In this document: positions 1 through 64,000 of the stretch, one piece after another
How the letters are laid out: each line of letters begins with the position of its first letter
Numbering within the stretch: position 1 is the first letter of the stretch
From: Cycloclasticus sp. symbiont of Bathymodiolus heckerae
Lineage (GTDB): Bacteria > Pseudomonadota > Gammaproteobacteria > Methylococcales > Cycloclasticaceae
Reading direction: 5' to 3'
Length of the DNA: 64,000 nucleotides
NCBI GenBank assembly: GCA_002101235.1
Contig: LWTL01000114.1
Span: forward strand, 1 to 64,000
Made by a program: the position numbers and the translations under genes
Notes under the pieces: generated by a model
Told to the model about the DNA's origin: nothing
What the model saw: only the letters and a program-made list of their open reading frames with translations
Databases searched by the model: none

Positions 1-54
1 TGCTGCTTCAAGCCTAAATTCAGGGGTAAATGTTGGTCTGCTTCTTCTCATCAT
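1..54 (-). CDS. IS3-family transposase OrfA, N-terminal 18 codons (partial)
   Basis: Partial gene cut by the window edge. Two consecutive ATG codons occur at 54-49, preceded by an AGGTGAG-like ribosome site at about 59-65 on the minus strand. The residues MRRSRPTFTPEFRLEAA match the conserved start of the OrfA helix-turn-helix protein of IS3 elements. Nothing can be said of OrfB. Confidence 0.65.
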   Translation of the reverse strand, partial: MMRRSRPTFTPEFRLEAA

Positions 55-126
55 GCGCTCACCTTTTTATCTTGAGATGAATAATATCACCTCTAATTAG
101 GTGGCCAACTTAACTATGCCACTACA
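1..126 (-). mobile_element. IS3-family element, left end only (runs off window)
   Basis: The minus strand carries an IS end whose outer tip begins TGTAGTGGCATAG at position 126. Inside it, a transposase OrfA gene starts at 54 (ATG ATG) and reads MMRRSRPTFTPEFRLEAA before the window ends at 1. That N-terminus is typical of IS3-family OrfA proteins, which bind the element ends. A second copy of the same outer end lies at 1163 in the opposite orientation, which fixes the boundary independently. The rest of the element is outside the window, so whether it is intact is unknown. Confidence 0.75.
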
Positions 127-344
127 TCTAATCCAAGTTTAATGCTCGTATGCTGTTCTTCGGGGCTATCCCAGAATAGCATCCTAAATGTATCTGAGTG
201 ATTTTTAGGTAGCTTTTTACTGTAGAAATAATCATTTTTCTCTAGCCAGTCTCGATTTGCATAGAGTGTATCTTGAATGCTAGATGTTGCCGTTTTTGAC
301 ATGCCGACATGTAAATATAGGTTTTTAACGTGGTTGTTTTTCAT
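114..344 (-). pseudogene. sulfotransferase-like gene truncated by IS insertion
   Basis: The 76-codon frame begins with a sulfotransferase-like 5'-phosphosulfate loop, LHVGMSKTATSSIQ at about residues 11-24, the part that binds the PAPS sulfate donor. Full proteins of this family are some 250-300 residues, so about three quarters is missing. The frame runs into the IS tip at 126, and the final codons Val-Val-Ala-stop come from the IS sequence itself. Membership of the sulfotransferase superfamily is inferred from the loop alone. It probably once decorated a surface glycan, given the glycan genes nearby. Non-functional as it stands. Confidence 0.6.
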
Positions 345-663
345 GATTTATTAATAAGTAGTAAATGCCAGTAAGAGCTTAGTGAGCAGCGCTTGCAGTC
401 GGAATGAATAGTTCGTAAAAAGGAGTTTACAAGTATCCCGTTGGCTTTAGGTATTGGGGCGAAGAGTACTTTGTGTATGTGGGGAACTGGCGTCATAAGC
501 TTTACTCCTAACTTGGGAGTGTCACATATATTTTAAATTACTTCTGCACCTTAATCTGCGTGGCTAGGGTTTATGGGAATGGGTTAGATTAAGATTAAGA
601 TTAAGATATTGAGAAGGGTGCATAAGAAATGTCACGCCTATAGCAATAATTGGTTCTGATCTA
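345..663. other. 319-bp stretch without a recognisable gene
   Basis: No convincing coding frame, tRNA or terminator was seen. The only regularity is a short tandem run, three copies of ATTAAG at 588-605. The stretch lies between two damaged sulfotransferase genes on the minus strand and may be decayed sequence from the same locus. Confidence 0.4.
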
Positions 664-993
664 TTATCTTTCAAATTCATAATTAAAATAGTCTATGTCT
701 TTTTTGTAAATTCCAGCAACAATCTCTATTGATTCTTTGTCGTAATATTGGGAGTAGTCTTTGAATTTTTCCGGGAACTGCTGCTGAATAGTCATAGCTG
801 TGTCATGCATGTAGTGTTTTCTGTAGTCCAGCTTGTAAGGGTTGTCATTCCCGCGATGCAGGTTATTATCCCAAGTCTTGGTTGCATTGTAATGTTTGTC
901 TAGTAATACTATCCCACCAAGAGCCTGCTCTATAGAATTCCCGCCTGTTCTTCTAAGGTGAATAAAAATACATTCGTGTCTGTCGCTAACCAT
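664..993 (-). pseudogene. sulfotransferase family gene with internal deletion
   Basis: The 109-codon frame starts with FIHLRRTGGNSIEQAL (about residues 10-25), equivalent to the PAPS-binding loop of Sulfotransfer_2-type enzymes. It ends with IEIVAGIYKKDIDYFNYEF, which resembles the C-terminal end of the same family. The middle of the usual 200-250-residue fold is absent, so start and end appear joined by a deletion. The start has an AAGGG-like ribosome site about 10 bases upstream. The family call is moderate; activity is unlikely without the 3'-phosphate-binding region. Like the neighbour at 114-344 it points to a former sulfated-glycan function. Confidence 0.5.
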
Positions 994-1162
994 TTTTTAC
1001 AACCCTTTTAAAAGCTAAATGGTAACACTCAATTTAACCTTGGCAAGCTAAAAAACACTTCCCTGAGAGAGTAAGGCCTAATAACCGCTGTCACGCATCG
1101 AGCAAACCCGTGCAGTGTTCTACTAGAGCAGGATTTCGGGTGGCACTATTGATAATTTATTG

Positions 1163-1385
1163 TGTAGTGGCATAGTTAATTAGGCCGGCTAAATAAAGTG
1201 ATATTATTCACCTCATTATTATAAAAGGGGGCTCTCGAAAAAGTGGTAAACCCATCTCGTCGGCGTAGAATGGTATAGCGAGCTAAGGCACCTACGGAGA
1301 ACGAAGAAATAGCTGGCTGATTATTGCGGTTGAGTGCCGGGTGCAAACGCGTGGCTTTGGTCTGCGCTATTGTGCTCGGCTTTTA
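1163..1385 (+). mobile_element. chimeric IS scar: end of one IS3-type element joined to an internal piece of another
   Basis: From 1163 the sequence repeats the IS tip seen at 126-107 (TGTAGTGGCATAGTTAA, then GTGATATTATTCA), here on the plus strand. From about 1236 it changes to a degraded copy of the orfA/orfB junction of the element at 5664-6843: GAAAAAGTGGTAAA, CATCTCGTCGGCGT, then ACGGAGAACGAAGAAATAGC. Relative to that element about 110 bases are missing in the middle. No frame is open. It lies just upstream of the glycan gene block starting at 1415. Confidence 0.6.
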
Positions 1386-1414
1386 ATGTATAGAAACGAT
1401 TTTAAGGGGCGTTA

Positions 1415-2083
1415 ATGTTGAAAAATAAAAACATATTAGTTACTGGTGGTAGCCGTGGAATTGGCAAGGCGATAAAAAAGTCTCTGGAATGCAAAGGGGC
1501 TAACTGTATTTCTCCTTCTAGAAATGAATTGGATATTTCTAGTTTAAGAAGTATAGAAGCATTTTTTGCTTCTTTGGACGTAGAGCTTGATGGACTTGTG
1601 AATAATGCTGGGATAAACATTGTAAACCCGGTTGAAGCTATTAATGATGTCGATACTGAGAAAATGATAAAAACAAACTTGATTGCTCCTCTGAAACTTA
1701 TTCAGTATGCGGTTAAAGGCATGCGAAAAAAGCCATCTGGTAGAGTTGTGAATATCAGCTCCATTTGGGGGGTTAGGTCAAAGGAGCATAGGTCTTTATA
1801 TTCTTTGACGAAGTTTGGTTTAAATGGTATTACAAGAGCTTTGGCTCGTGAATTGGGGCCTGATAATATTATGATAAATTCTGTGGCGCCAGGTTATGTC
1901 AATACCGAGATGACTAATCAAAATATCTCGAGTGATACCCAAAAAGAGATTGTTGAAACTATACCTCTTGGTAGGTTTGCGAGCCCGGATGAAATAGCGA
2001 AATTAGTGTTGTTTTTGTTGTCTGATGACAATACCTATATAACTGGGCAAACAATAGTTATTGATGGAGGTTTTTTAGCGTGA
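1415..2083 (+). CDS. short-chain dehydrogenase/reductase (glycan locus)
   Basis: A 222-residue classical SDR, probably NAD(P)(H)-dependent. Visible are the cofactor loop TGGSRGIG (residues 10-17), the NNAG motif (63-66), catalytic Ser at 115/116, and the Tyr129-x3-Lys133 pair. The C-terminus ITGQTIVIDGG is that of FabG-like reductases. The start has AAGGGG seven bases upstream. Its stop overlaps the start of the cyclase gene, so the two are translationally coupled. FabG itself is unlikely given the context; I infer reduction or oxidation of a keto group on the sugar or cyclitol made by its neighbours. Substrate unknown. Confidence 0.85.
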   Translation: MLKNKNILVTGGSRGIGKAIKKSLECKGANCISPSRNELDISSLRSIEAFFASLDVELDGLVNNAGINIVNPVEAINDVDTEKMIKTNLIAPLKLIQYAVKGMRKKPSGRVVNISSIWGVRSKEHRSLYSLTKFGLNGITRALARELGPDNIMINSVAPGYVNTEMTNQNISSDTQKEIVETIPLGRFASPDEIAKLVLFLLSDDNTYITGQTIVIDGGFLA

Positions 2084-3153
2084 AGATTACGATTAACTCG
2101 AACATTAGAAACTATGACGTTTGTTTTGAAGACTCATTTTCTTTCATTGGTGACCTCCAGGATGAGAAAGACCCGATCTTTGTGGTTGACCTGAATGTCT
2201 ATGCTTTATATCAAAAGCAACTTGAGGGAATACCTAGAGAAAGGCTTTTTTTGTTCAATGCTATCGAAGAGAATAAAACGTTTGATTACATAAAGGAAGT
2301 TTATGATTTTCTTCTTTCTAAGTCGGCAAAGCGGAGTTCTACTTTTATATCAATTGGAGGAGGGATTACTCAAGATATAACAGGCTTTGTTGCGTCCACT
2401 TTTTTCCGAGGGCTTAACTGGGTTTTTGTTCCAACAACGTTTTTGGCGATGACTGATAGCTGCATTGGTAGTAAGACATCTGTCAATTACGATAAGCATA
2501 AAAATTTAATGGGGACATTCTACCCGCCGAGTAAAATTTATATAAACAAAGATTTTTTGCTGACTTTAAAAGAGCTAGATTTTTACAGTGGAATAGGTGA
2601 GACAATTAAGTTTCAACTGATGGAAGAATCATACCCGAAGGATTTCGAATCTATTTTGGCAAAGGTAGAGAAAATAGTGCTTAACGAAAATGATAGAAAT
2701 GCTGTTATTTTGGAAAATATGAATATTAAGAAATCGTATATGGATGGTGACGAGTTTGATTTTGGCAGAAGGAATCTGTTGAATTACGGGCACTGTTTTG
2801 GACATGCGCTTGAGACCTCGTCTGGTTATTATATTCCTCACGGGATAGCTGTAAATATAGGCATGGTTTTTGCTAATTGCATTTCAGAAGGTAGAGGCTT
2901 GATTACAAAGGAAGATTCTGATTTTGTTAACCATAAAATCTTAGTTCCAAACGTGCCGCTTAGTTTAAGGTCGAAGGATTTTGATGCTTCCATTCTTCTG
3001 GAATCTATGAAGAACGATAAGAAGCGGGTGGGTGAGTTCCTCTCCGTTATAATCCCCGGCGAGGAATTTAGAATGATTAAAGCTAATGATGTAACTGACA
3101 TGGAATTTGAAGAAGGGATGAAGAAAACGTACAATACATTTTTTGGTGGATAA
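2080..3153 (+). CDS. 3-dehydroquinate synthase-like sugar phosphate cyclase
   Basis: A 357-residue member of the AroB/sugar-phosphate-cyclase superfamily, starting at GTG that overlaps the previous TGA. These enzymes use NAD+ and a divalent metal to close a phosphorylated ketose into a carbocycle. Seen in order: GGGITQDITGF (NAD loop), FVPTTFLAMTDSCIGSKT, KNLMGTFYPP, GIGETIKF (metal Glu), LLNYGHCFGHALE (metal His), PHGIAVNIGM (second His) and NDKKRVG. The usual DSSVGGKT block is changed to DSCIGSKT. Placement among glycan genes rather than shikimate genes suggests a dedicated cyclase. Whether its substrate is DAHP or another ketose phosphate cannot be read from sequence. Confidence 0.85.
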   Translation: MKITINSNIRNYDVCFEDSFSFIGDLQDEKDPIFVVDLNVYALYQKQLEGIPRERLFLFNAIEENKTFDYIKEVYDFLLSKSAKRSSTFISIGGGITQDITGFVASTFFRGLNWVFVPTTFLAMTDSCIGSKTSVNYDKHKNLMGTFYPPSKIYINKDFLLTLKELDFYSGIGETIKFQLMEESYPKDFESILAKVEKIVLNENDRNAVILENMNIKKSYMDGDEFDFGRRNLLNYGHCFGHALETSSGYYIPHGIAVNIGMVFANCISEGRGLITKEDSDFVNHKILVPNVPLSLRSKDFDASILLESMKNDKKRVGEFLSVIIPGEEFRMIKANDVTDMEFEEGMKKTYNTFFGG

Positions 3154-3177
3154 CAATTAAGGAGTTTGACAAAAAGG

Positions 3178-3960
3178 ATGAATGTAATTGAGAAAGGAAT
3201 GATAGAGTTATTAAAAAGACTCAAAGAGGAATATGGTGTTATTGAGCTAAAAGCCGAGTATGAAAATGAGGGTAGCCGACCAGATGAGCTAATGCGATTA
3301 AAAGATGTCGCTGGAAATGTTGGTTTACCTGTTATCCTCAAGATAGGCGGTGTTGAGGCTGTTTCAGATATATACAGTGCAATAACACTTGGTGCAAAGG
3401 GTGTCATTGCGCCTATGGCTGAAACTAAGTTTGCTGTGAGTAAGTTTACTAATGCAATAACTAACTTTGTTCCAACAGACAACGCGTCCGATATTGATTT
3501 TTGTATTAACGTTGAGACTATTACGGCTCATAATAATATAGATGAAATATTGTCGCTGGCTGATATTTCTATATTAGATGGTGTGACAATTGGCAGGGTG
3601 GACTTTACAGCGTCAATGGGTAAAGACCGGGGGTTTGTAAACAGCCCCGAGATGCTGCAGTATTGTGTGAACGTATTTACAAAATGTAGAGAGAAAAATC
3701 TAAAATGCGGATTAGGTGGTGCGATATCTACTGAATCGGAGGGTTTTATTCGTCACCTTGTAGAAAGAAATCTTGTAGATAAATTTGAGACACGGAAGGT
3801 AGTTTATGATAAGTCAGCTTTGGATACGCTGCAGGAAGGTATATTGCTTGGCGTCGAGTTTGAGTTGCGCTGGTTAGAAAGTAAGGAAAGGTATTATCAT
3901 AGAATAAAGATTGAAGATCAAAAACGGATATTAATGCTAAAAAATAGATTGAATAGCTAA
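3178..3960 (+). CDS. HpcH/HpaI-type (citrate lyase beta-like) aldolase
   Basis: A 260-residue TIM-barrel class II aldolase/lyase family protein. The two metal-binding acids are in place: Glu113 in NVETITA and Asp142 in IGRVDFTASMG, with the strand LDGVTIG before the latter. Such enzymes add pyruvate or a relative to an aldehyde, or cleave the product. The ATG at 3178 is preferred: GGAG at 3161-3164 lies 13 bases upstream, whereas an in-frame TTG at 3166 nearly touches it. It follows the cyclase by 24 bases and precedes the cytidylyltransferase by 24, fitting one operon. Inferred role: making a 2-keto-3-deoxy acid for the pathway. Confidence 0.75.
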   Translation: MNVIEKGMIELLKRLKEEYGVIELKAEYENEGSRPDELMRLKDVAGNVGLPVILKIGGVEAVSDIYSAITLGAKGVIAPMAETKFAVSKFTNAITNFVPTDNASDIDFCINVETITAHNNIDEILSLADISILDGVTIGRVDFTASMGKDRGFVNSPEMLQYCVNVFTKCREKNLKCGLGGAISTESEGFIRHLVERNLVDKFETRKVVYDKSALDTLQEGILLGVEFELRWLESKERYYHRIKIEDQKRILMLKNRLNS

Positions 3961-3984
3961 CTTAATTTAAGGTGAGCGGTAAAA

Positions 3985-4710
3985 ATGATTAGCCCTAAGC
4001 ATAAATATATTGCTGAAATTCCGGCCCGTATTGGCAGTAATAGAGTAAAAAAGAAAAGCATACGCATGCTAGATGGCAAGCCGATGATTCAATACGCTAT
4101 TGAAGCATGTAAAAACGCCTCAAAGGTTAAAGAAGTGTTTGTTAATACAGATAGCGACTTGATTGGAAAGGTTGCTATTGTTAATGAGGTAGGATATTAC
4201 AAGAGACTGGAGCACCTTGCGTCAGACACTAGTAAGCAAGACGAGTTTAACTACGATTTTTTAATGAATATGGATTGTGAGGCTGTCATCATGGTCAACC
4301 CAGTTTCTCCATTGATAGAGGGGTCTGATATTGACAACGCCATTACTTATTTTGAAGAGATGGAGCTAGATTCATTAATCAGTGCTAAGCAAGAAAGGTT
4401 GCATGTTTTTTTCCAGGGTAACCCGCTAAATTTTTGTACGGACTCATTGCTTCCTGCGACTCAAGATATTGCTCCTGTGGATATTTGTACTTGGAATATA
4501 TGTATTTGGAGAAAAGAAACATTTATCAGGTCATATGAAAAGGATGGTTACGCTGCGTTTAGTGGGAAGGTGGGTTTGTGGAGCGTAGACCCCATTAAGG
4601 CAATAAAAATCAGCTATGAAGATGACTTTAGAATGGCTGAAGAGATAATTAAATCTCGAGAAGGGCGTGCTTCTGAATACAAGCCCTCGTATTACGAGGA
4701 AGTATTGTAA
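3985..4710 (+). CDS. acylneuraminate/Kdo-type cytidylyltransferase
   Basis: A 241-residue protein of the CMP-sialic acid/CMP-Kdo synthetase superfamily, which activates acidic sugars with CTP. The N-terminal nucleotide loop reads AEIPARIGSNRVKKKSI (residues 10-26), and GKPMIQYAI and VNPVSPLI follow as expected. It is closer in size to NeuA-like (about 230 residues) than to KdsB proteins. No neuB or neuC homologue is present, so the acceptor is probably not a conventional sialic acid. Ribosome site AAGGTGAG sits eight bases upstream. It is the last gene of the tight block from 1415. Confidence 0.8.
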   Translation: MISPKHKYIAEIPARIGSNRVKKKSIRMLDGKPMIQYAIEACKNASKVKEVFVNTDSDLIGKVAIVNEVGYYKRLEHLASDTSKQDEFNYDFLMNMDCEAVIMVNPVSPLIEGSDIDNAITYFEEMELDSLISAKQERLHVFFQGNPLNFCTDSLLPATQDIAPVDICTWNICIWRKETFIRSYEKDGYAAFSGKVGLWSVDPIKAIKISYEDDFRMAEEIIKSREGRASEYKPSYYEEVL

Positions 4711-4940
4711 GCAACTGAATCTCTACGGAAGTAGTGAATTTTTCGGTGGAAAAAACTACTTGCTGCCTATTCATCTAGGCAGGGTACATTTACTGTAAAG
4801 TTAGTGGGTAAAGAGGATATGGCAAATCGTTTGTTCAGCTCGTTATAAGCAGGTAGTCTCAGAGGACGTGATTTTCTGGAATAGGGAGCCTGTAGTTACA
4901 ATGGGTGAGTAGTCAAAGGAAGCAGCGGTTGCGTGTTTAA
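4711..4940. other. 230-bp gap with a hairpin
   Basis: A perfect 7-bp stem, CTGCCTA (4763-4769) and TAGGCAG (4776-4782) with a 6-base loop, lies 50 bases after the cytidylyltransferase. No T-run follows, so it is not a standard intrinsic terminator. The remainder has no gene I recognise and could be decayed sequence. Confidence 0.35.
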
Positions 4941-5501
4941 ATGAAAAGAGTATTTGACCTTCTTTTAGCTGCTATAGTTACTTTTGTTTTCTTACTTCCA
5001 ATTTGTATAGTCGCTATTTTGGTGCGGCTCACATCAAAAGGACCTGCATTATATTGGTCCGACAGGATTGGAGTTAATAACACTGTGTTCAAAATGCCAA
5101 AGTTTCGTAGTATGAAGGTTGATACGCCAGCAGTTGCGACCCATTTATTGGAAGACTCTAAAAGTGTTTTAACACCGATTGGTGATTTTTTACGTAAGTC
5201 TAGCTTGGATGAGCTGCCTCAATTGTGGTCTATTCTAGTGGGAGATATGAGTTTTGTAGGGCCACGACCAGCGTTATTTAATCAGGACGATTTGATTGTA
5301 CTACGAACTGATAAAAGCGTGGATAAACTCATGCCGGGTTTAACGGGTTGGGCGCAAGTGAATGGGCGTGATGAATTGCCTATACCGAAAAAAGTAGATT
5401 TAGATGTCGAGTACCTTCAGCGGCAATCTTTTGGGTTTGATATTTATATTCTTTGGCTAACACTTATTAAAGTTATTAAACGCTCAGGCGTTTCGCATTA
5501 A
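4941..5501 (+). CDS. PglC-like monotopic phosphoglycosyl transferase
   Basis: A 186-residue bacterial sugar transferase of the small PglC/WcaJ-C-terminal type. It transfers a sugar phosphate from a nucleotide sugar to undecaprenyl phosphate at the inner membrane face, the first step of repeat-unit assembly. There is one N-terminal membrane helix (about residues 5-29), then KFRSM, the catalytic Asp90-Glu91 pair in SSLDELPQLW, GDMSFVGPRPAL and PGLTGWAQVNGRD. The length matches PglC (about 200) rather than the 460-residue WcaJ form. It normally uses a UDP-sugar, so it would start the glycan to which the CMP-activated acid is later added. Its ribosome site is weak. Confidence 0.85.
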   Translation: MKRVFDLLLAAIVTFVFLLPICIVAILVRLTSKGPALYWSDRIGVNNTVFKMPKFRSMKVDTPAVATHLLEDSKSVLTPIGDFLRKSSLDELPQLWSILVGDMSFVGPRPALFNQDDLIVLRTDKSVDKLMPGLTGWAQVNGRDELPIPKKVDLDVEYLQRQSFGFDIYILWLTLIKVIKRSGVSH

Positions 5502-5508
5502 TGGCGCC

Positions 5509-5663
5509 CTAACTTACGCCGCTATTTTCCATCACAATATCTGCTGACTTCCAGCCTCTAGCCTCCTGCCACCATGATTTGAGGTAAGATTTTCCTTCAT
5601 TTAGCAAGTCTTGTGCTCGGCTGACTCGGGCTGAGTGCCCTGAAATATCACGTTTTGCCCAAT
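5509..5663 (-). pseudogene. orphan C-terminal fragment abutting the IS
   Basis: A minus-strand frame of about 51 codons ends at 5509 and enters directly from the IS tip at 5664, so any upstream part was lost. The residues (for example SRAQDLLNEGKSYLKSWWQE) do not let me name a family. It may be the tail of a gene cut by the IS, or chance; confidence is low. Confidence 0.25.
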
Positions 5664-5732
5664 TGTAATTCCCCTTGAAAACCAAGGGAGTTTTAAGTAG
5701 AAAATTCTTATAATGAAATAAAGGAGTTTTCG

Positions 5733-5999
5733 ATGAAAAAATCACGTTATACAGACAGCCAAATTTTGTCGATCTTGAAGAAAAATGAAGCAGGCACACC
5801 GGTTCCAGAATTATGTCGTGAACACGGTATGAGCAATGCGATGTTTTATAAGTGGCGGTCTAAGTTTGGCGGTATGGATGCCTCATTAATGAAGCGGATG
5901 AAAGAGCTTGAATACGAGAACCGACGGCTTAAAAAGATGTACGCAGAAGAAAAACTAAAAGCTGAGATTGTTAAGGAGGCACTTGAAAAAAAGTGGTAA
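5733..5999 (+). CDS. IS3-family transposase OrfA
   Basis: An 88-residue helix-turn-helix protein with a C-terminal coiled-coil/leucine zipper: YTDSQILSILKKNEAG, CREHGMSNAMFYKWRSKFGG, then LEYENRRLKKMYAEEKLKAE. It is intact and full length for the group and binds the element ends. It ends in LEKKW next to the A7G run where the OrfAB fusion would be made. Without a working OrfB no transposition is expected. A GGAG ribosome site lies seven bases upstream of ATG. Confidence 0.9.
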   Translation: MKKSRYTDSQILSILKKNEAGTPVPELCREHGMSNAMFYKWRSKFGGMDASLMKRMKELEYENRRLKKMYAEEKLKAEIVKEALEKKW

Positions 6000-6803
6000 A
6001 GGCCATCTCGCCGGCGTGAGATGGCGCAACGCGCCAACAATGATTTTAGTGCCTCGGTACGTGTCAGCTGCTGCGCTTTTGGCATCAGTGAAACTTGCTA
6101 CCGTTATCAAGCCAAGCTATCCACGGAGAATGAAGAAATAGCGGATTAGCTGCTGAGGTTAAGTACCACGCATAAGCGCTGGGGCTTCGGGTTGTACTTT
6201 TTGTACCTTCGTAATATCAAAGGTTATGGTTGGAACCATAAACGGGTTTACCGCATTTATAGGGAGCTTGAGCTGAACTTAAGAATCAAACCTAAGCGAC
6301 GTATCAAACGGGACAAGCCTGAGGTTCTGGAGTGTTCCTGAAGCGATCAATCAAGTTTGGTCGATGGATTTCATGAGTGACACGTTAAATGATGGCCGAG
6401 CTATTCGTACATTCAATGTTATAGATGATTTTAACCGTGAAAGACTCGGCATTGATGTTGACCTTTCGCTACCAAGTGCGCGGGTTATACGGTCACTCGA
6501 GCAAATCATAGAATGGAGAGGTAAGCCGTTAGCAATACGCTGCGACAATGGTCCCGAATATATCAGCCAAACCTTGAAAGACTGAGCAATAAAGCAGCAA
6601 ATAACCTTGCTCTATATTCAACCGGGTAAGCCTACTCAGAATGCTTATATTGAACGATTCAACCGAACAGCTCGACATGAATGGTTAGATTTGCATCTGT
6701 TTGAATCAATTGAGCAACACAATGGCTTCGGTCATACAATAATGAACGTCCGCATACAGCAATCGGTGGCGTGCCACCAAGACAATTACTGAAGGCGGCT
6801 TAA
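6000..6803 (+). pseudogene. IS3-family transposase OrfB, multiply broken
   Basis: Pieces of the DDE (rve) integrase can be followed across frames: RPSRRREMAQ after 6000, GWNHKRVYRIYRELELN near 6230, then VWSMDFMSDTLNDGRA (6355 on), IRCDNGPEYISQT and YIQPGKPTQNAYIERFNRT, ending NNERPHTAIGGVPPRQLL near 6800. Lesions are TAG in EEIAD-stop-LL (about 6150), a frame change near 6335, TGA after LKD (about 6583), and a deletion with frame change near 6720-6745. Active-site residues are still partly encoded, but no intact protein can be made. Confidence 0.9.
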
Positions 6804-6843
6804 TCTCTACTTTTAACTTCCCTTGTTAATGGGGGGGATTACA

Positions 6844-6987
6844 AGGCCTAAAAGCTTTTTTTTAAAAGAGGCTTTGGGTAATTATTTGGATGATATGGTT
6901 GATTATTATGAAGCGCAAAGTCGCTCTCAAGGTAGCGCAAGGAATTTGATTAGTGTCGAGGAGTTAGAGAAATCGCTGAATGTATAA
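6844..6987 (+). pseudogene. RelB/StbD-like antitoxin, 5' end removed by IS
   Basis: From the IS edge an open frame reads RPKSFFLKEALGNYLDD and continues to EELEKSLNV-stop. This matches the ribbon-helix-helix C-terminal half of RelB-type antitoxins, which neutralise a RelE toxin and repress the operon. The start codon and the DNA-binding strand are missing, replaced by the IS end at 6843. The frame overlaps the toxin start by 8 bases, the usual arrangement. No protein is expected unless translation starts within the IS. Confidence 0.7.
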
Positions 6988-7435
6988 ATTGCTTATAGAT
7001 GATAAAGTCGTCAAAGATTTGAGAAAGATTGATCGCGTGTGGCGAGTAAAAATCTTGGCGGCTATAAAAACTAAACTGATTGAATGCCTACATTTAGGCA
7101 AAAAGTTAGTTGGGGATTTGTCGCCTTATTATCGTTTGCGAGTAGGTGATTATCGCGTGTTGTATGAAGCCATTGGAAACGAAGTAACGGTTATTGTAGC
7201 TAAAGTTAAGCATAGAAAAATGTGTATGACTGACCACTATGCGGGGTCAGTTCTCGAATTACGCCCCCCTCTCCCAGTCCTCTCCCGCTGGAGAGGGCTA
7301 TCAAAGATAAAAGATAACGGAGTCAGGGTCAGATCCCGAATTGTGAATCGGTCGTCATGGATGGGGAGTTCAAAATATGGCGGAAGGAAGCATATTTGTG
7401 AGATGAAAAGGTCTTTGAAATTTATATTTGGTTAA
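6980..7435 (+). pseudogene. RelE-like toxin, frameshifted at the C-terminus
   Basis: The first 80 residues are a compact RelE/ParE-superfamily toxin (mRNA-cleaving in RelE members): LIDDKVVKDLRKIDRVWR, PYYRLRVGDYRVLYE and VTVIVAKVKHRK. A normal ending would be HRKNVYD-stop. One A is missing from the A-run at 7216-7220, so the frame instead reads HRKMCMTD and continues about 70 codons through non-coding repeat sequence to 7435. The fold core is present but the last residues are replaced by an unrelated tail. With its antitoxin truncated, a fully active toxin would be hard to tolerate, so inactivity is likely. Confidence 0.7.
7241..7350. repeat. REP-like repeats and hairpin
   Basis: Two related motifs, GGGGTCAGTTCTCGAATTA (from 7243) and GGGTCAGATCCCGAATT (from 7326), flank a hairpin with stem CCTCTCC (7279-7285), loop CGCT and GGAGAGG (7290-7296). 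A third copy of the motif is at 8268. Such GGGTC...CGAATT repeats resemble the palindromic repeats scattered near REP-associated transposases, though none is in this window. Confidence 0.45.
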
Positions 7436-7492
7436 TGTGTTTATCTTCGCAAATGAAGTGGCTTTAACGTTTATTTGATATGATTGGTTATT

Positions 7493-7795
7493 ATGCGTAT
7501 TACTGAATTACAACGAGATATTATTAAGCAAACGGTGTTTAAGTATTTTGGTGCAGGGTCTGAACTGCGTCTGTTTGGATCACGGCTGGATGATAGTGCT
7601 CGTGGCGGTGATATTGATCTTTATGTTGAGCCTGAAACACGAGAAGTTGATGCCATTATGGCCGCTAAGTTAGATACTTTGCTGGTGCTTCACCAATTGT
7701 TGGGTGAGCAAAAAATTGACTTAGTGATTAATCGTAAGGTGGGTAAAATGTTGCCGATTTATAAGTTTGCTAAAGAGATGGGGGTAGCGTTATGA
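7493..7795 (+). CDS. MNT-domain nucleotidyltransferase (antitoxin of an MNT/HEPN pair)
   Basis: A 100-residue minimal nucleotidyltransferase. It has the metal site in GSRLDDSARGGDIDLYV (Gly-Ser, nine residues, Asp-x-Asp) and a third acid in KIDLVI. In MNT/HEPN modules this protein modifies and silences the HEPN ribonuclease. The ATG at 7493 is preferred to an in-frame TTG at 7484. The stop overlaps the ATG of the HEPN gene (ATGA), the usual coupling. This gene is intact although its partner is broken. Confidence 0.75.
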   Translation: MRITELQRDIIKQTVFKYFGAGSELRLFGSRLDDSARGGDIDLYVEPETREVDAIMAAKLDTLLVLHQLLGEQKIDLVINRKVGKMLPIYKFAKEMGVAL

Positions 7796-8254
7796 ATGAA
7801 GAGTTATTTCAGGGGGATAGTTGATGTTTGCTTGGTTCATGAAACACGCCTACGTTGGTCTATATTGCAATTTACAGAGCACAAGCCATTTACAGCAAAG
7901 AGCGTGTCTCGGTTGGCAGATACTGAGTTGGCTATTTTTGATCAGTTTACAGTCAGATTTTCAAAACCACAGGATGTTATGGGGGTAAAGCTATTGCCTG
8001 CGGCACTTGAATTAACTCATGAAAAAGGTGAGCTGGGTGCGTTTATTGATAAGTTAAATGGTCTGGAAAAGATAGGGGCATTAAGTTCAGCGGAATAATG
8101 GTTAAGATTGCGTGAGATGCGCAATCAATTTGCTCACGATTACCCTGATGACCCAGAAATTCAAGCATCATTGTTAAATAAAGCATTTGATATGGTAGAT
8201 TATTTACTTGATGCTTTAGAGTATGCGATTCAGTTTTCTGCTAAGTATCAATAG
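7792..8254 (+). pseudogene. HEPN-domain toxin (nucleotidyltransferase substrate-binding type), broken
   Basis: The coupled start at 7792 reads MNEELFQG and then hits TGA because of an extra G in the G5 run near 7812. A second ATG at 7796 re-enters the correct frame and runs as VDVCLVHETRLRWSILQ and FTVRFSKPQDVMG to SSAE. There an in-frame TAA (8096-8098, probably from CAA) stops it. Beyond the stop the same frame continues WLRLREMRNQFAHDYPDD to a natural TAG at 8254. The RNQFAH segment (8120-8137) is the HEPN R-x4-H ribonuclease site and lies after the stop, so any product is a 100-residue stub without catalytic residues. Confidence 0.75.
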
Positions 8255-8260
8255 AAAATT

Positions 8261-8290
8261 TGGAGCCGGGTCCCGAATTAGCGAATCAAA
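8261..8290. repeat. third copy of the GGGTC..CGAATTA repeat
   Basis: GCCGGGTCCCGAATTAGCG follows the HEPN remnant directly and matches the core of the copies at 7243 and 7326. The remaining 110 bases to gmk are leader sequence without a gene. Confidence 0.4.
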
Positions 8291-8400
8291 TCATGGGGTT
8301 GGCAGTAGGTTGGTTTTTTCAATATTAAGTGGTTGATAGTTAAGGTTAACTTGAATTATTAATCAATAAGTAAATTCAAAACATAGGGTAAAGGTACTAC

Positions 8401-9018
8401 GTGACAGCAAAAGGACAATTATTTATCGTCTCGGCTCCTTCAGGAGCGGGGAAAACGAGCTTGGTCAAAGCGTTATTAGCAGCCCTGTCAGGTATTGAAG
8501 TATCCGTTTCACATACGACGCGAGCGCAACGATCAGGCGAAAAACCGGGGGTGGATTATCATTTTTCTGATGCTGGGGGTTTTCAAAAGATTATTGAAGA
8601 AAATGGTTTCTTGGAGCATGCAACCGTTTTTGGCAATTCATATGGTACGTCGCGCACATTAGTTGAAGATAAGTTAGCGCAAGGCATTGATGTGGTTTTG
8701 GAGATAGATTGGCAAGGTGCGCAGCAAGTTCGTAGCGTGATGGCCGATAGTTGTTCAATTTTTGTATTGCCACCTTCGAAGCAAGTACTTGAAGATCGGT
8801 TAAAAGGCCGTGGGCAGGATAGTGCTGAAATTATCGAGCAACGGATGCGTACAGCGGTTGATGAGATGTCGCATTACAATGAGTACGATTTTTTGCTGGT
8901 GAATGATGATTTCGATGTTGCTGTGAATGAGTTAACAGGCATTATTGAAAGTAAGAGACTGTGTATGCAAAGGAGCCAGTTGACATATTCGGCTTTGATA
9001 AAACAACTCGTTAATTAA
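8401..9018 (+). CDS. gmk: guanylate kinase
   Basis: A 205-residue cytosolic kinase that phosphorylates GMP (and dGMP) to GDP with ATP. The P-loop is PSGAGKTS (residues 13-20), the GMP-binding stretch is [20 protein letters not shown], and [10 protein letters not shown] follows. Length is normal. The start is GTG with AAAGG six bases upstream. The pairing with rpoZ and spoT downstream is the classic gammaproteobacterial gmk-rpoZ-spoT order. It marks the return to core genome after the scarred region. Confidence 0.96.
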
Positions 9019-9035
9019 TAGTCGCTTAAATAGGG

Positions 9036-9041
9036 TATAAT
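9036..9041 (+). promoter_or_regulatory. possible -10 box of rpoZ
   Basis: A perfect TATAAT lies 42 bases before the rpoZ ATG, just after gmk. No good -35 hexamer is seen at the right distance, so this is tentative. Confidence 0.35.
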
Positions 9042-9082
9042 CACCGGCTATTCAAATTATTTTATATTTATAAGGGGTTCTA

Positions 9083-9349
9083 ATGGCACGTGTAACAGTA
9101 TCTGATTGTCTTGAAAAAGTAGATAACCGTTTTGAGTTGGTTTTAATGGCTTCAAGACGCGCGCGCCAATTAATGGACGGTGCAGATGCGAGCCTTGAGC
9201 TTGAAAATGACAAGCCGACAGTGGTTGCTTTAAGAGAAATAGCTGCTGGTAACATCACAGAAGAAGTATTAGATTTGGTTGATAATCCTCCTATTGAAGA
9301 GTTATTTATTGACGATGAAGAATTGGCGGAGCCTGCTGCTACGGAATAA
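9083..9349 (+). CDS. rpoZ: RNA polymerase omega subunit
   Basis: An 88-residue omega subunit that helps the beta' subunit fold and join the polymerase. The signature [20 protein letters not shown] at the start and [10 protein letters not shown] after it are conserved, and the tail is acidic. AAGGGG lies six bases before ATG. In E. coli omega also forms one of the ppGpp sites, and spoT lies immediately downstream. Confidence 0.96.
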
Positions 9350-9417
9350 TAATGTAGCCAGTTAAATTTATTTGGCGATATCATCTATTCGTCAACTAAG
9401 TTTTGGTGCTAGACTCA

Positions 9418-9447
9418 AATGCTCATGACTTTGCCATGGGCATTTTT
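9418..9447 (+). terminator. putative intrinsic terminator after rpoZ
   Basis: The arm AATGCTCATG pairs with CATGGGCATT (one T-G wobble) around a short loop and is followed by a T-run. It lies about 70 bases after rpoZ, with spoT starting about 100 bases further on. Confidence 0.6.
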
Positions 9448-9543
9448 TATGGTCGTAGAAAATGACTGAAGGGTCGTTTAATCGAGCGTGAAATGATGTG
9501 TTTGACGAATCTCTTCGCAATGTGGGTTAAATAATAATTAGAA

Positions 9544-11709
9544 ATGGAAGCGAGTTTAAAAGAACAAGATAGTTTGCCGCAGGTGGCGTTGATGGCAGAG
9601 CTAATGACGGTGTTGACCGAATATTTATCGCCTGAACAGTTAGAACAAGTTGAGCAAGCATTTCAAACTGCCAGTAAAGCGCATGCAGGGCAATATAGGC
9701 TTAGTGGTGAGGACTATATCTGCCACCCTGTTTCAGTAGCTCTTATTTTAAGCGAAATGAAAATGGATGCCGACTGCATTATGGCGGCTATTATGCATGA
9801 TGTGTTGGAAGATACCGACGTAACGTTTGATGAGCTAGAAAGCCGATTTAATAAAGATGTTGCAAGTTTGATTGACGCAGTTAGTAAGCTGACAAAAATC
9901 AATTTCAAGTCTAGAAAAGAAGCCCAAGCAGAAAATATGCGCAAAATGTTTTTGGCCATGGCTAAAGATTTGCGTGTCATTATTATTAAGTTAGCCGACC
10001 GGCTGCACAATATGCGAACGATAGGTGTGATGAAACCAGCTACTAGACGCCGTATTGCTAAAGAAACGTTGGATATTTATGCGCCAATCGCGCATAGGTT
10101 GGGTATGCATGTGTACCGCCTTGAATTAGAAGATCTAAGTTTTGAAGCAATGTTTCCGCGCCGAAAAGAAATTATTTCTAACAGCATTAAAAAAGTTCGT
10201 GGTAATAGGAAAGAGATAGTCGATAAAGTTGAAGTGGTCATTAATAATCGGTTTGAGGAATCGAAAGTTCCTGCGATTATTGGGGGTCGAGAAAAAAACC
10301 TTTATAGCGTATATCGAAAAATGAAACGTCAAGGGATCGCATTTAATGAAGTGTTTGATGTTTATGCCTTTCGTGTAATTGTGGATACCGTTGAACAATG
10401 TTATCAAGCGTTAGGTATATTACACAGTTTATATAAGCCTGTGCCGGGCAAGTTTAAAGACTATATTGCGCTGCCTAAAAGTAATGGCTACCAATCGTTA
10501 CATACAGTATTGGTTGGGCCTTTTGGTATTCCTATTGAACTACAAATTAGGACTCTTGAAATGGATCAACTGGCTGAATCTGGCATTGCTGCTCACTGGT
10601 TGTATAAAACAGATGGGGTGACGAATGAGGCTCAAATTCAAGCGCATGAGTGGCTAAAAACATTGTTAGAAACGCAAAAAATTTCTGACGACTCGTTTGA
10701 GTTTATTGACAACTTGAAAATTGACCTCTTTCCGAAAGAGATATTTGTCTTTTCACCTAAAGGTAAAATCGTTAAATTAGCAAAAGGTTCAACGGCAGTA
10801 GATTTTGCATTTGCAGTGCATACGGATATAGGAATGGTTTGTGCGGGTGCTAAAATCAACAGGCAGATGGAGCCTTTGCATACCGTGCTGAGGAACGGTC
10901 AAACGGTTGAAATTATCACCAGCGATTTTGCTGTATGTAATCCAAATTGGTTAAACTTTGTTGTTACAAATAAAGCTAGAAATGCTATTCGAAGTCACCT
11001 GAAAGAATTTAAAGAGCGTGATGCTATTGCCTTGGGGGGGCAATTATTGAATGAAGAGCTCAAAGAAGCGGGGACGAACTTTGAAGGTATTGATAAAAGT
11101 GTTTTAGATGATTTTTTAAATGAGCAACAGCTAGGCTCGCTTGATGCCTTACTGATGGATTTAGGGTTTGGTAACCGTATGCCTTTATTGGTGGCGCGGC
11201 GACTTATTTCACCCGAAGGTACGGATGAATCAGCGGTTAATATTGGTAAAGGCAGGCAATTTTCAGCGGCATTAAATATTAACGGCGCTGAAGATACGCT
11301 CATCCACTTGGCATCTTGTTGTCGGCCGATTTTTGGCGATAAAATTATTGGATTCTTTAGTCCAGGAAAAGGCATTGTTGTGCACCGAGTGCATTGTAAA
11401 AATACGCGGGAATATAAGCGTAAACATCAAAATTGGTTGAATGTGCAATGGGCAAAAAATATAGAGAGTGAGTTTTCTACGGATATACGATTGGAATTGA
11501 AAGACGGCCGCGGGGTGTTAGCAGAAATTGCTTCTACGCTGTCATCGTATGATTGTAATATCGAGAACATTAATATGGCGAGGCACTCGCCTGCTTCATC
11601 AAGTGATATTTTTACCATAACAGTACGCGATAGAAAGCATTTGGCGAGGGTAATGCGGCGTATGCGAACGATTCCGGCTGTGTTGAAAATATCGCGTGTT
11701 AGAAATTAA
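9544..11709 (+). CDS. spoT: bifunctional (p)ppGpp synthetase/hydrolase SpoT
   Basis: A 721-residue Rel/Spo protein controlling the stringent response. The N-terminal HD hydrolase is intact (His61, MHDVLEDT with His85-Asp86), so it can degrade ppGpp. The synthetase core is visible as VPGKFKDYIALPKSNGYQSL and ELQIRT. Then come the TGS domain (EIFVFSPKGKIV on), a zinc-finger-like/helical part (LASCCRPIFGD) and a C-terminal ACT domain (residues about 645-720). Length and order match E. coli SpoT (about 700). It follows rpoZ and precedes ridA by 14 bases. Confidence 0.95.
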   Translation: MEASLKEQDSLPQVALMAELMTVLTEYLSPEQLEQVEQAFQTASKAHAGQYRLSGEDYICHPVSVALILSEMKMDADCIMAAIMHDVLEDTDVTFDELESRFNKDVASLIDAVSKLTKINFKSRKEAQAENMRKMFLAMAKDLRVIIIKLADRLHNMRTIGVMKPATRRRIAKETLDIYAPIAHRLGMHVYRLELEDLSFEAMFPRRKEIISNSIKKVRGNRKEIVDKVEVVINNRFEESKVPAIIGGREKNLYSVYRKMKRQGIAFNEVFDVYAFRVIVDTVEQCYQALGILHSLYKPVPGKFKDYIALPKSNGYQSLHTVLVGPFGIPIELQIRTLEMDQLAESGIAAHWLYKTDGVTNEAQIQAHEWLKTLLETQKISDDSFEFIDNLKIDLFPKEIFVFSPKGKIVKLAKGSTAVDFAFAVHTDIGMVCAGAKINRQMEPLHTVLRNGQTVEIITSDFAVCNPNWLNFVVTNKARNAIRSHLKEFKERDAIALGGQLLNEELKEAGTNFEGIDKSVLDDFLNEQQLGSLDALLMDLGFGNRMPLLVARRLISPEGTDESAVNIGKGRQFSAALNINGAEDTLIHLASCCRPIFGDKIIGFFSPGKGIVVHRVHCKNTREYKRKHQNWLNVQWAKNIESEFSTDIRLELKDGRGVLAEIASTLSSYDCNIENINMARHSPASSSDIFTITVRDRKHLARVMRRMRTIPAVLKISRVRN

Positions 11710-11723
11710 TAGGGTGTGAGTGT

Positions 11724-12113
11724 ATGAAAAAAACAGTGGTTCATTCCAATGCAGCGCCTGAAGCAATAGGCACCTATTCGCAAGCGATAAAAGTAGGTCA
11801 AACGGTTTATTTGTCAGGGCAAATCCCCTTGGTGCCAGAAACGATGGTGCTTATTGATGGCGGTATTAGCGAAGAAATTGAGCAAGTGTTGAAAAACTTA
11901 ACATCTGTGGCGCAAGCAGCAGAGGGCAGCTTGGCTGACATTGTAAAGTTAAATATATTTTTAACTGATATGAATGACTTTCCTATTGTTAATGAAAAAA
12001 TGGTCTTATATTTTTCAGAGCCTTATCCTGCTCGCGCTGCTATTGGTGTAGCCGCATTGCCTAAAGGAAGCCGTGTAGAAATGGATGCGATTATGGTTTT
12101 AAGTGACGATTAG
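11724..12113 (+). CDS. ridA: RidA family enamine/imine deaminase
   Basis: A 129-residue YjgF/YER057c/UK114 protein, cytosolic and normally a trimer, that hydrolyses reactive 2-aminoacrylate-type enamines released by PLP enzymes. The signature region GSRVEMDAIMV near the C-terminus contains the key Arg, and the N-terminal AIGTYSQAIKVG and VYLSGQIPL are typical. It sits 14 bases after spoT and 20 before recG, an association common in proteobacteria. Confidence 0.93.
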   Translation: MKKTVVHSNAAPEAIGTYSQAIKVGQTVYLSGQIPLVPETMVLIDGGISEEIEQVLKNLTSVAQAAEGSLADIVKLNIFLTDMNDFPIVNEKMVLYFSEPYPARAAIGVAALPKGSRVEMDAIMVLSDD

Positions 12114-12133
12114 CTGAGTTTTAATAATTTCGT

Positions 12134-14221
12134 ATGCCTGAACCCAGTTGTCTAGATGATCAGCCGATTACTTATTTAAAAGGAGTCGGTGCTAAAGTTG
12201 CAGAAAAGCTCCAGAGACTCGGTATATCTACCGTAGCGGATATGTTGTTTCACCTCCCTTTTCGATATGAAGACAGAAGTAAAGTGGTGGCGATAGGTTC
12301 TTTGCAAACGGGGCAGTCTTGTTTGTTTGAAGGGCAAGTTGAATTGACCGAAGTGGTTTTTAGGGGGCGCCGTTCTATGCTCGTTCGTTTAAGTGATGGT
12401 ACCGGTTTCGTTACGTTGCGATTTTTCCATTTCTCAAACAGTCAAAAGCAAGCAATGAAACAAGGCCAATGGCTTCGTTGTTTTGGCGATGTTAAGGCGT
12501 ATGGAAAGTCGGGCGCAGCTGATATTGTTCACCCAGAATATAGGCTTATAACAGAAGAGCAGCGCGGCATTATTGATGAAGGCTTGCTGGCGGTTTATCC
12601 AGTAACAGAGGGCTTACACCAAACCTCTTTTAGAAAATTAATAAAGCAAGCCTTTGGCTTGTTGCAGCAAGGCGCTACGGTACGCGACTGTTTGCCATCG
12701 CATATATTAAAAGATGTTGATTTGCCGACTCTGCTAGAAAGTTTAGAACAACTGCATTACCCGCAAACGATGCCATTAGCAGATGCCAGCGAAAGCCCAG
12801 CCTATAACCGGTTGATTTTTGAGGAATTACTGGCGAACCACTTGAGCCTGAGCCAACTTAAAAAAGGCATTCAAGAAGAATCTGCGCCGAGTTTTCGGTC
12901 AAATAATGTAAAGAAAAAAGCTTTTTTGAAGGCATTAGACTTTGCGTTAACGTCTGCGCAGCAACGAGTGGTTAATGAAATATCAGCTGATTTGATTTTG
13001 CAGCAGCCGATGCAGCGTTTATTACAAGGCGATGTTGGTTCGGGTAAAACCGTGGTTGCAGCTTGTGCGGCCTTAACAGCCATAGAATCAGACCACCAAG
13101 TGGCACTGATGGCGCCAACAGAATTATTAGCCGAGCAACATTTTAAGAACTTTCAACAATGGATGACTGCATTGGGTGTGCAGGTCGATTGTTTAGTCGG
13201 CAGGCATAAAGGCAAAGCGTATGAAGCGATAACGTCTGATATTCGTGATGGACGTTCGAATATGATTATTGGTACGCAGGCGCTATTTCAAGAGAAAGTC
13301 AGCTTCGCAAAGCTAGGTTTAGTCATTATTGATGAGCAACACCGTTTTGGTGTGCAGCAGCGCTTGGCCTTACGTGATAAAGGGATGGAAAATGGCTTGT
13401 GCCCGCATCAGCTAGTGATGACGGCAACGCCTATCCCTAGAACGTTAGCGATGTTGGGTTATGCCGATTTAGACTTATCCATTATTGATGAGTTGCCGCC
13501 TGGGCGAACTCCAGTAACAACATCGGTTGTTGCGGTCTCAAAAAAAAATCTGATTATTGAGCGAATTAAACAAGGCGTTGCCGATGGTCGACAAGTGTAT
13601 TGGGTCTGCACGTTAATTGAAGAGTCAGAAATGCTTCAATGCCAAGCGGCTGAAGTGGCGGCTGAGCTATTGGTGGAAAGTTTGCCAGAATTAAGCGTTG
13701 CTCTTATACATGGGCGGATGAAGGCTGAAGAAAAAGAAGCCGTTATGCAGCGATTTAAACAACAGGAAATAGATATTTTGGTGGCGACAACCGTGATTGA
13801 AGTAGGGGTCGATGTACCGAATGCGAGTTTAATGATTATTGAAAATGCCGAGCGTTTGGGCTTGGCGCAGTTGCATCAGTTACGTGGGCGGGTAGGGCGT
13901 GGTGAACGAGCCAGTCATTGTGTGTTGATGTATAAGCCGCCTTTATCCAGCAATGCCAATGAACGTTTATCCATTATGCGAGAAACGACTGATGGTTTTA
14001 AAATTGCAGAGAAAGACATGGAGCTGCGAGGCCACGGTGAGTTGTTAGGTAAACGTCAAGCGGGTTTTATGCGCTTTAAAATAGCCGATATGCAGCGTGA
14101 TGGGTGGATGCTAGATAATGTTGTTCGCTGTGCTGATGAGATATTACAAAAACAACCCGAGTTGGTTCAGCCATTAGTGCACCGTTGGCTGATGAATTCA
14201 GTAGAATATGCACACGTCTGA
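12134..14221 (+). CDS. recG: ATP-dependent DNA helicase RecG
   Basis: A 695-residue branch-migration helicase that remodels stalled forks and Holliday junctions. The N-terminal wedge/OB region comes first, then Walker A GDVGSGKTVVAA, the DEQH box IIDEQHRFGV, motif III MTATPIPRT, and GRVGRGERASHCV in the second RecA fold. Length is normal for the family (about 690). Start is ATG; the weak upstream signal suggests read-through from ridA. Confidence 0.95.
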   Translation: MPEPSCLDDQPITYLKGVGAKVAEKLQRLGISTVADMLFHLPFRYEDRSKVVAIGSLQTGQSCLFEGQVELTEVVFRGRRSMLVRLSDGTGFVTLRFFHFSNSQKQAMKQGQWLRCFGDVKAYGKSGAADIVHPEYRLITEEQRGIIDEGLLAVYPVTEGLHQTSFRKLIKQAFGLLQQGATVRDCLPSHILKDVDLPTLLESLEQLHYPQTMPLADASESPAYNRLIFEELLANHLSLSQLKKGIQEESAPSFRSNNVKKKAFLKALDFALTSAQQRVVNEISADLILQQPMQRLLQGDVGSGKTVVAACAALTAIESDHQVALMAPTELLAEQHFKNFQQWMTALGVQVDCLVGRHKGKAYEAITSDIRDGRSNMIIGTQALFQEKVSFAKLGLVIIDEQHRFGVQQRLALRDKGMENGLCPHQLVMTATPIPRTLAMLGYADLDLSIIDELPPGRTPVTTSVVAVSKKNLIIERIKQGVADGRQVYWVCTLIEESEMLQCQAAEVAAELLVESLPELSVALIHGRMKAEEKEAVMQRFKQQEIDILVATTVIEVGVDVPNASLMIIENAERLGLAQLHQLRGRVGRGERASHCVLMYKPPLSSNANERLSIMRETTDGFKIAEKDMELRGHGELLGKRQAGFMRFKIADMQRDGWMLDNVVRCADEILQKQPELVQPLVHRWLMNSVEYAHV

Positions 14222-14233
14222 TGGGATTGATTT

Positions 14234-14794
14234 GTGCTAAATAAAATTAATAATTTTTTTGTAAAAGAACCATTATGGCGTGAAGCTAACCGATGGTCGC
14301 TGTCCTCAATACCATCGTCTGTTTCAGCGTGGATGCTTGAGTCAAACTCATTAACGTATCGAATTAAAAATAGTTTTCAACAGCCCTTTAATGTTCAGTT
14401 GAAAGGGCAAGGTTTAGCCAAACCTTTTCTAAGTGATGCTAACGCTTTGAACGAGTTGCATCACTGTTATGCGATTGTTCGTGAAGTTGTGTTGAGTACA
14501 GGCGGCCAACCACTGGTATTTGCACGTACAACACTGCCGCGGCAAGTGGCAAAAAATTTACAAGAATTAACACACTTAGGTAGTCGTCCATTGGGGGAAG
14601 TCATTTTTAGTTACCCAAATTTAAGTCGCGTGCGTTTAGACTTTACAAAAGTACATAGGTCGCAGCTTAATGAGAGTACGAAAAAATTAATAGGTGCGGA
14701 GCCTTATGTATGGGGGCGACGTAATACGTATAAGATTAACCAATGTGAATTTCTTGTCAGTGAATTCTTTTTACCGGCGCTATTTGAATCATGA
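14234..14794 (+). CDS. ubiC: chorismate pyruvate-lyase
   Basis: A 186-residue soluble enzyme converting chorismate to 4-hydroxybenzoate and pyruvate, the first committed step of ubiquinone synthesis. Family features include LREANRWSL-like (WREANRWSLSS), REVVLSTGGQPLVFARTTLP, LGSRPLGEVIF and a closing GRRNTYKI...LVSEFFLPAL. The start is GTG at 14234, and its TGA overlaps the ubiA ATG. Its product is the substrate of the next gene. Confidence 0.92.
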   Translation: MLNKINNFFVKEPLWREANRWSLSSIPSSVSAWMLESNSLTYRIKNSFQQPFNVQLKGQGLAKPFLSDANALNELHHCYAIVREVVLSTGGQPLVFARTTLPRQVAKNLQELTHLGSRPLGEVIFSYPNLSRVRLDFTKVHRSQLNESTKKLIGAEPYVWGRRNTYKINQCEFLVSEFFLPALFES

Positions 14795-15678
14795 AATTTC
14801 TATTAAAAAAATCTAACTTACAAGCGTATTGGTTGCTTGCCCGTATGCATAAGCCAATTGGTACATTATTGTTGCTATGGCCAATGTACTGGGCGTTATG
14901 GATTGCAAGTAATGGAAGTCCAGATCCTTTGGTTTTTGTAGTTTTTACATTAGGTGTTGTGTTAATGCGTTCTGCGGGTTGTGTGATTAATGATTATGCG
15001 GACCGAAAGATTGACCCACTTGTTTCACGTACAAAAGGCAGGCCTATTGCTAGTGGTCAGGTACATAAGCATGAGGCACTGCAATTATTTGCTGTATTGA
15101 TTCTCGCTGCGTTTCTTTTAGTCTTATTAATGAACACGTTCACCGTGTGGTTATCGTTTGGTGGTGTATTTTTAGCAGCGTTGTATCCGTTTATGAAGCG
15201 GCATACTCATTTGCCACAAGTGTTTTTAGGTGCGGCCTTCGGATGGGCGGTACCGATGGTTTTTGCTGCTCAAACGGGCGAAGTTCCGCCGCTTGCGTGG
15301 TTGTTATTTACAGCGACGCTAATTTGGGCGGTTGTGTATGACACGATGTATGCAATGGTCGATCGTGAAGAGGATTTAAAAATAGGGGTGAAGTCCACGG
15401 CTATTTTATTCGCGGAGCTAGATAAAGTATTCATTGGTTTCTTTCAGGTGTTATTTTTAATTGCGTTGATCGCTATTGGGCAAAGAGCAGAGCTAGGTTC
15501 TTTGTATTTCGCCGGTGTTTTTGTCGCAATGGGGTTATCGGTATATCAGCAAATTTTGATGAAAGACCGGGAGCCTACAAAGTGTATGGAAGCTTTTTTA
15601 AATAATAATTGGTTAGGCTTAGCAATTTTTGTTGCTATCGTTGCAGATTATTTGGTTCGAATAGACTTTACGCTCTAG
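14791..15678 (+). CDS. ubiA: 4-hydroxybenzoate octaprenyltransferase
   Basis: A 295-residue polytopic membrane prenyltransferase that attaches the polyprenyl tail to 4-hydroxybenzoate. Both Asp-rich Mg2+/diphosphate motifs are present: NDYADRKIDPLVSRTKGRP (residues about 69-87) and YDTMYAMVDREEDLKIGVKS. Start overlaps ubiC (ATGA), so the two are coupled. The 3' end overlaps the convergent comF gene by 11 bases. Confidence 0.95.
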   Translation: MKFLLKKSNLQAYWLLARMHKPIGTLLLLWPMYWALWIASNGSPDPLVFVVFTLGVVLMRSAGCVINDYADRKIDPLVSRTKGRPIASGQVHKHEALQLFAVLILAAFLLVLLMNTFTVWLSFGGVFLAALYPFMKRHTHLPQVFLGAAFGWAVPMVFAAQTGEVPPLAWLLFTATLIWAVVYDTMYAMVDREEDLKIGVKSTAILFAELDKVFIGFFQVLFLIALIAIGQRAELGSLYFAGVFVAMGLSVYQQILMKDREPTKCMEAFLNNNWLGLAIFVAIVADYLVRIDFTL

Positions 15679-16381
15679 CAAACGCCCAAATTTCAACACG
15701 TTTAACACCCGCTTTTTTTAATGTTTTAGCAATTTCGTTAGCCGTTGAGCCGGTTGTCACCACATCATCAATAATAGCAACAGATTGAATGCTATCAGTA
15801 TGCTGATATTGGAAGGCATTACTTAAATTCTTGCGTCGCTCAGGCGCTTTCAGTGAAGCTTGGCTTACGGTATTAACAACTCGCTTCAATGGCTGATTGA
15901 TCAGGGGAATGCTCAATCGCTTATGGAGGTAATTGGCTATTTCGTCAGATTGGTTAAACCCTCTTTCCTTCAGTCGTGTTGAGTGCAAAGGCACGGCTAT
16001 TAATGCATCCGGTTTAGTATTTAACGCGCTGATATGTTGAGCCATTAACGTGCCCATAATTTGAGCGCAACAGTGTTTTTTCTGAAATTTAAGCGACTGT
16101 ATTAAAAAGCGTGCGATGCCTTCGTAACGATAAAGTGTAATAACCTTATCAAAGTGAGGCGTTGTTTTTAAACACCTACCGCAAAGACTATCGTTAAGGG
16201 TTGTTTCAATGTCGCAAATGCGGCATGTTGAATTAACAACCTGAAGGTCTTGCGTACAAGAAAGGCAGAGATCTAGCTTGTTATGTCCTGCTTGGTTACA
16301 AGTAAAGCAGGTATATGGATATATTGCCTGTTGCGCAATAGTTAACCAGTTGTCTATTTTTGATGAAATTAATTTTGACAA
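15668..16381 (-). CDS. ComF family phosphoribosyltransferase-like protein
   Basis: A 237-residue ComF/GntX-type protein. An N-terminal zinc-ribbon has four Cys pairs (CFTC, CLSC, CRIC, CGRC), followed by a PRTase fold with the PRPP loop VAIIDDVVTTGSTANEI near the C-terminus. ComF proteins act in uptake of transforming DNA; GntX-like ones have been linked to use of DNA as a nutrient. It diverges from bioB across 55 bases, and this neighbourhood beside bio genes is common in gammaproteobacteria. Confidence 0.9.
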   Translation of the reverse strand: MSKLISSKIDNWLTIAQQAIYPYTCFTCNQAGHNKLDLCLSCTQDLQVVNSTCRICDIETTLNDSLCGRCLKTTPHFDKVITLYRYEGIARFLIQSLKFQKKHCCAQIMGTLMAQHISALNTKPDALIAVPLHSTRLKERGFNQSDEIANYLHKRLSIPLINQPLKRVVNTVSQASLKAPERRKNLSNAFQYQHTDSIQSVAIIDDVVTTGSTANEIAKTLKKAGVKRVEIWAFARA

Positions 16382-16436
16382 CTTTAGCGCCTAATGTACC
16401 ATTGCTCTTTTTAAGATTGGAATAAGGTGTTTCGAG

Positions 16437-17432
16437 ATGAGCATACCATCAGATGTTATGAGTGAGCAAAAAAGAGCAACCGTTAGTATTGTTAGGAATA
16501 CATGGCCGTTGAAGAAAATCCAAGCGTTGTTTGATTTGCCATTTAATGACCTATTGTTCAAAGCGCATACCATTCACCGTGAAAATTTTGATCCTAATGC
16601 CGTGCAAATCAGCACTTTATTAAGTATTAAAACAGGTGCGTGCCCAGAAGATTGTTCTTATTGCCCACAAAGTGTTCGTTACGATACGGGGCTGGATAAA
16701 GAGTCGTTAATGGAAATTCGCGCCGTTGTAGATGCCGCCAAAGAAGCAAAGAAAAATGGTGCAAGCCGTTTTTGTATGGGTGCTGCGTGGCGCAGTCCTA
16801 AAGACCGCGATTTAGATAAAGTAACTAAGATGGTGGAAGAGGTGAAAGCCTTGGGTATGGAAACCTGTGTAACACTCGGTATGTTGGGTGATAGTCAGGC
16901 GCAGCGTTTAAAAGATGCAGGTTTGGATTTTTATAACCATAACGTGGACACGTCTGAAGAGTACTACAAAGAAGTTATCACAACACGTACTTATCAAGAT
17001 CGCTTAGATACCATTGAAACCGTGCGTAATGCGGGCATTAATGTATGCAGCGGCGGCATTGTTGGTATGGGTGAAAAGGTCGACGACAGAGCGAAAATGT
17101 TGCAAACATTGGCTAATATGGAGCATCCGCCAGAAAGCGTGCCCATTAATAAATTAGTACAAGTAAAAGGTACGCCGTTAGAAGGTGCGGAAGAAATTGA
17201 TTCGCTAGAATTTATTAAAACAATCGCGGTAGCGCGTATTTTAATGCCGGCCTCTCAGGTTAGGTTGTCAGCGGGCCGTTCTGAAATGACTGATGAAATG
17301 CAAGCGATGTGCTTTTTTGCCGGTGCAAACTCCATTTTTTATGGGGACCAATTACTAACAACCGAAAACCCTTCAGAAAGTGCAGACCATCAATTGTTTA
17401 AACGTTTAGGGATACACCCTGCAACGGCCTAG
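16437..17432 (+). CDS. bioB: biotin synthase
   Basis: A 331-residue radical-SAM enzyme that inserts sulfur into dethiobiotin, the last step of biotin synthesis. The radical-SAM cluster cysteines are Cys69, Cys73 and Cys76 in [25 protein letters not shown] and [10 protein letters not shown], which contribute to the [2Fe-2S] and substrate sites, follow. AAGGTG lies before the ATG at 16437; another ATG eight codons later is possible. First gene of bioBFHCD. Confidence 0.96.
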
Positions 17433-17441
17433 TTTCCCTTT

Positions 17442-18599
17442 ATGGATTATTGGGGGTTAACGGGCGAACTTGAGGCGCTAAAAAAGCAGTCACTGTACCG
17501 ATCACGTCAGATTATTGATGGTGCGCAAGGCGTTAAGCTTCAGATTGGCGATAAGGTTTTTGATAACTTTTCAAGCAATGATTACTTAGGTTTAGCGAAT
17601 CACTCTGATGTCGTAGCAGCATTTCAGCAATCGGCTAATCAGTACGGTGTTGGCAGTGGATCAGCACATCTTATTTGTGGTCATTCGCGTGAGCATCATG
17701 CTTTAGAGGAAGAGTTGGCTGCGTTTACAGGCCGTGAGCGTGCGCTTGTGTTCTCAACAGGCTACATGGCAAATTTAGGCGTTATTTCTGCCTTATTGGG
17801 CAAAGGAGATGACGTGTTGCAAGACAAGTTAAATCACGCATCGCTTCTTGATGGAGGCAAAATATCGGGCGCAAAACTAAGGCGATATTCTCACGCTAAT
17901 ATGGAACGCCTTCAGCAATTACTGACAAATGCATCGGGCAATAGAAAGTTGATTGTGACCGATGGCGTGTTCAGTATGGATGGAGATGAAGCGCCGATAA
18001 AAGAACTAGCGCTTATTGCGAATAACTCAAAGGCAATGCTAATGGTTGATGATGCACACGGTGTGGGTGTATTGGGCAAGACAGGCGCAGGCATATTGGA
18101 AGAGCAAGGGTTAAATCAGCAGCAAGTACCCATTTTAATGGCGACCTTAGGTAAGGCATTGGGTACAGCAGGTGCATTTGTTGCGGGCAGTGAGGAGTTG
18201 ATTGAAACGCTGATTCAACGAGCACGTACTTATATATATACAACAGCGATGCCTGCACCAGTTATGGCGGCAACGCGAATAAGTCTTAAATTATGTCAGC
18301 AAGGCCATTGGCGTCGTGAAAAGTTAACAGCATTGATAAATCAATTCCGACACGGTGCGGAGCAATTAGGCTTGCAATTAATGCCGTCAAGCACGCCGAT
18401 TCAGCCGGTTTTTTTGGGCAGTAATGAACGGGTAATGTCAGTGAATGCGATGTTAAAAGGGAAAGGTTTTCTGGTGGGGGCAATTCGTCATCCAACCGTA
18501 GCTAAGGGAAGTGAGCGTTTGCGTATTACCTTTTCAGCGAACCATACAGAGCAACAGGTGGATGCGTTGTTGCTGGCGCTAGATGAGGCGGTGCATTGA
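17442..18599 (+). CDS. bioF: 8-amino-7-oxononanoate synthase
   Basis: A 385-residue PLP-dependent alpha-oxoamine synthase that condenses pimeloyl-ACP (or -CoA) with L-alanine. Seen are FSSNDYLGL, GSGSAHLICGHSREHH, the DDAHGVGVLG stretch and the PLP lysine in TLGKALGTAG. Starts nine bases after bioB, and its stop overlaps the bioH start. Confidence 0.95.
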   Translation: MDYWGLTGELEALKKQSLYRSRQIIDGAQGVKLQIGDKVFDNFSSNDYLGLANHSDVVAAFQQSANQYGVGSGSAHLICGHSREHHALEEELAAFTGRERALVFSTGYMANLGVISALLGKGDDVLQDKLNHASLLDGGKISGAKLRRYSHANMERLQQLLTNASGNRKLIVTDGVFSMDGDEAPIKELALIANNSKAMLMVDDAHGVGVLGKTGAGILEEQGLNQQQVPILMATLGKALGTAGAFVAGSEELIETLIQRARTYIYTTAMPAPVMAATRISLKLCQQGHWRREKLTALINQFRHGAEQLGLQLMPSSTPIQPVFLGSNERVMSVNAMLKGKGFLVGAIRHPTVAKGSERLRITFSANHTEQQVDALLLALDEAVH

Positions 18600-19375
18600 T
18601 TAAATTGAATATATCGGTTTCTGGTAAAGGGCCTGACTTAGTGTTAATTCACGGTTGGGCGATGAGTTCGCTAGTGTGGAAAAGCTGGCTAATTGAACTT
18701 GAAAAAGAATATACGGTTTATTGTGTTGATCTGCCGGGGCATGGGGACTGTAGCTACGTTAAGTCTTGGGGTATGGACGATGTTTTAGAATCGTTGGAAG
18801 ATCAATTGCCGCCTAAATGTCATGTTTTGGGTTGGTCACTGGGAGGAATGGTGGCGCTTGCTTATGCCAGTCGCTACCCGCAACGTGTAGAACGATTGAT
18901 TATGCTGGCCAGTTCAGCAAAGTTTGTTCAATCGGTCGATTGGTCACATGCTCAAGAAGTAGATACCTTGGAGATGTTTTCAGTGGGCTTGATTGAAAAC
19001 ACCGCGTTAACGATTAAACGATTTTTAATGTTACAAGCTCAAGGCTTTGAACGGCCAAAAAAGACGATCTCATTATTAAAAAGCTTAGTGGCCGAAGCGA
19101 AGCCCGTTCAGGAAGAAGCACTGATAAGCGGCTTGGGGTTATTAAAAAACACAGATCTTCGAGAGGAATTACAAATAATACGGTGTCCTTTGTTAATGTT
19201 GATGGGTGAGAATGATCAGTTGATACCGCTAGAAGTTGGAGTTGATGCGCAAGCCATAAACCCAGATGTGAAGCTAAATGTTGTAAACGGAGCGGCGCAC
19301 GCGGCTTTTTTATCGCATCAAGCAGATGTTCATCGTGCAGTGACTAAATTTTTATCAAGTGAGGCTGACTCCTAA
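18596..19375 (+). CDS. bioH: pimeloyl-ACP methyl ester carboxylesterase
   Basis: A 259-residue alpha/beta hydrolase that removes the methyl group from pimeloyl-ACP methyl ester, ending the disguised fatty-acid stage of pimelate synthesis. The oxyanion strand VLIHGWAMSS, nucleophile elbow GWSLGG, a late acid in ENDQLIPLE, and the His in GAAHAAF complete the catalytic triad. The start is TTG overlapping the bioF stop, and the stop TAA shares a base with the bioC ATG. Being inside the bio operon supports BioH over other esterases. Confidence 0.92.
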   Translation: MIKLNISVSGKGPDLVLIHGWAMSSLVWKSWLIELEKEYTVYCVDLPGHGDCSYVKSWGMDDVLESLEDQLPPKCHVLGWSLGGMVALAYASRYPQRVERLIMLASSAKFVQSVDWSHAQEVDTLEMFSVGLIENTALTIKRFLMLQAQGFERPKKTISLLKSLVAEAKPVQEEALISGLGLLKNTDLREELQIIRCPLLMLMGENDQLIPLEVGVDAQAINPDVKLNVVNGAAHAAFLSHQADVHRAVTKFLSSEADS

Positions 19376-20172
19376 TGGCTGGTGTGAGGCAAGCTGTTTT
19401 TGATAAACAGGTGGTTCAGCAGTCTTTTGATCTAGCATCTGATCGTTATAATCAATTCACATCGCTACAACGAACAATCGGCGATCGGCTGCTTGAGCGG
19501 ATAGATGTGTGTAGTCAAGGTAATGTTCTTGATATCGGTTCTGGCACAGGGTATTTAACAAAAAAGTTAACCGAATTGAATCATGCTGACGATGTATATG
19601 CGTTGGATATTTCCACGGGTATGTTGCAGCAAACAAAACTTAATACAAGGCAGTCTTCATTGAACGGGTTTATTTGCGCAGATGCTGAAAACCTGCCGTT
19701 AGCGAAAGAATCGATACGGGCCGTGTATTCTAATTTGGCCTATCAATGGTGTTCGAATTTAGGGAAGGCTATAGGTGATGTCCATGATATTTTGCAAACT
19801 GACGGGGTATTCGCGTTTAGTACTTTTGGGCCAAAGACACTGCAAGAGTTGAAGAGTGTTTGGGCAACAGTGGATGGTGCTGTACATGTTAATTATTTTG
19901 AGGACATGTCTGATATACAAGGTTATTTAGAGCGCTCAGGGTTTAAACAAATAACGGTACGTTCGGAAGACATTGTGGTGCATTACGACACGCCAAAGCA
20001 ACTGATGCTAGGTCTAAAAGGGATGGGGGCGCACAATATTAATCAAGGCAGAAATAAGGGGTTAACCGGTGTTGGGGCGTTTAAAGCTATGTTGAAAAAG
20101 TATGAAGGTTTACGGGTGGAGAGCGGTATTCCTGCAACGTATGAGGCGGTTTATGTCTATGCCAAAAAATAG
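19375..20172 (+). CDS. bioC: malonyl-ACP O-methyltransferase
   Basis: A 265-residue SAM-dependent methyltransferase that methylates malonyl-ACP so the fatty-acid enzymes can extend it to a pimeloyl ester. The SAM loop reads VLDIGSGTGYLTKKL, the second motif is ALDISTGML, and YSNLAYQWC and FSTFGPKTLQELK are typical of BioC. It works with BioH just upstream; the pair explains pimelate supply in this organism. Confidence 0.93.
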   Translation: MAGVRQAVFDKQVVQQSFDLASDRYNQFTSLQRTIGDRLLERIDVCSQGNVLDIGSGTGYLTKKLTELNHADDVYALDISTGMLQQTKLNTRQSSLNGFICADAENLPLAKESIRAVYSNLAYQWCSNLGKAIGDVHDILQTDGVFAFSTFGPKTLQELKSVWATVDGAVHVNYFEDMSDIQGYLERSGFKQITVRSEDIVVHYDTPKQLMLGLKGMGAHNINQGRNKGLTGVGAFKAMLKKYEGLRVESGIPATYEAVYVYAKK

Positions 20173-20184
20173 GCCGATTTAAAG

Positions 20185-20871
20185 ATGTCTGCTGCTTTTT
20201 TCATAACGGGAACCGATACCGACGTAGGGAAAACCTACATATCAACACTGCTTGTCAAAGGCTTTCGTGAGCGTGGTTGTCGAGTGTCTGGTTTTAAACC
20301 TGTTGCTGCAGGGGCGAAGTTTTTAGATGGTGAGTTTAAGAATGAAGATGCTTTGGAATTAATGCAGGAAGCATCAGTGAACTTTCCTTATAGGATAGTA
20401 AATCCTTATTGTTTTGAGCAGGCTATAGCGCCACATATTGCGGCTGAGCAAGAGGGCGTGGAAGTTGAAATGCCTTGTATTCAAGCAGCTTACGCTAAGC
20501 ATGTTGAACAATCTGAATTGGTGATAATTGAGGGCGCTGGTGGGTGGATGGTCCCGCTTAATAAAGTAATGGGTTTTGATGATTTGGCGTTAGCTGTGGG
20601 TGCGCCTGTTATATTGGTGGTAAGTTTGAAGTTAGGGTGTATAAATCACGCGCTTTTAACGGAATCAGCTATTCTTCATAAGGGGTGTCGTTTAGTGGGT
20701 TGGATTGCTAATGAGCAAAAGAGTGGTTTTAAAGAACGGGATGAGAATTTAGAAGCGCTTCAGCAGAGAATGAAATCAGCATATCTTGGACTCGTTGATC
20801 ACCAGGCGGCAAGCTCTTTTAGCCAAAGAAATATAGAGAGTCTGCTTGATTATTTGGTCGATTTTCGTTAA
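20185..20871 (+). CDS. bioD: dethiobiotin synthetase
   Basis: A 228-residue ATP-dependent carboxylase that closes the ureido ring of dethiobiotin. The P-loop is GTDTDVGKT (residues 9-17), with KPVAAGA, the IIEGAGGWMVPL strand, and a late nucleotide-specificity segment GWIANEQ. Last gene of the biotin operon; bioA is not in the window. Confidence 0.95.
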   Translation: MSAAFFITGTDTDVGKTYISTLLVKGFRERGCRVSGFKPVAAGAKFLDGEFKNEDALELMQEASVNFPYRIVNPYCFEQAIAPHIAAEQEGVEVEMPCIQAAYAKHVEQSELVIIEGAGGWMVPLNKVMGFDDLALAVGAPVILVVSLKLGCINHALLTESAILHKGCRLVGWIANEQKSGFKERDENLEALQQRMKSAYLGLVDHQAASSFSQRNIESLLDYLVDFR

Positions 20872-20912
20872 ATTGCACGGCAATAATGCCTAAGATCTAA
20901 GCAGGTCGAGAT

Positions 20913-21388
20913 ATGGTCGATTACGGTAATAGTGATGCTGAGGTTAGATACGTTGTATTAATGCCTAACGCTTCATTAACATTTCAGCAAGCAGTGATGT
21001 TTTTTGCAGGAATGTCCGTTGTTTCGTTATTGGTTGTTTTGTTTTATGGGTTTGTGGTTGGTTTTACCTTTTTCAGGCTTGGAATTATTGTTGTTAGGTT
21101 ATTGCCTAATACTGACGATGAAAAAATGTGATGTCCGAGAAGTCATCACAATTACGGATAAAGTTATACGCGTTGAACGTGGCTCTAATAAGGCGGAAAG
21201 CCAGAATGAGCTGCCATTAGGTTGGGTTAGAATTGAGTTGGAAGGTCCTCAATATAGGGCATCCAAAGAGCCTGGTGTTAAAAACACATGGCAAACGAAT
21301 TGAGGTCGGGCGCTTTTTAGTAGAAAGTGAACGAAAAAAATTAGCAGGACAGCTGAGAAAAAAGCTGGTAATGCCAATACACGATTAG
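20913..21388 (+). pseudogene. DUF2244 inner-membrane protein gene with two frameshifts
   Basis: The family can be followed through three frames. Frame one (20913 on) gives VVLMPNASLTFQQAVMFFAG and a membrane stretch. Near 21050 it moves to a frame reading GLWLVLPFSGLELLLLGYC and REVITITDKVIRVERG up to about 21290. Then a third frame gives THGKRIEVGRFLVESERKKL and stops at 21388. Joined, it makes a DUF2244 protein of about 158 residues with two membrane helices. DUF2244 genes commonly sit beside cox genes, as here. The first shift is explained by an extra T in GGGTTTGTGG; sequencing error remains possible. Confidence 0.7.
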
Positions 21389-21410
21389 TGATTAAGTAAA
21401 AATAAGGGAG

Positions 21411-22550
21411 ATGGTTTCTGTGAATAAACTAAAGCAACTTTTTGCTGCTGGTATTGCGTCGACATTTATGTCAAGCGTCGCCTATGCAGAATATGGGTTG
21501 AATATGCCCGTAGGTGTGACTGAGACAAGTCGCCAGATCTATGATTTGCATATGCTGATTTTATGGGTTTGTGTTGTCATCGGTGTTGTGGTTTTTGGCG
21601 CGATGATTTACTCAATGATTTATCACCGTAAATCACAAGGTGCAGTTGCTTCACAGTTCCACGAAAGCATGACAGCAGAAATAGTCTGGACCGTTATTCC
21701 TTTCATTATTCTGATTGTTATGGCTATTCCAGCAACCAATGTGTTGATTGATATGCATGACGGATCAGAGTCTGATATGACGGTAAAGGTCACTGGTTAC
21801 CAGTGGAAATGGCGTTATGAATATATTGGTGAAGACGTTAGTTTCTTCAGTAGTTTAGATGCGAAAAGTAATGAGGCTCGTCAAGTAGGGTCTGATATTG
21901 ATCCATCAACGGTTGAAAATTACTTACTGAATGTTGATCATCCGCTTGTTATACCGGTGGGCAAAAAAGTTCGCTTTTTATTAACAGCAAGTGATGTTAT
22001 TCATTCTTGGTGGGTGCCAGATTTTGGTTGGAAAAAAGATGCAATACCTGGTTTTGTAAACGAAGCTTGGGTTGTTGTTGATGAACCGGGTGTATACCGA
22101 GGTCAGTGTGCAGAGCTATGTGGACGTGATCATGGGTTTATGCCGATTGTTGTAGAAGTTAAAACAGAAGCTGATTATGCAATATGGTTAGCCGATCAGA
22201 AAAATGCAGCAGCAGCGGCCAAGTTGGCAGCGATTGAGGATCTTGATCCTAGAGAGCTTAAGCGTAAAGGCAAAAAAGTTTATCGTGCGAATTGTGTGGC
22301 TTGTCACCAGAAGAAAGGTGAAGGCGTTCCTGGCGTATTTCCAGCCATTAAAGGTAGCGCAATTGCGACAGGCGACATAAACGAACATATCAATATCATT
22401 ATGAATGGCAAAGCAGGCACAGCAATGGCCGGATTTAAAGATCAGTTAAGTGATGTAGAGTTGGCAGCGGTTGTTACCTACCAACGTAATTCATTAGGCA
22501 ATAAAGTTGGCGATGCGGTACAGCCAGCTGAAATTGCAGTATTAAGATAA
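21411..22550 (+). CDS. coxB: cytochrome c oxidase subunit II with fused cytochrome c domain
   Basis: A 379-residue subunit that takes electrons from cytochrome c at its CuA centre. A signal peptide ends at VAYA|EYG, and two membrane helices follow (about residues 45-67 and 88-110). The CuA ligands lie in HSWWVPDFGWKK and YRGQCAELCGRDHGFMPI. A heme c site, Cys295-x2-Cys298-His299 (CVACH), follows in a C-terminal cytochrome c domain, making this the caa3-like/COX2-cyt c form. ATG with GGAGATGG; a GTG three codons on is an alternative. Confidence 0.95.
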   Translation: MVSVNKLKQLFAAGIASTFMSSVAYAEYGLNMPVGVTETSRQIYDLHMLILWVCVVIGVVVFGAMIYSMIYHRKSQGAVASQFHESMTAEIVWTVIPFIILIVMAIPATNVLIDMHDGSESDMTVKVTGYQWKWRYEYIGEDVSFFSSLDAKSNEARQVGSDIDPSTVENYLLNVDHPLVIPVGKKVRFLLTASDVIHSWWVPDFGWKKDAIPGFVNEAWVVVDEPGVYRGQCAELCGRDHGFMPIVVEVKTEADYAIWLADQKNAAAAAKLAAIEDLDPRELKRKGKKVYRANCVACHQKKGEGVPGVFPAIKGSAIATGDINEHINIIMNGKAGTAMAGFKDQLSDVELAAVVTYQRNSLGNKVGDAVQPAEIAVLR

Positions 22551-22564
22551 AGGAGATTCAGATA

Positions 22565-24145
22565 ATGACGACTGTTACAGATTCACATGACGATCATCAC
22601 GATCATGGTCCTGCAAAAGGTTGGATGCGTTGGATAACAACGACTAACCATAAAGACATTGGTACACTGTATTTAGTATTTGCGCTAATTATGTTTATGT
22701 TGGGTGGCGCAATGGCGATGATTATTCGTCTTGAACTTTTCCAACCGGGCTTACAGTTTATTGACCCGGGTTTCTTCAACCAATTAACGACAGTGCATGC
22801 GCTGGTGATGATTTTTGGTGGTGTTATGCCAGCTTTTGTTGGTTTAGCTAACTGGATGTTACCTATTATGATTGGTGGCCCTGATATGGCGCTCCCAAGA
22901 ATGAATAACTGGAGCTTCTGGATTCTTCCATTTGCTTTCGCTATGTTGCTAGGTACCTTCTTTATGGATGGTGGTGCTCCAGCCGGTGGTTGGACAATTT
23001 ACCCTCCTCTTGTATTGCAAGGCGGTAATGGTTTTCCATTCATGGTTTTTGCTATTCACATGATGGGTATTTCATCTGTAATGGGCGCGATTAATGTGAT
23101 TGTGACGATTCTTAATATGCGTGCTCCTGGCATGACATTAATGAAAATGCCATTATTTGTATGGACTTGGTTTATTACAGCGTATTTATTAATTGCAGTG
23201 ATGCCTGTGTTAGCGGGTGCTGTAACGATGTTATTAACGGATCGATTCTTTGATACTTCGTTCTTTAGTGCTGCTGGTGGTGGTGACCCCGTATTGTTCC
23301 AACATATCTTTTGGTTCTTTGGTCATCCAGAAGTTTATATCTTAATCCTACCGGCTTTTGGTATTGTTTCTTCAATTATCCCAACGTTCGCACGTAAACC
23401 ATTATTTGGTTACAGCTCAATGGTGTATGCAACATCTTCCATTGCATTTTTATCATTTATTGTTTGGGCTCACCATATGTTTACAGTGGGTATGCCGCTT
23501 GAAGGAGAGCTTTTCTTCATGTACGCAACGATGTTAATTGCGGTTCCAACAGGTGTGAAAGTGTTTAACTGGATTTCCACAATGTGGAAAGGTTCTATGA
23601 CATTTGAAACTCCTATGTTGTTCGCGATTGGTTTTGTGATTATGTTCACGATTGGTGGTTTTTCTGGCTTGATGCTAGCGATTGCACCAGCTGATTTCCA
23701 ATACCATGATACTTACTTTGTTGTAGCCCATTTCCATTACGTATTAGTAACAGGAGCAGTTTATTCCATTATGGCGTCGGTTTACTATTGGATACCAAAA
23801 TGGACTGGCAATATGTATGACGAAAAACTAGGTCAATGGCACTTCTGGTTGTCGACTGTGTCAGTCAATGTATTGTTCTTCCCGCAGCATTTCTTAGGGC
23901 TTGCAGGTATGCCTCGTCGTATACCTGACTATTCAGTACAGTTTACTGAGTTTAATATGTGGTCAAGTATTGGTGGTTTTGCCTTCGGCTTATCTCAAGT
24001 ATTCTTCTGCTACATTGTTTATAAAACAATTAAAGGCGGCGAGAAAGCAACGGACGAAGTATGGGAAGGTGCGGATGGTTTAGAGTGGACATTATCTTCA
24101 CCACCTCCTTACCATAGCTTTACAACAGCACCAGAAATTAAATAA
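22565..24145 (+). CDS. coxA: cytochrome c oxidase subunit I
   Basis: A 526-residue, 12-helix heme-copper oxidase core that reduces oxygen and pumps protons. Metal ligands are seen in TTVHALVMIFGG (low-spin heme), WFFGHPEVYILILPAFG (CuB His and cross-linked Tyr), VWAHHMFTVGM (two CuB His) and HDTYFVVAHFHYVL (heme a3 and a His). GHPEVY indicates an A-type oxidase. A His-rich N-terminus (DDHHDHG) is notable. It follows coxB by 14 bases. Confidence 0.97.
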   Translation: MTTVTDSHDDHHDHGPAKGWMRWITTTNHKDIGTLYLVFALIMFMLGGAMAMIIRLELFQPGLQFIDPGFFNQLTTVHALVMIFGGVMPAFVGLANWMLPIMIGGPDMALPRMNNWSFWILPFAFAMLLGTFFMDGGAPAGGWTIYPPLVLQGGNGFPFMVFAIHMMGISSVMGAINVIVTILNMRAPGMTLMKMPLFVWTWFITAYLLIAVMPVLAGAVTMLLTDRFFDTSFFSAAGGGDPVLFQHIFWFFGHPEVYILILPAFGIVSSIIPTFARKPLFGYSSMVYATSSIAFLSFIVWAHHMFTVGMPLEGELFFMYATMLIAVPTGVKVFNWISTMWKGSMTFETPMLFAIGFVIMFTIGGFSGLMLAIAPADFQYHDTYFVVAHFHYVLVTGAVYSIMASVYYWIPKWTGNMYDEKLGQWHFWLSTVSVNVLFFPQHFLGLAGMPRRIPDYSVQFTEFNMWSSIGGFAFGLSQVFFCYIVYKTIKGGEKATDEVWEGADGLEWTLSSPPPYHSFTTAPEIK

Positions 24146-24188
24146 CAAAGTGTTTAGGGGCAACTCTTAAATACATATTGAAAATAGA

Positions 24189-24290
24189 ATGAGCAATCAA
24201 AAACGAAAAAACTTAATCACAGTCATAATTTTAGTCTGTGTAGCGGCATCGTTTTATTTAGGGTCGTTCGTATTTCTAACAAATAAATAG
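24189..24290 (+). CDS. 33-residue cytochrome oxidase small assembly-type membrane peptide
   Basis: A short frame MSNQKRKNLITVIILV... has a charged N-terminus and one membrane helix (about residues 9-30), then ends FLTNK. It sits between coxA and coxC, 43 bases after the first and 12 before the second. Similar peptides, annotated as cytochrome oxidase small assembly proteins, occur at this position in beta- and gammaproteobacteria. The start lacks a strong ribosome site. The assignment rests on size, topology and place. No ctaG (cox11) is found where it often lies. Confidence 0.6.
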   Translation: MSNQKRKNLITVIILVCVAASFYLGSFVFLTNK

Positions 24291-24302
24291 ATAGGTAACT
24301 TT

Positions 24303-25166
24303 ATGTCTTCAGAAAACGCGTATTTCGTTCCCCATGACGCCAAATGGCCTATAGTTGGTTCAGTTGGTATGACGCTCTTATTAGGCGGGTTTGCTAGCCA
24401 GCTCAATGGTTCAACGTCAGCCTCAAATGTAATGATTGTCGGTTTTTTAATACTGGTCTACATGATGTTTGGCTGGTTTGGCGAAGTGATCGATGAAAGC
24501 GAGTCTGGTACGTATAAGAGTAATGAAGACGCTTCTTTTCGCATCGGCATGATTTGGTTCATCTTTTCTGAAGTTATGTTTTTCGCTGTTTTCTTTGGTG
24601 CTTTATATTACATACGTAGTTTCTCAGTGCCTTGGTTAGGTGGCGAAGGAAGCGGTGTGTTAACTAATGAATTTCTTTGGAATAAATTCGAGGCTGCATG
24701 GCCAACCAATGGCCCAGGTGATGTGGGTGGTGAGTACGAAAAGATGGGTGCGTGGGGGCTTCCAGCCATCAATACACTGTTATTGTTAACCAGTGGTGCA
24801 ACATGTACATGGGCACATTGGGGGCTTATTGCAAACAAACGTAAGCAGTTAATTATTGGTTTGGCGTTAACGGTTACTTTAGGCTTTGTATTTGTAGGCT
24901 TGCAGATGTTGGAGTATAGCCACGGCTATAATGAGTTGAACTTAACGATGGGTACGGGTGTATATGGCTCTACGTTTTATCTTTTAACAGGATTTCATGG
25001 CTTCCACGTCACAGTTGGCGCAATTATGCTAACAGTAATGCTAGTGCGTAGTATTAAAGGGCATTTCACACCTGAAGATCACTTTGGGTTTGAAGCAGCT
25101 GCTTGGTATTGGCACTTTGTCGACGTGGTTTGGTTAGGCCTATTTGTTTTTGTTTACTGGCTATAG
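24303..25166 (+). CDS. coxC: cytochrome c oxidase subunit III
   Basis: A 287-residue, seven-helix subunit III. It contains FRIGMIWFIFSEVMFFAVFFGALYY, split here by the usual Glu of helix III, GFHGFHVTVG, and the closing WYWHFVDVVWLGLFVFVYWL. It stabilises proton pumping by subunit I. A strong terminator starts 15 bases after its stop. Confidence 0.96.
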   Translation: MSSENAYFVPHDAKWPIVGSVGMTLLLGGFASQLNGSTSASNVMIVGFLILVYMMFGWFGEVIDESESGTYKSNEDASFRIGMIWFIFSEVMFFAVFFGALYYIRSFSVPWLGGEGSGVLTNEFLWNKFEAAWPTNGPGDVGGEYEKMGAWGLPAINTLLLLTSGATCTWAHWGLIANKRKQLIIGLALTVTLGFVFVGLQMLEYSHGYNELNLTMGTGVYGSTFYLLTGFHGFHVTVGAIMLTVMLVRSIKGHFTPEDHFGFEAAAWYWHFVDVVWLGLFVFVYWL

Positions 25167-25180
25167 CTATTTAGTTTTTT

Positions 25181-25212
25181 AAAAAAAGGCGCTACTGTGT
25201 AGCGCCTTTTTT
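25181..25212. terminator. bidirectional intrinsic terminator after coxC
   Basis: Perfect stem GGCGCTAC (25188-25195) and GTAGCGCC (25199-25206) with a TGT loop, flanked by A7 on the left and T6 on the right. It can therefore stop transcription from both sides: coxC on plus and the DUF2909 gene on minus, whose stop codon lies inside the stem. Confidence 0.9.
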
Positions 25213-25464
25213 ATTGAGGTCAGTCTGAAGGTTATTCTCTATTGGCTGTGATGGAACAATAGTGTGTGGCTTAATAATGCCAAGGTATGAAGCTAATAAT
25301 AAGGAAATAAAGAGAGTCAAAGAAAGGCCGACACGTATAGCTAATGACTTTACAACTTCTTTAGGGGACGACTTCCTATTAGATAAGTGATAGAACGCTT
25401 TAAAAAGATTGTAAATAATGACGCATAAGCTGAGGATGATGAGGTATTTGATTAAAGGCGGCAT
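25192..25464 (-). CDS. DUF2909 twin-helix membrane protein
   Basis: A 90-residue protein with two membrane helices (about residues 5-25 and 44-66) separated by a basic loop, fitting DUF2909. Homologues lie between coxC and the SURF1 gene in pseudomonads and relatives, usually on the opposite strand, exactly as here, so a link to oxidase assembly is inferred. No function is known to me. Confidence 0.75.
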   Translation of the reverse strand: MPPLIKYLIILSLCVIIYNLFKAFYHLSNRKSSPKEVVKSLAIRVGLSLTLFISLLLASYLGIIKPHTIVPSQPIENNLQTDLNKKGATQ

Positions 25465-25536
25465 GAAAATGTCTCGGGGTTATAAAAGAAGCATTGTCAT
25501 CTAAAATTAAGTTAAAACCAAAGAATCTTTTGATAA

Positions 25537-26250
25537 ATGCAATTTAAAGCGAACTTATTTCTGACTGTATTAGCTATTTTGGTATTAGCTTTATTAGTCA
25601 ACCTTGGTTACTGGCAACTCAATAGAGCACAAGAAAAGCAAGATATATTAGATTTACAGTCTTCAAGAATGGATTTAAAGCCTGTTGGGCTATTAGGCCT
25701 GGAGTTAGCAGATAAAAATTTACGGTATTTACCTATCAGTGTGAGTGGCCAGATAGATATGAACCGACAAATATTGATAGATAACCAAGTCAGGCATGGT
25801 CGTGCAGGGTATTTTGTACTAGCCCCAATAGTCTTAACAAGTGGTGAAGCGATTTTGGTTAATAGAGGTTGGGTTCCGTTAGGTTTTGATAGGAGTGTAT
25901 TGCCAGATATCGCAGCAGCTTCAAAATTTGTGAGTATGGTTGGAAAGTTAGACCATTTTCCAAGTGTAGGTATTAAGTTGGATGGTGCTGATGAACTATC
26001 TGCAGGTTGGCCTGCTGTGACGCAAGTTGTAGATGTTAAAAAAGTATCTCATCGCTTAGGTTACAACGTGTTGCCGTATCAGGTTTTATTAAATGGCGAT
26101 GAGCCAGACGGCTATGATCGAGAATGGGTGCCTATGAAAATGGGGCCTGAAAAACACCACGGCTATGCATTTCAATGGTTTGCATTAGCAACGGCATGGG
26201 TCGTTATTTATTTTGTATTAACAATAAAGGTAGGCATAAAGAGAGAATGA
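25537..26250 (+). CDS. SURF1 family cytochrome oxidase assembly protein
   Basis: A 237-residue SURF1/Shy1 protein thought to help deliver or insert heme A into subunit I. It has the two-helix topology of the family, with helices at residues 5-25 and about 210-230. Between them are LGYWQLNRAQEKQ, QILIDNQVRHGRAGYFVLAP and LVNRGWVPLG, all typical. The stop overlaps the next start (ATGA). Confidence 0.92.
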   Translation: MQFKANLFLTVLAILVLALLVNLGYWQLNRAQEKQDILDLQSSRMDLKPVGLLGLELADKNLRYLPISVSGQIDMNRQILIDNQVRHGRAGYFVLAPIVLTSGEAILVNRGWVPLGFDRSVLPDIAAASKFVSMVGKLDHFPSVGIKLDGADELSAGWPAVTQVVDVKKVSHRLGYNVLPYQVLLNGDEPDGYDREWVPMKMGPEKHHGYAFQWFALATAWVVIYFVLTIKVGIKRE

Positions 26251-26828
26251 ACACATTAGTAAAAAATAGGTTAAAGCTAGTTTTTATAGCAACATTGTTC
26301 GCTATGCCAGTTATAACGGCATGGGTTGTTTTTAATAATCCTGAATTACTCGAGGGTGGAAAAACAAAGAACTATGGCGAACTAATTTCACCGGCTATTC
26401 CGTCAGATCTAAGTGACTATATTATGCAAGGTTCAGAAGATGAACTGGCAGAACTAAAAGGCCGTTGGGTTCTTGTACATGTTGATTTAGATGGGTTGTG
26501 TGCAGAAGCGTGTGAAAAGTCAGTACATATCCTAGGGCAGTTAAATACCCTGTTAAATAAAGATGCGAAACGTTTCAAAAGAGTTTATCTAAATAAGTCG
26601 ATGACAGACGATAGTGTGTTTTTGTCAACGCGCAAAAATTTAAAGTTATTTGTCTGGGGTGAAGAGCAAATTGCTAAGTTAAAAGTAGATGTTAAAGGTT
26701 TAGTAGATGGCGATATGTTATTAATTGATCCATTAGGCAATATCATGATGAAGTACTCCGAAGATGCGAATCCTTATGGGGTTCAGAAAGATTTAAAGCA
26801 TTTATTTAAGGCATCACAAATAGGTTAG
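26247..26828 (+). CDS. Sco-like thioredoxin-fold oxidase assembly protein lacking the distal His
   Basis: A 193-residue membrane-anchored protein with one N-terminal helix (about residues 10-30) and a thioredoxin-like periplasmic domain. A CxxxC pair lies in GLCAEACEKS, as in Sco1, but the place where Sco has its copper His reads VDGDMLLIDPLG, without His. The start at 26247 overlaps the SURF1 stop; an upstream in-frame extension is antisense to nothing but is inside SURF1 and not needed. Equivalent genes occupy this slot in Pseudomonas cox loci. Role in CuA maturation or thiol reduction is inferred. Confidence 0.7.
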   Translation: MNTLVKNRLKLVFIATLFAMPVITAWVVFNNPELLEGGKTKNYGELISPAIPSDLSDYIMQGSEDELAELKGRWVLVHVDLDGLCAEACEKSVHILGQLNTLLNKDAKRFKRVYLNKSMTDDSVFLSTRKNLKLFVWGEEQIAKLKVDVKGLVDGDMLLIDPLGNIMMKYSEDANPYGVQKDLKHLFKASQIG

Positions 26829-26830
26829 TT

Positions 26831-27805
26831 ATGTTTAGAAACTTAACAATCTTCGCTACGCTATTAGCACTACTTGTTATTGTCTTAGGTGCTTATGTAC
26901 GCCTCTCAGATGCTGGGCTAGGTTGTCCAGATTGGCCTGGTTGTTATGGTAGCTTGATTCTTGACGAGTCGGAAGAAGGCGTGGCACACGCGGCTGAGAA
27001 CTATGACCGCCCTTTAGAAGCGTCTAAAGCATGGAAAGAGATGATTCACCGGTATTTCGCCAGCACCTTAGGTTTTATTATTTTAATACTAACGTACATG
27101 GCATGGAAACGCCCTGAAATAGGGCAGCGTGGACTGACAACATCGTTATCTTTACTGGTCATGTTTCAAGGCGCACTGGGGATGTGGACAGTAACGTTGT
27201 TAGTGAAACCTGTGATTGTAATGAGTCACCTATTGGGTGGTTTAGCAACGCTAAGTCTGTTGCTTTTATTACTTTTGCGCGTGAGGAAGAAGCGTTTAAG
27301 TGAAGAAAATAGAAGCGCAGGTGTGTTGGGTTTAGCAGTTGTTGCTTTGTTTATTTTAGTGGCCCAAATTGCATTAGGTGGCTGGACAAGTACTAATTAT
27401 GCAGCTTTGGCATGTCCTGAATTCCCAACATGCTACGGAGATTCTTGGGCACCTAGTGTGGATTATAAAGAAGGCTTTGTGTTGTGGCGTGGCCTGGGTG
27501 TTGATTATGAGTTTGGAGTGTTGACGAATGAAGCGAGAGCTGCGATTCATTGGGTTCACCGTATAGGAGCTTTAATAACGACGATTATTCTTCTGTTCTT
27601 AACGACGCTATTGTTTAAGTTGCGTGCTATCAAGGAGTCGCTCATGTTGGGTGGGTTACTGTTAACACAAGTGGTTCTAGGGATTTTAAATGTACTGTTA
27701 AATTTGCCACTACACGTAGCTGTGGCGCATAATGCAGTCGCGGCACTCCTACTATTGAGCCTAGTCTATGTGGTTTTTAGACTAAATAAAGAACACGTTA
27801 ATTAA
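26831..27805 (+). CDS. ctaA: heme A synthase
   Basis: A 324-residue eight-helix COX15/CtaA protein that oxidises the methyl group of heme O to give heme A. Family features: GAYVRLSDAGLGCPDWPGCYG (split before 20 residues here as LSDAGLGCPDWPGC), EMIHRYFAS, CPEFPTCYG and IHWVHRIGA with the paired heme His residues. Two Cys pairs are kept. It precedes ctaB by nine bases. Confidence 0.93.
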   Translation: MFRNLTIFATLLALLVIVLGAYVRLSDAGLGCPDWPGCYGSLILDESEEGVAHAAENYDRPLEASKAWKEMIHRYFASTLGFIILILTYMAWKRPEIGQRGLTTSLSLLVMFQGALGMWTVTLLVKPVIVMSHLLGGLATLSLLLLLLLRVRKKRLSEENRSAGVLGLAVVALFILVAQIALGGWTSTNYAALACPEFPTCYGDSWAPSVDYKEGFVLWRGLGVDYEFGVLTNEARAAIHWVHRIGALITTIILLFLTTLLFKLRAIKESLMLGGLLLTQVVLGILNVLLNLPLHVAVAHNAVAALLLLSLVYVVFRLNKEHVN

Positions 27806-27814
27806 GGTTATATT

Positions 27815-28705
27815 TTGTCTGAGCAAATCATCAAAAATACATCAACGGATATTGGCTGGAAAAGCTATTACGAATTGTGCAAGCCAAAAGTTGTTATGTT
27901 GATTGTGTTCACAGCTGTTGTTGGTATGTTTTTAGCAGTGCCCGGCATGGTGCCATGGCAGCCTTTAATATTCGGTACTATTGGTATCGGTTTAGCGGCT
28001 TCATCGGCGGCAGCTATTAATCATTATTTGGATCAGAAATTTGATGCAAAAATGGCCAGAACGAAAGGTCGTCCTTTGCCGCACGGTGATTTGAATGGAA
28101 AGCAGGTGCTAGGGTTTGCTTTCAGTATCGGAATTATAGCGATGCTGATACTTGTATTTTTAGTGAATGAATTGACTGCATTTCTTACGTTTCTTTCATT
28201 AATTGGTTATGCCGTTGTCTATACGGTTTATTTGAAACATGCGACACCACAAAACATAGTGATTGGTGGCGCGGCGGGTGCAGCACCCCCTGTATTAGGT
28301 TGGTGCGCAGTGACGGCAACGATTGATCCGCACGCCTTATTGCTATTTTTAATTATATTTATTTGGACACCACCACATTTTTGGGCGCTAGCAGTGGCTC
28401 GACGGGAAGAGTATGCGAAAGCAGATATCCCCATGTTACCGGTTACCCATGGTGCTGAATTTACACGTCTTCAAATAGTGTTCTATACGGTACTGTTGAT
28501 TTTGGTGAGTTTACTGCCGTACTTAACAGGTATGAGCGGTGAGCTGTACTTAGTAGCTGCTATAGGTCTTGGCTTTTGGTTTTTATATTATGCGGTACGT
28601 CTTAAAAAAACAGCAGATGATGCCGTTGCGATGAAGACGTTCAGGGTATCCATTCTGTATTTAATGATTATATTCTCAGTGTTACTAATCGACCACTATG
28701 TATAA
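27815..28705 (+). CDS. ctaB: protoheme IX farnesyltransferase (heme O synthase)
   Basis: A 296-residue membrane UbiA-superfamily enzyme (CyoE/CtaB) that adds the farnesyl tail to heme B. The Asp-rich motif is NHYLDQKFDAKMARTKGRP, with PLPHG following, and FIWTPPHFWALAV and YAKADIPMLPVTHG form the second site. The start is TTG. With ctaA it supplies heme A for subunit I. Confidence 0.94.
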   Translation: MSEQIIKNTSTDIGWKSYYELCKPKVVMLIVFTAVVGMFLAVPGMVPWQPLIFGTIGIGLAASSAAAINHYLDQKFDAKMARTKGRPLPHGDLNGKQVLGFAFSIGIIAMLILVFLVNELTAFLTFLSLIGYAVVYTVYLKHATPQNIVIGGAAGAAPPVLGWCAVTATIDPHALLLFLIIFIWTPPHFWALAVARREEYAKADIPMLPVTHGAEFTRLQIVFYTVLLILVSLLPYLTGMSGELYLVAAIGLGFWFLYYAVRLKKTADDAVAMKTFRVSILYLMIIFSVLLIDHYV

Positions 28706-28711
28706 AAGGAA

Positions 28712-29284
28712 ATGAAAATGAAATACGGTTTTATCTTTTTGTTGTTTGCAGGTGCTCTTCATGCAAATGATTTCACAGCAGGGCGAGACAAAAACAGTGT
28801 GCAAGCTGTTCAGTCACTGGAAGCGTATGCAAAATATAAAATGGCGCAATACGATGAGGCGCGTGAAATTTGGTTAATGTTAGCGGAGAAGAACAATGCT
28901 TCTGCGCTCATCAATTTAGCGAATTTGTACGAACAAGGCCAGGGTGTTGAACGAGACCTTAAGCAGTCGGTGGCATGGTTACGGCAAGCTGCAGATTTAG
29001 GCGATGTACGTGGGCAGTATCAATTAGCGATGGCGTATGAGAAAGGGTTGGGTGTAGACAGGGATTTACATCAAGCAGCTTATTGGTTGGAAAAAGCGGC
29101 AGAGCAAGGTGATGAAACAGCGCAGTTTAATCTTGGTGTTATGTTGGCGACGAATTATGGTGAAGGCTTAACAACAAGTTCGAATGAGCAACGGCAATCG
29201 GCTGTTAAGTGGCTAACGCAAGCAGATGAAAATGGCGTTGAAGATGCAAAGCAATTTTTATCGTTGTTATCTGAGATGATGTAA
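28712..29284 (+). CDS. secreted Sel1-repeat protein
   Basis: A 190-residue protein with a signal peptide (cleavage likely after GALHA) and about three Sel1-type helical repeats, for example ALINLANLYEQGQGVERD, GQYQLAMAYEKGLGVDRD and AQFNLGVMLATNYGEG. Such solenoids are scaffolds for protein-protein contacts in the periplasm. It follows ctaB by six bases, but a link with oxidase assembly is only suggested by position. Confidence 0.85.
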   Translation: MKMKYGFIFLLFAGALHANDFTAGRDKNSVQAVQSLEAYAKYKMAQYDEAREIWLMLAEKNNASALINLANLYEQGQGVERDLKQSVAWLRQAADLGDVRGQYQLAMAYEKGLGVDRDLHQAAYWLEKAAEQGDETAQFNLGVMLATNYGEGLTTSSNEQRQSAVKWLTQADENGVEDAKQFLSLLSEMM

Positions 29285-29299
29285 GACAGTGCATATGTT

Positions 29300-29845
29300 A
29301 TGAAAAGCGTTGAACCACGTAATAAGCTATCGAAAATGATGGTGTCCCTAGCGTGGGTCGGTTTTTTAGCGATGCTTGTTATAGGTTTTGACCGCTTTTT
29401 AGACAAGCAATCGAATCCAAATGAACGCCCAGATGTTATTTATGCGTCTGATGGCGCAGCAGAAGTTACGTTACAACAAAATCGACAAGGGCACTATATA
29501 GCCGATGGTAAGTTGAATGGTCACTGGGCAACCTTTGTGCTTGATACAGGCGCGACGAATGTTAGTATCCCAAGGGCAGTAGCTGATGAGATGGGTTTGA
29601 CTGAAGGGAGTCCTGAGAGAACGCGCACAGCGAATGGAGATGTCGTTGTTTATCGGGTGATATTAGAATCAGTGATGCTCGGTGCTATCGAATTAAGAAA
29701 TGTTGCGGCACACATCAATCCACACATGGATGGTAAAGCGGTGTTGTTGGGAATGAGCTTCCTAAAACATGTAGAAATGTCTCAAAAAGACAAACAATTA
29801 GTGTTACGGCTTAAAGCAAAAAAGCAGCCGGCTAATTATATCTAG
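29300..29845 (+). CDS. retropepsin-like membrane aspartic protease (TIGR02281 type)
   Basis: A 181-residue protein with an N-terminal membrane helix (about residues 12-32) and a single-lobe pepsin fold. The active-site triad is in FVLDTGATNVSIP; a hydrophobic VLLGMSFLKHVEM follows near the end, as in clan AA proteases. It probably dimerises on the periplasmic side. Substrate unknown. Its 3' end overlaps the convergent rpoH gene by four bases. Confidence 0.85.
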   Translation: MKSVEPRNKLSKMMVSLAWVGFLAMLVIGFDRFLDKQSNPNERPDVIYASDGAAEVTLQQNRQGHYIADGKLNGHWATFVLDTGATNVSIPRAVADEMGLTEGSPERTRTANGDVVVYRVILESVMLGAIELRNVAAHINPHMDGKAVLLGMSFLKHVEMSQKDKQLVLRLKAKKQPANYI

Positions 29846-30711
29846 CTAGGCTGAAATTCCAGTAACTCTTGCTTTACTTTGTTCATCGCGTTTTTCTCAA
29901 GCTGACGAATGCGTTCGGCAGACACTTGATATTTATTAGCTAACTCATGCAAGGTCGACTTTTTATCAGTAAGCCAGCGTTCGGATAGAATTTCACGGCT
30001 ACGCTCATCAAGATTGCTTAAAGCGGTGCTTAATTGAGATGTGTTGTGGCTAGCCTCATTATGTTTTTCTACAACGCTTGCTGGGTCATGCTCTTCTTTA
30101 GTAACGAATGCCGCAGGCGTATGAACGAGCTCCTCTGAATCACTGTTGTCATCTTGGTGACCATCAAATGCCATGTCGAAATTACTGAGGCGCTTTTCCA
30201 TTTCATATACGGCAGATTTATCTACACCGAGGTCACTAGCGATAGCGTCAGCTTCGTTTTCATTTAACCAAGCCAGGTTTTTCTTTTTCTTACGCAAGTT
30301 GAAGAATAATTTACGTTGCGCTTTGGTAGTAGCGATTTTTACAATGCGCCAGTTTTTAATTACAAATTCGTGAATTTCAGATTTTATCCAATGTACTGCA
30401 TAAGATACAAGGCGGACGCCCATTTCCGGGTCGAAGCGCTTAACAGCTTTCATTAAGCCAATACTGCCTTCTTGAATTAGGTCGGGTAAAGCGAGGCCAT
30501 AGCCGCTATAACTTCTTGCGATATGAATAACATAGCGCATATGGGAAAGGACAAGTGTGCGAGCAGCCTCAAGATCATTATTATCGCGTAGACGCGTGGC
30601 TAAATCTCTTTCTTGCTCAACCGTTAAGGCAGGCGCAGAAGAAACTGATGCAATGTACGCATCAAGTGATCCAGCAGATAAATGAGTGGGTAATGCTATC
30701 GCATGTGTCAT
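29842..30711 (-). CDS. rpoH: heat-shock sigma factor sigma-32
   Basis: A 289-residue sigma-70-family factor directing polymerase to heat-shock promoters. Region 2 reads LVLSHMRYVIHIARSYSGYG and LIQEGSIGLMKAVKRFDP, and the RpoH box is QRKLFFNLRKKKKN. Region 4.2 is LHELANKYQVSAERIRQLE. The last gene of ftsY-ftsE-ftsX-rpoH, with about 96 bases after ftsX that should hold its own promoter. Confidence 0.96.
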   Translation of the reverse strand: MTHAIALPTHLSAGSLDAYIASVSSAPALTVEQERDLATRLRDNNDLEAARTLVLSHMRYVIHIARSYSGYGLALPDLIQEGSIGLMKAVKRFDPEMGVRLVSYAVHWIKSEIHEFVIKNWRIVKIATTKAQRKLFFNLRKKKKNLAWLNENEADAIASDLGVDKSAVYEMEKRLSNFDMAFDGHQDDNSDSEELVHTPAAFVTKEEHDPASVVEKHNEASHNTSQLSTALSNLDERSREILSERWLTDKKSTLHELANKYQVSAERIRQLEKNAMNKVKQELLEFQPS

Positions 30712-30807
30712 TGTGTCCCTCCAAGAGTGGCGCTAATGTATTTTAACGCTCACTATATAAGACCGCTAAGTATAGCAAAAGTTCAGTTTGTAAGGCAATC
30801 CTGAGAG

Positions 30808-31767
30808 CTAGCTTTCTAGTTCGTTTAGGTAGCGGCTGACGACTATCCATGAGCCAGTAACACCGAGGAAAACGGAGAAGGCGATCCATGACAAAGCGTG
30901 GTTTAGAGGCATAAACTCAAGACTGAACGAGCTACTGTATAAGGTGGCAAGAGAGCTTGTTGGCCCATGGATAAGCCATACGGACAAATTGACCAGTAAA
31001 CAGGCTAATATGCCGCCTAAGAACCCATACCAGAAGCCACTATAGATAAAAGGGCGGCGGACAAAAGCATGTGTTGCGCCAACAAGGCGGGTAATGTCAA
31101 TTTCATCGCGACGATGTTGAAGTTCTAAACGGATGGTATTACTAACGATGAGTAATACAGCAAAGCCGAGCAAAATTGTAATAATGCTGACACCGCGTTG
31201 GGCGATATTCAAAATACCGTTTAAACGCTCAAGCCAACCCATATCCATTTGTACCAATTGTATGTCAGGCCGTTGTTTGAGTTCGTTAACCAATAATTTG
31301 AGGCTAGCCTGGTCATTTATACTATTAATCGGTGTTATTTGAATAACGTGCGGCAGGGGGTTACTGTCTAATATAGTAATGGCTGAACTAAACCCGCTGT
31401 ATTGACGAAACTCTTTTAGCGCAGCTTCTTTGTTAATTAAAACAGACTGAATGATTTTATCGTTCTTTTGCAATGAAGCAGAGAGGTCATCCGCTTGCTT
31501 GAGGGTGACGGACTGGTTTAGAAAAATGGAAATATTGTTGTTTAGATCAATTTGCCCGCTTAATGATTGGAGGTTATTGATAGAAACTAGAAGCCCAGAG
31601 GGCAGGGACAAGGTGATAGCAATAACACTCACGGTCATCATGAAATTAAACGGGGCCCTTGCAAAACGGCCTAAACTCGCGAAAAACGTGTGTAGATGAA
31701 TTAACAGGTAGGCACGTACACTAAAATTACGTATAGGCCGTTGAATATTGCTGCGACGTCTAGCCAT
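30808..31767 (-). CDS. ftsX: cell division protein FtsX
   Basis: A 319-residue membrane subunit of the FtsEX complex, which couples ATP hydrolysis at the septum to activation of peptidoglycan amidases through EnvC-like partners. Four helices are predicted: one after the basic N-terminus (about 45-65) and three in the C-terminal third. A periplasmic domain lies between the first two. The start overlaps the end of ftsE by eight bases. Confidence 0.93.
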   Translation of the reverse strand: MARRRSNIQRPIRNFSVRAYLLIHLHTFFASLGRFARAPFNFMMTVSVIAITLSLPSGLLVSINNLQSLSGQIDLNNNISIFLNQSVTLKQADDLSASLQKNDKIIQSVLINKEAALKEFRQYSGFSSAITILDSNPLPHVIQITPINSINDQASLKLLVNELKQRPDIQLVQMDMGWLERLNGILNIAQRGVSIITILLGFAVLLIVSNTIRLELQHRRDEIDITRLVGATHAFVRRPFIYSGFWYGFLGGILACLLVNLSVWLIHGPTSSLATLYSSSFSLEFMPLNHALSWIAFSVFLGVTGSWIVVSRYLNELES

Positions 31768-32425
31768 GTTCTTCTAACATCTCGCCTTGTGAGAGTTGCA
31801 GGGTGCGATAACCCATGCGCTGAATAAGCGATACATCGTGACTTGCAATAAGTACAGTCACGCCCACTTGGTTGAATTGTTCAAACAAACGCATAATTTC
31901 TTCTGATAATGCGGGGTCTAAGTTACCGGTTGGTTCGTCAGCTAAAATCATTGGCGGCCTATTCACCACGGCTCTTGCGATGCCGATACGCTGTTGCTCT
32001 CCGCCTGATAAGGTGATGGGGTAACGTTGTTCTTTACCTAACAAGCCTACTTTATCCAGAGCAGCGCGGACACGGCGTTTAATTTCATGACGATCCAATC
32101 CCGTGATAATTAACGGCAAAGCGACATTATCAAAAACAGTATGGTCATGTAATAAACGGTGATCTTGGAAAATCATGCCAATTTTTCGGCGAGCATAAGG
32201 GATGTTTCGTTTAGAAAGGCGACCAATGTTTTGGTTGTCCAACATGACTTGGCCTTGTGTACTGCGCTCAAGGACGGCAATTAGTTTTAGAAGCGTGCTT
32301 TTCCCCGCGCCAGAATGCCCTGTTAAAAAGGCCATCTCTCCATTTTGGAGTTCAAAATTAACGTTTTTAAGTGCATCTGCACCCCCACTTGGGTATCGCT
32401 TGCTAACGTTAATAAATTGCAGCAT
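31760..32425 (-). CDS. ftsE: cell division ATP-binding protein FtsE
   Basis: A 221-residue ABC ATPase. Walker A is GHSGAGKSTLLK, the signature LSGGEQQRIGIARAV, and Walker B MILADEPTGNLD, all intact. It pairs with FtsX and binds FtsZ. Starts six bases after ftsY on the same strand. Confidence 0.95.
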   Translation of the reverse strand: MLQFINVSKRYPSGGADALKNVNFELQNGEMAFLTGHSGAGKSTLLKLIAVLERSTQGQVMLDNQNIGRLSKRNIPYARRKIGMIFQDHRLLHDHTVFDNVALPLIITGLDRHEIKRRVRAALDKVGLLGKEQRYPITLSGGEQQRIGIARAVVNRPPMILADEPTGNLDPALSEEIMRLFEQFNQVGVTVLIASHDVSLIQRMGYRTLQLSQGEMLEEHG

Positions 32426-32431
32426 TAGGGT

Positions 32432-33427
32432 TTAAGTGACATCTGGTTTTTCAAATAACGCCTCGATGAACTCAGGTGCGTTAAATTCACGTAAGTCATC
32501 AATGCCTTCGCCAATGCCAATAAACCGGATAGGTAAATTAAATTGATTGGCCAGTGCGAAGATAACGCCGCCCTTGGCCGTTCCATCTAATTTGGTAAGG
32601 GTAATGCCTGTGAGTGGCGTGGCTTCATTAAAGTGCTTCGCTTGAGCAATGGCATTTTGCCCAACACCTGCATCAAGAACGAGCATAATTTCATGAGGGG
32701 CATGTTCATCTATCTTTTTAATGACACGGTTAATTTTACTTAATTCGTTCATTAAATTAACTTGAGTATGTAGACGACCAGCAGTGTCAGCAAGTAAAAC
32801 ATCGACTTTACGGGCGCGTGCTTTTTCAAATGCATCGTAAATAACAGAGGCAGAATCGGCGCCGGTATGTTGTGCAACAACGTCAATATTGTTGCGGGTA
32901 CCCCATTCTTGTAATTGTTCAATGGCAGCTGCTCTGAATGTGTCGCCAGCAGCTAGCATCACACTTTTACCTTCTGCTTGCAGTCGTTTGGCTAGTTTAC
33001 CGATGGTGGTGGTTTTGCCCATGCCATTAACGCCGACTACCAAAATAACAAATGGGTCATCGCCCTCTGGAATATTCAGTGCTTGCTGATTGGGCTCTAA
33101 AATAGAAAGCATTTCTTCTTGTAGCGCTGCGGTAAGTGCTTGTGGGTCAGAAAGCTGTTTTCGAGCAACGCGTTGAGTCAGGTTTTTAATGATGCGCTGA
33201 GTTGCTTCAATACCGACATCGGCAGTGAGTAGAATGACCTCTAGTTCTTCAAATAGATCGTCGTCTATTTGTTTTTTACCTAAAAATAGATTCCCTAAAC
33301 TGCCTGTTAAACCAGTGCGTGTTTTTGTCAGTTGGCTTTTTAATCGACCAAAGAAACCTTCTTTTGTTTCTACAGGAGGGGCTTGCTCAGTGATTTCGGT
33401 GCTTTTTTTCTTGCCAAATCCAAACAT
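32432..33427 (-). CDS. ftsY: signal recognition particle receptor FtsY
   Basis: A 331-residue SRP GTPase that receives ribosome-nascent chains at the membrane. The G1 loop is GVNGMGKTTTIGKLA, and DTAGRLHTQVNLMNEL and TKLDGTAKGG follow. The N domain is present, but the acidic A domain is very short compared with E. coli (497 residues). First gene of the division/heat-shock operon; it diverges from the M16 peptidase gene over 74 bases. Confidence 0.95.
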   Translation of the reverse strand: MFGFGKKKSTEITEQAPPVETKEGFFGRLKSQLTKTRTGLTGSLGNLFLGKKQIDDDLFEELEVILLTADVGIEATQRIIKNLTQRVARKQLSDPQALTAALQEEMLSILEPNQQALNIPEGDDPFVILVVGVNGMGKTTTIGKLAKRLQAEGKSVMLAAGDTFRAAAIEQLQEWGTRNNIDVVAQHTGADSASVIYDAFEKARARKVDVLLADTAGRLHTQVNLMNELSKINRVIKKIDEHAPHEIMLVLDAGVGQNAIAQAKHFNEATPLTGITLTKLDGTAKGGVIFALANQFNLPIRFIGIGEGIDDLREFNAPEFIEALFEKPDVT

Positions 33428-33501
33428 GATATCGTGTCTTTTTAAGGGAACTTTGTCGTAAAATGCCCGTTCTAATATATTTATTGTGAAATGAGAACAA
33501 A

Positions 33502-34854
33502 ATGAAAAAACTTTCAGCAGCGGTACTTCTTTCGACTATTTTTTATGCGCTGAGTGGTTTTGCCTCATCAGAAAATTTGCTTAATATAGTACACGAAAAA
33601 GTGCTTAAAAATGGCTTAAAAGTGCTGGTTAAGGAAGACAGGCGGGCACCGGTAATGGTCTCCCAGATTTGGTATAAGGTGGGTGCGAGCTATGAACACG
33701 ATGGCATAACCGGTCTGTCACATGTGCTTGAGCACATGATGTTTCAAGGAACGGACGATTTTGGCCCTGGAGAATTTTCTAAAATAATTGCTGAAAACGG
33801 TGGTCGTGAAAATGCATTTACCGGTGCGGATTACACAGCTTATTTTCAAACGATGGAAGCATCGCGGCTTGAAGTGAGTTTAAAGCTTGAAGCCGACAGA
33901 ATGCATAACTTAAACCTTCAAGAGAAAGAGTTTGTAAAGGAGCTGCAAGTTGTTATGGAAGAACGCCGGATGCGTACTGAGGACAAGCCGCAAGGACAAA
34001 CATATGAATACTTTAAAGCCTTGGCCTATACCAGTAGTCCTTACCGCAACCCAATCATTGGTTGGATGCAAGACTTAGAAGATATGCAGTTAGCGGATTT
34101 AGCAGATTGGTATAAACAATGGTATTCGCCGAATAATGCGACGCTTGTGGTGGTGGGGGATGTAGATGCGCAGCAAGTATTTGCATTGGCTGAACAATAT
34201 TTTTCTAATATTCTAGAAGTGAGTTTTAAGTCGGTTAAGAAGCGTATCGAAGTTCCGCAAGTGGGTATTCGACGCAGTATTGTTAAACAGCAGGCAAAAG
34301 TACCTTATGTATTGATGGGTTATAAAGTGCCTGTGCTGAATTCGGTTGAGGATGATGCAGACATTTATGCTTTAGAGGTGTTATCAGGCATTCTAAGTGG
34401 TGGCAGTAGTGCACGTTTGCCGTCTCGTTTGGTTCGTGGGTCACAAGTGGCATCTAGCGTTAGTGCCGGTTACGACATGGCGGCACGATTACCGACGTTA
34501 TTTTTATTTGATGGTGTTCCCGCAAAAGGCGTATCAGCTGAACAGTTAGAAAGCGCATTGCTGGAACAAATTCAATTACTGCAAACATCGCCCGTTGAAC
34601 AAAAAGAGTTGGATAGAATTAAAGCACAAGTTATTGCATCGTCCGTGTATGAAAAAGATTCTAATTTTTACCAAGCGATGCAAATAGGTATGCTGGAAAC
34701 AACTGGTGTTGGTTGGCAAAAAGGCGAGCAGTACGTGGATAAAATAAAAGCGATTAGTGTGGAAAATATACAAGCAGTGGCAAAAAAATACTTAATTGAA
34801 GACCATCTTACGGTGGTGCATATGCAGCCACAGGAGATGAAAAATGCGCATTAA
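33502..34854 (+). CDS. zinc peptidase, M16 family (catalytic partner)
   Basis: A 450-residue secreted insulinase/pitrilysin-type peptidase. A signal peptide ends near SGFASS. The inverted zinc site His74-x2-Glu77-His78 is present in LSHVLEHMMFQGT, and the third ligand is supplied by the ELQVVMEERR helix. It overlaps the next M16 gene by 11 bases; such pairs of one active and one inactive M16 protein usually form a heterodimer in the periplasm. Confidence 0.9.
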   Translation: MKKLSAAVLLSTIFYALSGFASSENLLNIVHEKVLKNGLKVLVKEDRRAPVMVSQIWYKVGASYEHDGITGLSHVLEHMMFQGTDDFGPGEFSKIIAENGGRENAFTGADYTAYFQTMEASRLEVSLKLEADRMHNLNLQEKEFVKELQVVMEERRMRTEDKPQGQTYEYFKALAYTSSPYRNPIIGWMQDLEDMQLADLADWYKQWYSPNNATLVVVGDVDAQQVFALAEQYFSNILEVSFKSVKKRIEVPQVGIRRSIVKQQAKVPYVLMGYKVPVLNSVEDDADIYALEVLSGILSGGSSARLPSRLVRGSQVASSVSAGYDMAARLPTLFLFDGVPAKGVSAEQLESALLEQIQLLQTSPVEQKELDRIKAQVIASSVYEKDSNFYQAMQIGMLETTGVGWQKGEQYVDKIKAISVENIQAVAKKYLIEDHLTVVHMQPQEMKNAH

Positions 34855-36163
34855 TTCTCAATGTTTTATTGCTGGGTTGTTATTTCTGATTAATACAGCT
34901 TGTTTTGCGGTGCCCACTATTCAGCACTGGCAAACGAGTAATGGCGTCAATGTGTACTTTATACCCACAGACGGCTTGTCTATTTTAGATGCCAGATTGG
35001 TGTTTGATGCGGGCAGTGTAAGGGACGGCAGTAAAAAGGGTGTCGCAGCACTCACAAGTAATATGCTAGATCAGGGGGCAGCAGGGCAAAGCGCGCAAGA
35101 TATTGCTGAACGACTTGAAAGCGTCGGCGCGCAACTAGGTACGTCTACATCGCGAGACTTTACCTCTATTTCGTTTAGAAGTTTAACCGACCAAAATGCG
35201 CTGGAGCCTTCATGGAATGTTTTAAAGGAAGTGCTTAATGAGCCAAATTTTCCGATTGTAGATTTTAGCCGTGAAAAGAAACGCACATTGTTGTCGATCA
35301 CTCGACGTGAAGAATCACCTGGAACATTAGCGCAACTAGCGTTATATAAAGAGATCTTTAAAGGTCACGCCTATGCCAGTGCCATACAGGGTGAGGAAAG
35401 TACAGTGAGCCAGTTAGTGGTTAAAGACCTTCAAAACTTCTATCAACAATACTATGTGGCGAGTAATTTAAAAGTTATTTTAGTGGGTGGCTTATCTAAA
35501 GAGCAGGCGCAGAATATGGTGGAAGAATTAGTTGGTGATCTGCCTTTAGGTGTAAAAGCGAATGCTATTTCGAAAGTGAATGATGTGCAGCGCGGAGTAG
35601 CGATTCATCAAGAATATCCGTCACAACAAACGCACATGATGTATAGCACGCCAGTGTTGAAAAACAACGATGCTGATTATTTCGCCTTATATGTGGGCAA
35701 TCATATATTGGGCGGAAGCGGGTTTAGTTCGCGCATTGTAAAAGAGATTCGCGAGAAGCGAGGCTTAGCCTACAGCGCATATAGCTATTTTCACCCGATG
35801 GTTGAAAAAGGTCCTTTCTTAATGGGTTTACAAACGCGAAATGAGAAAGCAAGTGAGGCGGCAAGTGCAGTTAAACAAACGTTGAAAAGCTTTATCGAAG
35901 AAGGGCCAACAGAAGAAGAGCTGATTGCGGCTAAGAAAAATATCATGGGTGGTTTTGCATTAAAGCTAGACAGTAATAAAAAGCTATTAGCGAATGTAGT
36001 CGGTATTGTTGCGAGTGGCGCGTCGCTAGATTATTTAAATAATTTTATGGGTCAAGTTAAAGCCGTAACCCGTGAACAAGTTATCGACGCATTTCAACGA
36101 CGGGTCAAAATGAATAGCATGGTGATGGTAACCGTCGGTCAGGCACTACCGAATAAAGAGTAA
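34844..36163 (+). CDS. M16 family protein without zinc motif (non-catalytic partner)
   Basis: A 439-residue M16-fold protein with a signal peptide (ending ACFAVP). The expected HxxEH is replaced by LTSNMLDQGAAG, so it cannot bind catalytic zinc. The C-terminal half keeps EIREKRGLAYSAYSYFHP, the substrate-contact segment. It is probably the beta-like partner of the upstream peptidase, as in mitochondrial processing peptidase. Its stop shares a base with rsmD. Confidence 0.88.
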   Translation: MRINSQCFIAGLLFLINTACFAVPTIQHWQTSNGVNVYFIPTDGLSILDARLVFDAGSVRDGSKKGVAALTSNMLDQGAAGQSAQDIAERLESVGAQLGTSTSRDFTSISFRSLTDQNALEPSWNVLKEVLNEPNFPIVDFSREKKRTLLSITRREESPGTLAQLALYKEIFKGHAYASAIQGEESTVSQLVVKDLQNFYQQYYVASNLKVILVGGLSKEQAQNMVEELVGDLPLGVKANAISKVNDVQRGVAIHQEYPSQQTHMMYSTPVLKNNDADYFALYVGNHILGGSGFSSRIVKEIREKRGLAYSAYSYFHPMVEKGPFLMGLQTRNEKASEAASAVKQTLKSFIEEGPTEEELIAAKKNIMGGFALKLDSNKKLLANVVGIVASGASLDYLNNFMGQVKAVTREQVIDAFQRRVKMNSMVMVTVGQALPNKE

Positions 36164-36737
36164 TGACTGGGAAAAAAAATCAAGTTCGTATTATTGGCGG
36201 GCAATGGCGCGGTAGGAAATTGGAATTCCCCAGTATTGATGGCTTACGCCCAACGACGGACCCTATTCGTGAAACCTTGTTTAACTGGTTACAACCCTAT
36301 TTGCCTCAGTCACAGTGTTTAGATTTGTATGCGGGTAGCGGTGCGCTAGGGTTTGAGGCAGCATCAAGGGGTGCGGAAAAAGTGTTGATGGTCGAAAATA
36401 ATTCAACTGTTATTCAAAGTTTGAAAACAAACAAACAATTACTTGAAGCTGATAATGTCCATGTTGTGAAACGGGCGGCATTGGATTTTGTAAAAAGGGG
36501 TTTAAAAGGATTATCAACATCGCTTGATGTGGTGTTTTTAGATCCGCCTTTTAAACAAGGCGAGCTGTTAGCGTGTGTAAAACAGCTTGAAGAAAGTAAT
36601 TGCTTGTCGGATGATGCTGTTATCTATTTGGAGTGTGAACGTAAGCTCGCAATGGACTTTTTACCTTCAAATTGGATAGAGCATCGTAGCAAAACAGCAG
36701 GCCAAGTGGCCTATTATTTGTACCATCGAGAACCCAT

Positions 36738-36741
<4 letters not shown>
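36163..36741 (+). CDS. rsmD: 16S rRNA (guanine966-N2)-methyltransferase
   Basis: A 192-residue SAM methyltransferase that modifies G966 of 16S rRNA during 30S assembly. RIIGGQWRGRKL and LRPTTDPIRETLFNWL at the start, CLDLYAGSGALGFEAASRG as SAM site, and the catalytic VVFLDPPF are all present. It overlaps coaD by four bases, a conserved pair. Confidence 0.94.
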
Positions 36742-37474
<733 letters not shown>

Positions 37475-39154
37475 ATGATAATAAGTCGGCTTGCATCCAC
37501 GGTTCTGTTCTTATTTTTAACGGCTTGTGGAAGCCATGCAGTAAAACCTAATGCGCAAGCGGTAGCCAGCGCGCACCCCTCGGCAACACAAGCCGGTATG
37601 GAGATATTAAATCAAGGAGGCAATGCCTTTGATGCCGCTATTGCGGTGAGTGCTGCGTTAGCTGTTGTTGAGCCTTTTGGGTCGGGTTTAGGTGGTGGTG
37701 GATTTTGGCTGTTACACGAATCAAAAAGTAATCGGCAAATCATGCTTGATGGTAGAGAGGTTGCGCCTCTAGCCGCGCATAGGGACATGTATCTAGATGA
37801 CGCTGGTAATATCATCAAACAAGCATCGGTTGACGGTGCTTTAGCGGCAGGTATTCCTGGCTTGCCCGCAGCGTTAGTTCACTTGTCTGAGGGTTACGGC
37901 CAATTACCGTTATCGCTTAGTTTGCAGCCGGCTATTAAGTTGGCAGAAGAAGGCTTCCTAGTTAATGAGCATTACCGACGCTTAGCGTTATTTCGTGAGC
38001 CTGTGTTGTTGAGTAGTAAGTCAGCTCGAAAAATATTTTTAGTTGATGGGAAGGCACCAACAGTTGGAGCGTTAATAAAACAGCCTGATTTGGCGGCAAC
38101 TTTAACATCACTTGCGAATAAGGGTTTTGATGGTTTCTATAAAGGTGATGTGGCTAAACGGTTAGTCGATGGTGTTCAAAAAGCGGGTGGTATTTGGACG
38201 CAGCAAGACTTGGCAAGTTATGTCATAAAAGAACGTCAGCCGGTTGTTATTGATTATAAGGGGATGAGGGTAGTTAGCACTTCATTACCCTCGTCTGGTG
38301 GGTTGGTTTTATCGATAGCGCTGAATATTTTAGAACAATACGATTTAAACAGCATGAGTGAAGTAGAGCGTACGCATGTTGTTGTTGAAGCGATGAGGCG
38401 GGCTTACCGTGACCGTGCGATATATATGGGCGATAGCGATTTTGTTGATGTGCCAACAGATCAGCTAACAAGTAAACCTTATGCGCATAAGCTATCCAAA
38501 CATTTGAACTTAGAGCAGGCAACATCTAGTCGACATGTTTCAGGGTTAAATAGCAGTGAGGGGCATGACACCACTCATTTTTCTATTATGGATAAAGAAG
38601 GTAATCGCGTAGCAGCAACCTTGTCCATTAATTACCCTTTCGGCTCAGGCTTTGTTCCAGAAGGGACAGGTGTATTGCTGAATGATGAAATGGATGATTT
38701 CTCTATTAAACCTGGCACGCCTAATGTATATGGTTTAGTGGGTGGTGAAGCTAATGCTATAGAGCCAAAGAAACGTATGTTGTCGAGTATGTCTCCTACG
38801 TTCATAGAAACGAAAAATAGGGTTAGCTTGCTAGGGACGCCAGGTGGGAGTCGAATTATTAGCATGGTGTTATTGAGTGTTTTAGATGCGGATAAAGGTA
38901 ACGATCCTGCGTCGTGGGTGAGGCTACCTCGTTATCATCATCAATATTTGCCGGATGTTATTCAGCATGAGCCGCATGCTTTTAGCGAGCGGCTCATGAA
39001 GAAGCTAAAGAAGAAAGGTCACATTCTTAAGTCTGTTGGCAGAGACTATGGCAATATGCATGTAATTATGTGGGATAAAAAGAGCAATAAATTGACGGCA
39101 GGGAGCGACCCAAGAGGTTCAGGGTCTGCTGAGGTAGTAGGAATTAACAAATGA
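37475..39154 (+). CDS. ggt: gamma-glutamyltransferase lipoprotein
   Basis: A 559-residue N-terminal-nucleophile hydrolase that cleaves glutathione and other gamma-glutamyl compounds in the periplasm. The start carries a lipobox (LFLFLTACG), so it should be lipid-anchored. The autocleavage site is HDTTHFSI with nucleophile Thr366; the GSGLGGGGFWLLH and GTPGGSRIISMVL loops are conserved. Start lies directly after the ferredoxin stop. Confidence 0.93.
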   Translation: MIISRLASTVLFLFLTACGSHAVKPNAQAVASAHPSATQAGMEILNQGGNAFDAAIAVSAALAVVEPFGSGLGGGGFWLLHESKSNRQIMLDGREVAPLAAHRDMYLDDAGNIIKQASVDGALAAGIPGLPAALVHLSEGYGQLPLSLSLQPAIKLAEEGFLVNEHYRRLALFREPVLLSSKSARKIFLVDGKAPTVGALIKQPDLAATLTSLANKGFDGFYKGDVAKRLVDGVQKAGGIWTQQDLASYVIKERQPVVIDYKGMRVVSTSLPSSGGLVLSIALNILEQYDLNSMSEVERTHVVVEAMRRAYRDRAIYMGDSDFVDVPTDQLTSKPYAHKLSKHLNLEQATSSRHVSGLNSSEGHDTTHFSIMDKEGNRVAATLSINYPFGSGFVPEGTGVLLNDEMDDFSIKPGTPNVYGLVGGEANAIEPKKRMLSSMSPTFIETKNRVSLLGTPGGSRIISMVLLSVLDADKGNDPASWVRLPRYHHQYLPDVIQHEPHAFSERLMKKLKKKGHILKSVGRDYGNMHVIMWDKKSNKLTAGSDPRGSGSAEVVGINK

Positions 39155-39402
39155 AAATACTATTTATAACCCCAGATTTGTCAGCCAAATCGGATGAAAC
39201 GGAGTTTTTTGATGGGTTACATAATGTGCATGGGTATAAGAATACCGACGTGATGGGGGGGCATCTTTTGTTGGAATTAGATAATGATTCGCTTGGGCGA
39301 GAAATGGTTCTAAACTTAGCAACCTTGTTTGATCGTTGGAAAATCAATAAAAGCCCGCTGGAGGCTTTGGCTCAAATGGTCGAAGACGACAGCGGGCATT
39401 AA
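39151..39402 (+). CDS. small unknown protein coupled to ggt
   Basis: An 83-residue acidic protein, ATG overlapping the ggt stop (ATGA). No signal peptide or membrane helix. The pattern is a beta-strand start (MKILFITPDL) followed by helical segments with several acidic residues. I do not recognise the family. The tight overlap argues that it is real. Confidence 0.6.
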   Translation: MKILFITPDLSAKSDETEFFDGLHNVHGYKNTDVMGGHLLLELDNDSLGREMVLNLATLFDRWKINKSPLEALAQMVEDDSGH

Positions 39403-39419
39403 ACAATAAGAGTAGTTAC

Positions 39420-39812
39420 TTACTGTTCAATTTTTAATAACCAGCCGCCCACGCCTTGGCATGAATTGGTTGTAGTTGCTGTAAAATCGATGCGAACATA
39501 TTTTTTCTTGATTTCAGCAGGTAAATGACCGCTTATTTTATAACCTGTTAAGTACCCTTGCTTGCTTTCCTCAATAGTCACATCAACAGGAATTTTATTG
39601 GCTTGAACCTTAATGCTGTGAAGTAATGTGGCGGAAGAGGTGAAAAAGGAAAATTTAGATTCGGCGGGTGCTGTTGCTAAGTGAGCCGGTGTTGCGTTCG
39701 TTAAAGTGGGTTTGATGCATGCCTTTTTGCTGCTGCTTTTGCTGCCATAGGCTAATGCGCTAGCGCTAAAGGAAACAAGGATAAAAGCGATAAGTAATTT
39801 GGTGATGTTCAT
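39420..39812 (-). CDS. secreted protein of unknown function
   Basis: A 130-residue protein with a clear signal peptide (cleavage after SASALA) and then a Lys/Ser-rich stretch. The mature part looks beta-rich and keeps only two Cys (one near the start, one near the end), which might pair. No family recognised. It is convergent with the ggt-linked gene and stands alone before the methyltransferase operon. Confidence 0.65.
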   Translation of the reverse strand: MNITKLLIAFILVSFSASALAYGSKSSSKKACIKPTLTNATPAHLATAPAESKFSFFTSSATLLHSIKVQANKIPVDVTIEESKQGYLTGYKISGHLPAEIKKKYVRIDFTATTTNSCQGVGGWLLKIEQ

Positions 39813-39930
39813 AGGGTGTCCGTCATTATGTTTAAAGAGTGCCTAAATTTAGGGGAATGTGAGTTTCGCTAAATTGAGCTCGTTACGTTAAAAGATAGAG
39901 TAGCTAAAGTCTGATAGAGAGTAAATGATT

Positions 39931-40710
39931 TTATTGCGGAGGTTTAGTTGCCGTTAGCACATTACTTGCTTGATTGAAGGTGAGGCCGTCGGTATTAATG
40001 TAGGCAGCTAACTTCTGATTTATTTTTTGTTTGATGAGGCTAATGTTGTCATCTTGCCCTGTTATTTCAGAAAGCTTGCCCAGCATATTTTGAGAACCGC
40101 CGACAACACCGTCTATAAAATCACCTAGATCGTTGAAATGACTCTGTTTGATGATGTGTGCGATATCGACAAAATCAAACCCAGCTATTTTTGCCATGTT
40201 AACTAATTCATTAGGCTGATAAAAAGCGAAAGGTGGTAGTTCGTATGGTTCGTCAAGAATTTCACTCAAGCTGTCTTGTAATGCTTTCCAGCCAGGGGAA
40301 TGACCAGTTGATTTCCAAACAGCAACCACGAGTGTACCGTTAGGTTTTAACACGCGAAAACATTCATTGATGGCTTCTTGTTTATCTGGAACAAACTGAA
40401 TGATTTGCTGACAGATAACGTTATTGAAGGTTTGATCTTCAAAATGGAGCTTTGTAATATCGGCCTTTTCCCATTCAATCTCAGGGTTTGAAGCCGCCGC
40501 CGCGACATTTAACATGTCTTGGTTCAAGTCTATGCCAGTGATAGACCCGCTCCCATTTAGGCGTTCATGCACGCGCCTAGAAATAACACCTGTACCGCAT
40601 CCTGCATCGAGAACATCATCATTATGTTTAATGCTTTGAGTAACAATACTGGCCCAAGGCTGAAAAATGGCTGGTACTAAAATATTGTTGTAAAGTTCGG
40701 CGGGGTTCAT
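39931..40710 (-). CDS. class I SAM-dependent methyltransferase
   Basis: A 259-residue UbiE/Methyltransf_11-like protein with SAM loop VLDAGCGTGVISRRV, acidic strand end GIDLNQDML and the post-motif NVICQQIIQFVPDKQEA. Substrate unknown. Nine bases after the CBS gene, so probably the last gene of the DUF1538 operon, though a functional link is unclear. Confidence 0.8.
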   Translation of the reverse strand: MNPAELYNNILVPAIFQPWASIVTQSIKHNDDVLDAGCGTGVISRRVHERLNGSGSITGIDLNQDMLNVAAAASNPEIEWEKADITKLHFEDQTFNNVICQQIIQFVPDKQEAINECFRVLKPNGTLVVAVWKSTGHSPGWKALQDSLSEILDEPYELPPFAFYQPNELVNMAKIAGFDFVDIAHIIKQSHFNDLGDFIDGVVGGSQNMLGKLSEITGQDDNISLIKQKINQKLAAYINTDGLTFNQASNVLTATKPPQ

Positions 40711-40719
40711 TTTCTACGC

Positions 40720-41133
40720 TTAGCAGATACCAGTGAGCTCACATAGTCCGTCTAAAACGAGTTGAATGGGGCTGACAACACCGATAATTTTTCCTTGCTC
40801 CATAACAGGTGAACGCATGAGATCATATCGGGCAAATAAACGTGAACAATAACGAATATCCATATCAGGATGCGCATTGATGAGTGGTTTTTCATTAATT
40901 TCGTATACATTAACGCGGTCTGGTGCCCGATCTTTTGCTAGAACAAGTTTCGCGATAATGCCAGCATTTATAACGCCATATTCGTCATTTTCATGAAATT
41001 TATCAACAAATAACATCGATGTTTTGTACTTTTTCATCATTCTAACTGCTTCTGTGACGGTGGCTTTTCCATCGATCATATGGAAGTCGGTTTTCATTAC
41101 ATCACGAACTGTAATTATCTTTTTATCACTCAT
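40720..41133 (-). CDS. CBS-domain protein
   Basis: A 137-residue protein made of two CBS repeats (TVRDVMKTDFHMIDGKATVT start, then RSPVMEQGKIIGVVSPIQL). CBS pairs bind adenine nucleotides and gate partner transporters or enzymes. It overlaps the P-II-like gene by four bases and is in the same operon as the two DUF1538 transporters, so regulating them is the natural inference. Confidence 0.85.
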   Translation of the reverse strand: MSDKKIITVRDVMKTDFHMIDGKATVTEAVRMMKKYKTSMLFVDKFHENDEYGVINAGIIAKLVLAKDRAPDRVNVYEINEKPLINAHPDMDIRYCSRLFARYDLMRSPVMEQGKIIGVVSPIQLVLDGLCELTGIC

Positions 41134-41480
41134 AATTCATCCTCAATATTTTGTGTTATTTCTTTTGCTTGGTGTAGTACGCCAATAGCATCTTCAACAT
41201 CTATTTGTAACGCGATGCCGCTACCTGGTTCGTCATCGAATTGGCCAGCTTGGGCAATCTTTTCAATAATTTTTCTACATAAATGCTCTTCGACAAGAAA
41301 TAGCAAGACATCACGCTGAGTTTCAAGCGTTAAACCCATGAACGTCTTTTTCTTATTAAGACCTTCGCCGCGAGCATTATTAATAATCGTTGCGCCTGTT
41401 GCACCAACGCCTCTGGCTGCGTCCAGAACTTGATCTGTCTTATTGTCATCAACAAAGACGATGATTAATTTGAAATGCAT
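41130..41480 (-). CDS. P-II-like regulatory protein of a DUF1538 operon
   Basis: A 116-residue ferredoxin-like-fold protein related to P-II signal proteins, starting MHFKLIIVFVDDNKTD with GGAGAATAAA before the ATG. A longer in-frame start upstream lies inside the DUF1538 gene and is not used. GATGATIINNARGEG and a T-loop-like KKKTFMGLTLETQRD are seen. Small P-II relatives next to transporters bind adenine nucleotides or other ligands. Here the partners would be the DUF1538 proteins. Confidence 0.8.
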   Translation of the reverse strand: MHFKLIIVFVDDNKTDQVLDAARGVGATGATIINNARGEGLNKKKTFMGLTLETQRDVLLFLVEEHLCRKIIEKIAQAGQFDDEPGSGIALQIDVEDAIGVLHQAKEITQNIEDEL

Positions 41481-41481
41481 T

Positions 41482-42279
41482 TTATTCTCCTTCGTGTTCA
41501 GATTCTTTGAGTAGTGTTCGGCGGTTCTGCCATTCGGCAATTTGAGCGTAAGCGAGCACCGCCATAATAGGGAAAAGGCTGGCAAAGGCAATAAGACCAA
41601 AACCATCTAATAAGGGGTTTCTACCGGGTATGCTTGAAGCTAAGCCGATACCGAGCGCGGTAACTAATGGAACGGTGACGGTAGAAGTAGTGACGCCACC
41701 AGAGTCGTACGCTAAACCGATAATTAATTTAGGCGAGAAAATGGTCTGGATAATGACGACGACATAGCCTGTGATGATAAAGATATACAGGTCTATACCA
41801 CTAACGATTCGATAGGTACCGAGTGCAATACCAACAGAAACACCCAAAGACACAGCTAGCCTTAAGTACCACGCTTTAATACTGCCACCTGAGATTTGTT
41901 CAGCTTTAATAGCAACAGCGATCAGTGCAGGCTCGGCTAGGGTTGTTGCAAAGCCAATACAGGCTCCAAAGACATAAACCCACATATAGTCTTGCCAGGC
42001 AATGGATATAGCTTGATCAGTTGATGGACTAATAAAGTTAGTGCTGGTCAGTTGCTGGGCCATTGATGTACCGAGTGGAAAGAGTGCTTTATCGAGTCCA
42101 ACTAGAAAAAATGTCATACCCAATACGACGTAAAACATACCAACAATAAGGTCGTGTAAGTGGCTGAAAGGTTTCCGAATAATAACCAGCTGGAAAAAGA
42201 TAATGATGGTAGCGATGGGTGCTACATCACGCAGAGTGCTAACAAAAGTGCCAAGAAATTCGTTTAATAGACTCATCAT
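41482..42279 (-). CDS. DUF1538 membrane transporter subunit (UmpB-like)
   Basis: A 265-residue polytopic protein, about seven helices, with the signature [20 protein letters not shown] and [17 protein letters not shown] near the end. The pair DUF1538/DUF1538 has been reported, as I recall, as UmpA/UmpB, a Na+(Li+,K+)/H+ antiporter of Halomonas. Overlaps its partner by four bases and has P-II-like and CBS regulators downstream. Confidence 0.75.
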
Positions 42280-43016
42280 AAGATCATTCCGTAAGCCATG
42301 ACGAAAATCATCGGGGTCAAAGACGCAAAGGCAATTAAGCCGAAGCCATCAGTCATCGGGTTACGGCCCTTAATAGCGGAAGCAAGTCCAACGCCTAATG
42401 CAGTTACGAGAGGGACAGTAATAGTTGATGTGGTTACGCCGCCAGAGTCATAGGCGATACCGATAATAGAAGCGGGTGCAAAAAAGGTCATTATTACAAC
42501 GCCAACGTAGCCAGGGATAATTAAGTAATGCAGTGGCCAGCCACGAATAATTCTAAGCACACCCAGTAAGATGGCGAAGCCAACAGAAAAAGCAACGGTA
42601 AAGCGAAGACCGAATGCATAATCATCTTTGGCTGTATCGGACTGCTCTATCATGCCGCCATTGGCTGCGATTCGTGCGGCTTCATCGGCAACAGCAATAA
42701 GAGCGGGTTCAGCGGCTGTGGTGCCAAAGCCAAGCGCGAAGGCAAAAGCGAGTAACCAGAATAGACTGCCTTTTTTAGCAAAGGCATAGGCCATGGCCTC
42801 ACCAATAGGGAATAAGCTTTTTTCCAAACCTTGAATAAATAAAGCTAAGCCAACGACGACAAATGCTGTGCCGATGGCAATATCAGCAATATTAGGAATG
42901 GGTTGGCGAAGGATAAAAAGTTGAAAAATAAAAATAACCGCAAAGATAGGCAGTAGGTCCATAAAACTGCCAAATAATTGCCTTAAAAATTTATTTTTTA
43001 CTTGAAACAATGTCAT
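42276..43016 (-). CDS. DUF1538 membrane transporter subunit (UmpA-like)
   Basis: A 246-residue polytopic protein whose C-terminal half repeats the partner's signature: [20 protein letters not shown] and [17 protein letters not shown]. It is therefore a paralogue of the neighbour, and both may form one channel or antiporter. The Shine-Dalgarno AAGGAG abuts the ATG at 43016, so translation may actually begin at the TTG two codons later (43010), which has ideal spacing. First gene of its operon. Confidence 0.75.
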
Positions 43017-43033
43017 CTCCTTAAGAGGATTAC

Positions 43034-43061
43034 TGTATAGGAATTAACGATAAATGCCCAA
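43034..43061 (-). promoter_or_regulatory. possible promoter of the DUF1538 operon
   Basis: On the minus strand TTGGGC and TATACA are separated by 16 bases, the -10 lying some 20 bases before the first start codon. The -35 is poor, so confidence is low. Confidence 0.3.
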
Positions 43062-43112
43062 TAAAGAATCTTATTTTAAAGGTTTTGTATTACGAACTGA
43101 TGAAGGCACTGT

Positions 43113-43928
43113 TTAGTGCTGGCAATGAGGGCAATAGAAAGTAGAGCGTTGAGCGATAACGACTTGTTTGATGGGAGACTTACAAGCTAGGCACGGTTGC
43201 TTTGCACGACCATAAACATTTAAAGTTTGTTGGAAGTAGCCAGGTTTTCCTTCGCTGTTTACGAAATCCTTCAATGTAGTGCCGCCTTGTTCGATTGCTT
43301 GAGCAAGAATATCTTTTATGGCGATGACAAGTCGTTGGAGGCGGGCTTTAGAGATATTGTTTGCTGCTCGTTGTGGGTGAATGCCTGCTTTAAACAGTGC
43401 TTCACTGGCGTAAATATTACCGACTCCGACAACTATATGACCATCCATAATAAGGCTTTTTATGGGCCGTTTTTTTGCCTTAGCTTTTGGGTAAAAGTAA
43501 TCAATCTCAAAGTTGTTCGATAGTGGTTCTGGCCCTAGGAGACGAATCAATTTGTGTTCGTTTATGGGTCCGCTGGTCCATAAAAGACAGCCGAACCGGC
43601 GTGGGTCTTTATAGCGTAAGCAACTGTTATCATCGAAAATAATATCGATGTGTTCATGTTTCTCAGGTGGTATATCGGCGTTAATGACGCGTAGACTACC
43701 GGACATTCCTAAGTGAATAATCAGTGTGCCTTTATCGGTGCTGATGAATAAGTATTTAGCACGACGTGATACGTTATTGATATTTAAGCTGGGTAATACG
43801 CTAGAGATTTCGGGGCTAATAGGCCAGCGTAATTGTTTTTGCCTCACGATAACACTAGCAACACGTTTCCCTTCAATATGTGGGGCAATGCCACGACAAG
43901 TAGTTTCTACTTCCGGTAACTCAGGCAT
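43113..43928 (-). CDS. mutM: formamidopyrimidine-DNA glycosylase
   Basis: A 271-residue base-excision repair glycosylase that removes 8-oxoguanine. The catalytic PELPEVETT start is intact (Pro2 nucleophile, Glu3), and HLGMSGSLRV, DPRRFGCL and the C-terminal zinc finger CLACKSP...CPHC are present. It overlaps the DUF4340 gene by eight bases, so it is transcribed with an ABC exporter operon. Confidence 0.96.
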   Translation of the reverse strand: MPELPEVETTCRGIAPHIEGKRVASVIVRQKQLRWPISPEISSVLPSLNINNVSRRAKYLFISTDKGTLIIHLGMSGSLRVINADIPPEKHEHIDIIFDDNSCLRYKDPRRFGCLLWTSGPINEHKLIRLLGPEPLSNNFEIDYFYPKAKAKKRPIKSLIMDGHIVVGVGNIYASEALFKAGIHPQRAANNISKARLQRLVIAIKDILAQAIEQGGTTLKDFVNSEGKPGYFQQTLNVYGRAKQPCLACKSPIKQVVIAQRSTFYCPHCQH

Positions 43929-44778
43929 CGTTAGTGTCCAAATTCGGTAACGTTGTCATCTTCTTATATTTTGTTTGGCTTAATGTGTAAGCCAGCTTTG
44001 AATCACTAGAAATGAGGATGATATCGTCTTTCTGTCGTATGAGCGTAAAACTGAATTTTTTATTATCGCTAAGGTGAATAGTGACGTCCTCTCCCGTTAT
44101 TTTTTCAGGCTGGTATTTGACATGGATAGCGCGTGCAAAACGCCATTCATCGAGAAGCATGTGTACAGCATCGGATGAAGTGTCGAGAGAAGGGTTTTGT
44201 TTATGATGCCATATATTATTTTCATCACTGTGTAGTGTGATGTTGGGTGTTTGCAAACCTGTAATTTGGATATTATCAGGCAATAATCGTGTATCGATAT
44301 AGGTATCGACTGGGGCTGTTAGGTGGTGCAAGAAAGTGTCATCAAGCAAAAATAGCTGTTGTATATTACTTACGTAGCGACGTGAGTGAACACTCTCTGT
44401 TTGGCCGATAGATAATGCTTCACCATTAAAGATGATACGTGCTGTAGGGCTTCTTAAGCCAAATGCCTCCAATTCGTTGATATTGAGAGGGTAAGAAACC
44501 GGAGGCTTTATTTGAGATATCTTAAGTAAACGCTCAATTTTTCCGGGTAAGGCGGGCGCACTAAAAGGCTTCGTTATTTGCCATTGTTTATTTTCTTGTT
44601 TTAACACAAGAGTTTCTGCGCTTTCTCGTTCAATACGAATAGTGTTAATAGCGCCCATATCTTGAGATGTAATACGGCGATCGTTGCTTATCTCTTGCCC
44701 AGGTTTTAACCATGTAACTAAGCCAAGTGTAATAACGAGCGTTGCGAGTAATAGGTTAGTGATTAGTCGGTTTTTCAC
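43921..44778 (-). CDS. DUF4340 membrane-anchored protein
   Basis: A 285-residue protein with an N-terminal membrane helix (about residues 6-24) and a periplasmic beta-rich body, for example RIERESAETLVLKQENKQWQ, split by several family-typical strands. DUF4340 proteins accompany GldG-like ABC exporter subunits. It lies three bases after the GldG-like gene. Confidence 0.8.
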   Translation of the reverse strand: MKNRLITNLLLATLVITLGLVTWLKPGQEISNDRRITSQDMGAINTIRIERESAETLVLKQENKQWQITKPFSAPALPGKIERLLKISQIKPPVSYPLNINELEAFGLRSPTARIIFNGEALSIGQTESVHSRRYVSNIQQLFLLDDTFLHHLTAPVDTYIDTRLLPDNIQITGLQTPNITLHSDENNIWHHKQNPSLDTSSDAVHMLLDEWRFARAIHVKYQPEKITGEDVTIHLSDNKKFSFTLIRQKDDIILISSDSKLAYTLSQTKYKKMTTLPNLDTNDA

Positions 44779-44781
44779 AGT

Positions 44782-46125
44782 TTAATATTTTTTGCGTTTC
44801 AACCAAATAACAATGCCTGTCACAATGAAGAGAATGGGCAAAACGAATAAAAATCCTAAGCCAAAAATAAGTGACCAAGTTTTATCTATTTGTAAGGTCG
44901 TATCGGTTGCCGTTTTTGCTGGAATATCAATCAGTGAGTCGTCGTGATTGAGCCACTGGATGAGGCTAATGCCTAGGTCAAGGTTTGCCCCGTTACCCAA
45001 AAACGAATTGGAAAGAAAGTCAGCATCCCCGAGGACAGCAATGCGTTGTTGTTTGTTACTCGTATTACTGAGCGCGTAGGCAATAGTGATTGGGCCTTTT
45101 CGTTCTTCAGTATTACTATTGAATTGAATGTTTCCTTCAATATCCCCCGTTTCTGTCCAAGACCGCTCGAGAGTGGCAAACAACGGTTCAGCTGAATATT
45201 GACCGCTGTTTGTGGCCGTTAGCCCCGCAGCCCCAGGAAATAAACTCATGGTTTGTAGATGCTGTGTGGAAGGGTGGCTTGAATATTGGGTCACTAAAGC
45301 AAATGTTGGATCATCTATACCAAACATTTGCGTGGATGCGTCAACAACAATACCGGGTAATACAGAAATTCCTAATGTTTCGAGAATAGGGCGCACGTGC
45401 GTTGCTTGATTAGGCTCGGTTAGCAGTAATAAAGGGCGACCCGCTGAAAGGTAGTCTTTAATTATTGCGTTTTCCCCATTGAGTAAATTGACTTGTGGGT
45501 TAGCAATGACCAATAGCGATGTATTATTGGGAATGGTTGGCGTGTTAACTAGGTTAATGCTTTGTGAATTAATACCTTTATTTTTTAGTTCGTCGGCAAA
45601 GACATTAAAATCAAAATTAGCTTGTCCTGAGGGGCTGCGTTCGCCATGCCCTGTTAGAAAAACGACCCAACGCTGCTCGCTGTTAGCTAAACGCTGCAGA
45701 ACATTACTGAGGGCTTGTTCGTTAAGTTGGCGTAAAGATTCACGACGGCCATCGTACCGAATAACGAGTTCACCATCAGTAGTAATACCTTCTTCACGTG
45801 CTTGGTCAGGGCGCATATCGGGGTTAATGATCGTCAGTGAAATATCCGATTTATAGCGACTGTATTTAGCAATAAGCTCTGAGATTTGACGACGTAAAAC
45901 ATCGTTTTCCGATGCGTAGGCAGTAATGGTTATAGGTTTGTCGAGTTTTTTAAGTAGAGTGAGACTAGGGGCAGATAAAGAATTTTTACTATTAGCTGTC
46001 CAATCAGATTGGATACTGTACTGTGTACTTAGCCATGCTAGTAAACCCAATATTCCAACAAATAAAACGGTGAAAATAATGTTTTGTAGGCGGATAAATT
46101 GATGCGCTTTTCGAGATATTTTCAT
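44782..46125 (-). CDS. GldG-like ABC exporter auxiliary protein
   Basis: A 447-residue protein with an N-terminal helix (about residues 14-36) and a second at the C-terminus (about 415-440), with a large periplasmic domain between. Typical GldG-family stretches are YSRYKSDISLTIINPD, FLTGHGERSP and GRPLLLLTEPN. It overlaps the permease by four bases. In gliding bacteria GldA/F/G form a transporter; in gammaproteobacteria the export substrate is not known. Confidence 0.8.
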   Translation of the reverse strand: MKISRKAHQFIRLQNIIFTVLFVGILGLLAWLSTQYSIQSDWTANSKNSLSAPSLTLLKKLDKPITITAYASENDVLRRQISELIAKYSRYKSDISLTIINPDMRPDQAREEGITTDGELVIRYDGRRESLRQLNEQALSNVLQRLANSEQRWVVFLTGHGERSPSGQANFDFNVFADELKNKGINSQSINLVNTPTIPNNTSLLVIANPQVNLLNGENAIIKDYLSAGRPLLLLTEPNQATHVRPILETLGISVLPGIVVDASTQMFGIDDPTFALVTQYSSHPSTQHLQTMSLFPGAAGLTATNSGQYSAEPLFATLERSWTETGDIEGNIQFNSNTEERKGPITIAYALSNTSNKQQRIAVLGDADFLSNSFLGNGANLDLGISLIQWLNHDDSLIDIPAKTATDTTLQIDKTWSLIFGLGFLFVLPILFIVTGIVIWLKRKKY

Positions 46126-46877
46126 TTTTGTAAGCGATCGTTATCGAGTCGGCGAATGCTAAGGATTAAGAAGCCTGCAATGAATAAGACGAAATAAATG
46201 ATGTCAGTTGAGTGGACAAGCCCGCGCAGCAAGCTTTCAAAATGACGCATAATGGAAATGTACTCAAATAGGCTGCTACCGTTACCGCTGTTGCTGCCAG
46301 CCCAGTCAATAATCCATAAAAAAAGTAATGCGCCAAAGCTCGCCACTGCCGCCACGGTAGGCTGAGATGAAATAGCGGACATATATAGCCCCAGTGCATT
46401 GAATGATGCCATAAGTAACACCATGGCTAATAGGCAGGCGCTAAATTTTCCCATATCTAATTCGCCAACGGTTAGCAATGAGAGCGGCATCAACGCAATG
46501 GAAAAAAGAATGATTAATAGAAAAGCAAAGATAGCTAAAAATTTACCTAAAATAATTTCGGTAATACTGATGGGCGCAGAGAACAATAAGCTAATGGTTT
46601 TATTGCGGCGTTCATCACTGATAACTCGCATAGTTAGTAGAGGTGTTATCAGTAATAAAATAACAGCAGCATTCCCAAATAAGGGCGCAACGACTAAGTC
46701 GGTTACACCAGGTGCGTTAGGAATGCCGATTAGTTTAGGCTGTATGGATAAATAGAAATCAATTTGCGTTAAGAACATATAAGCAAGAATAAGCTGGGTG
46801 ACGCCTAATATTGTCCATGCTAAAGGTGATAAAAATAGGCTCCGTAATTCACGCCCTGCAATAATAAAACTATTCAT
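46122..46877 (-). CDS. ABC-2 type exporter permease (GldF-like)
   Basis: A 251-residue permease with six predicted helices, beginning IIAGRELRSLFLSPLAW, and LLTMRVISDERRNKTISLL after helix two, a hallmark of this permease class. It overlaps the ATPase gene by eight bases. Confidence 0.85.
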   Translation of the reverse strand: MNSFIIAGRELRSLFLSPLAWTILGVTQLILAYMFLTQIDFYLSIQPKLIGIPNAPGVTDLVVAPLFGNAAVILLLITPLLTMRVISDERRNKTISLLFSAPISITEIILGKFLAIFAFLLIILFSIALMPLSLLTVGELDMGKFSACLLAMVLLMASFNALGLYMSAISSQPTVAAVASFGALLFLWIIDWAGSNSGNGSSLFEYISIMRHFESLLRGLVHSTDIIYFVLFIAGFLILSIRRLDNDRLQK

Positions 46878-47802
46878 TGGCGTCTGAGTCTTGAGTGATG
46901 GAAATGAAGATATCTTCCATATTGTGCTTCTCAGGCGTTAACTCGAGCAAGCCCCAGTGTTGATTAACGGCCATTTCTGCAACTGATGCAGCAACGCTAA
47001 CGCCTTGTTTGTGATGAAGGCGGTATTGCTGGTCTTCTAACGTGTCGACCGACTCTATGTTGTTTATTGAGCGGAGAGTATTTAAGTTAGCTTGGTCGCG
47101 AAAACGAACCAGTAAACTGGATGACGTCATGCGACGTGATAAGCCGCCAATGCTTTCGTTTAATACTAACTTGCCATGGTGAATGATCTGTACTCGACTG
47201 CATGATTGTTGCACTTCCGACAAAATATGCGTGGATAAAATCACACTGTGTTCTTTGCCTAATTCACGAATCAGTGAGCGAATTTCGAGTCGCTGAATGG
47301 GGTCTAACCCAACGGTTGGCTCATCTAAAATGATAACTGATGGGTTGTGTAAAATAGCCTGAGCAATGCCAATACGTTGCTGATAGCCTTTAGATAGATT
47401 GGCGATTAAGCGTTTACCCATATCTGATAAGCCGCATTTCCCTTTGCCATGCTCAACAGCTTTTTTAATAGCGGCCTTTTTTAAACCATGAAGCTTTGCA
47501 CAATAGGAAAGGAACTCGTCCACGGTTAAGTCGGGATAAAGGGGAGGTATCTCGGGTAAAAAGCCAAGTTCTGCCTTGGCTAGTTTCGGTTGCTCAATAA
47601 TATCGTAACCGTTGATTTTTATTTCACCAACGGTCGGCGTTAAATTACCGCATACCATTTTCATGGTGGTGGATTTCCCCGCGCCATTAGGGCCAAGAAA
47701 ACCAAGAACCTCGCCCTTATCGAGAGAAAAGCTCACATTATTGACAGCACAATGGTCGCCAAACTGTCGCGTTAGATTATTGACCTCGATAAGTGTGCTC
47801 AT
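46870..47802 (-). CDS. ABC transporter ATP-binding protein (GldA-like)
   Basis: A 310-residue ATPase with Walker A GPNGAGKSTTMK, signature LSKGYQQRIGIAQAI and Walker B VIILDEPTVGLD. A C-terminal extension of about 90 residues is usual for the GldA/CcmA group. First gene of the exporter operon, which runs through to mutM. Confidence 0.88.
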   Translation of the reverse strand: MSTLIEVNNLTRQFGDHCAVNNVSFSLDKGEVLGFLGPNGAGKSTTMKMVCGNLTPTVGEIKINGYDIIEQPKLAKAELGFLPEIPPLYPDLTVDEFLSYCAKLHGLKKAAIKKAVEHGKGKCGLSDMGKRLIANLSKGYQQRIGIAQAILHNPSVIILDEPTVGLDPIQRLEIRSLIRELGKEHSVILSTHILSEVQQSCSRVQIIHHGKLVLNESIGGLSRRMTSSSLLVRFRDQANLNTLRSINNIESVDTLEDQQYRLHHKQGVSVAASVAEMAVNQHWGLLELTPEKHNMEDIFISITQDSDANE

Positions 47803-47928
47803 CCGATGAGTATACGTGATGTTAGTGAACGTTTAGACGAGGAATCTTAATATAGAATATGTTTTTTTCAAGTAGAAAATGTGACGCGACTCGTTAATTT
47901 AAATCTACATGTGTGGAGAAAAAGTAAA

Positions 47929-47960
47929 GCCGCCATTTTATGTTTAAATAAAATGGCGGC
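47929..47960 (-). terminator. intrinsic terminator after oadB
   Basis: Perfect 13-bp stem GCCGCCATTTTAT (47929-47941) and ATAAAATGGCGGC (47948-47960) with a 6-base loop, followed on the minus strand by TTTACTTTTT. It lies 25 bases after the oadB stop. Confidence 0.9.
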
Positions 47961-47985
47961 TCTTTAGATTTTAAAGTGCTTGAGT

Positions 47986-49122
47986 TTATTCCCCAACAAT
48001 TGCTAGTAGTACACCAGCCGCTACTGCAGAACCAATAACGCCGGCTACATTTGGGCCCATTGCATGCATTAATAGGTAGTTATTAGGGTTGGCCTCTTGG
48101 CCTACTTTATTTACAACTCTTGCGGCCATAGGAACAGCTGACACGCCTGCGGCGCCAATGAGTGGGTTAACTTTACCGCCAGTGAGTTTATGCATTAATT
48201 TACCCATAAGTAAGCCGCCCGCTGTGCCAATAGAGAAAGCAACCATGCCTAGAACTAAAATACCCAGTGTTTCAGCAGTTAAGAATTTATCTGCTGAAAG
48301 TTTTGACCCGACAGCTAAACCTAAGAAAATAGTCACGATGTTAATGAGCTCATTTTGAGCGGTAGAGCTTAAGCGATCCACAACGCCACTTTCTCGCATT
48401 AAATTACCGAATGCGAGCATGCCGATGAGAGGCGCGGATGCCGGCAAAAATAAAATAACAACAGTCAAAATAATTAAGGGAAAAATGATTCTTTCTTTCT
48501 TTGTGACATGCCGAAGGTGTTTCATTTCAACTTTACGTTCTGCTTCAGTTGTTAGTGCACGCATGATAGGGGGCTGAATAAGCGGTACCAAAGCCATGTA
48601 AGAATAAGCAGCAACAGCAATCGCGCCTAATAAATCAGGGGCGAGTTTGGAAGCCAAGAAAATAGCGGTGGGCCCGTCAGCGCCGCCAATAATTGCAATG
48701 GCGGAGGCATCGGATAAACTAAATTCCATACCGGGGATAAAGTTCATAGCCAGCGCGCCAAGTAGTGTGGCGAAAATACCGAATTGAGCGGCTGCGCCAA
48801 GAACTAATAAACTCGGCATGGCAATAAGTGCGCCGAAATCGGTTAATGCGCCCACACCCATAAAGATCAGTAGGGGGAATAAACCGGTATCAACACCCAT
48901 ATGATAGAGAATACCCAGTAAACCGTCTGGGTCGCTAATACCAGCGATAGGGATGTTCGCTAAAATACCGCCAAAACCTATAGGTAATAACAATAACGGT
49001 TCGAATTTTTTTGAAATAGCGAGGTAAATTAATAATAAGCCGATGGCTATCATTAAAATATTGCCCCACTCGAAATTAGCAATGCCTGTTGATTGCCAAA
49101 TTTGTAATATACCACTGTCCAT
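47986..49122 (-). CDS. oadB: Na+-pumping oxaloacetate decarboxylase beta subunit
   Basis: A 378-residue membrane subunit that decarboxylates carboxybiotin and exports Na+. The conserved [19 protein letters not shown] (with the Na+-binding Asp) is present, plus [19 protein letters not shown] and [18 protein letters not shown] at the end. About nine helices. Lies ten bases after oadA. Confidence 0.95.
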
Positions 49123-49132
49123 TATGCTTGCC

Positions 49133-50923
49133 TTAACAAATAAGAATTAACGGGGCGCCAGCCGGAATAGACTCGCCTTCTTTAACAAAGACGTCCGAAA
49201 TTTGTCCTTCTATGTGTGCTCTCACTTCGGTTTCCATTTTCATGGCTTCGAGAATAATCACAACATCGCCTTCATGTACATCATCACCGGTAGCAACACC
49301 AATGCGTATGATATTCCCCGCCATTGGTGAGAGCAGAGGTTCGTTTTGGCAAAAATCGCCTGAAGGCTCAGGTTGGGTAGGTGCTGCTTTTGGTGCAGCA
49401 GCAGTAGTTTTTGTGGCTGCCTTCATATTTTCTATAGTGCCTGTAGGGCCAACTTCTACTTGGTACAGTTTACCGTTAACCGCTACATCGTAGGTTTCGC
49501 TACTGGTTGCTGAAGCGCTTGAGCTTGTTACAACGCCAGTTGGCACAGGTTCGAATGCATCGGGGTTATTTCTGTTTTTAAGAAAATCTAAGCCGACCTG
49601 AGGAAAAAGAGCATAAGTGAGGGTGTCGTCAACAACGCTATCCGCTAATGATATGTTGTCTTCTTTCGCTTTAGTTTCTAATTCAGCTGCTAGTACATCA
49701 AATTCATCGTCAATTAAATCAGCAGGGCGACAGGTAATCGCTTCCGCACCTTCAAGTACGCGGGCTTGTAATTCAGCATTAACGGCGGCAGGTGTTGCAC
49801 CGTATTCACCTTTTAATACACCAGCGGTTTCTTTGCTGATGGATTTATAGCGCTCGCCCATCAAAATATTCATTACCGCTTGGGTGCCAACAATTTGTGA
49901 CGTGGGTGTTACCAATGGCAAATAGCCTAAATCTTTACGTACGGCAGGGATTTCAGCCAATACATCATCAATTTTGTCGCCTGCATTTTGTTGCTTAAGC
50001 TGGCTCTCAAGATTGGTTAACATGCCGCCAGGAACTTGGGCGATAAGAATGCGTGAATCTACGCCTCTTAATGAGCCTTCAAATTCGGCGTATTTAGGCC
50101 TGACCCCTCTAAAGTAAGCTGCAATTTCTTCAACTTTATTAATGTCTAAACCGGTTGCGCGATCAGTGCCTTCTAACATAGCAATGAAAGTTTCTGTGGG
50201 TGAATGGCCGTACGTCATGCTCATTGATGAGATGGCGGTATCCAACATATCCAAACCTGCATCGACAGCTTTTAAACACGTGGCGACACTCATGCCTGTT
50301 GTTGCATGTGAGTGAAGGGCAATAGGCACATCACAAGATGCTTTTAAGCGTTTAACTAATCGTTCGGCATCGTAAGGTTTTAATAAACCGGCCATGTCTT
50401 TAATGGCGATAGAGTGACAACCCGCATCTTCTAGCTTTTTGCCCATATCAACCCAACCATCGAGTGTATGAACGGGGCTTTCTGTATAACAAATAGTCCC
50501 TTGCGCATGTTTGCCAACTTCAATCGTCGCTTTAATAGCGGTATCAAGGTTACGAACATCGTTCATGGCATCAAAAATACGGAAAACATCCATGCCATTT
50601 TCTGCGGCACGTTCAACAAATTTGCGAACAACGTCGTCTGCATAATGGCGGTAGCCAAGTAGATTTTGCCCACGTAACAACATTTGCTGTTGCGTGTTTG
50701 GCATCGCCGCTTTTAATAAGCGCAAACGCTCCCAAGGGTCTTCGCCTAAGTAGCGGATACATGAGTCAAAGGTTGCGCCACCCCATGTTTCTAGTGCCCA
50801 GTAGCCAACAGTATCGAGCTTTTCGGCAATGGGTAACATGTCTTCAATACGTAGACGTGTTGCAAAGAGGGATTGGTGAGCGTCGCGTAATACGACGTCA
50901 GTGATTTTTAATGGATTCGTCAT
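49133..50923 (-). CDS. oadA: oxaloacetate decarboxylase alpha subunit
   Basis: A 596-residue soluble subunit that moves the carboxyl group of oxaloacetate to biotin. The carboxyltransferase barrel starts [17 protein letters not shown], and HSHATTGMS contributes metal ligands. A PYC/OADA conserved region follows. An Ala/Pro/Thr-rich linker precedes the biotinyl domain with Lys562 in EAMKMETEV. Operon oadG-A-B. Confidence 0.95.
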
Positions 50924-50934
50924 AAGCTTTAAAT

Positions 50935-51159
50935 TTATTTTGAACGGAAACGTTTAACAGCGATGGTGATTGCCGCGACAATGTCATCATCAATTTTGGT
51001 AGAAACAGTAGGTGAAGGCTCAACAACTGGCTCGTAACGTAAGACAAGCGAAGAAACAGCTTTAATGACAATAACCAATAAGCCTAAGATGAAGAAAACC
51101 ATCCCCATCCCCAGAAGCATTAAATTGACACCCTGTTCTAGTGACTCTGAAATATTCAT
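50935..51159 (-). CDS. oadG: oxaloacetate decarboxylase gamma subunit
   Basis: A 74-residue single-helix subunit that assembles the decarboxylase. It starts [20 protein letters not shown], which is the family start; a longer in-frame ATG at 51198 would add 13 unrelated residues. The GGAGGTG at about 51172-51178 lies some 14 bases upstream, long but usable. The tail is basic (KRFRSK). Confidence 0.88.
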
Positions 51160-51445
51160 TCGAGCATTATAGGACACCTCCGGAAGAAAAATAAACAAAT
51201 ATACGATCGTTTAATTAATTTCCATAAAAGATGATACGGGGTGAATTAAGCAAGTTAAGCTTTAAATACAATCAGTTGTATTGTGAATATAGGAGTTTTA
51301 GGCGATATGGAAAGGCGTTTAAATCGTTTAGCAATATTTAAAATATGTGTAATTAAGGAGCGCGCTACCTCGAGGTTATAAATAAACCTGTGCTCATATC
51401 GACAGGCATGTGAAAATATCTTTTTAATATTCATTGGGTTTTGCC
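51160..51445. other. divergent intergenic region oadG / hydantoinase gene
   Basis: 286 bases without a supported gene. It must hold both promoters. A perfect inverted repeat ATACAA-TCAG-TTGTAT lies at 51266-51281 and could be an operator. A 24-codon frame at 51306 (MERRLNRL...) has no supporting signal. Confidence 0.45.
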
Positions 51446-53389
51446 ATGTTGTTAGGGGTTGATACCGGCGGTACGTTTACTGATTTTGTATATATTGATG
51501 GTAATGGTGTGCGAATTCATAAAGTGCTTTCAACGCCTAAAGCGCCAGAAATGGCCATCTTGCAAGGTATTAAAGAGCTTGATATTGATCATGAGAACTT
51601 GCTGATCGTCCACGGGTCAACAGTTGCAACTAACGCAGTATTAGAGAAAAAAGGCGTGCGTTGCTGTTTTGTAACAAATTACGGTTTGGCGGATATGCTA
51701 ACTATCGGGCGGCAAGCTAGAAAAGAGCTGTATAACCTAAACCCTGTACCCGAAGAGCCTCCAGTGCCCGCCGGCCTTTGTTTAGAAACAGGTGGTCGGG
51801 TGTCAGCAATGGGTGAGCTCATAGAGCCGTTAACGGACGAACAGTTGAACTTACTTATTTCACAAATAGAGCAATTAGAACCTATGTCGGTCGCGATTAA
51901 TTTATTGTTTTCATTTTTGGATGATGACGCAGAGAAACGTATTGAAGAGGCTATGCCTTCAAGTGTTTTTGTATCGCGTTCATCGAAAGTACTGCCTGAA
52001 TATAAAGAATACGAAAGAGGTATGGCGACATGGCTAAATGCCTATGTTGGCCCATTGGTGATGGGGTATTTACGCCGCTTAACTCAAGGGGTGAAAGCTT
52101 CGTTTGTGTCAGTTATGCAAAGTTCGGGCGGAACAATTTCTGCAGATCAAGCGGGTGAACAGGCGGTTCGTATGTTGTTGTCGGGCCCTGCTGGAGGGTT
52201 AATGGCGGCTTTATATATAGGTAAACAAGCGGGCTTTGAACGGTTGTTAACTTTGGATATGGGGGGTACATCAACCGATGTTGCCTTGTTGGATGGTGCG
52301 ATAACGTTAACTAATGAAGGGAAAGTTGAAGGCTACCCGGTGGCTGTGCCGATGGTTGATATGCATACGATTGGTGCGGGCGGTGGTTCTATCGCTCATG
52401 TTGATGCGGGTGGATTGTTATGTGTTGGACCTGAGTCGGCTGGCGCATCTCCCGGCCCTGCTTGTTATGGAAAAGGCGGTAGCGAAGTGACTGTGACCGA
52501 TGCCAATTTATACTTGGGCCGGATCAGTGAACAGTATTTTCTTGGTGGTGATATGGAGTTGAATGTAAAGGCTGCTAATCGTGCGATGGAACAGCTGTCT
52601 CACGAGTTGGGTTGTGATGCAAAGCAAGCAGCGCAAGGCGTTATTAAATTAGCTGATGAACATATGGCGCGTGCTTTACGTGTTATTTCAATTCAGCGCG
52701 GTATAGACCCACGTCCGTACGCATTAATGACATTTGGCGGGGCTGGCGGGTTACATGTTTGCGCCTTAGCCGATACGTTGGGAATGAAAACAGCGATTGT
52801 TCCCGTTCATTCAGGGGTGTTATCGGCATTTGGCATGTTAGCGGCACCGCGTTCGCGTGAATTGTCTCGAAGTTTACTCGGGAAACTGTCATCTATGTCG
52901 CTCGACGACATACAGCAAGGTTTTTCTGCAATGGTTGAGCAAGGGACGAATGAATTGTTGGCAGAAGGTGTGCTCGCCGGTAATATTAAAATAAATTACT
53001 TGGTTGATTTACGGTATGTCGGCCAGTCATACACGTTGCCTATCCCATGGAATGATAAACCTACAGCGATGAATGGTTTTCACGCAATGCATAAAAGTCG
53101 ATATGGGTATGAGCTCAACTTGCCTGTTGAGCTAGTTAATTTACGCGTGACTTTATCGGCGGATATGCCTAAACCTAGTTTGGTTAAGCTCGAACCGCGC
53201 CTTGATGGTGAAAAATCGAGTGTTGAACGAGAAGGTGTTCTGCCTGTTTATCAGCGACAACAACTTAGACTGAATGATACTATTCAAGGAGAAGCACTGA
53301 TTGTTGAACAAGTAGCTACCACCTATCTCGCACCGCACTGGCAGTGCAAGCCTGATGAATATGGCAACCTAATATTGACCAAATATTAG
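51446..53389 (+). CDS. hydantoinase A/5-oxoprolinase-like protein
   Basis: A 647-residue HyuA-type, actin-fold ATPase. The N-terminal phosphate loop is GVDTGGTFTDFVYIDG, then VHGSTVATNAVLEKKG, and the second phosphate site TLDMGGTSTDVALL and GAGGGSIAHVD. The family opens cyclic amides such as hydantoins or 5-oxoproline with ATP, usually with a HyuB partner, which is not next to it here. ATG at 51446 chosen over a TTG at 51434; neither has a strong ribosome site. Substrate unknown. Confidence 0.85.
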   Translation: MLLGVDTGGTFTDFVYIDGNGVRIHKVLSTPKAPEMAILQGIKELDIDHENLLIVHGSTVATNAVLEKKGVRCCFVTNYGLADMLTIGRQARKELYNLNPVPEEPPVPAGLCLETGGRVSAMGELIEPLTDEQLNLLISQIEQLEPMSVAINLLFSFLDDDAEKRIEEAMPSSVFVSRSSKVLPEYKEYERGMATWLNAYVGPLVMGYLRRLTQGVKASFVSVMQSSGGTISADQAGEQAVRMLLSGPAGGLMAALYIGKQAGFERLLTLDMGGTSTDVALLDGAITLTNEGKVEGYPVAVPMVDMHTIGAGGGSIAHVDAGGLLCVGPESAGASPGPACYGKGGSEVTVTDANLYLGRISEQYFLGGDMELNVKAANRAMEQLSHELGCDAKQAAQGVIKLADEHMARALRVISIQRGIDPRPYALMTFGGAGGLHVCALADTLGMKTAIVPVHSGVLSAFGMLAAPRSRELSRSLLGKLSSMSLDDIQQGFSAMVEQGTNELLAEGVLAGNIKINYLVDLRYVGQSYTLPIPWNDKPTAMNGFHAMHKSRYGYELNLPVELVNLRVTLSADMPKPSLVKLEPRLDGEKSSVEREGVLPVYQRQQLRLNDTIQGEALIVEQVATTYLAPHWQCKPDEYGNLILTKY

Positions 53390-53913
53390 TAAACGCCACC
53401 TAAAGGGTGGGCCGGAATATCTGAATCACAGGCATGAATGGTGGCATCAGGATGATGTCGTTTCACGCTTTTTGTAATCTCTCCAACTTTCTTAACAGGC
53501 ACATCAACCATCATTAAATATCTCCCGTCGTCGACTGCTTTTTGGAAAGATTTTAGTCTAGAGTTAGGTGTGCTAATGCCAATCATTGCAGAACCCCAAG
53601 AGCCAACGCCCGAGCCAGCTAATGCCATGCCAAGTACAGCGCCGCCGCCCAGCACTAAGCCTGTTGGTGGGAATGTCATCGCCGCGAGTCCAGCCAAAAC
53701 TCCGGTTACACCGCCTACGGCAGCCCCAGTTTCAACGCTGTGAATAAAGTCGCTGGACTGGAGTAAGTTGGCTTCTGGCAGGGCTTTCATGTTAGCACCA
53801 GATTTGGCAAGCACGTGGATATTGGATTCAGTAATACGAGCAATGAGCATTTCGTTAACCACTTGCTCGGTCGTATCGTGATCCGGTAATAAAAAATACA
53901 AACGTCGTTTCAT
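53386..53913 (-). CDS. DUF1269-like glycine-rich membrane protein
   Basis: A 175-residue protein with a ferredoxin-like N-terminus (MKRRLYFLLPDHDTTEQVV) and a central glycine-rich double-helix segment (GAAVGGVTGVLAGLAAM, then GGGAVLGMALAGSGVG) before a second alpha/beta part ending HPLGGVY. This matches DUF1269/general-stress type proteins. The Met at 53913 is favoured over an upstream one. Convergent with the hydantoinase gene, overlapping four bases. Function unknown. Confidence 0.7.
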   Translation of the reverse strand: MKRRLYFLLPDHDTTEQVVNEMLIARITESNIHVLAKSGANMKALPEANLLQSSDFIHSVETGAAVGGVTGVLAGLAAMTFPPTGLVLGGGAVLGMALAGSGVGSWGSAMIGISTPNSRLKSFQKAVDDGRYLMMVDVPVKKVGEITKSVKRHHPDATIHACDSDIPAHPLGGVY

Positions 53914-53993
53914 TAGAATTACCCCCATATTGTTATGGAAATACAAAACTACCACGTGTTTAGGCAGATTATGAAAGTTTTAGTTCAGTTTGA

Positions 53994-54021
53994 TTGATGA
54001 CCTTATAGCATAGGGTATATT
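53994..54021 (+). promoter_or_regulatory. putative promoter of the flavin reductase gene
   Basis: TTGATG and TATATT with 16-base spacing, about 60 bases before ATG, between divergent genes. Confidence 0.4.
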
Positions 54022-54082
54022 CTAATGTGGTGTGTTGACACTAAACCCATATGCGAAACGCATAAGAAGAAAGTGAATCGAA

Positions 54083-54697
54083 ATGAAAATAAACCCAAAA
54101 ACTCACGATAAGTTTTTTAATATTCTGAAGGCGGTCGTTGTGCCCCGTCCTATTGCTTTTATATCAACACAATCAACTAAGGGTGTGTTGAACTTAGCGC
54201 CATTTTCATTTTTTAATGGAGTTTGTTACGAACCGCCAATTGTCAGCGTGGCTATTTCACGTTTTGCTGGCAGTAAACCGAAAGATAGTTTAGTAAACAT
54301 CGAAGAAACGGGTGAGTTCGTGATTAATCTAGTTAGCCAGGATATTGCTCAGGCAATGAATAAAACAGCCGCTGAATTCCCGTCGAGTATCAATGAGTTT
54401 GAAATAGCCGGGTTAACAACTGCACCATCAGACATAGTTATGGCACCTCGTGTTGCTGAATCTCCTGCGAGTTTAGAGTGTAAGCTTAAACAGGTTGTAG
54501 CAATTAACGAAGGCACGCCTAAAGAGTGTGGTCTGGTGATTGCGGAAGTTGTTTATTGCCATATCAACGACGAGCTGTTTGATGGAAGGCATGTCGATAT
54601 CAAGGGTCTTAATGTAATCGGTCGTTTAGGTGGGCACAGTTATTGTGCCGTAGATAATGAGTTCGAAATGATATTGCCTGTGTACAAGCCAGAGTAG
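54083..54697 (+). CDS. flavin reductase-like domain protein
   Basis: A 204-residue FMN-binding split-barrel protein (DIM6/NTAB type). Seen: VVPRPIAFISTQSTKGVLNL, LAPFSFFNGVCYEPPIVSV, and FVINLVSQDIAQAMN. They bind FMN and reduce it or act as oxidoreductases. Substrate unknown. Its 3' end overlaps the convergent DUF2889 gene by 58 bases. Confidence 0.88.
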   Translation: MKINPKTHDKFFNILKAVVVPRPIAFISTQSTKGVLNLAPFSFFNGVCYEPPIVSVAISRFAGSKPKDSLVNIEETGEFVINLVSQDIAQAMNKTAAEFPSSINEFEIAGLTTAPSDIVMAPRVAESPASLECKLKQVVAINEGTPKECGLVIAEVVYCHINDELFDGRHVDIKGLNVIGRLGGHSYCAVDNEFEMILPVYKPE

Positions 54698-55206
54698 CCA
54701 ACTTGTTCACTATCTGCAGCCCATGCATGGCAACCATTAATATAAAAAGGCTTGGCCGTTTCGTTTGAACCGCGCCCTTTGCGAATTCCAGACATGGTTT
54801 GAAAAATAGTGGTGGTAGCGGGACCCAATAAGTCAGTTAAGTGAGTGCAACCTTGTAAGCCGCCGACTAGCTTTTTCACGCGCATTGTCCAGCCAGCCGC
54901 GATTTGTTCACCAATGAGTCGTTTAAAGGTAGGTGTAATGTCGGGGCAACAGCCAAATGGTGACTTATCTGTTACAGCAATACAGTCATGAATAATCAGC
55001 TTCTCATCAACGGTAATGCGTATCCACATGTCGTGAATTGGGTCATCAGGGTGAATGGTGCCTCGATATGCATTTTCGAAGGGGTATGTTTTTACGTCAG
55101 TAAGTCGAGCCTCCACATCCAATAAGCCATCGTCACGCTGATAACCCGTACAGGTAATTTGTCGGGTATGCAGTTCTTTTCTTGCGGAGCTAGCAGGTAA
55201 TGGCAT
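54640..55206 (-). CDS. DUF2889 protein
   Basis: A 188-residue protein that starts with an acidic beta-rich part (GYQRDDGLLDVEARLTDVK) and has the family segments DPIHDMWIRITVD, FGCCPDITPTFKRLIGE and GCTHLTDLLGP. DUF2889 has no established function known to me. It is convergent with and overlaps the flavin reductase gene, and diverges from the copper ATPase gene over 100 bases. Confidence 0.82.
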   Translation of the reverse strand: MPLPASSARKELHTRQITCTGYQRDDGLLDVEARLTDVKTYPFENAYRGTIHPDDPIHDMWIRITVDEKLIIHDCIAVTDKSPFGCCPDITPTFKRLIGEQIAAGWTMRVKKLVGGLQGCTHLTDLLGPATTTIFQTMSGIRKGRGSNETAKPFYINGCHAWAADSEQVGYSGLYTGNIISNSLSTAQ

Positions 55207-55306
55207 CTAATAAGTACTCTTGGTGTTTATGGCAGTTAGATGAAACTTTTTTCAGCATCATGTGGACTAAGCATATTAATGCTTCAACGAGAAATAAGGA
55301 ACCTAA

Positions 55307-57748
55307 GTGAGTACAGAACATGGCTGCTGCCATTCCAGTAATAACGACGATGATAAAAAGAATATAGATCCAGTGTGTGGCATGACAGTCGCTGACGATG
55401 CCCCGCACCATGTCGACTATAACAACCAGTGGTATGGCTTTTGTTGTGAAGGTTGCTTGACAAAATTCACTAAAGATCCCGATATGTATTTATCAGACAA
55501 ACCACGCCCAGAACCAGTGGTTGTTCCGGGAGCTAAATATATCTGTCCCATGTGCCCAGGTATTGAAAGTGATGGCCCTGATATTTGTTCTAAGTGTGGT
55601 ATGGCGTTAGAGCCAGAAACCTTTGTGCCACCATCAACCCATACTGATTATATCTGCCCGATGCATCCTGAAGTAGTTGAGGAAGAGCCGGGGTTATGTC
55701 CAACTTGCGGCATGAGTTTAGAGTCTCGTACGGTTGTATTAGAGGAGGATAACCCTGAGCTAAATGATATGACGCGACGCTTCAATATTAGTTTGTTTTT
55801 TACGGTGCCGCTGTTTGTTATTGCCATGTCCGAAATGGTCGTGGGTGATAGCGTGTTTAATATATTGTCTGCAAAAACGTTGCAATGGGCTCAATTATTT
55901 CTTGCTGCGCCAGTTGTATTGTGGGCGGGTTGGCCATTTTTTGAACGTGCGGTGCAATCGGTGAAAAGTTGGAACTTGAATATGTTTACCCTAATCGGTT
56001 TAGGGGTAACAGTGGCATGGTTATATAGCTTGGTTGCTGTGTTGATGCCAACGATTTTTCCGGCGAACTTAATAACTCCTCACGGCGTTATTGCTGTTTA
56101 TTTTGAAGCGGCGGCAGTGATTATTACGCTGGTGTTATTGGGGCAGGTGTTGGAGCTAAAAGCGCGCGGACAAACTAATAAAGCAATTCACTTGCTACTG
56201 GGTTTATCGCCAAATACCGCAAGGCGAGTTAGCGAGACTGGTGATGAAGAAGATGTGCCGCTTGACGATGTAGCCGTTGGTGATCTATTGCGCGTTAGGC
56301 CTGGCGAAAAAGTGCCGGTGGACGGTATTTTGGTTGAAGGAAGTAGTTCTATTGATGAATCGATGGTGACGGGTGAGCCGATTCCGACCGAAAAACTTGC
56401 AGGTGATGCTGTGGTGGGTGGTACGGTTAACGGGACAGGTTCTTTTATATTTAAAGCGCAACGTGTGGGTGGAGAAACCTTGCTATCGCAAATCATTCAA
56501 ATGGTTAGTGAAGCGCAACGTAGCCGCGCGCCAATTCAGCGTGTGGCCGATGTAGTGGCCTCTTGGTTTGTGCCGATTGTGGTGGGTATTTCTATCATTA
56601 CCTTTTTTGCGTGGTACTTTTTAGCGACTGAATATGCATTAGGTTTTGCGGTGGTTAATGCGGTGGCGGTGTTGATTATTGCCTGCCCTTGCGCATTGGG
56701 CTTAGCAACGCCTATGTCGATTATGGTCGGAATGGGTCGTGGCGCGAGTATGGGTGTGCTCATTAAAGATGCCGCTGTACTCGAGGTAATGGAAAAAGTA
56801 GACACGTTGGTGGTGGATAAAACAGGCACTTTAACGGAAGGTAAGCCAAGCGTTGTTGGATTTGAAACACTCGATAATGTGGATGAAGAAAAAGGACTTA
56901 TTTTAGCGGCGAGCTTAGAGAAAGTTAGTGAGCACCCGTTAGCTGAAGCAGTGGTTCGTGCAGCAGGAGACGTAGCGTTATGGGATGTAAGTGAGTTTGA
57001 AGCAACGCCTGGGAAAGGAGTGTCGGGTATTGTCAATAAACAAACCATACTGCTGGGAAATTTACGGTTTTTAGAAGAAAAAAATATCGAGGTAAGTGGT
57101 TTAAAGGTTTTGCAAGAAGCTCGTGAATCGGCTGCTGAAACGCCGCTGTATATGGCGATCGATAACCATGCGACGGGTATCTTTTTTCTAACAGATGAAA
57201 TTAAATCATCCACGGCAGAAGCAATTCAACAGCTACATGACAGCGGTATAAAGGTCGTAATGCTAACCGGTGACCAGCAAGGTTCAGCAGAATATGTAGC
57301 GACTAAGCTGGGTATTGATGAATATAGAGCGGGTGTTCTGCCCGCAGAAAAAGCAGCGATTGTGAAAGAGTTGCAAAAAGCTGGTCATTTAGTGGCAATG
57401 GCGGGCGACGGTGTAAATGATGCGCCGGCTTTAGCGCAAGCTGATGTGGGTATTGCGATGGGCAATGGTTCAGATATTGCGATTGAAAGCACCAGTGTTG
57501 TCTTGGTTAAAGGTGACCTACGTGGCATCGTACGTGCGCAACAATTGAGCAAAGCAACGATGAAGAATATACGTCAAAATCTAGTGTTTGCCTTTCTTTA
57601 TAACAGTCTAGGTGTGCCAGTTGCCGCAGGCGTGCTGTACCCATTTTTAGGCGTTCTTTTATCTCCTATGCTCGCGGCTGCAGCAATGAGCTTAAGCTCG
57701 GTATCGGTGATTGGTAATGCGTTGAGGTTAAAAAGCGTTAAGCTATAG
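55307..57748 (+). CDS. copA: copper-transporting P-type ATPase with YHS and metal-binding N-terminus
   Basis: An 813-residue P1B-1 ATPase that exports Cu(I). The N-terminus has a His/Cys-rich stretch, a YHS domain ([11 protein letters not shown], residues 21-62) and two heavy-metal-binding units: [13 protein letters not shown] (79 on; Met-Cys-Pro instead of Met-His-Pro) and [13 protein letters not shown] (116 on). The transport site is [13 protein letters not shown], the phosphorylated Asp504 is in [11 protein letters not shown], and the hinge is [12 protein letters not shown]. Start is GTG. The specificity is that of CopA-like rather than zinc pumps. Confidence 0.9.
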
Positions 57749-57779
57749 ATTATTATAAATTTGCCGTGGTGTTAAATGA

Positions 57780-60659
57780 ATGGATGAGTCAAATCAAGCG
57801 TTAAAAGACTACATTGAACAAAGCACCTTAGAGCTTCCGAGTGCGCTTCAGCTAGGTGTGCAAGATGTTTGGCATACTCTTGTTTCTGAGCTAAGTGACA
57901 ACGGTTCAATCCCAGGCAAGTCTGTTATTGATGACGTCACCCGGTTACTAGCGTGTAGCGAGTTTGTACAAAAACAAGCAGTTCGACATGCAGCAGTGGT
58001 TATTGGAGGTTTTGACTCCACACGTACTGAAAAGCTGCAGTTATCCATCGCTTTTCAGGAAGAGCTGCAAGCGACTATAGGGTCAGCTAAGGATGAAGCG
58101 TCCGTGTTGCGGGTCTTACGCCAATCACGCAATCAAAGGATGCTATTAATTGCTTGGGCAGATTTGACGGGCGCAGATGTTAGCGATGTTATTAATGGCT
58201 TATCTAAACTGGCAGACTGCTATATTCAAACGGCATGTGACTGGGCGCATAAACAGTTATGTGCTCGTTACGGAATACCTAAAGATGTCGACGGGGTAGA
58301 GCAAAAACTTATTACGATTGGAATGGGTAAGCTGGGCGCGCATGAGCTTAATTTCTCATCGGATATCGATCTTATATTTTGTTACCCCTTCCACGGCGAC
58401 ACAGATGGTACTCGCTCGATCAGTAACGAGGAATTTTTTACGCGGCAGTGCCGGCTCATCGTGAAATTACTTGATCAACAAACAGCTGATGGTTTTGTAT
58501 TTCGTGTAGACACGCGACTGAGGCCATTTGGTGACAGTGGTGCATTGGTTCTCAGTAGTGATGGAATGGAGCACTATTACCAAAGCCATGCGCGTGAGTG
58601 GGAGCGTTATGCAATGGTCAAAGCGCGTTTAATTACTGGCGAAGAGCACGATAAAAATCAACTAATGTCGATGATTAAAGCCTTCGTTTTTCGACGGTAT
58701 TTAGATTATGGCGTGTTCGATTCTATTCGTGTGATGAAGCGTGAAATAGAAGCGCAATTACAGCGTAAGGGTGTCGAACATAACGTTAAGTTGGGCCCTG
58801 GTGGGATTCGAGAAATAGAATTTATTGGTCAGGCATATCAGTTGATTCGTGGTGGACGCGATGAGTCTTTGCAAACGCGCGGCATTTTAGATGTCTTGAC
58901 GTTATTGGCTGATAAAGGTCATGTTCCTGCGGGTGCAGTTGAAGAACTATCGGAAGATTATGGTTATCTAAGGCGATTAGAAAATCGTATTCAAGAAATG
59001 GCTGATAAGCAAGCGCACGAACTGCCAAAGGATGAGTTGGAGCAAGCACGTTTAGTGTTGGCTATGAAGGTGAGCAGTTGGGGTGAGTTACTTGATAGCA
59101 CGCATCAGGTCATGGCGCGAGTACATAGTTATTTCGAGAGTTTAGTTGATTTTTCATCACCATTAGAACCTAACGCGGATATCGGCTGGATCGGGTTGGA
59201 TGAAGCAGTTTTGGAGCAGTACCTTGAGGCTAAAGGTATCTCGGCAAGCGATGCCGTTCGTCGAGATATTGTTGATTTTTGTCAAAGTTACCCTGTGCGA
59301 AAAATGCAAGAAAAGGGGAGGCAGTACTTTACCCGTTTAATGCCACTGTTGATTGATGCGTTGTTAGTGGGCGATTCGCATGAGCGGACGTTATCAGTAT
59401 TCTTGAAAATGTTAGAGAAGATTTGTAATAGAACAGCTTACTTGGTGCTATTGGTTGAGAATAATGCGGTGTTCGGGCAATTGATTCGACTGGCAAAACT
59501 AAGTCCATTAATTATTACGCAAGTGACTAAAGCGCCTATCTTGCTTGATGAACTAATTGATCCAGCTAATTTGTATAACCCACCTTCTAAAAATGACTTA
59601 AATGTCGAGTTGGATAAAGCGGTGGCGCAAATTGAACAAGGCGATATTGAATCGCAAATGGAAGTGTTGAGACACTTTAAGCAGGTGAATGTGTTACGCG
59701 TTGCCGCAGCAGACTTAACCGGAGTAATTCCTTTAATGGTTGTGAGTGATAAGCTGACAGCGATTGCTGAAGTTGTCGTCGAAAAAGCGGTTTTGTTTTG
59801 TTGGCAATCTGTTTGTGCGCAATATGGTGTACCAGCTGGTGCGAGTGCAGATAACGTGAGTGGATTTGCTGTGATAGCGTTTGGCAAAATGGGCGGTATG
59901 GAGCTAGGGTTTAGTTCCGATTTGGATGTGATATTTCTACATAAAAATGCAGAAATAGATGATCTAACAACAGGCGATAAGCCGGTTTCTTTAGGTGAGT
60001 TTTATATGCGGCTAGGGAGAAAAATAATCACCTTTATGACGACAAACATGTTCTCAGGTCGGTTGTATGAGATTGATCTTCGGCTACGGCCAAATGGTAA
60101 TTCTGGGCTGTTGGTGACGAGCGAATCATCATTTGAAAAGTATCAAAAACAACAAGCATGGACGTGGGAACATCAAGCGTTAATTCGCGCGCGATTTGTA
60201 GCAGGTTGTGATCGAATGGGTGTTGTATTTAATGTTATTCGTCAAAAGATATTAATAGAGCCGAGAGATAGCGATGCTCTGAGAAAAGATATTGTGGAAA
60301 TGCGTGAAAAAATGCGCGAGGCATTATTGAAAACAAAGCTCGGTTATTTTGATCTAAAACATGGCGTTGGAGGTATTGTCGATATTGAGTTTATTGTACA
60401 ATTCGGGGTCTTGGCGAATGCTAGCGAACATACGGAGTTGTTGAAGTATACCGATAACGTTAATTTGTTGATTGAATTGCATCGAATAGGTTTTTTATCG
60501 AGCTCGGAAAAACAAGAGTTGAGCCAAGCATATAAAGCATATCGCGAAGCAGCGCATCATGCGTCGTTAGCGGAAACATCAACGATGGTTGATGATCAAG
60601 TATTTGACGAGCATATTCAGCGAGTAGGCTCGGTCTGGAAAAATAAATTTATTAACTAA
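57780..60659 (+). CDS. glnE: glutamine synthetase adenylyltransferase/deadenylylase
   Basis: A 959-residue bifunctional regulator that adds AMP to or removes it from glutamine synthetase in response to P-II and glutamine. Two nucleotidyltransferase domains are visible: GMGKLGAHELNFSSDIDLIF and AFGKMGGMELGFSSDLDVIF, each followed by LRPFGDSG and LRPNGNSG. Length matches the family (about 950). It precedes ilvE by 41 bases. Confidence 0.96.
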   Translation: MDESNQALKDYIEQSTLELPSALQLGVQDVWHTLVSELSDNGSIPGKSVIDDVTRLLACSEFVQKQAVRHAAVVIGGFDSTRTEKLQLSIAFQEELQATIGSAKDEASVLRVLRQSRNQRMLLIAWADLTGADVSDVINGLSKLADCYIQTACDWAHKQLCARYGIPKDVDGVEQKLITIGMGKLGAHELNFSSDIDLIFCYPFHGDTDGTRSISNEEFFTRQCRLIVKLLDQQTADGFVFRVDTRLRPFGDSGALVLSSDGMEHYYQSHAREWERYAMVKARLITGEEHDKNQLMSMIKAFVFRRYLDYGVFDSIRVMKREIEAQLQRKGVEHNVKLGPGGIREIEFIGQAYQLIRGGRDESLQTRGILDVLTLLADKGHVPAGAVEELSEDYGYLRRLENRIQEMADKQAHELPKDELEQARLVLAMKVSSWGELLDSTHQVMARVHSYFESLVDFSSPLEPNADIGWIGLDEAVLEQYLEAKGISASDAVRRDIVDFCQSYPVRKMQEKGRQYFTRLMPLLIDALLVGDSHERTLSVFLKMLEKICNRTAYLVLLVENNAVFGQLIRLAKLSPLIITQVTKAPILLDELIDPANLYNPPSKNDLNVELDKAVAQIEQGDIESQMEVLRHFKQVNVLRVAAADLTGVIPLMVVSDKLTAIAEVVVEKAVLFCWQSVCAQYGVPAGASADNVSGFAVIAFGKMGGMELGFSSDLDVIFLHKNAEIDDLTTGDKPVSLGEFYMRLGRKIITFMTTNMFSGRLYEIDLRLRPNGNSGLLVTSESSFEKYQKQQAWTWEHQALIRARFVAGCDRMGVVFNVIRQKILIEPRDSDALRKDIVEMREKMREALLKTKLGYFDLKHGVGGIVDIEFIVQFGVLANASEHTELLKYTDNVNLLIELHRIGFLSSSEKQELSQAYKAYREAAHHASLAETSTMVDDQVFDEHIQRVGSVWKNKFIN

Positions 60660-60700
60660 ATGCGGCGCATTTGGTTTTACTTAAGAATTGAGGAATAACT

Positions 60701-61621
60701 ATGGGAATGGATGACAGAGATGGCGTCATTTGGCTAGACGGTGAGTGGGTGGATTGGCGTGAAGCGAAAGTCCATGTGTTAACACATACATTGCATTACG
60801 GCATGGGTGTTTTCGAAGGCACGCGAGCATACGAAACCAGCGAAGGCCCTGCTATTTTTAGACTAAAGGATCATACTGATCGCTTGTTTAGATCAGCGCA
60901 TATTTTAAATATGAAAATCCCGTTTGATAAAGAGACATTGAACCAAGCGCAACGCGATGCAGTTTCTAAAAACAATTTAAAATCCGCGTATTTACGCCCA
61001 ATGTGCTTTTACGGTTCAGAAGGCATGGGCATTCGTGCTGACAGCTTAAAAGTTCACGTAATGGTTGCCGCATGGGAATGGGGTAAATATTTAGGTGAGG
61101 ACGGTATTGAAAAAGGCATTCGTATTCGCACGTCGTCTTATACCCGTAATCACGTCAACAGCGTGATGTGCAAAGCTAAAGCCAACGGTAACTACATGAA
61201 TTCTATTTTGGCGCTGCAAGAAGCTATTTCCTGTGGTTACGATGAAGCCATGTTGCTTGACCACGAAGGGTTTGTGGCCGAAGGCAGTGGCGAGAATATA
61301 TTCATTGTGCGCAATGGCAAATTAATTACGCCAGATTTAACATCAGCGCTAGAAGGTATTACGCGAGAAACAATTTTCCAACTGGCTGAAGAGTGTAATT
61401 TAGAAGTTGTTGAAAAAAGAATTACTCGTGATGAAGTGTATGTTGCAGATGAAGCTTTCTTTACAGGCACAGCGGCTGAAGTAACGCCGATTCGTGAAGT
61501 GGATGATCGCACGATTGGTAATGGCGGCCGTGGTCCAATTACTGAGCGCTTGCAAACATTGTATTTCGATGCAGTACATGGGCGTTCTGCGAAACACAGT
61601 AGTTGGCTAACGCACGTATAA
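60701..61621 (+). CDS. ilvE: branched-chain amino acid aminotransferase
   Basis: A 306-residue fold-type IV PLP enzyme for the last step of Val, Leu and Ile synthesis. THTLHYGMGVFEGTRAYE near the start, PLP Lys160 in SVMCKAKANGNYMNS, and EGSGENIFIV and GTAAEVTPIREVD near the end are conserved. Order glnE-ilvE-waaF-waaC is as in pseudomonads. Confidence 0.96.
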   Translation: MGMDDRDGVIWLDGEWVDWREAKVHVLTHTLHYGMGVFEGTRAYETSEGPAIFRLKDHTDRLFRSAHILNMKIPFDKETLNQAQRDAVSKNNLKSAYLRPMCFYGSEGMGIRADSLKVHVMVAAWEWGKYLGEDGIEKGIRIRTSSYTRNHVNSVMCKAKANGNYMNSILALQEAISCGYDEAMLLDHEGFVAEGSGENIFIVRNGKLITPDLTSALEGITRETIFQLAEECNLEVVEKRITRDEVYVADEAFFTGTAAEVTPIREVDDRTIGNGGRGPITERLQTLYFDAVHGRSAKHSSWLTHV

Positions 61622-61628
61622 ACGTCCG

Positions 61629-62642
61629 GTGAGTTCAACGTACCGCATACTGGTTGTTGGCCCTTCATGGGTTGGTGATATGGTGATGGCGCAAAGCCTG
61701 TTCATGGCGTTAAAACAGCAGCATAAAAACTGCTCGATTGACGTGTTAGCGCCTGAATGGTCGTTGGCGATTATGGAACGTATGCCCGAGGTAAGAAAAG
61801 CGATTGTTATGCCGTTAGGGCATGGGAAATTTGACTTTAAAGGCCGTAAAGCCTTAGGCAAAAAACTGCGAGTAGAAGAGTACGACGAGTCTATCGTTCT
61901 GCCCAACTCGTGGAAATCAGCCTTAACGCCTTATTTCGCAAATATTCCAAAACGTACAGGTTACGTGGGTGAAGTGCGTTGGGGTTTGTTAAATAATTCA
62001 CGTAGGCTAGATAAAAACTTATTAACTAAAACCGTACAGCGTTTTGTTGCCTTAGCATCACCACCTAATGCCATTGTGCCCGTTATTCCACAACCACGGT
62101 TGTTAATTGACCCTGCCAGTGTGGACGTGGCAAAAGCAACGTTTGGTGTAGAAGCGAGCGAAGCTAAAGTACTAGGCTTATGCCCCGGTGCAGAGTATGG
62201 CCCGGCGAAACGTTGGCCGGAAGAGCATTATGCGGCGGTTGCAAAAAAAGCCTTAGAAAACGGCTGGCAAGTATACTTATTTGGTTCAGCTAAAGATGAA
62301 CCTGTAACAGCAAAAATTAACGAATTGGCCGGTGGCTCTTGCCGTGATTTTGCAGGTAAAACCAACTTAACTGAAGCGTTAGACTTAATGTCTTTATGCG
62401 ATGTTGTTATCAGTAACGACTCGGGGTTAATGCATGTTGCAGCGGCGCTTAATATTAAAACAATCGCACTGTATGGCTCATCCGACCCTAACTTTACACC
62501 GCCATTGCATCCCGATGCGGATGTGATTACATTAGGTTTAGAATGCTCGCCATGTTTTAAGCGAGAATGCCCATTAGGCCATTTAGATTGCCTGACAAAA
62601 ATATCTCCTGAGCGAGTTCTTAGTTTAATGGATGTGGCGTAG
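61629..62642 (+). CDS. waaF: LPS heptosyltransferase II
   Basis: A 337-residue family 9 glycosyltransferase adding the second heptose to the LPS inner core. ILVVGPSWVGDMVMAQSLF at the N-terminus, LCPGAEYGPAKRWPEEHY, and the donor-site VISNDSGLMHVAAAL are typical. Start is GTG, seven bases after ilvE. Confidence 0.93.
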   Translation: MSSTYRILVVGPSWVGDMVMAQSLFMALKQQHKNCSIDVLAPEWSLAIMERMPEVRKAIVMPLGHGKFDFKGRKALGKKLRVEEYDESIVLPNSWKSALTPYFANIPKRTGYVGEVRWGLLNNSRRLDKNLLTKTVQRFVALASPPNAIVPVIPQPRLLIDPASVDVAKATFGVEASEAKVLGLCPGAEYGPAKRWPEEHYAAVAKKALENGWQVYLFGSAKDEPVTAKINELAGGSCRDFAGKTNLTEALDLMSLCDVVISNDSGLMHVAAALNIKTIALYGSSDPNFTPPLHPDADVITLGLECSPCFKRECPLGHLDCLTKISPERVLSLMDVA

Positions 62643-62651
62643 CTTTTACGC

Positions 62652-63671
62652 ATGAAAGTTCTCGTCGTTAAAACGTCGTCACTGGGTGACGTTATCCACA
62701 CTTTGCCAGCATTAACTGATGCGGCAAAAGCAATTCCCGATATTTCATTTGATTGGCTGGTTGAAGAGTCATTTCAAGATATCCCGTTATTACACCCGAA
62801 TGTAAACAGAGTTATTCCCGTATCTGTACGTCGTTGGCGTAAAAACTTGTGGAAACACAGGGCGGATATTAAGGCGAGCATTAAGGAACTTCAGCAAGAA
62901 ACTTACGATGCTATTATTGATGCGCAAGGGCTGATAAAAAGCGCCTTTTTTACGCATTATGCCAAGGGTGAAAAGTACGGGCTTTCAAAAACAAGTTGTC
63001 GCGAGCCGTTAGCCGCAATGGCGTATCAACACAAAATAGATGTGGCAAAAGGGCAACATGCGATTACACGTGTCAGGCAATTGTTTGCACAAAGTTTAGG
63101 CTACGACTTGGCGGCGGATACACTGTCGTACGGTTTGAAAAAAGATACTTTGTTGCCGCTAGAGTCACTTCAAAAACCTTATTTGGTTTTCCTTCATGGC
63201 ACGACATGGGCGAGTAAACATTGGCCCAATGAGTATTGGAAAGCGCTGGTTTTATTGGCGACAGAGGCTGGTTTTAACGTGTATTTACCGTGGGGTAGTG
63301 AGTCAGAAAAAGTGCGTGCGGATAGCTTGGCTGACATGTCGGCAAAAGCCAGTGTCTTGCCGCGTTCAAGTATAAAAGAACTATCAGCAATACTTATGCA
63401 CGCAAGTGGTGTGGTGGGTGTGGATAGCGGTTTGGCGCATTTAACAGCCGCTTGCGATACGCCTGCGGTCACCATTTACGGTTCAACCAATGCGCTATTA
63501 ACAGGTACATTAGGCAAAAATACCGAAAGTTTACAAACAAAATTTAATTGTTCGCCGTGTTTGAAAAAGGCGTGCGATTACACCGGCGCATCAGCAGTTT
63601 CTCCAGCGTGTTATGAAACACTTAATGCCGACGACGTTTGGCAAGCGCTAACGGGGAAGATGGAATGTTGA
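62652..63671 (+). CDS. waaC: LPS heptosyltransferase I
   Basis: A 339-residue family 9 glycosyltransferase adding the first heptose to Kdo2-lipid A. It starts VLVVKTSSLGDVIHTLPALT, with VFLHGTTWASKHWPNEYW and GVDSGLAHLTAACDTP in the C-terminal half. Nine bases after waaF. Two Cys near the end (CSPCLKKACDY) are usual. Confidence 0.93.
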   Translation: MKVLVVKTSSLGDVIHTLPALTDAAKAIPDISFDWLVEESFQDIPLLHPNVNRVIPVSVRRWRKNLWKHRADIKASIKELQQETYDAIIDAQGLIKSAFFTHYAKGEKYGLSKTSCREPLAAMAYQHKIDVAKGQHAITRVRQLFAQSLGYDLAADTLSYGLKKDTLLPLESLQKPYLVFLHGTTWASKHWPNEYWKALVLLATEAGFNVYLPWGSESEKVRADSLADMSAKASVLPRSSIKELSAILMHASGVVGVDSGLAHLTAACDTPAVTIYGSTNALLTGTLGKNTESLQTKFNCSPCLKKACDYTGASAVSPACYETLNADDVWQALTGKMEC

Positions 63672-64000
63672 TGCAATCATTCTTTCAAAACAGACGAATG
63701 AAAGGCTGGTACGAAGTTGATGAAGCGGCGTATGCATCGGCATATGAAACGTTTGGTGGCAGTGTGCTAACGCACCCATTAACGTTGAATGCAATGGCGG
63801 ATATTGTTGACTTGCCTATTCAATATTATGCGTTTGAAGAAGGCAGTGAAACGCAGGCCGTTATTCCTGTTTGGAAAAAGTGGGTGGCGGGCAGCAAGCA
63901 AGGCTTAAAGAAAATGTCACGCAAAGGCATTGTGGATTTTGGCAATGCAGAAGTTATTTTGCCAATATCACCTGAAGCAAAAATAACATTACCTGTTGCG
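63665..64000 (+). CDS. Mig-14-like protein, N-terminal part (cut by window edge)
   Basis: 112 codons remain. GWYEVDEAAYASAYETFGG and VLTHPLTLNAMADIVDLPI followed by an IPVWKKWVAGSKQ segment resemble the Mig-14/GNAT-like proteins that lie beside waa genes and affect resistance to antimicrobial peptides. The start at 63665 overlaps the waaC stop; a Met six bases on is also possible. The C-terminal part is not visible, so the family call is moderate. Confidence 0.55.
   Translation, partial: MLMQSFFQNRRMKGWYEVDEAAYASAYETFGGSVLTHPLTLNAMADIVDLPIQYYAFEEGSETQAVIPVWKKWVAGSKQGLKKMSRKGIVDFGNAEVILPISPEAKITLPVA

Follow-up and report, generated by a model that had tools for sequence, protein, structure and literature searches.

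A four-gene block in a Cycloclasticus symbiont as a possible route to a CMP-activated 3,7-dideoxyhept-2-ulosonic acid

The described systems closest to the locus presented here are 3-dehydroquinate (DHQ) synthase, the CMP-ulosonate routes and the pathways to CDP-branched sugars. In DHQ synthase, Arg264 and Lys250 bind the C1 carboxylate, and the last step, closing of the ring, is generally considered to follow spontaneously on formation of the enol pyranose. Among YerE-like ThDP enzymes, ErwE and MMAR_2332 favour 2-oxo acids that bear hydroxyl groups as their donors (PMC12247030). The branch of caryophyllose, at C4, is a C6 chain that is itself hydroxylated (PMC7821131). The block analysed here encodes an SDR oxidoreductase, an AroB-like protein, a pyruvate aldolase and a cytidylyltransferase, within a window (the whole stretch of DNA analysed) of 64,000 nucleotides. 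We give a little short of an even chance to the reading that it is a horizontally acquired pathway to CMP-activated 3,7-dideoxyhept-2-ulosonic acid. A full-text search returned no described cluster with this gene combination and no relevant text on the AroB-like family, TIGR04425, and we found no biochemistry on the block or the family in the literature; surveys of YerE-like clusters lying outside that search may already propose a donor pathway.

The four ORFs are intact, tightly packed and all on the plus strand, and Pfam confirms each of the four families that had been assigned from the sequence alone. The SDR gene (1415-2083, 222 aa) overlaps the AroB-like reading frame (2080-3153, 357 aa, GTG start) by 4 bp. 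The HpcH/HpaI-superfamily pyruvate aldolase (3178-3960, about 260 aa) was listed as an ORF from a TTG at 3166, but the ATG at 3178 is preferred, as relatives start there ('MN..E'); this restores the 24-bp gap of the original prediction. The cytidylyltransferase (CTP_transf_3; 3985-4710, 241 aa) starts 24 bp past the aldolase end. A plus-strand gene for a PglC/WcaJ-like phosphoglycosyl transferase (Bac_transf; 4941-5501, 186 aa; PF02397, 190 bits) follows 230 bp downstream. It had been taken to point to surface glycan use, but it is weak evidence because this enzyme class takes UDP-sugars, not CMP-sugars; the gene is a putative, unproven pathway member, and no CMP-sugar glycosyltransferase gene adjoins the block. 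Insertion-sequence DNA lies on both sides. An insertion-sequence end immediately upstream of the block (1163-1224) forms paired inverted-repeat arms with another at 64-126, the very edge of the contig holds an IS3 OrfA-like start in minus orientation, and plus-strand DNA in the 3' flank (5662-6100) is 70-74% identical at the nucleotide level to many annotated IS3-family transposases. The contig begins at base 1 of the window, with an insertion-sequence end nearby, and the block is present in one of the 18 genomes of the genus.

The SDR (adh_short_C2, 160 bits) has a TGGSRGIG cofactor motif and a YSLTK active site. The AroB-like protein matches DHQ_synthase (123 bits) and DHQS_C (95 bits) in Pfam, and shares with AroB and the sugar phosphate cyclases the fold, metal ligands, NAD loop and the phosphate- and carboxylate-binding residues of DHQ synthase. 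It differs from AroB in falling under TIGR04425 ("AroB-related putative sugar phosphate phospholyase"; 414.1 bits, cut-off 400) and below the aroB equivalog TIGR01357 (259.1 bits, cut-off 305), and in having Ser for Gly151 and Phe for Lys261. Arg264 and Lys250 are kept in 99 of 99 AroB-like proteins and in 20 phage ones besides, which argues that the substrate is a carboxylic acid; action on a non-carboxylate sugar phosphate, as in EEVS and DOIS, was dropped on this ground. The genome carries a separate AroB on another contig (C121), 34% identical to the AroB-like protein. Searching plasmids with the AroB-like protein at E 1e-45 gave no match, and its matches in phage records are about 29-32% identical, the annotated ones being named 3-dehydroquinate synthase.

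The aldolase scores 34.6 bits against HpcH_HpaI (PF03328; Pfam cut-off 25), and none of 75 homologues departs from the two metal-binding acids to which attention had been drawn, E117 and D146. Its AlphaFold model (pLDDT 94.7) finds HpcH/HpaI aldolases as best PDB folds (E about 1e-9). Fold and metal-binding acids are thus common to this enzyme and the class II pyruvate aldolases YfaU, HpaI and SbnG, but it forms a separate subfamily, only about 17-18% identical to solved relatives, with an unusual pocket (Lys29, Lys59, Arg144) in which Lys59 sits at the position of the catalytic Arg70 of HpaI, and with GRVD where G-(P/T)-x-D is usual; it reaches at most 25 bits against the HpaI, YfaU and GarL equivalogs, which ask for 368 or more. 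The cytidylyltransferase (PF02348, 69 bits) likewise stays far below the PseF (59.3 vs 205.7 bits) and KdsB (28.7 vs 155.2 bits) equivalogs. Relatives 33-39% identical adjoin other AroB-like cassettes, in about a dozen genome loci. Viral relatives, absent from a single-sequence search, appeared at 40 loci in an alignment-based one, and a phage locus (L145) holds a relative at 49%. The other CTP_transf_3 proteins of the genome look assigned, one being KdsB-like and the other PseF-like within a pseudaminic-acid-type cluster on the same contig. This supports the earlier proposal of an aldolase-derived, CMP-activated 2-keto-3-deoxy acid outside the sialic, Kdo and pseudaminic routes. That proposal had also noted the lack of neuB and kdsA, which is true of the block, but the pseudaminic-type cluster, beyond the window by about 11.8 kb, includes a NeuB-like gene.

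Across about 85,000 genomes, surveyed together with viral contigs, the SDR, AroB-like and aldolase genes form a conserved module found in over 20 phyla; the AroB-like family itself occurs in many bacteria, in phages and in a few archaea. An SDR gene adjoins the AroB-like gene in 90 loci, overlapping it in most. Co-occurrence was counted over 77 AroB-like genome loci, 72 of which hold an SDR gene. The aldolase is present at 46, in 45 cases within three genes, a co-occurrence far beyond chance; the two families are strongly conserved together elsewhere, contrary to what would have spoken against the original prediction. Where the aldolase is replaced, NeuB- or HMGL-type enzymes take its place without overlap: exactly one of these three 2-keto-acid makers occurs in 65 of the 77 loci and two occur in none, against a mean of 11.1 after shuffling and with no count that low in 100,000 shuffles. 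The usual partner of the module is a YerE-like ThDP enzyme together with RfbF/G/H, the CDP-branched-sugar machinery of yersiniose and caryophyllose, a setting beyond what could be seen from the window. The ThDP enzyme is found at 52 of the 77 loci, and 51 of these 52 also encode a 2-keto-acid maker of one of the three types. At locus L010 RfbF, RfbG and RfbH all score above their equivalog cut-offs. Four phage loci (L089, L090, L092, L111) pair aldolase and ThDP enzyme with no AroB-like gene seen, which is what an aldolase-made donor would predict. On the AroB-like tree the ThDP sink has been replaced by a CMP synthetase at least five times, and the window's protein nests in an aldolase/ThDP clade with L009-L011. 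Both sinks stand together at two loci from Melainabacteria; further loci of the CMP type use SIS/Gfo/2-hydroxyacid-dehydrogenase genes. Of the four families, aldolase and AroB-like gene are commonly associated; the complete quartet lacking a ThDP enzyme was found only in the window.

A pathway can be proposed on these grounds. The aldolase would join pyruvate and erythrose 4-phosphate to a 3-deoxyhept-2-ulosonate 7-phosphate that probably differs from DAHP in its configuration at C4. With NAD, the AroB-like enzyme would eliminate the 7-phosphate in the manner of DHQ synthase, and the enol would be protonated at C7 without closing on C2, giving a 2,6-diulosonate, of which the SDR would reduce the C6 ketone. 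The cytidylyltransferase would then attach CMP through the hydroxyl at C2. Most other genomes would use this 2-keto acid as the donor from which a YerE-like enzyme adds a C6 chain to CDP-4-keto-3,6-dideoxyhexose, as in caryophyllose-type sugars, and 3,7-dideoxyhept-2-ulosonate would be exactly the C6-acyl donor needed for the C6 chain of caryophyllose. The symbiont genome, rated 100% complete, has no match to CDP-glucose 4,6-dehydratase (RfbG), and no YerE-like ThDP ligase was found in it, the sole ThDP match (C116, 32% identity) being acetolactate synthase-like; here the acid would be CMP-activated instead. The general proposal, that a DHQ synthase homologue has become a non-cyclising 7-deoxygenase of ulosonate phosphates which, with an SDR and a pyruvate aldolase, supplies 3,7-dideoxyhept-2-ulosonate to ThDP chain branching and to CMP activation, we put forward tentatively, as somewhat less than evenly probable.

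That the AroB-like enzyme would be a non-cyclising phosphate lyase is suggested by its partners, because ThDP ligase and CMP synthetase both need the free 2-oxo (anomeric) group that DHQ-type closure consumes. The carbocycle of the original prediction is therefore disfavoured. A true carbocycle, in which the AroB-like protein closes the aldolase product to a ring resembling dehydroquinate, for reduction by the SDR and activation by the cytidylyltransferase at another hydroxyl, is unlikely, even though every catalytic residue of DHQ synthase is kept, the NCBIfam name is tagged '(cyclizing)' and closing is easy after phosphate departure; as DHQ closure is generally considered spontaneous, non-closure would need active protonation. 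In such a product C2 becomes a tertiary alcohol, which a CMP-ulosonate synthetase could not use as an anomeric centre; nor could it serve as 2-oxo-acid donor to the ThDP enzyme found beside 52 of the 77 relatives, and the organism already owns AroB. Unlikely, too, is a partial caryophyllose-type (CDP-branched sugar) cluster that lacks RfbF/G/H and ThDP genes through loss or because they lie in unassembled sequence, the cytidylyltransferase belonging elsewhere. The clade shared with L009-L011 fits this, and the contig end, with an insertion-sequence end nearby, cuts the cluster, so that lost genes are possible, but no dehydratase or YerE-like enzyme was found in the genome, rated 100% complete, and the cytidylyltransferase gene follows the aldolase gene after only 24 bp, with relatives beside AroB-like genes in other genomes. 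It is improbable that the same genes build another skeleton, the aldolase taking another aldehyde (e.g. a pentose or deoxy-tetrose phosphate) to give another chain length or stereochemistry: HpcH/HpaI aldolases are promiscuous and this one has an unusual pocket and is distant from solved relatives, but the DAHP-type residues of the AroB-like protein and the six-ring geometry of the mechanism favour a 7-carbon, 7-phosphate substrate, and exactly this donor is what caryophyllose requires. Very improbable is a horizontally acquired remnant in decay and now functionless, to which the flanking insertion-sequence remnants, the presence in one genome of the genus and the lack of an adjoining glycosyltransferase might point: all four ORFs are full length, their catalytic motifs are intact and their spacing is coupled.

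If the 3,7-dideoxyhept-2-ulosonate pathway is right, it predicts a new class of CMP-activated C7 ulosonic acid, would account for how branched sugars of the caryophyllose type could obtain their long acyl donors, would give the hypothetical family TIGR04425 a function across its bacterial, archaeal and phage members, and would show a textbook cyclase reused minus its ring-closing step.

Compared with AroB, then, the family keeps company with 2-keto-acid consumers, and ring closure is unlikely. With the CMP-nonulosonate and CMP-Kdo routes (NeuB-NeuA, PseI-PseF, KdsA-KdsB) the block has in common an aldol-type 2-keto-3-deoxy acid and CTP activation, but it uses a pyruvate aldolase where those use a PEP synthase, has an AroB-like lyase and an SDR in between, and would yield a C7 product with a terminal methyl. 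Phage operons such as L145 place the same SDR, AroB-like and CMP synthetase families side by side, but have a GmhA-like (SIS) isomerase, often with a class-III aminotransferase, where the block has its aldolase, and their AroB-like proteins carry His for Lys197 in 19 of 20 cases. Most relatives hold the same SDR-AroB-like-aldolase module within yersiniose/erwiniose/caryophyllose-type clusters (RfbF/G/H plus a YerE-like enzyme), with which the 2-keto-acid logic is shared, whereas in the symbiont genome, where neither RfbG nor a YerE-like enzyme was detected, a CMP synthetase would take the product.

The four-gene block is real and conserved. Its SDR (1415-2083), AroB-like (2080-3153, GTG start), HpcH/HpaI-like aldolase (ORF listed from a TTG at 3166, end 3960) and cytidylyltransferase (CTP_transf_3; 3985-4710) genes were found where the original prediction had placed them, all intact and each with Pfam support for its family, and the tight packing described there holds, with a 4-bp overlap between the first two genes and, given the ATG at 3178 that is the start in relatives, a 24-bp gap on either side of the aldolase gene. 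A PglC-like transferase gene lies 230 bp 3′ of the block, without overlap. In NCBIfam, the AroB-like protein scores 414 bits against a cut-off of 400 for TIGR04425 ('AroB-related putative sugar phosphate phospholyase (cyclizing)') and stays below the aroB equivalog (259 bits, cut-off 305). Scores far short of the equivalog cut-offs were obtained for the cytidylyltransferase (PseF, KdsB) and for the aldolase (all HpaI-type models). The structure model of the aldolase (mean pLDDT 94.7) has HpcH/HpaI enzymes and the citrate synthase SbnG as its nearest solved folds (E about 1e-9, TM about 0.6), with about 17-18% identity to the solved aldolases. Both metal acids are invariant in its subfamily, Lys59 occupies the position of HpaI Arg70, and Lys29, Glu35, Arg144, Glu208-Lys211 and Lys240 are marks of a separate subfamily.

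Since the block is flanked by IS ends upstream (64-126 and 1163-1224) and an IS3 transposase downstream (5662-6100), has a low G+C content (37% over 2-4 kb versus some 40-45% across most of the window) and is missing from relatives (the cytidylyltransferase from 17 of 17 other genomes of the genus, TIGR04425 from the same-genus genomes searched), it is likely a horizontal island. Between IS end and block lies a 109-aa ORF (664-993, reverse strand) that has no family match and whose ends bear a faint resemblance to a sulfotransferase fragment. The symbiont genome (2.13 Mb, 123 contigs, rated 100% complete; the window begins at base 1 of contig C114) encodes a separate AroB on contig C121, 34% identical to the AroB-like protein of the block, a KdsB-like protein on contig C110 and, farther along C114, a pseudaminic-type cluster that has PseF-like and NeuB-like genes of its own. 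It gave no match to CDP-glucose 4,6-dehydratase, and its sole ThDP-enzyme match, 32% identical to a YerE-like protein, resembles acetolactate synthase.

When an AroB-like alignment was scanned over about 85,000 species genomes, the best 80 matches, incomplete contigs included, yielded 77 usable loci from more than 20 named phyla, in which gene absences are soft; neighbouring gene families were grouped by BLAST and Louvain communities. Among these matches, 72 of 77 have the SDR gene, which nearly always overlaps its AroB-like neighbour; 52 encode a ThDP enzyme from the acetolactate-synthase superfamily and 46 encode the aldolase. Aldolase and AroB-like genes lie within three genes of each other in 45 of the 77 matches listed, so the refuting condition named in the original prediction, that these two are not conserved together elsewhere, does not hold. 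In a Sulfuricurvum locus (L010), neighbours meet the equivalog cut-offs of RfbF, RfbG and RfbH, which together with the ThDP enzyme form the machinery for CDP-4-keto-3,6-dideoxyglucose and C4 branching in yersiniose, erwiniose and caryophyllose (PMC12247030). The AroB-like protein of the window falls within the aldolase/ThDP region of the tree, together with those of L010 and two further loci (L009, L011), and among the matches listed only the window combines aldolase, SDR, AroB-like protein and CMP synthetase without a ThDP enzyme. From these sequence comparisons, the block reads as a donor-supply module, elsewhere seen in CDP-branched-sugar clusters, in a CMP-ulosonate version. On a Novosphingobium humi plasmid (L006:12037-14807), the same aldolase subfamily directly follows glucose-1-phosphate cytidylyltransferase-like and CDP-glucose 4,6-dehydratase-like genes; no AroB-like gene was recognised within that 28.8-kb stretch.

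The module shows two alternations. Exactly one of aldolase, NeuB-like and HMGL-domain protein occurs in 65 of the 77 matches listed, none in 12 and two in 0, where shuffling gave a mean expectation of 11.1 and 0 of 100,000 shuffles were as low; the source changes 13 times on the AroB-like tree. The three are non-homologous routes to a 2-keto acid that form a C-C bond with pyruvate or PEP as a substrate; for the HMGL type, this role is suggested by its superfamily. In the second alternation, CMP synthetases take the place of the ThDP sink: the ThDP enzyme is rarer than expected in CMP-type loci (4 of 16 versus 10.8, among the matches listed), and the tree shows at least five changes of sink and six supported changes of the CMP-without-ThDP label. 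Two loci (L033, L055) have both sinks. A second CMP-type architecture, mostly without aldolase, joins GmhA-like SIS, Gfo/Idh/MocA and D-2-hydroxyacid dehydrogenase genes to SDR, AroB-like and NeuA/KdsB genes (L013, L014, L017, L078, L080, L083, L133, L135, L137) and is perhaps a non-3-deoxy heptulosonate route. Some CMP synthetases beside AroB-like genes (L017, L081, L082) are extended at the C terminus by a domain of about 130 aa with a cupin-like look.

A search of viral contigs with the cytidylyltransferase alignment yielded 40 loci, many of which contain SIS-SDR-AroB-like-CMP synthetase operons (consecutive in L145); a scan of viral contigs with the aldolase added 26 loci to the 80 from genomes. 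Operons of CMP synthetase, class-III aminotransferase, GmhA-like SIS isomerase, SDR and AroB-like protein were seen in L145, L156, L163, L165-L168, L171 and others; these apparently represent a widespread phage-encoded CMP-sugar pathway. An aldolase-epimerase-CTP_transf_3 order occurs in L113 and L114, and four phage loci (L089, L090, L092, L111) have aldolase and ThDP enzyme with no AroB-like gene in the sequenced stretch examined. In L093, L096 and L100 (8.0-13.2 kb), the SDR-AroB-like pair runs opposite to the preceding aldolase and following ThDP enzyme, an order shared by L094, L095, L099, L103 and L104. The ThDP-enzyme gene of L089 (5733-7741) is fragmented, and an endonuclease/HNH-like ORF (6245-6781) separates two of the fragments.

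The AroB-like protein is probably a non-cyclising relative of dehydroquinate (DHQ) synthase. All 99 homologues and all 20 phage proteins compared keep the DHQ synthase active site (Aspergillus numbering), including Arg264 and Lys250, which in DHQ synthase hold the C1 carboxylate; a DAHP-like 3-deoxyhept-2-ulosonate 7-phosphate is therefore the expected substrate. Because position 197 is Lys in the window and in all aldolase-type AroB-like proteins, the window protein most likely shares its substrate with the ThDP-type clusters; this position is His in 19 of 20 phage CMP-type proteins and in 3 of the 10 CMP-type proteins from elsewhere, and the substrate of the phage SIS-type route may be another heptulosonate.

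A molecule usable by either sink would be a 2-oxo acid, which the ThDP enzyme would decarboxylate, transferring the acyl group, and the CMP synthetase would activate at the anomeric C2 hydroxyl. The idea that the AroB-like protein closes a carbocycle is probably wrong, since DHQ-type closure would destroy the 2-oxo group that both sinks appear to require; the product should therefore still carry that group. The simplest solution would be oxidation, phosphate elimination and re-reduction as in AroB, then protonation at C7, giving the open 3,7-dideoxyhepto-2,6-diulosonate, which the coupled SDR would reduce at C6 to 3,7-dideoxyhept-2-ulosonate. Its decarboxylative transfer would deliver the six-carbon chain CO-CH2-CHOH-CHOH-CHOH-CH3. 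Caryophyllose, a C12 sugar, bears a hydroxylated C6 chain on its C4 (PMC7821131), and hydroxylated 2-oxo acids are the preferred donors of ErwE and Mycobacterium marinum MMAR_2332 (PMC12247030). As neither RfbG nor a YerE-like enzyme was found in the symbiont genome, the cytidylyltransferase of the window would instead form CMP-3,7-dideoxyhept-2-ulosonate. By its name, D-erythro-D-gulo-decose, the chain of caryophyllose would fit the D-ribo C4 epimer of DAHP, and a need for this epimer would account for a dedicated aldolase rather than the housekeeping DAHP synthase.
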